From the NCBI GenBank assembly GCA_016929195.1, contig JAFGJG010000171.1, forward strand, positions 1-34,804: 34,804 bases of DNA. Direction: 5' to 3'. The notes below the pieces were generated by a model. The model was not told where the DNA came from. It worked only from the letters and a program-made list of their open reading frames with translations, and searched no databases. The stretch comes from Thermoleophilaceae bacterium (lineage in GTDB: Bacteria; Actinomycetota; Thermoleophilia; Solirubrobacterales; Thermoleophilaceae). This document shows positions 1 to 34,804 of this stretch, in pieces; position 1 is the stretch's first letter; each line of letters begins with the position of its first letter. Position numbers and translations under genes: made by a program.

Positions 1-2
1 AG

Positions 3-740
3 CGCGCCGCGCTCGGCCGCGCGCCGCTCGCGCAGTCCGGCACGCTCACCCGGACGGCCGACGCCTACGCGCACTACCTTGAGTCGACCGGCCAGTTCGA
101 TCACCTCGCGCTCGCCGATCCGGGCGTGCGCGCGGTGGACCAGGGCTGGCCGGTGCCCGGCGGCTCCGCCGTCGGCGAGGCGCTGGCGCTCGCACCGTCG
201 AAGGAGCTCGCGCTCGACGGCTGGAGGAACAGCCCGCCGCACTGGACGCTCCTGATGATGGACGGGCTCGACTCGCTCGGTGTCGGCCGCGCGGGTAACC
301 GCTGGATCATGATGGCCGCCGACTGCGGCGCCGCGAGCTCACCGGCGCGCTGCGGGCTGAACGCCGATCCCGGCGCGGCGCCGCCCGGCGCCGGCGGCCC
401 GGCGCCGCCCGGCGCGCAGCCCGGCCCGGTCGCGGGGCCGCGCAGGCCGCGTCTCGCGGTGCGGCTGCTCCGCCACGGCCGCCGGCTGGTCGTGCGCGTC
501 CGGGTGGTGCGGGGCGAGGGGCACGTACGGGTCGCCGTTCGCAGGGGCACCCGCCGCGCGAAGCTCCGCCACCGCTCGAACGGCGACCTGCACCGCTACG
601 CGGCCCGCCTGCCGAAGCGCGGCCGCTGGAAGATCACCATCCGATTCGAAGGGGCGGCCGGCTGGGCCGACCGCCGCCTGGCCGCCCGCACCGTCCGGTG
701 GCGTCGCGCGGGGGGTGCCGTCAGTTCTGCATCCATGTGA
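3..740 (+). CDS. Secreted CAP/SCP-like domain protein, C-terminal part (5' end outside window)
   Basis: The reading frame is open from the first bases of the window, so the N-terminus is missing. The visible part starts inside a CAP (PR-1/SCP) fold: an alanine-rich helix with FDH near residues 33-35, a GEALAL segment in the place of the usual GEN motif, and W-x-x-SPPH followed by GVG and a WIMMAAD strand, the typical end of a CAP domain. A Pro/Ala/Gly linker follows (about residues 125-145), then a basic, Arg-rich beta-strand domain of about 100 residues resembling the Ig-like tails on secreted actinobacterial proteins. CAP proteins are extracellular; the biochemical role is unknown. The stop codon lies in the loop of a hairpin (719-753), and the next gene is convergent. 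Confidence 0.75.
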   Translation, partial: RAALGRAPLAQSGTLTRTADAYAHYLESTGQFDHLALADPGVRAVDQGWPVPGGSAVGEALALAPSKELALDGWRNSPPHWTLLMMDGLDSLGVGRAGNRWIMMAADCGAASSPARCGLNADPGAAPPGAGGPAPPGAQPGPVAGPRRPRLAVRLLRHGRRLVVRVRVVRGEGHVRVAVRRGTRRAKLRHRSNGDLHRYAARLPKRGRWKITIRFEGAAGWADRRLAARTVRWRRAGGAVSSASM

Positions 741-753
741 TGCACAACTGACG
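719..753. terminator. Hairpin over the CAP-gene stop codon, between convergent genes
   Basis: CGTCAGTT (719-726) pairs with AACTGACG (746-753). After one C/C mismatch TGCAT (728-732) pairs with ATGCA (740-744), leaving a 7-nt loop. The TGA stop (738-740) straddles the loop and the right arm. No T-run follows on either strand, so this is a candidate bidirectional or Rho-assisted terminator rather than a classical intrinsic one. Confidence 0.5.
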
Positions 754-785
754 TAACCCCCGGCCCTCCGCCGGCTCGCAGCCTT

Positions 786-1961
786 CTAGCCCGCGGCGCT
801 GCAGAAGAGCTCGTAGTCCGGGAAGACGCCCATCTCCTCGTCGGAGATCGAGTCTGGGTCCCGGGAGCAGATCGGGCACTCGGGGTCGCGCCGGACCTTC
901 AGCTCGGTGAAGGTCGTGCCCAGCGCGTCGTAGAGCAGCAGGCGGCCGGCCAGGGGGTCGCCGGCGCCCGTGATCAGCTTGATCACCTCGACCGACTGGA
1001 GCAGGCCCATCACGCCCGGCAGCACGCCGAGCACGCCGGCGGCGCCGCAGCTCGGGGCGAGCTCGGCGGGCGGCGGGGTCGGGTAGAGGCAGCGGTAGCA
1101 CGGGCCCTCGTATGGGTGGAAGACCGAGAGCTGGCCCTCGAAGCCGAGAATGGACGCGGAGACAACGGGAATCTGGAGCCGCACCGACGCGTCGTTCAGC
1201 AGGTAGCGCGTGGGGAAGTTGTCGAGCCCGTCGACGATGACGTCGTAGCCCTCGATGATCTCCATGATGTTCGAGGCGTCGAGGCGCACGGGGTACTTCT
1301 CGACCTTGACCTCGGGGTTGATCTCGTGGACCGAGATCTCCGCCGAGTCGACCTTCGGAACGCCCACGCGGTCGTTCGAGTGGGCGACCTGGCGCTGGAG
1401 GTTGGAGAGGTCGACGACGTCGTTGTCGACGATCCCGAGCGTGCCCACCCCGGCCGCGGCCAGGTACAGGGCCGCCGGTGAGCCGAGCCCGCCGGCGCCG
1501 AGCAGCAGCACCTTCGCGTCGAGCAGCTTCAGCTGCCCCTCGAGGCCGACCTCGGGGATGAGCAGGTGGCGCGAGTAGCGCTCGCGCTGCTCGGCGGTCA
1601 GCGCCCGCGGGACCTCGACGTCGTAGCCGCGGTCCTTCCAGAGCGTGATGCCGCCGCGCATCGACTCGACGTTCTCGTAGCCGAGCAGCTCCTGCATCGT
1701 GTGGGCGGCCAAGGCCGAGCGGTTGCCCGACTGGCAGTAGAGGATCACGTGGGAGGAGCGGTCGGGCGCGGCGCCCTCGATGCGCTGCTCGAGATACGAG
1801 CGCGGAACGTGCACGGCGCCCGGGATGTGGGATTCCTCGAACTCGTTCTGCTCGCGCACGTCGACGATCACGGCGCCGTTGCCGTTGTCGTGGACGTCGC
1901 GGGGATCCACCTCGCGGACCCCCTCCTTCATCCTGCGGATCAGCTCCGCACCGCTCGCCAT
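786..1961 (-). CDS. moeB: Rhodanese-MoeB/ThiF fusion: sulfur-carrier-protein adenylyltransferase
   Basis: 391 aa. Residues about 20-115 are a rhodanese domain with active-site loop CQSGNRS (Cys76). Residues about 125-391 are an E1-like adenylyltransferase: nucleotide loop GAGGLGSP (155-162), SNLQRQ, DGLDNFPTRY, zinc cysteines CYRC (288/291) and CPIC (362/365), and Cys305 in the SCGAAGVLGVLPG segment where MOCS3/MoeZ-type enzymes carry the catalytic cysteine. Proteins of this class adenylate the C-terminal glycine of a ubiquitin-like sulfur carrier (MoaD, ThiS or CysO type) and the rhodanese part supplies persulfide sulfur. The rhodanese is N-terminal here, whereas MOCS3/MoeZ carry it at the C-terminus. 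No carrier gene lies nearby, so the pathway (molybdopterin, thiamine or cysteine) is open. The ATG follows an AGAGG site. A TACACT -10-like hexamer lies at 2010-2015 on this strand. Confidence 0.9.
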   Translation of the reverse strand: MASGAELIRRMKEGVREVDPRDVHDNGNGAVIVDVREQNEFEESHIPGAVHVPRSYLEQRIEGAAPDRSSHVILYCQSGNRSALAAHTMQELLGYENVESMRGGITLWKDRGYDVEVPRALTAEQRERYSRHLLIPEVGLEGQLKLLDAKVLLLGAGGLGSPAALYLAAAGVGTLGIVDNDVVDLSNLQRQVAHSNDRVGVPKVDSAEISVHEINPEVKVEKYPVRLDASNIMEIIEGYDVIVDGLDNFPTRYLLNDASVRLQIPVVSASILGFEGQLSVFHPYEGPCYRCLYPTPPPAELAPSCGAAGVLGVLPGVMGLLQSVEVIKLITGAGDPLAGRLLLYDALGTTFTELKVRRDPECPICSRDPDSISDEEMGVFPDYELFCSAAG

Positions 1962-2055
1962 TTCGCCTCTTAACTCCCGAAAGTTGGCCTGGATTCCAAT
2001 ACTTCAAAAAGTGTAGCGCCCTCGCGCGGTATCGCACGGCGCGAATTCGCCTCCG

Positions 2056-2221
2056 AAAAGCTACCGGGGCGCCCGTAGGCGCCCCGGTACCGAAGACCCA
2101 GACCAATCTTCTGCGGAAGCCTGCGGCGAGTCGCCTCGCCACTGAAGCCTCACGAGGATTCTCGTCCTTGCGAAGCCGTGCCGATATGGGTTGGAGACCC
2201 CATATGTACGTCCAGGCACGG
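2056..2221 (-). ncRNA. Candidate structured small RNA (hairpin array ending in a terminator)
   Basis: The 284-bp gap between the divergent moeB and histidine-kinase genes holds a run of hairpins: CCGTGCC (2176-2182) with GGCACGG (2215-2221) enclosing ATATGGG/CCCATAT (2184-2190/2199-2205); ACGAG/CTCGT (2152-2156/2161-2165, 4-nt loop); GGCGAG/CTCGCC (2125-2130/2135-2140, 4-nt loop); CTTC/GAAG (2108-2111/2116-2119); and the 12-bp stem 2062-2089. GAAGCC occurs at 2116, 2144 and 2172, exactly 28 nt apart, and GAAGAC at 2092; on the minus strand these read GGCTTC between hairpins. The minus strand ends with the GC-rich stem followed by GCTTTT, so an RNA of about 140-170 nt on that strand is the simplest reading. 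The alternative is a plus-strand structured leader of the kinase operon. I match it to no known RNA family. Boundaries are estimates. Confidence 0.4.
2062..2089 (-). terminator. 12-bp perfect GC-rich stem-loop with T-run on the minus strand
   Basis: TACCGGGGCGCC (2062-2073) is the exact reverse complement of 2078-2089, with loop CGTA. Reading the minus strand, the stem is followed by GCTTTT, as in an intrinsic terminator; reading the plus strand there is no T-run. It sits between two divergent genes, where neither needs a terminator. This suggests that something upstream on the minus strand, possibly the small RNA described here, is transcribed and ended before moeB. Confidence 0.55.
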
Positions 2222-2245
2222 AACCGATTCAAGGACAGACCGAGG

Positions 2246-3241
2246 ATGACGCGCCGCGACGACTCGCTGATCGGCCAGGTCGTGGCCGCCAATGTGCTGC
2301 TGGTCGCGCTCACGCTGCTCGCGGCGAGCCTCGTCGCTGGGCTCGACCTGCAGGTGCCGAGCGAGCGCTGGCAGTTCCTCGTCCTCGCCCTGGCGATCAT
2401 CCTCACGCTCTGCGTGAACATGTGGATGCTCCAGCGCCGCTTCAAGCCGCTGGAGCGGCTGATCGAGCGCATCGAGCAGGTGGACCCAGCCGCCCCCGGC
2501 GCGCTGGAGCTGACCTCGTCCCAGAAGCCGGCCGAGGAGATCTCCCGGCTCGCCGAGTCCTTCCGGCGCCTGCTGGAGCGCGTGGAGCAGGAGCGCCGCC
2601 GCTCGGGCCAGCTCGTGATCCGCGCCCAGGAGGAGGAGCGCCGCCGGCTGGCGCGGGACCTCCACGACGAGGTGAACCAGGCGCTCACCGCGATCCTGCT
2701 GCGACTCGAGGCGCTGGCGCAGGAGGCGCCGCCCGGGCAGGCGCCGGAGGTCGCCGAGCTGAAGCGCCTGGTGAACCAGGCCATGGACGAGCTGCTCAAC
2801 CTCGCCCGCCAGCTGCGCCCCTCGGCGCTCGACGACCACGGGCTCGTCCCGGCGATCGACGCCCAGCTGAAGCGCTTCTCCGCCCGCACCGGCGTCGAGG
2901 TGCGCATGAACGCGGAGGGCGACATCGACTCGCTCGAGGAGGACGTGCAGACGGCGATCTACCGCGTGGCCCAGGAGGCCGCGACGAACGCGGAGCGCCA
3001 CGCGGGCGCGACCGTCGTCGAGGTGGACCTCGAGGTCTCCGACGAGCGCACGCAGCTGCGCGTACGCGACGACGGCAGCGGCTTCGACCCGGGCCGCGCC
3101 GGGCGCTCGAACGCGCAGGACCCCGCGGACAGCGGCCTCGGCCTGCGCGGGATGGCCGAGCGGGCGCGGCTCGTGGGCGGCGAGCTCGACGTGCGCTCCG
3201 CACCCGGCGGCGGCACCTCCGTCACGCTGAGCATCCGATGA
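2246..3241 (+). CDS. NarL-family sensor histidine kinase (HisKA_3 type)
   Basis: 331 aa from ATG 2246, chosen because AAGGA (2231-2235) lies 10 nt upstream and because the frame's earlier starts (2168, 2204) lie in the hairpin-rich leader. Two membrane helices (about residues 10-32 and 42-62) bracket a very short external loop. A HAMP-like linker (about 63-115) and a coiled segment follow. The dimerisation/phosphoacceptor helix reads RRLARDLHDEV, with His140. The ATPase part has an N-box QEAATNAERH, DDGSGFD, and GLGLRGMAERA. With so little outside the membrane it probably senses a membrane or intracellular signal. The stop overlaps the response-regulator start (ATGA), so the two are translationally coupled and form a cognate pair. 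The signal is unknown. Confidence 0.9.
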   Translation: MTRRDDSLIGQVVAANVLLVALTLLAASLVAGLDLQVPSERWQFLVLALAIILTLCVNMWMLQRRFKPLERLIERIEQVDPAAPGALELTSSQKPAEEISRLAESFRRLLERVEQERRRSGQLVIRAQEEERRRLARDLHDEVNQALTAILLRLEALAQEAPPGQAPEVAELKRLVNQAMDELLNLARQLRPSALDDHGLVPAIDAQLKRFSARTGVEVRMNAEGDIDSLEEDVQTAIYRVAQEAATNAERHAGATVVEVDLEVSDERTQLRVRDDGSGFDPGRAGRSNAQDPADSGLGLRGMAERARLVGGELDVRSAPGGGTSVTLSIR

Positions 3242-3873
3242 TCCGCGTGCTGATCGCGGACGACCACGGGATCGTCCGCTCGGGGCTGCGGATGCTGATC
3301 GACCGCCAGCTCGACATGGAGGTGGTGGCCGAGGCGACCGACGGCGTCGGCGCGCTCGAGTCGACCCAGCTCGCCCACCCCGACGTGGCCGTCCTCGACG
3401 TGTCGATGCCGCGCATGACGGGCCTCCAGGCCGCGCGTGAGATCCGCGCGCACGCGCCCGACACGCGCGTGCTGCTCCTCTCGATGCACGACGACGCGCA
3501 CTACTTCCTGGAGGGCCTCGACGCCGGCGCCGCCGGCTACGTGCTCAAGCGCGCGGCCGACACCGACCTGATCGAGGCGCTCCGGGCCGTCGCCGCCGGG
3601 CGCACGTTCCTCTCGAGCGAGGCCCAGCGCCAGCTGATGGAGCAGTGGCTCGAGGGCGAGGGCCCGGACGTGAAGGACCCGCTCACCCCGCGCGAGCGCG
3701 AGGTGGTCAAGCTGATCGCCGAGGCGTACACGAACCGGCAGATCGCCGAGACGCTGAAGGTCTCGGAGAAGACGGTCGAGTCGCACCGCGCGAACGTGCT
3801 CTCGAAGCTCGGGATGCGCGACCGCGTGGAGCTCGCCCGCTACGCGATCAGGCAGGGGCTGGTCGAGCCCTAG
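3238..3873 (+). CDS. NarL/LuxR-type response regulator
   Basis: 211 aa. The receiver domain (about 1-120) has the acidic pair DD at 8-9, phospho-acceptor Asp54 (AVLDVSMP), switch Ser82 and Lys104 (GYVLKRA). A C-terminal LuxR helix-turn-helix (about 147-205) reads LTPREREVV, then IAETLKVSEKTVESH. It is a DNA-binding transcription factor activated by phosphotransfer from the kinase encoded just upstream, with which it shares 4 nt. Targets are not evident from position alone; the next genes (GNAT, Sco-like) run in the same direction but the Sco-like gene has its own promoter-like hexamer. Confidence 0.93.
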   Translation: MIRVLIADDHGIVRSGLRMLIDRQLDMEVVAEATDGVGALESTQLAHPDVAVLDVSMPRMTGLQAAREIRAHAPDTRVLLLSMHDDAHYFLEGLDAGAAGYVLKRAADTDLIEALRAVAAGRTFLSSEAQRQLMEQWLEGEGPDVKDPLTPREREVVKLIAEAYTNRQIAETLKVSEKTVESHRANVLSKLGMRDRVELARYAIRQGLVEP

Positions 3874-3883
3874 GATCCGCCGC

Positions 3884-4357
3884 GTGCGCGAGGGGCCGCA
3901 ACCGGGTGACATCGGTGCGGTCGTCCGCCTGCATGGGCTCCTCTACGCACGCGAGTTCGGGCTCGACGCCAGCTTCGAGGCCATGGTCGCCCGGCGCCTG
4001 GGCGAGCTCACCGGGCGCGGCTGGCCGGCCGCCGGCGAGGGGCTCTGGATCGCGGAGCGTGACGGCGAGCCGGCAGGCTCGATCACGCTCGCGGCCGAGG
4101 GCGACGGTCTCGCGCGGCTCGGCCACTTCCTGCTCCATCCGGACCTTCGCGGTCAGGGCCTCGGGCCGCGGCTCGTGGACGCGGCCCTCGAGCGCGCGCG
4201 TGAGGCGGACCACCGCCGGATCGAGCTGCTGACCTTCTCGGAGCTCGGCGCCGCGGCGCGCATCTACCGCGCCGCCGGGTTCGAGCGCGTGAGCGCCGAG
4301 CCGCGCTCGCTGTGGGGCCGTGAGATCAAGATCGAGACGTACGAGCTCGCTCTCTGA
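3884..4357 (+). CDS. GNAT-family N-acetyltransferase
   Basis: 157 aa. The acetyl-CoA motif A is clear: FLLHPDLRGQGLGPRLVDAA (Q/R-x-x-G-x-G/A pattern). It is followed by motif B ending AARIYRAAGFERV, the usual GNAT closing strand-helix. The N-terminal helices (residues about 10-45) resemble MarR-associated GNAT enzymes, but no HTH is present. The acetylated substrate cannot be told from sequence. The start is GTG 3884, only 10 bp after the response regulator stop; AGGA at 3872-3875 can serve as ribosome binding site, while TAGGAT (3871-3876) 7 nt before the start could also be a -10 for a leaderless message. Confidence 0.85.
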   Translation: MREGPQPGDIGAVVRLHGLLYAREFGLDASFEAMVARRLGELTGRGWPAAGEGLWIAERDGEPAGSITLAAEGDGLARLGHFLLHPDLRGQGLGPRLVDAALERAREADHRRIELLTFSELGAAARIYRAAGFERVSAEPRSLWGREIKIETYELAL

Positions 4358-4371
4358 CCACCGCCTCGCAC

Positions 4372-4385
4372 TACCCTCGGGCCGC
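4372..4385 (+). promoter_or_regulatory. -10-like TACCCT for a leaderless Sco-like gene
   Basis: TACCCT (4372-4377) lies 8 nt before GTG 4386. No Shine-Dalgarno stretch is visible, so transcription would begin at or next to the start codon. I see no clear -35. Confidence 0.4.
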
Positions 4386-5006
4386 GTGAACCCACGCGTG
4401 CTGATCGCGCTCGTCCTCGTGGCCGTGTTCGCGCTCGGGGCGACGGTCCTCGCCGCGGCCGGCTCGGACGACGAGGAGCCCGTCAGCGGGAGCAGCAAGT
4501 TCGAGGGCGCCGTGATGCCGAAGGGCCTGAGGGCGCCCGACTTCGAGCTCCGCAACCAGGACGGCGAGACCGTGTCGATGCGCGGCCTGCGCGGCAAGCC
4601 GGTGGTCGTGACCTTCCTCTACACGCACTGCGAGGACACCTGCCCGGTGCAGGCTCAGACGGTGAGGGGCGCCCTCGACCAGCTCGGCCACGACGTGCCG
4701 GCGCTCGCGATCGCGGTCGATCCCCCGCGCGACACCGAGGCGAGCGCGCGCGCCTTCCTCTCGGAGCAGCGCGCGCTCGGGCGCATCGACTTCGTGCTCG
4801 GCACCCGCGAGCAGCTGAAGCCGGTCTGGGACGGCTTCCACATCGCCCCGCAGAAGGCGAGGCAGGAGCACCAGGCGCGCTTCACCCTCGTGGACGCGGA
4901 GGGCTACCAGCGCGTGGGCTTCCCGGGCTTCGCGGCCACGCCGGAGGGGGTCGCGCACGACCTCCGGCTGCTCGAGGACGAGGCGCGTATCCTACCTCCC
5001 AGGTAG
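4386..5006 (+). CDS. Sco1/SenC/PrrC-like thiol protein, membrane-anchored
   Basis: 206 aa from GTG 4386. An N-terminal hydrophobic segment (about 5-25) is followed by a thioredoxin fold. The motif THCEDTCP carries Cys82 and Cys86 in the Sco CxxxCP arrangement, and His162 precedes FTLVDAEG where Sco proteins have their third copper ligand. All three copper-binding positions are present. Sco proteins deliver copper to the CuA centre of cytochrome oxidase or reduce its thiols on the outer face of the membrane. No oxidase genes are in the window, so the partner is unknown. The end of the gene, including its TAG stop, is built into the palindrome controlling the next operon (4991-5007). Confidence 0.85.
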   Translation: MNPRVLIALVLVAVFALGATVLAAAGSDDEEPVSGSSKFEGAVMPKGLRAPDFELRNQDGETVSMRGLRGKPVVVTFLYTHCEDTCPVQAQTVRGALDQLGHDVPALAIAVDPPRDTEASARAFLSEQRALGRIDFVLGTREQLKPVWDGFHIAPQKARQEHQARFTLVDAEGYQRVGFPGFAATPEGVAHDLRLLEDEARILPPR

Positions 5007-5007
5007 G
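4988..5007. promoter_or_regulatory. Promoter/operator of the Rrf2-suf operon
   Basis: CCTACCT (4991-4997) and AGGTAGG (5001-5007) form a perfect 7-bp inverted repeat around CCC. A -10-like TATCCT (4988-4993) overlaps the left arm, and the right arm doubles as Shine-Dalgarno for ATG 5017 (9-nt spacing). The half-site read outward, ATACCTACCT, agrees at 8 of 10 positions with the ATACYYGACT half-site I recall for E. coli IscR type-1 sites, though the spacing differs. Autoregulation by the Rrf2 protein encoded next is the obvious inference. Confidence 0.6.
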
Positions 5008-5016
5008 TATTCGCAG

Positions 5017-5478
5017 ATGATGTTCTCGACAAAGGCCGAGTACGGCGTGCGCGTCATGGCGCACCTCGCGCGCGAGGGCGACGTGGCCGACCCCGCGCCG
5101 ATCCCGCTCGGCGCCATCGCCGACGCCGAGGGCCTCCCGCTCGCGTACCTCGAGCACCTCGTGCAGCGGCTGCGCCGCGCCGAGCTCGTGGAGTCCCGCC
5201 GCGGCGCCCACGGCGGATACTCGCTCGCGCGGCCGGCCGGCGAGATCAGCATGGCCGACGTCGTCGAGGCGCTCGAGGGCGAGATCGCCCCGATCGAGTG
5301 CATCAGCGCGGACGCCGACGGCGCGCTCGTGTGCGCCCGCGAGGGCGAGAGCCCCTGCCCGACGAAGCTGCTGTGGACCCGCGTCCAGGGGTCGATCGTG
5401 CGAACCCTCAGCGACATGACCCTGGCCGACCTCGTCCGCCCGTTCTCGAAGGAGTCCAAGGAGAAGCTGACCGTATGA
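5017..5478 (+). CDS. Rrf2-family Fe-S-sensing repressor of the suf operon (IscR-like)
   Basis: 153 aa. The N-terminal winged helix (about 1-75) has the Rrf2 signature [15 protein letters not shown], the recognition region [17 protein letters not shown] and [12 protein letters not shown]. Three cysteines, Cys94, Cys106 and Cys114, sit in the loop where IscR carries its [2Fe-2S] ligands (Cys92, Cys98, Cys104 in E. coli). Spacing is wider here, and a fourth ligand is not obvious. Expected role: the holo or apo form binds the palindrome just upstream and tunes suf expression to Fe-S supply. The stop overlaps the sufC start (ATGA). The gene starts ATGATG; 5017 is taken because AGGTAGG lies at good distance. 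Confidence 0.88.
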
Positions 5479-6227
5479 CGCTGGAGATCCAGAACCTGCA
5501 CGTCCGCATCGAGGAGCGAGAGATCCTCCACGGCGTGGACCTGACGGTGAAGAAGGGCGAGACCCACGCCCTCATGGGGCCGAACGGCTCCGGTAAGTCC
5601 ACCCTCGCCAACACCCTCATGGGCAACCCGAACTACGAGGTGACCGAGGGCAGGATCCTGCTCGACGGCGAGGACCTCACCGAGGCAGATCCCGACGAGC
5701 GCGCCCGCGCCGGCCTCTTCATGGCCTTCCAGTACCCGGCCACGATCCCCGGCGTGTCGGTGGCCAACTTCCTCCGCATGGCCGTGAACGCCCGTCGCGA
5801 GGAGCCGATCAAGGTCAAGGAGTTCGGGGAGATCCTCGGGAAGAACATGGAGCTCCTGAAGATCGACCGCGCCTTCACGAGCCGCTACCTGAACGAGGGC
5901 TTCTCGGGCGGCGAGAAGAAGCGCGCCGAGATCCTCCAGCTCGCAATGCTGGCGCCCGAGTTCGCCGTCCTCGACGAGACCGACTCCGGGCTCGACATCG
6001 ACGCGCTGCGGATCGTCTCCGACGGCGTGAACGCACTGCGCGAGCAGGAGCGCGGCTTCCTGATCATCACGCACTACACGCGGATCCTGGGCTACGTGCG
6101 CCCCGAGTTCGTCCACATCATGATCGACGGCCGGATCGTCCGCGAGGGCGGACCCGAGCTCGCCGACGAGCTCGAGGACAAGGGCTACGAGTGGGTCCGC
6201 GAGGAGGTCGCTGCGAGTGCCTCCTAG
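5475..6227 (+). CDS. sufC: SufC, Fe-S assembly ATPase
   Basis: 250 aa, the usual length. Walker A GPNGSGKS (35-42), ABC signature FSGGEKKR (143-150), Walker [12 protein letters not shown] (from 164) and switch His200 are all intact; the ETDSGLD form is characteristic of SufC. SufC is the cytosolic ATPase of the SufBCD scaffold, driving the conformational change needed to build [4Fe-4S] clusters. It overlaps the regulator gene at its start and sufD at its end. In many actinobacteria sufB comes first in the operon; here sufB is absent and lies at 14691. Confidence 0.95.
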
Positions 6228-7503
6228 CTTCGTGGAGGACCGCCGCAAGGCCGCGCTGAAGGTCTACGAGGAGGCCGAGGTGCCGACCTGGCGCCGCTCG
6301 GGCTTCTGGACCACGACACTGCGCAACCTCGACCTCGACGCCCTCGAGCCGCGGCGCTACGACGACCTGGACGACGTGGACTCCCGGATCGTGCAGGAGC
6401 ACCTGGGCGACGAGGAGCACGCGGCGCTGATCGTGCAGCGCGGCGCGAGCGTGGTGCACACGGACGTGAGCGACGACCGCGTCATCGTGATGCCGCTCGA
6501 GCAGGCGGTGGAGGAGCACCCGGACCTGGTCGAGGAGTGGTTCGCCAAGCGCCTACCCCACGACGAGGGGAAGTTCCCCGCCGGCAACGCCGCCTTCTGG
6601 ACCGGAGGAGTGTTCGTGCACGTCCCCGACAACGTGCGGATCGAGAAGCCGATCCAGGCCGTCTGGCTCATCGACGAGCCGGGCACGGTCCAGTGGGCGC
6701 ACACGCTCGTCGTGGTCGGCGAGCATGCCGAGGTCAAGATCCGCGAGTACTTCCTGGCGCCCGGCTTCGAGGGCCAGGCGCTCCACGCGGGCGCCTTCGA
6801 GCTGTACGCCCGCCCGGGCGCCCAGGTGGACCTCGCGCACTACCAGGACTGGGGCACCGGCGAGGTGCACGACCTGTCGGTGCGGCGCGTGGAGATCGCC
6901 CGCGACGCACGTGTCAAGTGGGTGCCGATCCACCTCGGCGGGCGGCTGACGAAGCAAACGCTCGACATCATCACCGCCGAGCCGGGCTCGGACATGCGCC
7001 ACACCGGCATGTACTTCACCGAGCGCGACGAGCACCTCGACCTGTTCACGACCGACAGGCACGAGGCCGGTCACACGACCGGCGACACGGTCTGGAAGGG
7101 CGCCCTCACCGGCGACTCGCGGGCCTCGTACGAGGGGCTGATCCACATCGTGCCGGGAGCGTCCGAGACGGACACCTACCTCCAGACGCACCAGATGCTG
7201 CTGTCGCCGAAGGCGAAGGGCGACGCGATCCCGTCGCTGATCGTGGAGACCGACAACGTCAAGGCGTCCCACGGCGGCACCGTCGGGGAGCTCGACCAGG
7301 ACCAGATCTTCTACATGATGACCCGCGGCGTCCCGCGCGCCGAGGCGGTGCGGGTGCTAGTCGAGGGGTACTTCGAGGAGGTCGTCCAGCGGCTCGAGGA
7401 CCCCGGCCTGGAGGACCTCGTCCGGCGCCGGATCGCGGACAAGCTGAAGGGCGCCGAGGACCAGGTGCGCGAGTTCATCGGGGAGCGGGCCGAGGCGGCC
7501 TGA
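6217..7503 (+). CDS. sufD: SufD, Fe-S assembly scaffold subunit
   Basis: 428 aa. The N-terminal part holds the helical region with [10 protein letters not shown]; the C-terminal half is the SufBD beta-helix ([64 protein letters not shown]) and ends in the helical ERAEA tail. The KASHGGTVG segment, with its conserved histidine, is the SufD region facing SufB. SufD pairs with SufB and SufC. GTG 6217 is preceded by GAGGAGG (6201-6207), and the gene overlaps the end of sufC by 11 nt. It is shorter than SufB and lacks SufB's N-terminal extension, which separates it from the sufB at 14691. Confidence 0.92.
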
Positions 7504-8741
7504 TGGGCGCCGTGGCCGAGAGCACCCTGAGCCGCCTGCGGGCGGACTTCCCGATTCTCGACCGGGAGATCAACGGTCACTCGCTGGTCTACCTCGACTC
7601 GGCGGCCAGCTCGCAGAAGCCGCGCCAGGTGATCGAGGCGATGGACTCGTTCTACGCGCACAGCTACGGAACGGTCCACCGCGGCGTCTACGAGCTGGGC
7701 CGCGAGGCGACCGAGCTGTTCGAGGGCGCGCGCGAGCGCATCGCGGCGTTCGTGAACTGGGACAGCGACCTGTCGATCTTCACCCGCAACGCCACCGAGG
7801 CGATCAACCTCGTGGCGTACGCGTGGGGCCGCGGCAACCTCGGGCCCGGCGACGAGGTGCTCATCACGGAGATGGAGCACCACTCGAACATCGTGCCCTG
7901 GCAGCTCGCCTGCGAGGACACCGGGGCGAAGCTCCGGTACCTGTCGGTTCCCGAGTCCGGCGAGCTGTCGCTCGACGAGCTCGACGCGGTGCTCGCGGAG
8001 GGCCGGGTCAGGCTTGTGGCGGTCGGCCACGTCTCGAACGTGCTCGGCACGATCAACCCCGTCGAGGAGATCGCCCGGCGCGCCCGCGCAGCGGGAGCGC
8101 TGACCCTGGTGGACGGCGCCCAGTCCGTGCCGCAGATGCCGGTGGACCTGCGCGCGATCGACGCCGACTTCTACGCCTGGACCGGGCACAAGGCGCTCGG
8201 CCCGACCGTCGGGATGCTCCACGGCCGGCGCGAGCTGCTCAAGGAGATGCGGCCCTTCCTCGGAGGCGGCCACATGATCTCCCGCGTAGAGCGCGAGCAC
8301 TCGACCTGGAACGAGCTGCCCTGGAAGTTCGAGGCCGGCACGAACGCGATCGCGGAGGCGATCGGGCTCGGCGCCGCCGTGGACTACCTGGCGGCCGCCG
8401 GCATGGACGCGGTGCGCGCGCACGAGCGCGAGCTCACCGCCTACGCGCTCGAGCGACTCCCCGAGGTCGCCGGCATCACCCTCTACGGGCCGCGCGACGT
8501 CGACCGCCGCGGCGGCGTGGTGCCGTTCACGATCGAGGGGATGCACCCGCACGACATCGCCGAGCTCTGCGACCGCGAGGCGGTCTGCGTGCGCGCCGGC
8601 CACCACTGCGCCCAGCCGCTGATGCGGGTGCTCGGCGTGGGCGCCACGGCGCGTGCGTCCTTCCACGTCTACAACACGCGGGACGACGTGGACCGGCTGG
8701 TCCACGCGCTGAACGGCGCGCGCGAGGTGTTCGGCCTCTGA
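7503..8741 (+). CDS. sufS: SufS-type group II cysteine desulfurase
   Basis: 412 aa. PLP-binding Lys230 lies in WTGHKALGPT, with MEHHSNIVPW and VDGAQSVPQ as cofactor motifs. Catalytic Cys369 lies in RAGHHCAQPLM, the short rigid-loop form of SufS/CsdA enzymes. It removes sulfur from cysteine as a persulfide and in Gram-positive-type systems hands it to SufU, encoded immediately downstream. The ATG overlaps the sufD stop (TGATG) and the stop overlaps the sufU start in the same way, so the four suf genes form one coupled transcription unit. Confidence 0.95.
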   Translation: MGAVAESTLSRLRADFPILDREINGHSLVYLDSAASSQKPRQVIEAMDSFYAHSYGTVHRGVYELGREATELFEGARERIAAFVNWDSDLSIFTRNATEAINLVAYAWGRGNLGPGDEVLITEMEHHSNIVPWQLACEDTGAKLRYLSVPESGELSLDELDAVLAEGRVRLVAVGHVSNVLGTINPVEEIARRARAAGALTLVDGAQSVPQMPVDLRAIDADFYAWTGHKALGPTVGMLHGRRELLKEMRPFLGGGHMISRVEREHSTWNELPWKFEAGTNAIAEAIGLGAAVDYLAAAGMDAVRAHERELTAYALERLPEVAGITLYGPRDVDRRGGVVPFTIEGMHPHDIAELCDREAVCVRAGHHCAQPLMRVLGVGATARASFHVYNTRDDVDRLVHALNGAREVFGL

Positions 8742-9121
8742 TGGATGCTCTCTATCGGGACTACATCCTCGACCACTACAAGAACCCGCGGAACTTCGGC
8801 GAGCTCGATCCGCACGACCTCGAGTGGCACGACCACAACCCGCTCTGCGGTGACGAGCTGGGCGTGCACATCGTTGTGAAGGACGGCAGGGTCGCCGACC
8901 TCCGCTTCCACGGCCAGGGCTGCGCCATCTCGCAGGCGGCCGCGTCGATCACGTCCGAGGAGCTGATCGGGCTGCCGGTCGAGGAGGTGGCCGGCCTGGA
9001 CGCCGACTGGGTGATCGACCAGCTCGGCATCGAGATCTCCCCCACGCGCCGCAAGTGCGCGCTGCTCGGCCTGAAGGTCATGCGCGGCGCCACGACGGGC
9101 GACGCGTCCTGGCCCGAGTAG
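8741..9121 (+). CDS. sufU: SufU, zinc-dependent sulfurtransferase partner of SufS
   Basis: 126 aa. The three conserved cysteines are Cys36 (NPLCGDEL), Cys61 (GQGCAISQAAAS) and Cys106 (RRKCALLGLKV); Asp38 is the fourth zinc ligand position of SufU. SufU accepts persulfide sulfur from SufS by zinc-ligand exchange and passes it on to the SufBCD scaffold. At 126 residues it is somewhat shorter than the roughly 147-residue Bacillus protein, but the N-terminal YRDYILDHYKNPRNFG signature is complete. It is the last gene of the operon; the next gene is convergent and starts 3 bp beyond its stop. Confidence 0.93.
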   Translation: MDALYRDYILDHYKNPRNFGELDPHDLEWHDHNPLCGDELGVHIVVKDGRVADLRFHGQGCAISQAAASITSEELIGLPVEEVAGLDADWVIDQLGIEISPTRRKCALLGLKVMRGATTGDASWPE

Positions 9122-9124
9122 CGG

Positions 9125-9424
9125 CTACGCGGTCGCGCGCTCGGCGCCGCTCGCCGGGTTCGCCTTCGCCCAGGCGATGATCTTGCGCGAGTCCTGGATG
9201 ACCTCGTCCTCGTCGGTCACCAGCACGGGGACGATGTTCTGGCCGGTGAGCTCGCGGATCTTGGCCCTGGTCGGGTTCAGGGTGTCCCCGAGCACGCCGA
9301 GCCCGTAGACGCGCTCGACCTCCGGGTCCCAGCCGGCCTCGAGGAGCGCCTCGTGGGCGTTGCGGCACGGGTGGCCGCCCGGGCGCGGCGAGCGGAACGT
9401 TCCCCAGCAGACGTAGAGCTTCAT
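9125..9424 (-). CDS. Small glutaredoxin/GST-N-like thioredoxin-fold protein
   Basis: 99 aa. It begins MKLYVCWGTF with a second cysteine at HPCRNAHEALLEAG, and ends with PVLVTDEDEVIQDSRKIIAWAK, the pattern of a glutathione-S-transferase N-terminal or glutaredoxin-like domain (cis-Pro before the strand, then an acidic turn and helix). The two cysteines (6 and 20) are too far apart for a CXXC, so this may be a monothiol or structural protein. Its start overlaps the GH20 stop by 4 nt (ATGA), which makes it the last gene of the minus-strand transporter unit. Confidence 0.65.
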   Translation of the reverse strand: MKLYVCWGTFRSPRPGGHPCRNAHEALLEAGWDPEVERVYGLGVLGDTLNPTRAKIRELTGQNIVPVLVTDEDEVIQDSRKIIAWAKANPASGAERATA

Positions 9425-10917
9425 GGCCGCAGCCTAATCGCGCGAGCGATGCGCTGGAAGCCGGCGTAGCGCCGGGCGACCGGCGGCGAGTCCCAGGTCT
9501 TCTGCGCGAGGACGCGCAGCCGCGGCGCGATGCCGCGGGCGGTCCGGGCATCGCTCTCGCCGTCCGGGTCGTCGTTCCACACGTGCAGCTCCGAGCCGAG
9601 GTTGAGGCGCGAGCCGCGCGGCAGGACGACCGCCGCGTCGGCCGGCTCGAGCCCGAGCGAGACCCCGTGGAAGCGGTTGACCGCCCAGGACTCGTACGCC
9701 GTCCGCATCGAGGGCCGCACGGCGCCGAGCGGGCTGACCACGTAGTAGGTCGGCCACCAGCCGCCGTTCAGGATGCGGTGGCCCTGGCGGACCAGCGTCC
9801 GCGGGCCTGGCCCCGCGTGGGCCGCCCACCAGTCCACGACCACGTCGCGGCGGAGCCTGACCGCCCGCCCGCCGGCGAGCCCGTCGTTCCACACGCGCAG
9901 CGTCCGCCCCCGCGAGCGCACGAGGCGGTCCATCCAGTTGATGAACGCGATGTAGGCGTCGGCTCCGTTCGCGCGCGGCCCGTAGCGCGCCCGCGCCCAG
10001 CGCTCGAGCCGCGGATGGCGCGCATAGTCCGCCTGATTGAGGTACTCGTCGGCGCCGCCGTGCCAGTAGCGGCCCGGGAACAGGTCCAGGTACTCGAGGA
10101 TCAGCTCGCGCGCGAAGCGGCGCGCGGCCGGCTTCGTGACGTCCAGCCTGGAGGGGCCGCGCACCCCGCTCTCGTCCGCCAGCTGCAGGTTGGGGTGCCG
10201 CGCGAGCGCCGCGCGCATGTGTCCGGGCATGTCGATCTCCGGGATCACCCGGATGTGGCGTGCGCGCGCGTAGGCGACCAGCCCGCGGACCTGCCTCTTC
10301 GACAGGTGCGCTTTCGACACGATCTCCGGATGCGAGCCGCTGGCGACCCGGAAGCCCTGGTCGTCCGAGAAGTGGAGGTGGAGCTGGTTCAGCTTGAGCG
10401 CGGCGAGCTCGCGGATGCGGCCGCGCAGCCAGGAGGGGCCGAAGTAGCGGCGCCCGTTGTCGAGCATCAGGCCGCGCTCCGGGTAGCGCGGCCAGTCACG
10501 GGCCGTACCCGCCGGGACGGCGTTGCGGCGGCTCAACAGCTGAACGACGGTTCGCGTGCCGTAGAAGGCACCCGCGGCGGTCCGCGCCCGGACGCGCAGC
10601 ACCGGGCCGGCCTCGAGCCGGTAGCCCTCCCCGCCGAGCCTCCGGTCGCTCGCCCCCAGCGCGACCTCGATGTCGCCGGGCATGGCCCGCACGCCGCTCA
10701 CGACGGGGAGGCGCCGGCGCAGGTCGGCCGCCAGCAGCCGCGCCTCCGCGACCGGCCCGCCGGCGGGCACCACGATCCGTGCCGAGTCGCGCAGCACGAA
10801 CGAGCCGGGCGCCGCCCGCCACTCACGCAGCGCGGGGATGGTCTGGGGCCGCGCCGCCGCCGCCGGCGCGGCGGCCACGACCGACAGGACGGCGGCAAGC
10901 GCTAGTCGACGAGGCAT
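9421..10917 (-). CDS. Secreted GH20 beta-N-acetylhexosaminidase
   Basis: 498 aa with a signal peptide (about 1-22, ending AAAA). Residues about 30-140 match the GH20b-type N-terminal domain, and 145-480 the catalytic TIM barrel: RGLMLDNGRRYF, LNQLHLHFSDDQGFR, IPEIDMPGHM, and YWHGGADEY with the Asp290-Glu291 pair used for substrate-assisted catalysis. A tryptophan-rich active-site wall (ELHVWNDD) closes the barrel. It releases terminal GlcNAc/GalNAc from oligosaccharides or peptidoglycan/chitin fragments outside the cell. It overlaps the upstream ABC ATPase gene by 16 nt, an odd partner for an iron transporter. Confidence 0.88.
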   Translation of the reverse strand: MPRRLALAAVLSVVAAAPAAAARPQTIPALREWRAAPGSFVLRDSARIVVPAGGPVAEARLLAADLRRRLPVVSGVRAMPGDIEVALGASDRRLGGEGYRLEAGPVLRVRARTAAGAFYGTRTVVQLLSRRNAVPAGTARDWPRYPERGLMLDNGRRYFGPSWLRGRIRELAALKLNQLHLHFSDDQGFRVASGSHPEIVSKAHLSKRQVRGLVAYARARHIRVIPEIDMPGHMRAALARHPNLQLADESGVRGPSRLDVTKPAARRFARELILEYLDLFPGRYWHGGADEYLNQADYARHPRLERWARARYGPRANGADAYIAFINWMDRLVRSRGRTLRVWNDGLAGGRAVRLRRDVVVDWWAAHAGPGPRTLVRQGHRILNGGWWPTYYVVSPLGAVRPSMRTAYESWAVNRFHGVSLGLEPADAAVVLPRGSRLNLGSELHVWNDDPDGESDARTARGIAPRLRVLAQKTWDSPPVARRYAGFQRIARAIRLRP

Positions 10918-11927
10918 GTGACCGCGTCGGGCGCCGGGCGGACGAACACGCGCGCGCCGACCTCGTGGAGCTCGAGCGAGGGCAGCTGCACCAGCACGGT
11001 GCGCCCGCCCTCATGCCGGAGCCTGTAGAGCACGTCGTGGCCGCGGAACTCGCGCGCGACGATCTCGGCGTTGCCGCCGGAGTCGGCCCGCAGCAGCAGC
11101 TGCTCGGGCCGGACCGCCACGTGCACGGATCCGCTCGCCGGCGCACCGACGTCAAAGACGCCGAGCTCGGTCTCGACGCCCGATCCGCGCCCCACGCCGG
11201 CGAGCACGTTGACGTCGCCCACGAACCCGGCGGTCCAGCGGTTGGCGGGCCGGCCGTACACCTCCTGCGGCGCGCCGACCTGGACGATGCGGCCCTCGCG
11301 CATGACCGCGAGCCGGTCGGCGAGCGAGAGCGCCTCCTCCTGGTCGTGGGTCACGAGCAGCGCCGTGGCGCCGGCGTCCCGCAGGATCAGCTCGACCTCG
11401 CGGCGCAGCCCGCCGCGGAGGGTCGCGTCGAGGCTCGAGAACGGCTCGTCCAGCAGGATCAGCTCGGGAGCCGGCGCGAGCGCGCGCGCCAGGGCCACCC
11501 GCTGGCGCTCGCCGCCCGACAGCTCGTGGGGGTGGCTCGCGGCCTTGTGCTGGAGCCCGACCAGCTCGAGCGTCGTCCGCGTGATGCGCTCGCGCTCGTC
11601 GCGCTCGCGCCGCGAGAGCCCGAACGCGACGTTCGCCTCGACGGTGAGATGCGGGAACAGCGCGTAGTCCTGGAAGACGATCCCCACCCGGCGGCTCTCC
11701 GGGGGCACGAACGTGGACGGCCCGGCCAGCTCGCGCCCGCTCACCGTGATCGAGCCGGCGTCGGGCCGCTCGAAGCCCGCCATCAGGCGCAGCAGGGTGG
11801 TCTTGCCGCAGCCGGAGGGGCCGAGGACGGCCACGAGCTCGCCGCGGGCGATCTCGAGGTCCACCTCCTGGACCGCGCGCACCGGCCCGAACGACTTCGA
11901 CACGCCGCGGAGCACCACGTCGCTCAT
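10902..11927 (-). CDS. fbpC: ABC transporter ATPase, Fe(III)/FbpC-PotA type
   Basis: 341 aa from ATG 11927, which overlaps the permease stop (ATGA). Walker A GPSGCGKT (36-43), Q-loop Gln86, signature LSGGE (136-140), Walker B LILLDE (156-161) and His194 are intact. A C-terminal TOBE-like beta domain (about 240-341) reads VAVRPEQLLLRAD. These features place it with the ATPases of ferric-iron, polyamine and molybdate importers; the neighbouring binding protein argues for iron. It energises uptake at the inner face of the membrane. Confidence 0.87.
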   Translation of the reverse strand: MSDVVLRGVSKSFGPVRAVQEVDLEIARGELVAVLGPSGCGKTTLLRLMAGFERPDAGSITVSGRELAGPSTFVPPESRRVGIVFQDYALFPHLTVEANVAFGLSRRERDERERITRTTLELVGLQHKAASHPHELSGGERQRVALARALAPAPELILLDEPFSSLDATLRGGLRREVELILRDAGATALLVTHDQEEALSLADRLAVMREGRIVQVGAPQEVYGRPANRWTAGFVGDVNVLAGVGRGSGVETELGVFDVGAPASGSVHVAVRPEQLLLRADSGGNAEIVAREFRGHDVLYRLRHEGGRTVLVQLPSLELHEVGARVFVRPAPDAVTCLVD

Positions 11928-13561
11928 GCGGGCACCGCCTCGCGCTCGACCTCGGCCCAGCTGCCCGCTCCCTGCGCCGCCTCGAGCTCGGCGCCGCCGC
12001 GGCCGGACAGCTTGATCATCAGCGCCACCGGCACGAGCCCGACGAGCACGATCAGGAGCGCCGGCAGCGCGGCGGTCTCGAACAGCGACTCCGTGGTCGC
12101 CTGCCAGACCGCCACCGCGAGCGTGTCGCCGTCGAGCGGCCGCAGCAGCAGGGTGGCCGGGAGCTCCTTCATCACCTCGGTGAAGACGAGCAGCGCCGCG
12201 GTGATCAGGCCCGTGCGCATCAGCGGGACGTGCACGCGCGCGACCACGTCCAGCCGATCGGCGCCCAGGCCGCGGGCGGCGTCGTCGAGCTCCGCCGGTA
12301 TCCGCAGCATGCTCGACTCCACGGCGCCCCAGGCGAGCGCCAGGAAGCGGACGAGGTACGCGCAGAAGAGTCCGATCACGGTTCCGGTGAAGAGCAGCCC
12401 GAGGTCGATGCCGAACAGCGAGCCGGCGGCGTCGCCGAGGCGGTGGTCGACCCATGCCAGCGGCACGATCACGGCCACCGCCACGACCGATCCCGGCAGG
12501 CCGTAGCCGATCGTAGCCACACGGGCCGAGGCGCCCGCCACACGCGAGCGGCTGCTGCGCACCCCGTAGGCGAGGCCGAGCGCCACGAACGGGATGAAGA
12601 GGGCGCTCATGCCGGACAGCATCAGGCTGTTGCGGGCCGCGCTCGCGAACTCGGGCGCCAGGAGCCCGTCCTGGATCGACTGGACCGACCACACGCCGAG
12701 CTGCGCGACCGGCGCCACCACCACGAGGCCCACAAGCGCCAGCGGGCCCACCACCGCCGCAACCGCGGCGATCCCGTGGAGCCGCACCGGTGGCAGCAGG
12801 TCGCCGCGGGACGCGCCCTGGTGGAAGCGCGCGCGGCCGCGCGCGAGCCGCTCGAGCAGCAGCAGCATCAGCGTCACGGACACGAGCAGGGTGGCGAACT
12901 GCATCGCCGCCTCGCGGTCGAAGGCGTTGAACCAGACGCGGTAGATGGCGTCCGTGAACGTCCGCACGCCCAGGAGGTTCACCGTGCCGAAGTCGGCGAG
13001 CGTCTCCATGAGGGCGAGGGCCACGCCGCCCAGGATCGCGGGCCGCGCCAGCGGTAGGCCGATCCGGACGATGGCGCGGCGGCGCGACATCCCGAGCCCC
13101 CGCGCCGCCTCGAGCAGGGTCCGCGACTGGCTCAGGAAGGAGGAGCGCGCCAGCAGGTAGACGTACGGATAGAGGACGAGCGTGAAGATGCAGATCGCGC
13201 CCAGGTGGGAGCGCACGTGCGGGACGTCCAGCCCGAGCGCGAAGAGGGTGAAGACGTACCCGGGGACGGCGAGCGGCAGCACGAGGACCCACTCGATCCA
13301 CGAGCGGCCCGGGAAGTCGCAGAACGAGACGAGCGCCGCCAGCGACGTCCCGAGCACCAGCGTCCCCAGCCCGACCCCTACCACGAGCACGGCGGTCGCC
13401 TCGACCGCCTCGGGCAGGTAGCCGGAGAACTTGGAGATCTCGCCGGGCGCCACGATGAAGCTGATCGGAAGCCCGATCAGCGGCCCGGCTATCAGGACTG
13501 CGCAGAGGACGGTCAGGACGGTGGCCCGCTCGGGCCGCCGCGGGGCGGGTATCAGTCCCAC
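11924..13561 (-). CDS. fbpB: ABC transporter double permease, FbpB-like (Fe(III) type)
   Basis: 545 aa with about 12 hydrophobic segments in two homologous halves. Each half carries a cytoplasmic EAA-type loop: LEAARGLGMSRRRAIVRIGLPLARPAI in the first, LDDAARGLGADRLDVVARVHVPLM in the second (motifs given in part by position, near residues 150 and 425). Such fused permeases are typical of FbpB/SfuB iron importers. GTG 13561 overlaps the binding-protein stop and lies after a GAAGAGGTGG ribosome binding site. Confidence 0.88.
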   Translation of the reverse strand: MGLIPAPRRPERATVLTVLCAVLIAGPLIGLPISFIVAPGEISKFSGYLPEAVEATAVLVVGVGLGTLVLGTSLAALVSFCDFPGRSWIEWVLVLPLAVPGYVFTLFALGLDVPHVRSHLGAICIFTLVLYPYVYLLARSSFLSQSRTLLEAARGLGMSRRRAIVRIGLPLARPAILGGVALALMETLADFGTVNLLGVRTFTDAIYRVWFNAFDREAAMQFATLLVSVTLMLLLLERLARGRARFHQGASRGDLLPPVRLHGIAAVAAVVGPLALVGLVVVAPVAQLGVWSVQSIQDGLLAPEFASAARNSLMLSGMSALFIPFVALGLAYGVRSSRSRVAGASARVATIGYGLPGSVVAVAVIVPLAWVDHRLGDAAGSLFGIDLGLLFTGTVIGLFCAYLVRFLALAWGAVESSMLRIPAELDDAARGLGADRLDVVARVHVPLMRTGLITAALLVFTEVMKELPATLLLRPLDGDTLAVAVWQATTESLFETAALPALLIVLVGLVPVALMIKLSGRGGAELEAAQGAGSWAEVEREAVPA

Positions 13562-14580
13562 CCCACCTCTTCCATCAGCTGGAGGGCGTCCTCGAGGTGC
13601 TCACCGGCGCCCTGCACGTCGATCGGGTCGCGCTTGAAGGTGCCGAACTGGGCGATCTCCTCGGCGGGCCGCACGTCGGGGTCGGCCGCGAACTCGAAGT
13701 TGTTGTGGGCGAACAGCTCCTGCTGCTTCGGCTCGGTCAGGTACTGCATCAGCTCGATGGCCTTCGCCCGCTGGTCGGTGCCCTTCACGACGCCGAGGCC
13801 GGACAGGTTCACGTGGGTGCCGCGCCCGTTCTGGTCGGCCCAGACGGGGGCCACCGGGAAGTCCGGGTCCTCCTCGAGCTCGCGGCCGAGGTAGTAGGAG
13901 TTCGTCAGGCCCACGTCGCAGCTGCCGTCGGCGATCGCGTCGAGCACGTCGACGTCGGAGCCGAGGATCTCCGGGTCGTTGGCCATCCAGCGCTCGAGCA
14001 TCGCCTTCGTCTCCTCGCGGCCGTCCTTGGCGATGCGGTCGGCGACGAACGAGACGTTGTAGTCGCTCGTGCCCGAGCGCAGGCAGAGCCTCCCCTTCCA
14101 GCGCGGGTCGCCGAGGCCGGCGTAGGTGGTCACCTCCTCGGGCCCCACGCGCTCCGTCGAGCGCATGATCGTGCGGGCGCGCACCGTCAGCCCGAACCAG
14201 TGATCGCCGGGATCGCGCAGGCCCGCCGGCACGTTCCGCTCCAGCTCGGGGTCGTCGACCTTCTCGAGCAGCCCCGCCTCCGTCGCGCGCCAGAGGTTGG
14301 CGGCGTCGACGGTGATCAGCACGTCCGCCCGCGTGTCATCCCCCTCGCTCTTGATCCGCTCGTAGAGCTCGGAGGCCTCGCCGCCGAACAGGGTGAGCTT
14401 CGTGTCCGTGTCCGCCGCGAAGTCCTTGAAGGGCTGCTCCTCGCCGTAGTGGGAGCGCGCCGTGTAGACGACCAGCCGGTCCGACGACGACCCGGAGGTG
14501 GCCACGACGACGCCCACGAAGCCCGCCACCACGAGGACGGCGGCGAGCGAGACGAGCGTCACGAGCCTTCGGCGGGACAC
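13552..14580 (-). CDS. fbpA: Fe(III)-type ABC transporter substrate-binding protein
   Basis: 342 aa. An N-terminal hydrophobic helix (about 7-28) without a lipobox cysteine suggests a signal anchor or cleaved signal peptide. LVVYTARSHYGE (from 36) is the start of the FbpA/FutA-like lobe; LTNSYYLGR holds the Tyr229-Tyr230 pair that binds ferric iron in this family, and ADQNGRGTHVNLSGLGV and EPKQQELFAHNNFEF are family blocks. It delivers iron to the FbpB/FbpC-type permease and ATPase downstream. GTG 14580 has no clear ribosome binding site; TACCCT (14588-14593, minus strand) lies 7 nt upstream inside a palindrome, as for a regulated leaderless message. Confidence 0.88.
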   Translation of the reverse strand: MSRRRLVTLVSLAAVLVVAGFVGVVVATSGSSSDRLVVYTARSHYGEEQPFKDFAADTDTKLTLFGGEASELYERIKSEGDDTRADVLITVDAANLWRATEAGLLEKVDDPELERNVPAGLRDPGDHWFGLTVRARTIMRSTERVGPEEVTTYAGLGDPRWKGRLCLRSGTSDYNVSFVADRIAKDGREETKAMLERWMANDPEILGSDVDVLDAIADGSCDVGLTNSYYLGRELEEDPDFPVAPVWADQNGRGTHVNLSGLGVVKGTDQRAKAIELMQYLTEPKQQELFAHNNFEFAADPDVRPAEEIAQFGTFKRDPIDVQGAGEHLEDALQLMEEVGWD

Positions 14581-14585
14581 GCGCG

Positions 14586-14599
14586 TTAGGGTACCCTAA
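14586..14599. promoter_or_regulatory. Perfect palindrome TTAGGGTACCCTAA between iron transporter and sufB
   Basis: The 14-bp sequence is its own reverse complement. It contains the TACCCT -10-like hexamer of the fbpA-type gene, so a bound repressor would block that promoter. TTAGG...CCTAA half-sites are those of DtxR/IdeR boxes, but the classic box is 19 bp with a 9-bp centre, against 4 bp here. A metal-responsive repressor is a reasonable inference; which one is open. Confidence 0.5.
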
Positions 14600-14625
14600 T
14601 CGGGCTTGCCGCCGACCGATCTGGG

Positions 14626-14654
14626 CTGTCGGCGACCCCGTCCCCCGCTAGAAT
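14626..14654 (+). promoter_or_regulatory. Putative sufB promoter
   Basis: TAGAAT (14649-14654) is a close -10 match; CTGTCG (14626-14631) is a weak -35 with 17-bp spacing. Transcription would start near 14661, giving a leader of about 30 nt for ATG 14691. The short inverted repeats TCCGA/TCGGA (14662-14673) and AAAT/ATTT (14673-14683) fall in that leader. It gives sufB its own promoter, apart from the sufC-D-S-U operon. Confidence 0.45.
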
Positions 14655-14690
14655 CCAGATCTCCGACCTCGGAAATTGGATTTGGAGCAG

Positions 14691-16091
14691 ATGGCGAGCA
14701 AGGACAAGACGCGAGTCGCGCGTCCCAGCGCGATCAAGGAGAACGAGCAGGGGCAGCTGATCGCCCGCAAGGGGATCTCCCGCGAGGTGATAGACGAGCT
14801 CTCGAAGGTCAAGGGCGAGCCCGAGTGGATGCGCGCCAAGCGCCTCAAGTCGTACGAGATCTTCGAGCGCAAGCCCATCCCGACGTGGGGTGTCGACCTC
14901 TCCGACCTCGACCTCTCCTCGCTCGTGCTCTACTCGCCGCCCGAGGCCGGCCGCTACGACAGCTGGGACGACGTCCCGCAGGAGCAGAAGGACACCTTCG
15001 AGAAGCTCGGCATCCCGCAGGCGGAGCGCGAGCACCTCGCCGGCGTCGTCGGCGTCTGGCGCCAGGAGCCCTTCTACGAGGGCCTCAAGAAGGAGTACGC
15101 GGACCTCGGGATCCTCTTCTGCGCCATGGACACGGCGGTCAACGAGTACCCCGAGCTCGTGCAGGAGCACTTCATGAACAAGTGCGTGCCGCCGCAGGAC
15201 AACAAGTTCTCGGCGCTCCACGGCGCCGTCTGGTCAGGCGGCTCGTTCCTCTACGTCCCGAAGGGCGTGAAGGTGGACCTCCCGCTCCAGGCCTACTTCC
15301 GCATGGAGGGCTCGGGCGAGGGCACCTTCGAGCACACGCTGATCATCGCTGACGAGGGCTCCGAGGTGAACTACATCGAGGGCTGCACCGCCCAGACCTA
15401 CTCGGTCAACTCGATGCACTCCGCCGTCGTCGAGATCTTCGTGAAGGAGGGCGCCAAGGCCCGCTACACGACGGTCCAGAACTGGTCGAAGGACGTCTAC
15501 AACCTGAACACCAAGCGCGCCATCGTGGACGCCCACGGCACCGTCGAGTGGGTCGGCGGCTCCATGGGCGCCAAGAAGGTGATGCTCTACCCGGGCTCGT
15601 TCCTCATGGGCGAGTACGCCCGCGCCGACCACCTCAACGTCGGCGTGGCCTCGGGCGACGTCTGGAAGGACACCGGCGCCAAGGTCCTGCACCTCGCGCC
15701 GAACACGACCTCGAACATCCTCGCCAAGTCCATCTCCAAGGACGGCGGGATCATGGGCTACCGCGGCCTCGTCCGCATGGGCCACAACTCGCAGGGCTCC
15801 AAGGCCCGCGTGCAGTGCGACGGGCTGATGATGGACGACCGCTCGCGGTCGGACACGTGGCCCGACATCCAGATCCAGAACCCCCACGTCACCGTCGCGC
15901 ACGAGGCCGTGGTGGGCAAGATCTCGGATGAGCAGCTCTTCTACCTGCAGTCGCGCGGGCTGACCGAGGAGGAGGCCGCCGCGATGATCGTGAACGGCTT
16001 CATCGAGCCGGTCACGAAGGAGCTGCCCATGGAGTACGCCATCGAGCTGAACCGCCTGATTCAGCTCGAGATGGTCGACAGCATCGGCTAG
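14691..16091 (+). CDS. sufB: SufB, Fe-S assembly scaffold subunit
   Basis: 466 aa from ATG 14691 (TTGGAG just upstream). The N-terminal GISREVIDELSKVKGEPEWM block, the EGCTA loop with Cys232, and KARVQCDGLMMDDRSRSDT with Cys376 are SufB hallmarks; these cysteines correspond in position to Cys254 and Cys405 of E. coli SufB, the sulfur-accepting residues. SufB forms the cluster-building scaffold with SufD and SufC. The gene stands alone, about 5.6 kb past sufU, with its own promoter and divergent from an iron-uptake operon. Its last codons lie in a large inverted repeat. Confidence 0.95.
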   Translation: MASKDKTRVARPSAIKENEQGQLIARKGISREVIDELSKVKGEPEWMRAKRLKSYEIFERKPIPTWGVDLSDLDLSSLVLYSPPEAGRYDSWDDVPQEQKDTFEKLGIPQAEREHLAGVVGVWRQEPFYEGLKKEYADLGILFCAMDTAVNEYPELVQEHFMNKCVPPQDNKFSALHGAVWSGGSFLYVPKGVKVDLPLQAYFRMEGSGEGTFEHTLIIADEGSEVNYIEGCTAQTYSVNSMHSAVVEIFVKEGAKARYTTVQNWSKDVYNLNTKRAIVDAHGTVEWVGGSMGAKKVMLYPGSFLMGEYARADHLNVGVASGDVWKDTGAKVLHLAPNTTSNILAKSISKDGGIMGYRGLVRMGHNSQGSKARVQCDGLMMDDRSRSDTWPDIQIQNPHVTVAHEAVVGKISDEQLFYLQSRGLTEEEAAAMIVNGFIEPVTKELPMEYAIELNRLIQLEMVDSIG

Positions 16092-16201
16092 ACGGGCTGC
16101 AAACCTTCGTCTGGCGCGGTCCTCGGTCGCTCGCGTGCGATGCACGCGTCGCTCCCTGCGTCCAGCGCCAGACTCGGTTTTCGCGCTCTAGCCGATGCTG
16201 T
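16078..16201. repeat. 124-nt nested inverted repeat over the sufB stop codon
   Basis: Outer arms: ACAGCATCGGCTAGA (16078-16092) is the exact reverse complement of 16187-16201. Nested within: AAACC (16101-16105) with GGTTT (16176-16180), GTCTGGCGC (16109-16117) with GCGCCAGAC (16165-16173), and CGCGTGC (16132-16138) with GCACGCG (16142-16148) around loop GAT. The sufB stop is in the left arm; the right arm ends 5 bp before the stop of the opposite gene. It probably acts as a bidirectional terminator or 3'-protecting structure, but is far larger than usual and could be a remnant of a palindromic element. Confidence 0.7.
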
Positions 16202-16206
16202 GTTCT

Positions 16207-18294
16207 CTAGGCGCCGGCCGGCGCGCCCACCTGCTCGCTCAGCAGGCTGCGAATCGCTGCCGGTTCCACCGGGCGTGAGAAGAGGAAGCCCTGGCCGAGG
16301 CGGCAGCCGAGCAGCCGCAGCTGCTCGCGCTGCTCGGGCGTCTCGATGCCCTCGGCGACTAGCCGCAGGCGGAGGGACCGGGCCAGCTCGATGATGCCGC
16401 GGACCAGGGCGTCGTCGCCGTCGCCGAGGCCCTGGATGAAGGGCCGCGCGATCTTGAGCCCCCGCACCGGCAGGTGCCGGAGGTGGCTGAGCGAGGAGTG
16501 ACCCTCGCCGAAGTCGTCGAGCGCGATGCCGATACCGCGGTCGCGCAGGCGCCCGAGCTTGGCGATCGAGCCCTCGGGGTCCTGCATGACCGACGTCTCG
16601 GTCACCTCGATCGTCAGCCCCGCCGGGTCGAGCCCGGTCTCCTCGAGCGCGCCCGTGACGGTGCTCTCGAAGTTGGGGTCCATCAGCTGCCGGGCGGAGA
16701 CGTTCACGCAGACGTTCACGTCACCGGCGCCGGCGCGCCGCCAGCGCATCGCCTCGGCGCAGGCCGCCCCCATCACCCAGGCGCCCAGTGGGACGATGAG
16801 GCCCGTCTCCTCGGCGAGCGGGATGAAGTCCGCCGGGGGCACGAGCTCCTGTCCCTCCCTACGCCAGCGCAGCAGCGCCTCGACGGATACGGCCTCGCCG
16901 GTGTCGAGGTCCACGATCGGTTGGTAATGCACCACGAGCTCCCCGCGCTCGACCGCGCCGCGCAGCGCGGTGACCGTCTCGAGGCGCTCCGTGGCGCGGT
17001 CCTGGATTCGCGGGTCGAAGAAGGTCCAGCCGTCCTTGCCCGTCTCCTTGAACCGGTGCACGGCCCGGTCCGCGCGTCGCAGCAGCTCCTCCGCTCCGAG
17101 CTGGTCGCGCGAGAGGGCGATGCCCACCGACGCCGTGACCACGGGTGAGGACCCGCTCACCGGGAACGGCTCCGCGAAGGCCCGCCTGAGCCGCTCGGCC
17201 GCCGCGATCGCGTCGTCCGGGCCGCGGATCCCCTCGAGCAGCACGGCGAACTCGTCGCCGCCGATGCGGGCGACCGTGTCGGACGGCCGGACGGCCGTCA
17301 TCAGGCGAGCCGCCGCCTGCTCGATCAGCGCATCCCCGGCCGCGTGCCCGAGGCCCTCGTTCACGAGCTTGAAGTCGTCGACGTCGACGACGAGCACCGC
17401 GAGCGTCTCGTTCGTCGTCACCCGGCGGTCGAGCGCGTGCCGGATCCGGTCCTCGAACAGGGCCCGGTTCGGAATGCCCGTGAGCGAGTCCTCGAAGGCC
17501 TGGCGCTCGAGCTGCTCGCGCTGATCCTGGAGCGCTCCCGCTATGGTGTTGAAGCTCCCGGCCATCTCGTGGAGCTCGGCCGACGAGTTCACGTGCACGC
17601 GGTGCTCGAGGTCGCCCTCGCCGAAGGCACGGGCCGCGCGCGTCAGGCGGCGGATCGGGCGCACCATCTCGCGCGACAGCCTGCGCACGAGGAAGGCCGC
17701 GAGGGCGATCGAGGCGAGCAAAGCCAGAATCGCCAGCGCCCCCTGCTCGCGCCAGAGCCGCTGGGTCTCGGCGAGGTCGGTGCGGTTCTCCGCCTCCGAC
17801 AGATCGAGCAGGCGGTCCACGCCGGCCGTCGCGGAGTCGATCGACGCCTCGAAGAGGTCCTCGGGGTCGGGGCCGTCCCCCGGCTCCTCGGCGCCGCCGG
17901 GAGGGTTCGCGCGCAGCTGCACGCCCGCCGCGCGCCAGTCGGAGCGCACGCGTCGCACGGCGGCAGTCTCGGCGCCCTCGTCGTAGGTCGCCGCGCCGAG
18001 GCGCCGGTCAACGTCCTGCGCCGCGGCGTCGAAGGCGCGCCGGGGGCCCTCCCCGTCCATGTAGGCGCTGCCCGCGGAGCCGGCCGCGCCGAGCGCCTTG
18101 AACAGCCCGAGGCTCGCCTCCGATTCCATCGCGACCTCCTCGGCGCGATCGTTGAAGCTGCGCGTGGCGTCGAGCAGGATCAGGCCGCTCAGGACGGCGC
18201 CGACCGCCACGGGTGCGACCACCGCAAGGGCGAAGACCACCAGCCGGTGGCGCAGCGAATACGTCCGCGCGGGCGGGTTCCCGGTTTCCTCCAC
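16207..18294 (-). CDS. Membrane GGDEF-EAL protein (c-di-GMP turnover) with HAMP
   Basis: 695 aa from GTG 18294, the first start after the upstream stops in the region adjoining the membrane helix. Membrane helices at about 18-42 and 185-203 enclose a periplasmic helical sensor; a HAMP domain (about 204-258) follows. The GGDEF domain has an intact GGDEF (345-349) and an RxxD inhibitory site (336-339). The EAL domain has EAL (472-474), NVSARQL, IEVTE, DDFGEG, VAEGIE and GQGFLFSRP; the usual LKID reads LKIA, with the key lysine kept. Both activities may therefore be possible: making and degrading c-di-GMP. The ligand is unknown. Confidence 0.9.
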   Translation of the reverse strand: MEETGNPPARTYSLRHRLVVFALAVVAPVAVGAVLSGLILLDATRSFNDRAEEVAMESEASLGLFKALGAAGSAGSAYMDGEGPRRAFDAAAQDVDRRLGAATYDEGAETAAVRRVRSDWRAAGVQLRANPPGGAEEPGDGPDPEDLFEASIDSATAGVDRLLDLSEAENRTDLAETQRLWREQGALAILALLASIALAAFLVRRLSREMVRPIRRLTRAARAFGEGDLEHRVHVNSSAELHEMAGSFNTIAGALQDQREQLERQAFEDSLTGIPNRALFEDRIRHALDRRVTTNETLAVLVVDVDDFKLVNEGLGHAAGDALIEQAAARLMTAVRPSDTVARIGGDEFAVLLEGIRGPDDAIAAAERLRRAFAEPFPVSGSSPVVTASVGIALSRDQLGAEELLRRADRAVHRFKETGKDGWTFFDPRIQDRATERLETVTALRGAVERGELVVHYQPIVDLDTGEAVSVEALLRWRREGQELVPPADFIPLAEETGLIVPLGAWVMGAACAEAMRWRRAGAGDVNVCVNVSARQLMDPNFESTVTGALEETGLDPAGLTIEVTETSVMQDPEGSIAKLGRLRDRGIGIALDDFGEGHSSLSHLRHLPVRGLKIARPFIQGLGDGDDALVRGIIELARSLRLRLVAEGIETPEQREQLRLLGCRLGQGFLFSRPVEPAAIRSLLSEQVGAPAGA

Positions 18295-18310
18295 TGTGGA
18301 CCTATCGACA

Positions 18311-18324
18311 AGACAGGTCTGTCT
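18311..18324. promoter_or_regulatory. Palindrome AGACAG-GT-CTGTCT before the GGDEF-EAL gene
   Basis: A perfect 6-bp inverted repeat with 2-bp centre lies 17-30 bp upstream of the GTG start, in the 62-bp gap between two minus-strand genes. It could be an operator or a leader hairpin; there is no further support. Confidence 0.3.
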
Positions 18325-18356
18325 CTCAATGGTCTTTTCGCCTTGGCGCGGCGGCG

Positions 18357-20159
18357 CTAGGGCCGCCGGAAGGCGCGGAGCGGCCTCTTGACGGCGCCGC
18401 CGGGCTTCTCGTGCACCGGCAGGCGCAGCCGGAGGTCCGAGACCCGGATCGACCACTCGAAGTTCGAGGGACGGCCGTAGGGGGTGTCGCGGCCCACGAG
18501 CTCGAGCTTCGGCACGTGGCCGGCCCTGAAGCGCCAGCCGTTCGGGTGAAGCTGGAAGACCTGCCGGCTGCCCTTGCGCGGGCGGAGCAGGCCGCGGGCC
18601 ACGAGCTGCTGGGTGGCGCCGCCCGGCGCCACGTCCCAGAGCCTCATTGCCAGGGCGGGGTGCCTCCCGGAGACCGCGAACCGCGCGCTCACGGCCGGCG
18701 AGCCGAGCAGGGTGTAGCCGCGCCCGCCCGCGGCCGGGAGCCGGTACGTCGCCGTCCCGGCCTCGTCGGCGGCGGGCGGGGCCGCGCAGGCGCCCTGGCC
18801 GGTGATCGGGTCGATCGCCCCGGAGACCGCCTGGCTGCCCGAGCTTGAGAGGACCGTCTGCGCGCGGGGCGCGTAGTAGCGGACCTCGCCCGGGCTCAGG
18901 GCGTCCCAGGTGCGCGCCCGGTAGGGCCCGCCAGACGGTGCGTCGCTCGGGCACGTCTGCGTGAGCGCCTCGACGCCGCGCAGAACCCTGACGCGCCGCC
19001 CCTTCACGTAGTGGTCGAACCAGGCGTGCGTGCGCCGTGAGAGCAGCGCCACGTCCGCGGCCTTGCTCTGCCCGCGGGGATGCCCGTAGTCGAAGTGCAG
19101 CTGGGCGATCCGTGCGCGCGGGTACTTCGCGAACACCTTGTTCGCGTAGCGCACCGCCTCGTCGGCCGGGAAGAGATCGTCGGTGAATCCGTTGGAGATC
19201 AGGGTCGGCGCGGGCGGCACGCTCATCTTCAGGTAGTACGGCGAGTGGTTGCGCGCGATCTCGCGCGCGAGGTTCCGGATGTACGGCTTCGAGTCGTACG
19301 GCTCCCCGGCGCTCTCGGCCTCGTACCAGCCGGTCAGGTCGGCGCTCGGATCCGCGCCCTTGGGCGCGTAGTAGCCGCTGCCCATCCCGGAGACGTAGAG
19401 GCCGGTCTGGTAGCTCTGCTTCATGATCCCGACCGGGAAGAGGTCGTCGGTGAGGCCGGTGACCTCGGTGTCGAGCGTGCCGCCGTTCGGGGTGAGCGAC
19501 GCCACCAGGTCAGACCACGGGACCTGAGGCGCGGCGGCGGCGATCTCCATCCGCCTCCCCCTCGGGCTCCGCCAGGTGACGTACCTCCCGCTGCGCAGCC
19601 GCACGCGGTTCCGCAGGGTGGCGAGCGCCAGGGACTGGCCGCCGCCGTACGAGGCGCCGGTGACGCCGATCCGGCGCGGCGCGACGATCCCCTGGTCCGC
19701 CAGCAGGCCGGCGAGGTACTGCGAGTCGCGCGCCTCGTAGCGCGAGTCCCCCAGGTGGACCCAGCCCTTCGCGCACGCGGACGGCGCGGCGGCGCGCGAC
19801 GCGGCCGAGCCGCACGAGTCGCCGAACCCGCGCGCCGAGTAGTTGAGCACCGCGTAGCCGTCCTCGGCCCACTCCTTCGAGGCGCCGAGGCCGCTCTTGC
19901 TGCCGCCCCACCCGTGGAGCTGGATCACGAGCGGCAGGCCCCTGCTGCGCTTCGCGGGCAGCGTGACGTTCACGTCGAGCGGCACGCCGTCCCAGGTCGG
20001 GATCCGGTTCGCGACCGATCCCTCGCAGAAGCGCACGCCCTCCGCCGGGACGCATGCGAGCTTCCCGAAGGGCCTGACCGCAGACTCGGCTGCGGCCGGA
20101 AGCGACAGGGCCGCGACGCATGCGGCGGCCAGCACCCAGAGCCGGACTCTCCTCCCCAT
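18357..20159 (-). CDS. Secreted alpha/beta-hydrolase of the S15/CocE (X-Pro dipeptidyl-peptidase-like) type
   Basis: 600 aa from ATG 20159, with a signal peptide (about 1-27, ending AAAESA). PLVIQLHGWGGSKSG and AVLNYSARGFGDSCG lead to the nucleophile elbow GASYGGGQ; FTDDLFPADE carries the likely Asp and FDYGHPRGQ the likely His of the triad. The C-terminal 200 residues form the beta-rich domain (LWDVAPGGATQQLVARG, GHVPKLELVGRD) seen in the S15/CocE group. Substrate may be peptides, acyl-amides or esters outside the cell. TATGCT (20168-20173, minus strand) lies 8 nt before the ATG and no ribosome binding site is seen. Confidence 0.82.
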   Translation of the reverse strand: MGRRVRLWVLAAACVAALSLPAAAESAVRPFGKLACVPAEGVRFCEGSVANRIPTWDGVPLDVNVTLPAKRSRGLPLVIQLHGWGGSKSGLGASKEWAEDGYAVLNYSARGFGDSCGSAASRAAAPSACAKGWVHLGDSRYEARDSQYLAGLLADQGIVAPRRIGVTGASYGGGQSLALATLRNRVRLRSGRYVTWRSPRGRRMEIAAAAPQVPWSDLVASLTPNGGTLDTEVTGLTDDLFPVGIMKQSYQTGLYVSGMGSGYYAPKGADPSADLTGWYEAESAGEPYDSKPYIRNLAREIARNHSPYYLKMSVPPAPTLISNGFTDDLFPADEAVRYANKVFAKYPRARIAQLHFDYGHPRGQSKAADVALLSRRTHAWFDHYVKGRRVRVLRGVEALTQTCPSDAPSGGPYRARTWDALSPGEVRYYAPRAQTVLSSSGSQAVSGAIDPITGQGACAAPPAADEAGTATYRLPAAGGRGYTLLGSPAVSARFAVSGRHPALAMRLWDVAPGGATQQLVARGLLRPRKGSRQVFQLHPNGWRFRAGHVPKLELVGRDTPYGRPSNFEWSIRVSDLRLRLPVHEKPGGAVKRPLRAFRRP

Positions 20160-20167
20160 CGGGCGCG

Positions 20168-20173
20168 AGCATA
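20168..20173 (-). promoter_or_regulatory. -10-like TATGCT for the leaderless hydrolase gene
   Basis: TATGCT on the minus strand, 8 nt before ATG 20159; no Shine-Dalgarno stretch lies in between. The divergent SpoIIM-like gene starts at 20214, so the whole divergent control region is 54 bp. Confidence 0.35.
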
Positions 20174-20213
20174 ACGGCTCAACGAACCCGCCTCGCGTGC
20201 CGATGCTCAGCTC

Positions 20214-20942
20214 GTGAGCGTCAACGATCTCGTGCTCGTCCAGGGCATGCACGACACCCGGTTGGCGCTCGAGCGGTGGAACCGGGAGCCGTGGAAGGTG
20301 ATTCGCCCCTGGCTCCTGCTCAGCATCGGCATCGCCGTGCTGCTGCTCGTGGCCGTGTTCGTGATCGCGACCCTCACGACGCCCGACAGCTCGCGCTACA
20401 TCCTGCCGGGCGTGAACAGCGACGCCACGATCTCGGACTACGCTCACGTGCTGTTCCGGAACTCGCTCGTGCTGGCTCTTCACGCCATGGCCTGCGTGGC
20501 CGGCTTCATGGCCGGGAGCGCCCTACCCCTGTCCGCCTCGCACCGCAGCGGAGTCGACCGCTGGGTTCACGAGAAGGCCGGCCGCTTCGCGATCGTCTTC
20601 GTGCTCTGCGCGACCGCGTTCTCGCTCTGCACGCAGGCCTACGTGATCGGCTCGGGGGCGGCGACGATCGCCCACCAGCTCGGCATGAGCCCGGGCGCAC
20701 TGATCCTCTCCCTGCTCCCGCACGCTCTGCCCGAGCTGGTTGCGCTGTTCCTGCCGCTCGCCGCGTGGATCGTGGCGAGCCGGCGGGACGAGTGGCAGGA
20801 CCTGCTCGCCGCCACCGCCGTGACCGTGGCGATCGCCGTGCCCACCCTGCTGGCCGCCGCCGCGGTCGAGATCTGGGTCTCGCCGCAGATCATGCTGGGC
20901 CTCGCCACGCACAACCCCCCGCTGCTCGGCGGGCCCTACTAA
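20214..20942 (+). CDS. SpoIIM-like (stage II sporulation protein M family) membrane protein
   Basis: 242 aa from GTG 20214. About five hydrophobic helices: 32-54, 79-102, 122-145, 160-190 and 200-230. The segment LLPHALPELVALFLPLAAW matches the PHG/PHALxE signature of the SpoIIM/DUF95 family. The family takes part in engulfment in spore formers, but most members occur in non-sporulating bacteria with unknown function, so no sporulation role is claimed. The N-terminal 25 residues are soluble. GATGCT lies 6 nt before the GTG as a weak -10. A strong hairpin follows the stop. Confidence 0.65.
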   Translation: MSVNDLVLVQGMHDTRLALERWNREPWKVIRPWLLLSIGIAVLLLVAVFVIATLTTPDSSRYILPGVNSDATISDYAHVLFRNSLVLALHAMACVAGFMAGSALPLSASHRSGVDRWVHEKAGRFAIVFVLCATAFSLCTQAYVIGSGAATIAHQLGMSPGALILSLLPHALPELVALFLPLAAWIVASRRDEWQDLLAATAVTVAIAVPTLLAAAAVEIWVSPQIMLGLATHNPPLLGGPY

Positions 20943-20945
20943 GCA

Positions 20946-20973
20946 AACGGGGCGGCCCGAAGGCCGCCCCGTT
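20946..20973. terminator. 12-bp perfect stem-loop between convergent genes
   Basis: AACGGGGCGGCC (20946-20957) pairs perfectly with 20962-20973 around CGAA. It follows the SpoIIM-like stop by 3 bp and lies 29 bp beyond the stop of the opposite gene. It probably ends transcription from both sides; T-runs are short (GTTCT on plus, GTTTG on minus). Confidence 0.7.
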
Positions 20974-21001
20974 CTGATGCTTCGTCTCGGGCGCTAGGCC
21001 G

Positions 21002-21814
21002 CTAGCACTTCTTCTGCTTCGTGGCCTTGAACACCTGACCCTGCTCATCCGTGAACGTGGCCTGGATGGTGCGCTTGCCGCCCTTGCATCCGATCGAGGA
21101 GTAGAAGCCGACCTTCCGGCTCTTGCCCTTGATCTTCACCTTGCCGGTCTTCTTCAGGATCTTGGAGACCGTGTTGCGGACCGTCGTGTCGAGACCCGAC
21201 GGGTGCAGCAGCTCCGGCGGCACCGTGAAGCGCAGGTCGGAGGCCGGGAGGCCGCCGATCTTCGTCTTGACGAACTTCGCCTTGATGGCGCCGTGAATCG
21301 GCGTCGGGCAGTTGATCGTCTTGTCGTTCGGGTCGGAGAGCTGCGGCTCCTTCGGGTCACCGTCGAGACGGATCGCCATGCCACCGTTCTTGCCCATGCC
21401 GCTGATGTTGTAGAGACCGAGCTTCAGGTTGCAGAAGATCTTCGTGGTCGGCACCGAGGCCGGGCCGACGACGTTCTGAACCAGGCCGGAACCTACCTTG
21501 GCCTTGTTGCACTTCGGGTCGATCGTTCCGTCACGGTTGGCCTGCGAGTACGTGCAGGACTTCGCGACCTTCGGGTACGTGACGAGCCCCTCGGACCCGA
21601 TCGCGTACGTTTCGATCGGCGTCCCGCGAACGGACGGATCGTCGCTCTCGACCTGGAAATCGAAGCCGAGGGCGATCGGCAGCGGCTTGGCCACGGAGCC
21701 CTTGCCGCTCGGCTTGGTGCTGCCGTCGACCGTGTACACGTTCGCGGCAAGCGCGATGCCCGCGAGGGCCAGCGCTGAAATCGCAGTCAATGCTGCGATG
21801 GAAAGCTTTCGCAT
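21002..21814 (-). CDS. Unknown secreted protein with six cysteines
   Basis: 270 aa. A clear signal peptide (about 1-23, LALAGIALAA) and a strong ribosome binding site AGGAGGAGGA directly before ATG point to a well-expressed exported protein. The mature part is basic and beta-rich, with six cysteines (in SCTYS, PKCNK, IFCNL, NCPTP, GCKGG and the very last residue), enough for three disulfides. The C-terminal third is Lys-rich (KKTGKVKIKGKSRKVGF). Repeated phrases such as GTIDPKCNKAKVGSGLVQNVVG resemble proteins I associate with Thermoleophilia secretomes, but I do not know a function. Base composition is less GC-extreme than the neighbours, fitting either strong codon selection or a different origin. 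Confidence 0.75.
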   Translation of the reverse strand: MRKLSIAALTAISALALAGIALAANVYTVDGSTKPSGKGSVAKPLPIALGFDFQVESDDPSVRGTPIETYAIGSEGLVTYPKVAKSCTYSQANRDGTIDPKCNKAKVGSGLVQNVVGPASVPTTKIFCNLKLGLYNISGMGKNGGMAIRLDGDPKEPQLSDPNDKTINCPTPIHGAIKAKFVKTKIGGLPASDLRFTVPPELLHPSGLDTTVRNTVSKILKKTGKVKIKGKSRKVGFYSSIGCKGGKRTIQATFTDEQGQVFKATKQKKC

Positions 21815-21951
21815 TCCTCCTCCTGGAATGAGACGGGTTCAAGAAAACGACGCCCGTCCGATTCTCTGCATGCCAAGGCGTGCGAGGTCCGGCGGACCGT
21901 CGCAGCCTATAACACGGCCGCAGGCAAATCGATGCGGCATCCTTCCCGCCC

Positions 21952-22749
21952 GTGAGACCGCCCGCCGGCGCCGAGATCCCCGCCCCCGAGTTCCCTCCCC
22001 AGCTGAGCTGGCTGGGCGCCCCCTTCATGCGCATGGACCGCCTGCTTGGGCGACACGCCGTGCTGATCGAGTTCTGGGACTTCGCGCGCGTCCACTCCCT
22101 GCGCACGCTCCCCTATCTGCGCGCGTGGCACGAGCGCTATGCGGACGCCGGACTCCAGATCATCGGCGTGCACAGCCCCGGCTACTCCTTCGGCCGCGAC
22201 CCGGGCACGGTCGAGCGCGCCGTGGAGCGGCTCGAGGTCCCGTATCCGGTCGCGCTCGACCCCGAGCTCGAGGTCTGGCGGCTCTACGGCAACAAGGGCT
22301 GGCCGGGCCGCTACCTCTTCGACCGCCGCAGCCTGCTCCGCCACGTGCACTACGGGGAGGGCGAGTACCTGGAGACCGAGCTGGCGATCCAGGAGTGCCT
22401 GCGCGAGATCGACGCCGACGCCCGGCTCCCGGAGCCGCTCGCGCCGCTCCGTTCCGAGGACGCGCCCGGTGTGCTCATGGAGCCCCAGACCGCCGACATC
22501 GTCCTCCCCGCCGACCGCGGCCGGCTCGAGCTGGTGCGCGACTGGACCGACGGCGAGGACTGGATCGCGGCCGCCGACGCCGGGGCCGCGGCGAGCTTCA
22601 CCTTCACGGCCGGTCAGGCGTTCGCCGTCCTGTCCGGCGACGACCTCGAGCCCGGCCTCTACGAGACCGGCGGGACCGTCACCGCAGAGTCGCCCGGCGT
22701 GCGCCTGCACGCCGTGCAGTTCACGCCCGTGCCGCCAGCGCCTTCCTGA
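21952..22749 (+). CDS. DipZ/TlpA-like thioredoxin-fold protein lacking the CXXC
   Basis: 265 aa from GTG 21952. Residues about 30-150 match the thioredoxin domain of DipZ-type proteins: [66 protein letters not shown] and the GEGEYLETE turn. In DipZ proteins the first motif reads W-T-Y-T-C-I-N-C; here the two cysteine positions are Arg46 and Ser49, so no thiol-disulfide chemistry is expected there. The C-terminal 110 residues match the DipZ beta-domain ([16 protein letters not shown]). No signal peptide is seen, so it is probably cytosolic. The gene overlaps the end of ispH by 29 bp on the opposite strand. Confidence 0.75.
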
Positions 22750-23680
22750 TCTCGCGCGGGAGCATGAAGCGGACGTCCTCCTGGACGACCTCGAACTCTG
22801 ACACGTCATCCGTGCCGCGGGCGCGGAAGAACTCCACGAGGCGCTGAACGAGCTCCTCGGGCGCGCTCGCGCCGGAGCTGATCCCGACCACGCGCTTGCC
22901 GGTCAGCCACTCCTCCTGCACCTGGGTCTCGTTGTCCACCAGGTGCGCGTCCGCGCCGTGGTCGCGCGCCACCTCGACCAGCCGGTTGGAGTTGGACGAG
23001 TTGCGCGAGCCGATCACGAGGACCAGGTCGCACTCGCGCGCCATCTGGCGAACGGCCAGCTGGCGGTTGGTCGTGGCGTAACAGATGTCGTCGCTCTTCG
23101 GGCCCGTGATGTTCGGAAAGCGCTCGCGCAGGCGCCGGATGATCCTGTCCGTCTCGTCGACCGAGAGCGTGGTCTGCGTCAGGTAGGCCATCCGGTCCGG
23201 GTCGTCGACCTCGAGGTTGTCCACGTCCTCCTCGGTCTCGATGAGGACGAAGTGATCGGGCGCCTCGCCCATCGTGCCCTCGACCTCCTCGTGCCCCTCG
23301 TGGCCGATGAGCACGATCGTGTACCCCTCGGCGGCGAACTTCTTCGCCTCCACGTGGACCTTCGTGACGAGCGGGCAGGTGGCGTCCACGGTGCGCAGGC
23401 TCCGCGCCTCGGCGTTCGCGTGGACGCTCGGGGAGACCCCGTGCGCGGAGAAGACGACGGTCTCGCCCTCCGGCACGTCGGTCTCCTCCTCCACGAACAC
23501 CGCGCCGCGCGCGCGCAGCTGCTCGACCACGTGCTTGTTGTGGACGATCTCCTTGCGCACGTAGACGGGCGGCCCGTAGAGCTCGAGCGCGCGCTCGACC
23601 GTCTGGACCGCCCGATCGACGCCCGCGCAGTAGCCGCGCGGCGCCGCCAGGAGCAGCTTCTCGGGGGTCGCCAGAGCCAT
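22721..23680 (-). CDS. ispH: IspH, 4-hydroxy-3-methylbut-2-enyl diphosphate reductase
   Basis: 319 aa, the usual length. The three cluster cysteines are Cys18 ([11 protein letters not shown]), Cys102 ([11 protein letters not shown]) and Cys200 ([12 protein letters not shown]); the catalytic Glu lies in EEVEGTMG (Glu134), with [11 protein letters not shown] as substrate-binding block. IspH is the last enzyme of the MEP isoprenoid pathway and carries an oxygen-sensitive Fe-S cluster, so it depends on the suf genes of this window. It starts 4 bp after the M28 peptidase stop and is probably co-transcribed with it. Confidence 0.95.
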
Positions 23681-23684
23681 CCCG

Positions 23685-24530
23685 TCAGAGGCTAGCGAGC
23701 AACCGGATCACGGTCTCGCCCGTCTGGTCGAGGCTGCGCTCGGAGACGGCGGAGAGGTCGTCGCAGCGGCGATGCCAGCAGGGGAACGTGAAGTCGATGA
23801 GGTCGATCGAGGGCACGCCCTCCTCCAGGAACGGCAGGTGGTCGTCCTGCACGCCTCCCGCGACCCCTGGCGGGAACGCCTCGACAGCCCCGGCCGCGCT
23901 CGCCGCGTCGCGCAGGCGCCGCCACAGACCGGCGTCGGACAGCCCCTCCCGCGGGATGCTCAGGTCCCGGTCCCCCACGAAGTCGAGCAGGATCATCGCG
24001 CGCGCGTCGCTGAGGCCCGGCGCGGCCACCCTGCTCCCCCTCAGGCCCCGCTCCGCGAACTGCGAGTCGGGCGTCCCGCGCGGGCTCTCCTCGCCGTCGA
24101 AGAGGGCGAACACCACCGTCCGCCGCAGCGTGCGCGGGCGGATCTCCCGGGCCAGCTGCACCGCGACGGCGGTGCCGGACGCGCCGTCGTTGGCGCCCAC
24201 GAACCCGGGCTCGTCCTTCGTGTCGTAGTGGGCGCCGAGGACCACGAAGCCGTCTCCCCTCCCGGGCACGCGCCCGATCACGTTGCGGAGGCCGCCCGGC
24301 ACCGCCTGGAAGCGGCCGCCCGGCAGCAGGCCGCGCAGGCGCTCCGCGAGCCGCCGCGACGTCTCGGAGCCGGCCGGGCGCGGGCCCATGTCCACCTGCT
24401 CGCGCAGCAGCTTCCACGCCGCGGCCGAGTCGAACCGGTCCGCGGGCTCGGCCGGCTCGTCCGCCGGGCCCTGCGCGCCGCCGCATCCGGCGAGCGCGAG
24501 AGCGAGCAGGGGGATCGCCAGGCGCCTCAC
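23685..24530 (-). CDS. M28-family metallopeptidase / glutaminyl-cyclase-like lipoprotein
   Basis: 281 aa. A lipobox LALAGC places the lipidated cysteine at residue 16, so the mature protein is anchored on the outer face of the membrane. Metal ligands of the M28 fold are visible: GAHYDTK (His, Asp), the [10 protein letters not shown] segment, FDGEE (Glu), LLDFVGD (Asp) and the C-terminal [14 protein letters not shown] (His). The WHxxxDD ending with two nearby cysteines is close to glutaminyl cyclases of the M28 family, so cyclase activity is as likely as aminopeptidase activity. GTG start; CACAAT on the minus strand (24537-24542) 6 nt upstream may be a -10. Confidence 0.82.
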
Positions 24531-24563
24531 GCCTCAATTGTGGCGAGGTCCCGCGACCCCGGG

Positions 24564-24569
24564 TAGGCT
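24564..24569 (+). promoter_or_regulatory. -10-like TAGGCT for a leaderless WS/DGAT gene
   Basis: TAGGCT lies 7 nt before GTG 24577, with no ribosome binding site between. The divergent M28 gene starts 46 bp away with its own CACAAT hexamer, so promoters are packed back to back. Confidence 0.4.
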
Positions 24570-24576
24570 CCGGGCC

Positions 24577-26076
24577 GTGGAGGAGAAGCAGGCACACAGG
24601 GACAGGCTTACCGCGGTCGATGCGTCGTTTCTGCATCAGGAGAAGCAGGCGTCGCACATGCACGTGGGTGCGCTCATCACCTTCGAGGGCCCGCCGCCGT
24701 CACGCGACGAGCTGATCGCGCACATCGAGCCGAGCCTCGCGCTGATCCCGCGCTACCGGCAGCGGCTGGCGTTCCCGCCGCTCGAGCTCGGTCGCCCGTT
24801 CTGGGTCGACGATCCGAGCTTCAACCTGCACTACCACGTGCGCCATACCGCCCTGCCGCGCCCGGGCAGCGACGAGCAGCTGCGCGAGCTGACCGGCCGG
24901 ATCTTCTCGCAGCGCCTCGACCGCTCGAAGCCGCTCTGGGAGCTGTGGGTGGTGCAGGGCCTCGAGCGCAACCGCTTCGCCCTGATCTCGAAGACGCACC
25001 ACGCGCTCGTGGACGGCGTGTCCGGCGTGGACATCGCGACCGTGCTGTTCGACCTCTCGCCCGTGCCCGCGGAGCACCCGGCGACCCCGGAGTGGACGCC
25101 CGCGCCGGAGCCCTCGGACGCCGAGCTGGCCGCGGAGGGGATCAAGGGCATCGTCAGGACCCCGATCGAGATCGCGGGCCGCGCGCTCGGCGCCCTGAGC
25201 CGTCCCGGCCGCTCCGCCGAGCAGCTGCGCGAGGCCGCCGAGGGGGTCGGCGAGGTCGTCTGGGCTGGGCTCAACCCCGCCCCCGACGTGCCGCTGAACG
25301 TGCCGATCGGGCCACACCGGCGCGTGTGGTGGGTGGAGAGCCGGCTCGCCGACTTCAAGGCCATCAAGGACGTCCTGGGCGGGACCGTCAACGACGTGGT
25401 GCTCACGGTCGTCGCGGGCGCGCTCGGGCGCTGGCTCCGCGGCCGGGGCGTGCGCACCGAGGGCCTCGAGCTGCGCGCGCTCGTGCCGGTGTCGATCCGG
25501 GGCGAGGAGGAGCGCGGCGCGCTCGGCAACCGCATCGCCGCGATGCGCGGGCCGCTGCCGGTCTACGCCGACGACCCCGTGGAGCGCCTGCGGATCGTGC
25601 GCGCCGGCATGTCGGACCTGAAGGAGTCGAAGCAGGCGCTGGGCGCCGAGGTGATCGCGGGGCTCACCGGCTTCGCGCCGCCCACGCTCCTCGCCCAGGC
25701 CTCGCGGCTCAACTTCTCGACCCGCCTCTTCAACCTGATCGTGACCAACGTGCCCGGACCGCAGTTCCCGCTCTACATCCTGGGCCGCGAGATGGAGTCG
25801 ATCGTGCCGATCGCATTCCTGCCCGAGAACCACGCCATGGCCGTGGCGATCATGAGCTACAACGGCAAGGTCCACTTCGGGCTGCTCGGGGACTACGACT
25901 CGATGCCCGACCTCGACAGGTTCGGCAAGCACCTCGAGGACTGCCTGGCCCAGCTCCTCACGGCAGCCAAGAAGGCGGACCGCAGCCGGGCCGCGAGCAA
26001 CGGCTCCTCGAAGCGCGCCTCCGCGCGCAAGAGCGTCGCCCAGAAGAAGCCCGCGGCCGCGCGCAAGAGCGACTAG
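24577..26076 (+). CDS. Wax ester synthase / diacylglycerol acyltransferase (WS/DGAT)
   Basis: 499 aa from GTG 24577; upstream in-frame sequence is antisense to the M28 gene. The family starts with DRLTAVDASFLHQEKQASHMHVG, and the catalytic HHALVDG lies at 141-147. NDVVLTVVAGALGRWL, PVSIRGEEERGALGNRI and FNLIVTNVPGPQFPLYILG are further family blocks. It joins fatty acyl-CoA to diacylglycerol or fatty alcohols, making storage lipid at the inner membrane face. The last 35 residues (465-499) form a tail with 12 Lys/Arg plus Ala/Ser, outside the enzyme fold and resembling the tails of actinobacterial nucleoid proteins. Confidence 0.9.
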   Translation: MEEKQAHRDRLTAVDASFLHQEKQASHMHVGALITFEGPPPSRDELIAHIEPSLALIPRYRQRLAFPPLELGRPFWVDDPSFNLHYHVRHTALPRPGSDEQLRELTGRIFSQRLDRSKPLWELWVVQGLERNRFALISKTHHALVDGVSGVDIATVLFDLSPVPAEHPATPEWTPAPEPSDAELAAEGIKGIVRTPIEIAGRALGALSRPGRSAEQLREAAEGVGEVVWAGLNPAPDVPLNVPIGPHRRVWWVESRLADFKAIKDVLGGTVNDVVLTVVAGALGRWLRGRGVRTEGLELRALVPVSIRGEEERGALGNRIAAMRGPLPVYADDPVERLRIVRAGMSDLKESKQALGAEVIAGLTGFAPPTLLAQASRLNFSTRLFNLIVTNVPGPQFPLYILGREMESIVPIAFLPENHAMAVAIMSYNGKVHFGLLGDYDSMPDLDRFGKHLEDCLAQLLTAAKKADRSRAASNGSSKRASARKSVAQKKPAAARKSD

Positions 26077-26126
26077 CCGGCGCGCGCCGCCGTCCGTAAC
26101 GGTCCGGCGCGCCGTCCATCGGAAGC

Positions 26127-26165
26127 GTCCTGACTTGTGGTTGCAGGGCAACCACTGGACAGGAC
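26127..26165. terminator. Hairpin between convergent genes
   Basis: GTCCTG (26127-26132) pairs with CAGGAC (26160-26165), and GTGGTTGC (26137-26144) with GCAACCAC (26148-26155). A 4/4 internal loop separates the stems and AGG forms the loop. It lies 50 bp after the WS/DGAT stop and 33 bp from the opposite gene's stop. No T-run follows. Confidence 0.6.
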
Positions 26166-26198
26166 ACTTGGGAAGAGCGACCTCCTGCGCGGTGCCGG

Positions 26199-26948
26199 CT
26201 AGCCGGCCCGGTGCTCCTCGACGAGCTCCAGCGCCAGCGCCAGGGTGCGCTCGTCCACGCCCACGGGCACCAGCTCGTGCTCGCGGGCGTACTCGGCGAG
26301 CAGCGCGTCGCGCACCTGGTCCCAGGTCGCGCCGGGCGCCTCCGCCGCCACCTCGCCCGTGGTGTCCGGGTCCCAGGCCAGGCCCAGCGCGTCGTAGACG
26401 GGTCCGAGCACCTCCCGGACGCGCGCCGCGCCCTCGACCGCCAGGACGACGCCCACGTGCGCCGCGCGCGCCACGAGGCGCTGACCCACGCCGGCGAGCT
26501 TGACCGCACCCCGCGCGTTGACGCTGAAGGTGCCCGGGCAGTACTCGCCCTCCACCTCCCCCACGCGCGCGTCCACGCCCAGCCCGTCCAGGGCGCGCTC
26601 GATCACGCCCGCGGTGGCCTGGAAGCGCGCCCGGATGTGGGCGCGCGGCTGGTCCTCGGGCACGGCGTGGGCGAGCCCGATCGTCCCTCCGTGGAAGACG
26701 GCCGCGCGGCCGCCGGCCAGCCGCAGCACGGCGTCGAAGCCGCGCTCGCGCGCCGCCGCCACCGCGGTTGCGTAGCCCGGCGCGATCGCATCCTGCTTCC
26801 CGAAGGCGACCATCGGCTCCGGGCGCGTCAGCCGGATCGTCTCCGGCAGCTCGCCCGCCGCCACGCGCTGGAGGACGGCCCGCCAGAGGGCGATCTCGAG
26901 GGCGGCGTCCCCCAGCGGAGGCCCGCCGATGACGTGGAGGCGGCTCAG
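26199..26948 (-). CDS. Lipoate-protein ligase A-like protein (BPL/LPL fold), non-canonical start
   Basis: The first ATG/GTG/TTG is GTG 26864 (221 aa), but the open frame continues upstream to a stop near 26990 and encodes the N-terminal helix expected of the family, LGDAALEIALWRAV, directly before TIRLTRPEPMVAFGKQ. I therefore extend it to CTG 26948 (249 aa), 1 nt after the upstream stop. Family motifs: LRLAGGRAAVFH (lipoate pocket), GEYCPGTFSVNARGAVKLAGVGQR (with the catalytic lysine KLAG). It attaches lipoate or octanoate to lipoyl domains, possibly by transfer from another carrier protein. It shares an operon with the MIP18-like gene. Start uncertain; function fairly sure. Confidence 0.78.
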   Translation of the reverse strand: MSRLHVIGGPPLGDAALEIALWRAVLQRVAAGELPETIRLTRPEPMVAFGKQDAIAPGYATAVAAARERGFDAVLRLAGGRAAVFHGGTIGLAHAVPEDQPRAHIRARFQATAGVIERALDGLGVDARVGEVEGEYCPGTFSVNARGAVKLAGVGQRLVARAAHVGVVLAVEGAARVREVLGPVYDALGLAWDPDTTGEVAAEAPGATWDQVRDALLAEYAREHELVPVGVDERTLALALELVEEHRAG

Positions 26949-26949
26949 C

Positions 26950-27246
26950 TCAGTAGCCGAGCGCGAACTTGGCGTCCTCGCTCATCATGTCCGGCGTCCA
27001 GGGCGGCGAGAACACCATCTTGGAGTAGACGTTCGTGACGTCGTCGAGCTCGCTGACGAACTCCTCGATCTGCTCGGAGACCTGAGGCCCGATCGGGCAT
27101 CCGGGCGAGGTGAGCGAGAACGTGACGAACACCTCGCCCTGCTCCACCTCGACCTCGTAGATCAGGCCGAGCTCGACGAAGTCGAGCCCCAGCTCGGGGT
27201 CGATGACGTTGGTGAGGGCGTCCCGCACCTCTTCCACGGAAGGCAT
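26950..27246 (-). CDS. MIP18/DUF59-family protein (SufT/PaaD-like Fe-S assembly factor)
   Basis: 98 aa, a single MIP18 domain. VIDPELGLDFVELGLIYEV and TFSLTSPGCPIGPQ carry the family's DPE motif and conserved Cys50. The SKMVFSPPWTPDMMSEDAKFALGY ending is that of the SufT/PaaD group (motifs partly described by position, residues 75-98). These proteins help mature [4Fe-4S] proteins downstream of SUF. In many actinobacteria the gene sits at the end of the suf operon; here it is about 11 kb away and paired with a lipoate ligase gene. That pairing is apt, since lipoyl synthase is an Fe-S enzyme. TACCCT lies 6 nt before the ATG. Confidence 0.9.
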   Translation of the reverse strand: MPSVEEVRDALTNVIDPELGLDFVELGLIYEVEVEQGEVFVTFSLTSPGCPIGPQVSEQIEEFVSELDDVTNVYSKMVFSPPWTPDMMSEDAKFALGY

Positions 27247-27285
27247 AACCCAAGGGTACAGCCGGCTCGTTTATCGTCAGCGGCG
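27247..27285. promoter_or_regulatory. 39-bp divergent promoter region
   Basis: Minus strand: TACCCT (27253-27258) 6 nt before ATG 27246, with CTGACG (27275-27280) as a -35 at 16-bp spacing. Plus strand: TATCGT (27272-27277) 8 nt before ATG 27286. Neither start has a ribosome binding site. The minus-strand -35 overlaps the plus-strand -10, so the two polymerases should exclude each other. Confidence 0.45.
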
Positions 27286-27747
27286 ATGCCGGTCCTGGCG
27301 CTGATCCTCGTCTTCGTGATCGTCCCGATCGCGGAGCTGTACGTGATCCTGAAAGTGGGCGACGCCATCGGGATCGGCTGGACGATCCTGCTCCTCGTCG
27401 CCGACTCGCTTCTCGGCAGCTTCCTCCTGCGCTCGCAGGGCCGGACCGTCTGGCGGCGCTTCAACGGGGCGCTCGCCGAGGGCCGCATGCCGCACCGCGA
27501 GGTCATGGACGGCGTCCTCGTGATCTTCGGCGGGGCGTTCCTCATCACGCCCGGCTTCATCACCGACATATTCGGCCTCCTGCTCCTGCTGCCCCCGACC
27601 CGCGCGGTCATCCGGCGGCTCGTCGCCGCCCGGCTCGGCCGGCGTGTGGTGGTGGGCGTGACGGGCTCACGAGGGCGGCCGCCGGCCTTCGACGTCGAGG
27701 GCACGGCCAGCGAGTACCAATCGCCGCCCGGGCGGCTCGAGCGTTGA
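27286..27747 (+). CDS. fxsA: FxsA-like cytoplasmic membrane protein
   Basis: 153 aa. Helices at about 4-22, 26-48, and 78-105 give the FxsA layout: VPIAELYVILKVGDAIGIGWTI, then SLLGSFLLRSQGRTVWRRFN, then GGAFLITPGFITDIFGLLLLLP. E. coli FxsA is known only for suppressing phage T7 exclusion by the F plasmid; its cellular job is unknown. The cytosolic tail (about 118-153) is variable. The stop overlaps the next gene's TTG start (TTGA), so translation is probably coupled. Confidence 0.85.
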   Translation: MPVLALILVFVIVPIAELYVILKVGDAIGIGWTILLLVADSLLGSFLLRSQGRTVWRRFNGALAEGRMPHREVMDGVLVIFGGAFLITPGFITDIFGLLLLLPPTRAVIRRLVAARLGRRVVVGVTGSRGRPPAFDVEGTASEYQSPPGRLER

Positions 27748-28451
27748 GCGCCCAGGCGCTCGCCGTCGCCTTCTACGACCACGCCCGAGAGCTCTACGGG
27801 AGCGCGCGCTCGGGCGCGACCGTCCTGTTCGAGGGCCGCAAGGCCACCGTGCTTCCCGAGGGCCCGAAGGTGCAGGCCACGGCCGGCGGCTGGACCGCCG
27901 TCCTGCCCGGCCGCTTCGAGCTCGAGCTCGAGCCGGTGGCGCCGGAGGCCGGCCTCGGCGGGGTGACCGCCACGGTCTGCCGGGTGCGCGGGGAGGTGGC
28001 GGGCCGGCGGGTCGAGTGCCTCGGAACCGTCGCCGAGACGCGCGACCTGCCCGCATGGGAGGACCTCGACGCGCTGCGGACGATCTCGGCCATCGCGGAC
28101 GAGGGGCACGCCTTCGTGGCGCTCGCCCGGCGCCCGCGCGGCGCACGCGGCCACGACGAGGAGGAGATCAGCGCCTGGCTGCTCGACGAGGGCCGCCTCC
28201 TCCGGGTCGAGGACGCGCGCGTGTCGACCGTGTACGACGACGGCGGGCGCCAGCGCAGCGCCGGGCTCGAGCTCTGGGTGCCCGGCGAGGAGTTCGCCCG
28301 CCGCGGGTCGGGCCTCGTGCTGGCGGGCTCCTCGCTCGACCTCGACGGCATCCAGGTGCACGTCGCGATCTTCCGCTGGCGCCTCGACGGCCGCGACGCG
28401 ACCGGCGCCTACGAGCTGATGGTGCGCAGCGACCCGCCCGCCGCGGCGTGA
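27744..28451 (+). CDS. Unknown soluble protein between fxsA and a HAD gene
   Basis: 235 aa from TTG 27744, overlapping the fxsA stop by 4 nt. No signal peptide or membrane helix. The middle and end look like a beta-sandwich: VSTVYDDGGRQRSAGLELWVPGEEF then SGLVLAGSSLDLDGIQVHVAIFRWRLDGRDATGAYEL, with the charged stretch RRPRGARGHDEEE near residue 135. I do not recognise a family. Codon use matches its neighbours, and both its ends overlap flanking genes (TTGA, GTGA), so it is a real gene of this operon. Confidence 0.7.
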   Translation: MSAQALAVAFYDHARELYGSARSGATVLFEGRKATVLPEGPKVQATAGGWTAVLPGRFELELEPVAPEAGLGGVTATVCRVRGEVAGRRVECLGTVAETRDLPAWEDLDALRTISAIADEGHAFVALARRPRGARGHDEEEISAWLLDEGRLLRVEDARVSTVYDDGGRQRSAGLELWVPGEEFARRGSGLVLAGSSLDLDGIQVHVAIFRWRLDGRDATGAYELMVRSDPPAAA

Positions 28452-29068
28452 GGGGGACCTTCATCTCCGACTTCGGCGGGGTGCTCACCTCACCGATCTC
28501 CGAGGGCTTCCTCGCCTATCAGGAGGAGTCGAACGTGTCGCTGGAGGAGCTCGGCCGGGCGATGGCGCGCGCCGGCGAGGCGCACGGCGAGAACCCGCTG
28601 TACGCGCTCGAGCGCGGCGAGCTGACGGAGCGCGAGTTCGCCGAGCGCTTGGAGCGCGAGCTGCCGGGCGGCTTCAGCCTCACGCGCCTGAGGGAGCTCT
28701 ACTTCGAGCGCCTCGTCCCGAACGCGCCGATGATCACGTTCGCGCGCTCGCTGCGCGAGCGCGGGCTTCGCACCGCGCTCCTGACGAACAACGTGCGCGA
28801 GTGGGAGCCGCACTGGCGGGCGAAGCTGCCCGAGATCGACGAGATCTTCGAGGTGGTCGTGGACTCGGCGTTCGTCGGCCTGCGCAAGCCGGACCGGCGC
28901 ATCTACGAGCTGACGCTGGAGCGCGTCGGCGCCGAGGCGGCCGACTGCGTGTTCGTCGACGACCTCGAGGTCAACTGCGTCACGGCGCGCGAGCTCGGCA
29001 TGGCGGCCGTCCGCTTCGAGGACACCGGCGCGGCGATCGCCGCGGTGGAAGCGGCGCTCGAGACCTAG
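28448..29068 (+). CDS. HAD-superfamily hydrolase (subfamily IA)
   Basis: 206 aa from GTG 28448, which overlaps the previous stop (GTGA). Motif I SDFGGVLTSP has the nucleophile Asp; the usual second Asp is Gly, as in many DFGGV-type HAD enzymes. Motif II is LLTNN, motif III the Lys in GLRKPDRRIYE, and motif IV VFVDDLEVNCVTA. The helical cap is residues about 20-85. Activity is probably on a small phosphorylated metabolite or haloacid/epoxide-like substrate; substrate unknown. Its stop shares the CTAG tetranucleotide with the stop of the convergent TetR gene. Confidence 0.85.
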   Translation: MRGTFISDFGGVLTSPISEGFLAYQEESNVSLEELGRAMARAGEAHGENPLYALERGELTEREFAERLERELPGGFSLTRLRELYFERLVPNAPMITFARSLRERGLRTALLTNNVREWEPHWRAKLPEIDEIFEVVVDSAFVGLRKPDRRIYELTLERVGAEAADCVFVDDLEVNCVTARELGMAAVRFEDTGAAIAAVEAALET

Positions 29069-29781
29069 CCGGCGCCGATCAGCCGAGCGAGGGTGGTGCG
29101 CATCGCCGCACGCGCCCGCTCGAAGCCGAGGCGCTGGTGGATGCGGTAGCTCTCCCAGGCGCCCCAGCCGGAGGCGGCGACCATCGCCGCCCGCACGGAG
29201 GCGCGTGTCTCGGCCGGGAGCCGGTCGAGCTCCGCGCCGAACACCCGGTCCACCTCACGCGCCTTCGCCCGGCGCGTGGCGGTCAGCCAGGCGGCGATCG
29301 TCTCCGACTCGTGCTCCCGGAGCAGCGCGGCACGGCGGACCGCGGTCACCCGCTCGAGCAGGCTCGTGCGCTGCTCCACGAACGCGTCCAGGCGCTCCCC
29401 GGTCGGCAGCGCAGTGTCGATCGGGTGCAGCGTCGGCATGATGCGCTCGTACTGGCGCACCGCGGCGGCGTTGAAAAGCGCCTCGCGGTCGCCGAAGTGC
29501 TGAAAGATCGAGCGCTCCGAGACGCCAGCGCGCTCCGCGACGCGCTCGGCCGTCGGGCTGAGCTCGCCCTCCTCGAGGAGCGACATCAGTGCCGTGACCA
29601 CGGCTTCGCGGGTGCGTTCGGCCCTGACCGTGCGGCCGTCGCGAGTCCCTGTGACGGGCGCAGCTATACGCAGAGGATACGGACTGATCGCACGTCCGCA
29701 ACAAAAAACGAGACGCGAACCTGGCGCTTGAGGAGCGCGCCCTCGCCGGCCGAAGCCGTCGGGTCGCGCGGCGGGCCTCAC
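29065..29781 (-). CDS. TetR-family transcriptional regulator (start uncertain)
   Basis: 238 aa from GTG 29781. The TetR DNA-binding domain is clear: RTREAVVTALMSLLEEGELSPTAERVAERAGVSERSIFQHFGDREALFNA (about residues 56-105, helix-turn-helix at AERAGVSERSIFQHF). A helical ligand-binding domain follows, ending RIHQRLGFERARAAM. GTG 29781 is taken because CGAGG lies 7 nt upstream and a good promoter (29829-29857) starts just before it; an earlier GTG at 29838 would precede that promoter's start site. The first 50 residues look unlike coding sequence. A second promoter-like pair inside this stretch would fit a start at an ATA codon (29667), giving 200 aa, the common length for the family. Confidence 0.75.
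   Translation of the reverse strand: MRPAARPDGFGRRGRAPQAPGSRLVFCCGRAISPYPLRIAAPVTGTRDGRTVRAERTREAVVTALMSLLEEGELSPTAERVAERAGVSERSIFQHFGDREALFNAAAVRQYERIMPTLHPIDTALPTGERLDAFVEQRTSLLERVTAVRRAALLREHESETIAAWLTATRRAKAREVDRVFGAELDRLPAETRASVRAAMVAASGWGAWESYRIHQRLGFERARAAMRTTLARLIGAG
29674..29701 (-). promoter_or_regulatory. Second promoter-like pair inside the TetR 5' region
   Basis: TTGCGG (29696-29701) and TATCCT (29674-29679) on the minus strand, 16 bp apart. The nearest downstream in-frame codon 6 nt beyond the -10 is ATA (29665-29667). This may be the true start region of the TetR gene. Confidence 0.35.
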
Positions 29782-29828
29782 ACCTCTTGGCCTCGCTCTT
29801 TGCGCCGTCAGTTCGCGTCTCTTGAACC

Positions 29829-29857
29829 AGTAGAACACCGTCCGAGGCCCCGGTCAA
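29829..29857 (-). promoter_or_regulatory. Promoter of the TetR gene
   Basis: TTGACC (29852-29857) and TCTACT (29829-29834) on the minus strand are 17 bp apart, matching the -35 consensus at 5 of 6 positions and the -10 at 4 of 6. The start of transcription would be near 29822. Confidence 0.5.
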
Positions 29858-29894
29858 GGGGGAACCGGAGGGTCATCCCGCACCTTGCGGAAAA

Positions 29895-30863
29895 TCAGCG
29901 TCCGCGCTTGCGCAGCTCGGCCTTCGCGACCTTGCGGAAGCGCATGACCTTGCTCGCGTTGATGCGGTAGCGCCGGAGCGTCGAGGCCGGCGGCAGCTCG
30001 AACCCGCCCACGAATCGCTGCGGGACGATCGACCACGAGCCGTCGTCCTCCTGCACGAGATCGCCGCGCACCTGGAAGTTCCGCTGCCAGGCGAAGTCCG
30101 GGGAGTGGTCGTGCGCGGTCAGGCAGGCGAGGCCCGGCTGCCAGGGAACCCCCACCGGCGCGCCCCCGAGCCGGACCCGGCTTGCCCCCCGGTCCACGCG
30201 GATCGGGACGCGCACCGAGAACGGGAAGCCGTCGGGGGCCACGAGCGACACGACCGCCTGCGGATAGCGCTCGCCCAGCTCGTCCAGGCGCGGGTCCCAG
30301 GCCGGGCCCGCCCCGGTCGCCGGCGCAAGCTCGGCGTCGGGCTCCTCGTCGTGGCCCGAGCGCACCTCCTCCATGCGCGCGTCGAAGAGCTCCGGCTCGC
30401 GGCTCACGTCGCCACCGTGCCAGACGTAGACCCGCTCGGGGCGCACGTGCACGTAGATGCGCGTGAAGTACCAGGCGAACAACCGGCGAAGGGGCTTCGG
30501 CGGCAGCTGGTCGGCGGTCGCCGGGAGCTTCTCGAGGGCCTCGCGCTCGTAGCGCTCGCGGTTCGCGTCGAGATCGCGGTCGTCCACGTCGGCCGTGCCC
30601 TGGACCAGCACCTGCGGCGGCTCGTCTGTGCCGCAGCCGGTCGGGTCGGAGAAGAGCAGCGCGACCTTCGGGTTGGCGCGCGCGTCGTTCGCCTTCTTCG
30701 GGTAGCCGAGCCCCGTGGTCACGTCGATGCACGGGTCGCCGGGGCGGTAGTAGGGCGTCACCGGCCAGGTGATCGGCTGCCCGCCGCGCGCGACGGTCGT
30801 GTACTCCGTCGTGATGAAGCGGTCGAAGACGCTCTGGATCTCGGGCGGGAGGCTGGCCGTCAA
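29895..30863 (-). CDS. Pyridoxamine-5'-phosphate-oxidase-like (FMN split-barrel) protein
   Basis: 322 aa from TTG 30863. The N-terminal barrel reads FITTEYTTVARGGQPITWPVTPYY, then DVTTGLGYPKKANDARANPKVALLFSDPTG and VLVQGTADVDD, the layout of FMN- or F420-binding split-barrel proteins. A second half (about 190-322) seems to repeat the fold (AVVSLVAPDGFPFSVRVP, GLACLTAHDHSPDF, NFQVRGDL), so the protein may carry two barrels in one chain. Redox or heme/F420-linked roles are possible; the cofactor is not certain. It lies upstream of the TetR gene on the same strand, but the TetR gene has its own promoter. No clear ribosome binding site before the TTG. Confidence 0.75.
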   Translation of the reverse strand: MTASLPPEIQSVFDRFITTEYTTVARGGQPITWPVTPYYRPGDPCIDVTTGLGYPKKANDARANPKVALLFSDPTGCGTDEPPQVLVQGTADVDDRDLDANRERYEREALEKLPATADQLPPKPLRRLFAWYFTRIYVHVRPERVYVWHGGDVSREPELFDARMEEVRSGHDEEPDAELAPATGAGPAWDPRLDELGERYPQAVVSLVAPDGFPFSVRVPIRVDRGASRVRLGGAPVGVPWQPGLACLTAHDHSPDFAWQRNFQVRGDLVQEDDGSWSIVPQRFVGGFELPPASTLRRYRINASKVMRFRKVAKAELRKRGR

Positions 30864-31004
30864 CTCAGACCGAAGTCAACCACCGCCGTGGCCGAAGCTG
30901 CAAGTGATCCTGCACGGCTCGTCGTCCACGCTCGTGCCCGTGCGTAAAGGCGCACACGATCGCCGCCGATAACTGACTCGCAGGCTCGTAGCAGGAAGAC
31001 CCGT

Positions 31005-32453
31005 TTGCAGACCTTTCGTGCCATCAACCGGCGGCTCCGCCGCGCCCTGAACGCACTCCGGCCGGAGGGCGGCTCGATGCTGATCGAGGTCATGGTCGGC
31101 GCGATGATCCTCGCGATCACGACGACCGCCGTGCTCGGCGGGCTCGACGGTGCGAACAAGACGAACGCGCGCAACAAGGCCCGCTCCGTCGCGGCGGCCC
31201 TGGCGGAGCAGGACCAGGAGCGCATGAAGGCGATGCCGGTCGCGCAGCTCCTGCCCTACATCACGACTCCCTACAGCCGCACGGTCGCGGTCAACGGCGC
31301 CAACTACACGGTCGTCTCGAGCGCCGCCTACGCCACCGACCCCGGCTCGGTCTCCACCGGCTGCTCGGCGACGGCGAAGACCCAGACCAACCTCAAGATC
31401 ACGAGCACCGTCTCGTCGCCGTCCACGCGCGGCAACGTGGACATCGTCGGGCTCGTGACCCCGCCTGCGAGCAGCGGCTTCACCGCCGGGCAGGGCCGCG
31501 TGATCGTCAAGGTCGTGGACCGCGACCAGGCGCCGATCCAGGGCGTCAACGTCGCGCTGGCGGGGGCCTCCAACTTCTCCGAGGAGACGAACGCAGCGGG
31601 CTGCGCGATCTTCAGCTTCCTCCCGGCGGGCAACTTCACGGCGACCATCTCGGACGCCGGGCCACCCGCGAAGGTCGACTGGGACGGCCTCACCAGCCAC
31701 GTCGAGGCCGTCACCTCGACGGCAGGCCAGACCACCACGTACGGGCCTTTCGAGATGGAGCGGCCGGCGACGATCAACGCCCAGTTCGACACCCGGGTGG
31801 GCACGTCGACCGTGACCGCGGAGTCGGCCTACATGTCGATCAACAACGCGAAGCTGGCCGTTCAGTGGCCGACGTACCAGACCACCAACGGCGGCACGAA
31901 CGTGTCCGCGGCCGGGCTCTTCCCGTTCCTCGACGGCTACGGCATCTACGCCGGCAGGTGCATCCAGAACAAGCCGGCCACCGTGCAGAACACGACCCCG
32001 GATCCGAACCAGACCATCACCCCGACGGTCCGGGTTCCCTCGATCAACGTGCGGGTGGTCAACTCCACGAGCACCACCGGCTCGGGCCCCGCGGGCCAGA
32101 GCAGCTACACGATCGTCGTCAAGCCGTCCGACGGCTGCTCGACCACCTACCCGACCCAGACCAGCGCCTCCGTCACGTACGGCAGCACCACCTACGCCGG
32201 CGCGATCCCCAAGCCCGGCTATCCCTACGGCTCCTACACGGTCTGCGCGCAGCGCACGGTCTCGGGCGTCACGCGGCGAGGCTTCGCCGACAAGTACCCG
32301 TACGCGACGGGAACCGCCGTCAACACGGTCAACGAGACCGTCGACAACACCAGCGCGAACGGCAACGGCACCGGCTGGAACACGTCCGGCGGGATCATCC
32401 GCATCTACGTGCCCACCTCGGGCTCGACGCAGAACGGGTCGTGCCCGACGTGA
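31005..32453 (+). CDS. Minor pilin / pseudopilin, PilV-GspI position, with large surface domain
   Basis: 482 aa from TTG 31005, six bases after an AGGAAG ribosome binding site. A 23-residue basic leader ends GG; the mature protein begins S-M-L-I-E with Glu at +5 (Glu28), followed by the hydrophobic pilin helix (about 24-48). The body is unusually large: it contains a carboxypeptidase-regulatory-like beta-sandwich (DQAPIQGVNVALAGASNFSEETNAAGCAIF), and a Thr/Ser/Asn-rich, Gly-containing C-terminus. Cysteines occur in pairs likely to form disulfides. It would be processed by a prepilin peptidase and placed in a type IV pilus or secretion pseudopilus at the cell surface. First of three overlapping pilin genes. 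Confidence 0.82.
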   Translation: MQTFRAINRRLRRALNALRPEGGSMLIEVMVGAMILAITTTAVLGGLDGANKTNARNKARSVAAALAEQDQERMKAMPVAQLLPYITTPYSRTVAVNGANYTVVSSAAYATDPGSVSTGCSATAKTQTNLKITSTVSSPSTRGNVDIVGLVTPPASSGFTAGQGRVIVKVVDRDQAPIQGVNVALAGASNFSEETNAAGCAIFSFLPAGNFTATISDAGPPAKVDWDGLTSHVEAVTSTAGQTTTYGPFEMERPATINAQFDTRVGTSTVTAESAYMSINNAKLAVQWPTYQTTNGGTNVSAAGLFPFLDGYGIYAGRCIQNKPATVQNTTPDPNQTITPTVRVPSINVRVVNSTSTTGSGPAGQSSYTIVVKPSDGCSTTYPTQTSASVTYGSTTYAGAIPKPGYPYGSYTVCAQRTVSGVTRRGFADKYPYATGTAVNTVNETVDNTSANGNGTGWNTSGGIIRIYVPTSGSTQNGSCPT

Positions 32454-33166
32454 CCCGCGCACGCCACTCGGACGAGCGCGGCTTCACGCTCATCGAGATG
32501 CTGGTCGCCTCGTCGATCGGCGTGATCCTGCTGCTCGCGGCGTTCATGCTGCTCGACCGCTCCTTCTCCTCGTCGGCCAGCATCGCCGACCGCCAGGACG
32601 GCCTCCAGCGCGGCCGCCAGGCGATGGAGCTGATGACGCGGCAGCTGCGCTCGCAGGTGTGCGTCGTCGTGCCGCCGGCCACGAGCTACTCGGCGCCGGT
32701 GGCGTCGGCGGCTCCGCTCGCCGTGATCTTCTACGGGAGCCTCAGCGAGAGCAGCACGAGCGTCGAGAAGCGGACGCTCACGTTCGATCCCACGGGCACG
32801 GGCACGATCACGCAGAACGTGATCACCGGGACGCCGAACACCGTCTATCCACAGATGGCCTTCAACGGCGCCGGGACGACTACGACGCTCCTCACGAACG
32901 TCAAGCAGGCCGTCAGCGGCGGGAGCAACCTGCCCGTGTTCCGGTACTACCGCTACAAGCCGGGGGCGCCGGTCGGCGACCTGGAGGAGCTCAGCGCCCC
33001 CGTCGCCACGGCCAACCTCCCCAGCATCGCCCTCATCAAGATCGCCTTCCGCTCCTACGCGGCCCGGCCGATCAGCAAGGACAACGACGCGACCCAGCTC
33101 GAGGACGACGTCTTCATCCGCATCTCCGACTCGAGCGAGGCCCAGGAGACGCCACAGTGCATCTGA
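32450..33166 (+). CDS. Minor pilin, PilW/GspJ-like
   Basis: 238 aa from GTG 32450, overlapping the previous stop (GTGA); GTG 32441 in the same frame is an alternative. Short leader ending RG, then FTLIEMLVASSIGVILLLAAFMLLDRS, with Phe12 at +1 and Glu16 at +5: a textbook type IV prepilin. RGRQAMELMTRQLRSQVCVV follows, as in PilW/GspJ proteins. The globular part is beta-rich and ends with an acidic tail. It probably helps form the tip or priming complex with the flanking genes. Confidence 0.85.
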   Translation: MTRARHSDERGFTLIEMLVASSIGVILLLAAFMLLDRSFSSSASIADRQDGLQRGRQAMELMTRQLRSQVCVVVPPATSYSAPVASAAPLAVIFYGSLSESSTSVEKRTLTFDPTGTGTITQNVITGTPNTVYPQMAFNGAGTTTTLLTNVKQAVSGGSNLPVFRYYRYKPGAPVGDLEELSAPVATANLPSIALIKIAFRSYAARPISKDNDATQLEDDVFIRISDSSEAQETPQCI

Positions 33167-34752
33167 TCCACCGCTGCCAGCAGGGCTTCACCACGGTCAC
33201 GCTCATGGGCGTGCTGATGGTCGGCGGCCTCCTCGTCGCCGCCAGCTTCGCAGCCGTGGATCCCGACCTGGGCCTCACGCAGAAGGACGACGACTCGAAG
33301 CAGGCCTACGCCGCTGCCGAGGCCGGCATCAGCTACTACCTCAACCGGCTCGCGCAGGATTCGAGCTACTACACGTACTGCCAGAACGTGCCGTCGGCGA
33401 GCCAGAACGCCGTGAACCTTGCGTGGAACGGCTCGGACGCCAATACCGCGGATCCGGACATCGATGACCCACGGCGCTTCCGGACTATTCCCGGCACCGC
33501 CTCGGACTACGCGGTCGAGCTGCTCGCCGTGCAGGACGCGGACGCCACCGTCGAGCAGTGCGTCGAGGGCTCGCCCAGCTCGATGATCGACGCAAAGACG
33601 GGCTCGTTCCGGATCCGCGCCACCGGCCGTGCCCGTACCCCGATCGACCGGGACAACAACCCGCTCACCGTGAACGACCAGCCGAAGAAGCGCAGCATCG
33701 TCGCCACGCTGCGGCGCAAGGCGTTCCTCGACTACCTCTACTTCACCGACCGCGAGACGCTCGACCCGCTGGCCTACAGCGACTCGGGCGACCGGGCCTG
33801 GGCCGCCCTCAACTGCGACGCGCCGCGCCAGTCGCGGCCGAACGGCTGCACGGAGATCCAGTTCATCAGCGAGGACGAGATCAACGGGCCCTTCCACACG
33901 AACGACAGCATCCTCGTCTGCGGCTCGCCGAACTTCGGAAACGACGCGAACGACGCGATCGAGCTGAACCAGTCCAGCCCGGGATGGTTCTCGAACTGCG
34001 GCGGCTCGAGCCCCGACTTCATCGGCACGCTCGACTTCCCGGCCGGGGTCCTCCCGATGCCGCAGTCGAACGCGGCGCTCGAGGCCTCGGCGGACCCGAG
34101 CTACGTCTACTCGGGCGAGACGACGCTCGTCTTCAACGGCAGCTCGGTGAGCATCACGAACAACGGCTCGACCGTGTCCAGGTCGCTCCCCCCGAGCGGC
34201 GTGATCTACGTGAAGAGCACCAGTTGCTCCACCGGCTACGACCGCACCCAGGACTACGCCGCCGCGCCGGGCTGCGGAAACGTGCGCGTCTCCGGGACCT
34301 ACGGCAAGGACATCACGATCGGCGCCGACAACGACATCATCGTCATGGACGACTTCACGAGCTCGAACACGACCGCCGTGCTCGGCGGGCTGATCGCGAA
34401 CAACTTCGTCCGGGTCTACCACCCGGTGAGCTCGGGCTGGTCCGGCTGCAGCAACAACGGCGGCCCGGGGAGCATCCGGATCGACGCGGCGATCCTCGCG
34501 CTGAACCACTCGTTCATCGTCGACAACTGGTACTGCGGCAACGACCTCGGAACGCTGACGGTGAACGGCGCGATCGCGCAGAAGTTCCGTGGCCCGGTCG
34601 GCACGGGCTCGGGCGGCAACGTCGGGACCGGCTACGCGAAGGACTACAACTACAACGAGACGCTGAAGTTCCGCGAGCCGCCGTACTTCGTGAATCCCAC
34701 CGACTCGCCGTGGCGGGTCATCCGCCAGAACGAGCAGGTGCCGGCCCGCTGA
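33157..34752 (+). CDS. PilX/GspK-like tip pilin with large beta-rich domain
   Basis: 531 aa from GTG 33157, preceded by AGGAG (33144-33148) and overlapping the previous gene by 10 nt. Leader MHLIHRCQQG, then FTTVTLMGVLMVGGLLVAASF: the +5 residue is Thr15, not Glu. GspK tip pseudopilins lack Glu+5, so this fits the tip position. AYAAAEAGISYYLNRLAQD is the PilX N-terminal helix. The large C-terminal part (about 190-531) is beta-rich with ordered repeats of short strands (DITIGADNDIIVMDDFTSSNTTAVLGGLIANNFVRVYHP), resembling the beta-helix found on some PilX proteins. At least eight cysteines suggest disulfides. Confidence 0.8.
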   Translation: MHLIHRCQQGFTTVTLMGVLMVGGLLVAASFAAVDPDLGLTQKDDDSKQAYAAAEAGISYYLNRLAQDSSYYTYCQNVPSASQNAVNLAWNGSDANTADPDIDDPRRFRTIPGTASDYAVELLAVQDADATVEQCVEGSPSSMIDAKTGSFRIRATGRARTPIDRDNNPLTVNDQPKKRSIVATLRRKAFLDYLYFTDRETLDPLAYSDSGDRAWAALNCDAPRQSRPNGCTEIQFISEDEINGPFHTNDSILVCGSPNFGNDANDAIELNQSSPGWFSNCGGSSPDFIGTLDFPAGVLPMPQSNAALEASADPSYVYSGETTLVFNGSSVSITNNGSTVSRSLPPSGVIYVKSTSCSTGYDRTQDYAAAPGCGNVRVSGTYGKDITIGADNDIIVMDDFTSSNTTAVLGGLIANNFVRVYHPVSSGWSGCSNNGGPGSIRIDAAILALNHSFIVDNWYCGNDLGTLTVNGAIAQKFRGPVGTGSGGNVGTGYAKDYNYNETLKFREPPYFVNPTDSPWRVIRQNEQVPAR

Positions 34753-34804
34753 ACCGCAGGAGCTCGGCGGCCACGAGCTCCGCGGCGCCCGACGTGGCGC
34801 CGTG
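34718..34804 (-). CDS. Possible 3' end of a minus-strand gene running off the window
   Basis: On the minus strand 29 codons run from the window edge to TGA (34718-34720), beginning with G/C-ending codons and reading GATSGAAELVAAELLRFSG. It would overlap the end of the last pilin gene by 35 bp. Too short to assign; equally possible that the gap is non-coding. Confidence 0.25.
   Translation of the reverse strand, partial: HGATSGAAELVAAELLRFSGPAPARSGG

What the first reader, a model, noticed from the sequence alone, without database searches (positions are those of the whole stretch)
2056..2245. Hairpin array with three GAAGCC motifs exactly 28 nt apart: candidate new small RNA
Seen: at least five hairpins in about 160 nt between two divergent genes, GAAGCC at 2116, 2144 and 2172 (28-nt steps), GAAGAC at 2092, and on the minus strand a 12-bp terminator-like stem followed by GCTTTT. 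On the minus strand each hairpin is separated by GGCTTC, an arrangement suited to an RNA with repeated exposed binding motifs. Inference: either a 140-170-nt sRNA ending before moeB or a structured leader of the kinase operon. I match it to no family I know.
Basis: partly seen in the sequence, partly recalled or inferred. Interest (0 to 1): 0.75.

Follow-up and report, generated by a model that had tools for sequence, protein, structure and literature searches.

The report
Two-component-controlled small RNA, Solirubrobacterales
Between a molybdenum-cofactor gene and a sensor-kinase operon of a soil actinobacterium lies the gene of a previously undescribed small RNA of about 95 nt, which relatives keep next to the sensor with a fixed regulator-binding site, so it is probably an RNA output of that sensing system.

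Summary
On the minus strand the region holds a free-standing small-RNA gene: an operator-like palindrome (2186-2203), a -10-like element (2163-2158), an RNA of about 95 nt (about 2151 to 2056) and an intrinsic terminator (2089-2062).

The unit lies beside a NarL-type sensor-kinase/response-regulator operon across the order Solirubrobacterales. In 58 loci the operator and the -10 element are the conserved parts. Their centre-to-start distance is 31.5 bp in nearly all, which puts the operator about 43 bp upstream of the start. The distance to the kinase gene varies from 8 to 62 nt.

In Thermoleophilaceae the operator occurs in exactly the 22 of 31 genomes that keep this kinase. Six genomes have a second RNA copy with its own operator beside SCO1/SenC and moeB. 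Six loci have a convergent gene after the terminator, so the RNA is not a moeB leader.

The three GAAGCC copies at 28-nt steps are not conserved; the third lies inside the promoter.

Best reading: the response regulator activates a trans-acting sRNA. In Solirubrobacteraceae it carries repeated CCUCC (anti-Shine-Dalgarno) motifs. No Rfam family matches. Transcription, regulator binding and targets are inferred.

The parts
2056..2151 (-). Predicted small RNA, about 95 nt; 5' end near 2151-2150, 3' end in the T-rich tail at 2061-2056
   Evidence: A1 alignment and model R1: window 2159-2056 minus, 71.6 bits; the window is one of the model's own sequences; start inferred from the -10 position
2062..2089 (-). 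Intrinsic terminator, 12-bp perfect stem, GCTTTT tail on the minus strand
   Evidence: consensus stem with 6 of 12 pairs showing changes on both sides; tail T counts
2158..2163 (-). -10-like element GAGAAT of the RNA promoter (consensus CCGAYANT across the order; degenerate here)
   Evidence: 58-locus position profile; distance to operator
2181..2203 (.). Operator-like palindrome CCGATATGGGTTGGAGACCCCAT (core ATGGGGT-N4-ACCCCAT, one mismatch here), inferred response-regulator site centred about 43 bp upstream of the RNA start
   Evidence: 22 of 31 family genomes, reversed-pattern control 1 hit; profile
2095..2104 (-). GGTCTGGGTC, conserved sequence just upstream of the terminator in Thermoleophilaceae and, in altered form, in the second RNA copies
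   Evidence: not clearly unpaired in folds
2116..2149 (-). Central hairpin; its outer stem is formed by the two GGCTTC copies (GAGGCTT with AGGCTTC)
   Evidence: mean z -0.72 over 18 loci
2172..2177 (+). Third GAAGCC, in the promoter spacer between operator and -10; not part of the RNA
2246..3241 (+). Sensor histidine kinase (HisKA_3, HATPase_c), divergent from the RNA
3238..3873 (+). NarL/LuxR-type response regulator (Response_reg, GerE), inferred activator of the RNA
4386..5006 (+). SCO1/SenC family protein; in relatives the second RNA copy and operator lie beside its homologue
786..1961 (-). moeB (ThiF plus rhodanese); own promoter-like TACACT near 2011-2016, downstream of the RNA terminator
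   Evidence: promoter-like sequence seen in relatives

Best explanation
It is the gene of a free-standing, trans-acting small RNA (about 95 nt, minus strand, about 2151 to 2056), made divergently from the kinase-regulator operon. Proposed working: the kinase phosphorylates the NarL-type regulator; its dimer binds the palindrome ATGGGGT-N4-ACCCCAT centred about 43 bp upstream of the RNA start and recruits polymerase to a promoter that has a conserved -10 but no recognisable -35; transcription stops at the GC-rich hairpin; the RNA then pairs with ribosome-binding sites of mRNAs (in Solirubrobacteraceae through repeated CCUCC, which could pair with GGAGG; in the window's family through the conserved GGUCUGGG and CUUCCG stretches) and lowers their translation. 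Shown: the conserved sequence unit, its geometry, its co-occurrence with the kinase, its second copies, its terminator. Inferred: transcription, regulator binding, base-pairing targets. My estimates: sRNA gene with its own promoter and terminator about 0.9; controlled by the adjacent two-component system about 0.8; acts by pairing with ribosome-binding sites about 0.45.
For: Conserved beside the kinase in relatives from several families. Over 58 loci only operator, adjacent TATCGGC and CCGAYA -10 are strongly conserved, with a variable spacer and variable flanks. Operator centre to -10 start is 31.5 bp in 18 of 22 Thermoleophilaceae loci (19 if the -10 of L028 is read as GAAAAT), in 15 of 16 Solirubrobacteraceae-type loci and in 4 of 6 second copies, 30.5 in the other two, while the distance to the kinase homology start varies from 8.5 to 61.5 nt. 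Operator plus spacing plus -10 as one pattern: 46 hits in 232 genomes against 4 for the reversed pattern. Operator present in exactly the 22 of 31 family genomes with the kinase orthologue. Second RNA copies with operator in six genomes, beside SCO1/moeB in the four read. Terminator stem with double changes in 6 of 12 pairs and T-richer tail on the minus strand. Convergent genes after the terminator in L051, L053, L059, L072, L088, L103. CCUCC 18 against 2.5 expected in 11 Solirubrobacteraceae-type RNAs, none of 300 shuffles as high, in hairpin loops in L068, L069 and L075.
Against: No expression data. In the window itself operator and -10 are degenerate (one mismatch; GAGAAT). The regulator's DNA specificity is inferred from linkage, and co-occurrence with the kinase is confounded by adjacency. 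Loci share ancestry, so the fixed geometry is not 58 independent facts. In Thermoleophilaceae CCUCC is only mildly enriched (5 against 1.9) and the conserved GGUCUGGG is not more unpaired than the rest (0.34 against 0.39), so the anti-Shine-Dalgarno step is weak for the window's RNA. T-tails are short. Solirubrobacter species keep the kinase and an operator-like palindrome without the RNA.
Confidence: 0.75

Rival explanations
1. It is the 5' leader of moeB: a transcription attenuator in which the GC-rich hairpin stops or permits read-through into moeB.
For: In the window and many relatives moeB lies about 100 nt after the terminator on the same strand.
Against: The unit stays with the kinase where moeB was not found beside it (L057, L059-L064, L072) and where a convergent gene follows the terminator (L051, L053, L059, L072, L088, L103). 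moeB has its own conserved promoter-like sequence downstream of the terminator (TATACTTT-type).
Confidence: 0.07
2. It is a structured 5' leader of the kinase operon on the plus strand.
For: Plus strand also folds better than shuffles (z -4.35); the element is next to the kinase in most loci.
Against: T-rich tail is on the minus strand; kinase starts lie 8-62 nt from the operator and several look leaderless; operator to minus-strand -10 distance is the fixed one.
Confidence: 0.04
3. A regulator-controlled RNA that titrates an RNA-binding protein rather than pairing with mRNAs (as RsmY/RsmZ do).
For: Control by a NarL/GacA-type regulator, multiple copies, repeated loops in L068/L069.
Against: The repeated loop motif is CCUCC, not GGA; GGAGG is absent from the Solirubrobacteraceae-type RNAs (0 against 1.0 expected). 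No protein partner was looked for.
Confidence: 0.1
4. It is a short protein-coding gene, not an RNA.
For: The window RNA holds a 30-codon GTG frame.
Against: The frame is not conserved; relatives have different starts, frames and lengths, and insertions are not in threes.
Confidence: 0.02

Closest known systems
csRNAs of the CiaRH two-component system (Streptococcus; PMC3091779)
   Same: Small RNAs in intergenic regions, each with a response-regulator-activated promoter followed by a terminator; several copies; bodies diverge while promoter signals persist; sequences complementary to Shine-Dalgarno sites in unpaired stretches.
   Different: CiaR (an OmpR-type regulator, from my own knowledge) uses the direct repeat TTTAAG-N5-TTTAAG; here a NarL-type regulator and an inverted repeat. 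Expression and regulation are proven there, inferred here.
RoxS/RsaE (Firmicutes; ResDE/SrrAB-controlled; PMC4409812)
   Same: Two-component-activated sRNA with several C-rich regions able to pair with Shine-Dalgarno sequences; redox-related setting (here SCO1, Rrf2 and an ABC ATPase that looks like SufC nearby).
   Different: No Rfam match of any kind; different phylum; RoxS is not known to me to lie divergent from its kinase genes.
RsmX/RsmY/RsmZ under GacA (Pseudomonas; PMC2375449)
   Same: NarL/GacA-family regulator, palindromic upstream activating sequence, more than one sRNA copy.
   Different: Those act through multiple unpaired GGA motifs on RsmA/CsrA; no such repeat here.
DrrS (DosR-regulated sRNA, Mycobacterium tuberculosis; PMC5360333)
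   Same: Actinobacterial sRNA under a NarL-family response regulator.
   Different: No sequence comparison was made; different locus and gene order as far as I know.

Membership tests
Any Rfam 15 family | Match at or above gathering score | tested here: not met
   0 matches in the window and in L068, L069, L125, L145; best sub-threshold match 15 bits
Two-component-controlled sRNA (functional class) | Response-regulator site at an activator position upstream of the promoter | tested here: inconclusive
   A palindrome centred 31.5 bp upstream of -10 in nearly all loci; that the regulator binds it is inferred
Two-component-controlled sRNA (functional class) | Own terminator, no dependent downstream gene | tested here: met
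   (sequence evidence only)
Two-component-controlled sRNA (functional class) | Transcript lost when the regulator is deleted | not testable with these tools
   needs a cultured relative
csRNA (CiaR) | CiaR direct repeat TTTAAG-N5-TTTAAG in the promoter | tested here: not met
   Inverted repeat ATGGGGT-N4-ACCCCAT instead
csRNA (CiaR) | Anti-Shine-Dalgarno sequence in unpaired regions | tested here: inconclusive
   CCUCC enriched in Solirubrobacteraceae-type RNAs and in loops of L068/L069/L075, mostly paired in L071; weak in the window's family
RsmY/RsmZ | Multiple unpaired GGA motifs | tested here: not met
   No excess: GGAG 3 against 4.1 expected in Solirubrobacteraceae-type RNAs; 9 against 17.6 in Thermoleophilaceae
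RoxS/RsaE | Match to the RoxS/RsaE covariance model | tested here: not met
   no match in scans of all Rfam models; that the library holds this family was not checked

The most novel reading that the evidence does not exclude
A two-component system whose main conserved output is an RNA: in the window's family the operator occurs essentially once per genome (beside its own operon) or twice (mostly with a copy of the RNA), so over an order of actinobacteria the regulator-operator-promoter geometry is kept while the RNA body, and perhaps its targets, is rewritten from family to family, including forms with two to four hairpins that show CCUCC in the loop.
Probability: 0.4. Interest if true: 0.75.

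Novelty: new member of a known kind. Interest (0 to 1): 0.6.

Why it matters
Small RNAs of the class Thermoleophilia appear undescribed (the paper searches made here gave none). This one has a promoter signature that can be searched directly, a probable regulator encoded next door, and a setting (SCO1/SenC, Rrf2, a SufC-like ATPase, MoeB/rhodanese) that suggests a redox, copper or iron-sulphur response. Cultured Solirubrobacterales with the unit exist (Paraconexibacter antarcticus, Svornostia abyssi), so it can be tested.

Tried and rejected
28-nt GAAGCC spacing as a functional repeat: not conserved, third copy in the promoter spacer. moeB attenuator and kinase leader: see rivals. Short coding frame: not conserved. 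Rfam with lax threshold: only chance matches. Wider regulon through the short core TGGGGT-N4-ACCCCA in the window's genome: 3 sites against 2 for the reversed control, so uninformative. Weaker matches of model R1 elsewhere (L130-L137, L141; window 20877-20980): most share only the GGGGCGCC terminator hairpin, without operator or -10, and were not counted as copies, except that L130 (contig edge, upstream missing) may be a real second copy. Structure-aware MAFFT was not available, so covariation of the central hairpin could not be tested well; the automatic alignment supports only the terminator. Operator-like hits in Solirubrobacter (L172) precede a protein gene that looks leaderless; not followed.

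Full report
Observation. The 190-nt stretch folds better than all 200 shuffles on both strands, more so on the minus strand (z -5.87 against -4.35). The 12-bp stem 2062-2089 followed by GCTTTT on the minus strand carries most of this. The 28-nt spacing of GAAGCC is rare in shuffles (2 of 5000) but equally spaced triplets occur in 30 of 1822 windows of the same DNA, and no relative keeps it. The copies at 2116 and 2144 are the two arms of one outer stem and the copy at 2172 is in the promoter spacer.

Setting. The window belongs to a Solirubrobacterales actinobacterium (nearest named relatives are Thermoleophilaceae). The stretch separates moeB (ThiF plus rhodanese, minus strand) from a plus-strand series: sensor kinase (HisKA_3/HATPase_c), NarL-type response regulator, GNAT acetyltransferase, SCO1/SenC protein, Rrf2 regulator and an ABC ATPase that looks like SufC.

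Conservation. Searching with the kinase gave 71 named loci and matches in 141 of 232 genomes of the order. Reading their upstream regions showed the same order of parts beside the kinase in many of them: terminator hairpin, RNA body, -10-like element, operator palindrome. In the window's family the RNA body keeps a hairpin closed by GARGCUU/AGCUUC-type arms in several members, then CUUCCG(A)CAG, then GGUCUGGG, then the terminator. The terminator shows changes on both sides in 6 of 12 pairs.

Which strand and which unit. The T-rich tail follows the stem on the minus strand (73 T against 31 T in 10-nt tails of 21 loci). In L051, L053, L059, L072, L088 and L103 the next gene after the terminator is convergent, and moeB was not found beside it in L057, L059-L064 and L072, so the unit ends at its terminator and is not a moeB leader.

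Promoter geometry. Over 58 loci the information content is concentrated in ATGGGGT-N4-ACCCCAT, the adjoining TATCGGC and the -10-like CCGAYA; the spacer and the upstream flank are near background. The operator centre lies 31.5 bp before the -10 in 18 of 22 Thermoleophilaceae loci (30.5 in three; the fourth, L028, also gives 31.5 if its -10 is read as GAAAAT), in 15 of 16 Solirubrobacteraceae-type loci, and at 31.5 or 30.5 in six second copies. That is about 43 bp upstream of a start placed 7 nt after the -10, the usual place for an activator that overlaps the -35 region (established knowledge of bacterial activators). The kinase homology starts 8.5 to 61.5 nt from the operator, so the geometry constrains the RNA promoter, not the kinase gene. 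The pattern operator-N23-CCGAYANY occurs 46 times in 232 genomes against 4 for the reversed pattern, and extends the unit to a further family.

Link to the two-component system. In the 31 genomes of the family the extended operator is found in exactly the 22 with a close kinase orthologue and in none of the other nine. In G004, G007, G015, G020, G022 and G023 a second RNA copy with operator, -10 and terminator lies away from the kinase; in the four whose frames were read it lies between a SCO1/SenC-like gene and moeB. These copies keep a UCUUGGGUC-like stretch before the terminator.

How it may act. In Solirubrobacteraceae-type loci the RNAs begin near GUGCAGCA and are rich in CCUCC (18 against 2.5 expected in 11 RNAs). 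In L068, L069 and L075 this motif sits in the loops of small hairpins such as AGGUUU-CCUCCA-GAACCU. This is what one expects of an RNA that pairs with Shine-Dalgarno sequences, as proposed for streptococcal csRNAs (PMC3091779) and shown for RoxS (PMC4409812). In the window's family CCUCC is only mildly enriched and the conserved GGUCUGGG stretch is not specially unpaired, so the target-binding part of the window's RNA is not identified.

Verdict. A new small-RNA gene, probably activated by the neighbouring response regulator; a new RNA family of a known functional kind. Nothing here shows transcription, binding or targets.

Noticed in passing
L068, L069, L075 (Solirubrobacteraceae-type loci, upstream of the kinase): The homologous RNA holds three or four CCUCC motifs, most of them shown in hairpin loops (AGGUUU-CCUCCA-GAACCU type): a clear repeated-motif hairpin array, unlike the window's copy.
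   Followed up: partly
L124, L125, L126, L127, L128, L129: Second copies of RNA plus operator away from the kinase locus, between a SCO1/SenC-like gene and moeB, in six genomes; protein frames were read for L124-L127, L128/L129 inferred from sequence likeness.
   Followed up: partly
window 2007-2024 (minus strand): Conserved moeB promoter-like sequence GCTAYACTTTYTGAAGT downstream of the RNA terminator, seen in many relatives.
   Followed up: no
L172 and G219:C96, G221:C92, G224:C688 (Solirubrobacter): A GGGT-N4-ACCC operator-like site 23 nt before CCGATACC, followed in L172 by a protein gene that looks leaderless, in a genus where the kinase locus of other species lacks the RNA.
   Followed up: no
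window 20877-21019 and 34772-34804; many sites in relatives: GGGGCGCC/GGCGCCCC hairpins recur as terminator-like elements and match model R1 weakly on both strands.
   Followed up: partly
L065, L067, L070, L101 (Solirubrobacter): Kinase locus keeps an operator-like palindrome but lacks the RNA; the palindrome lies upstream of a CCGATGA-like element facing the kinase, suggesting autoregulation only.
   Followed up: no
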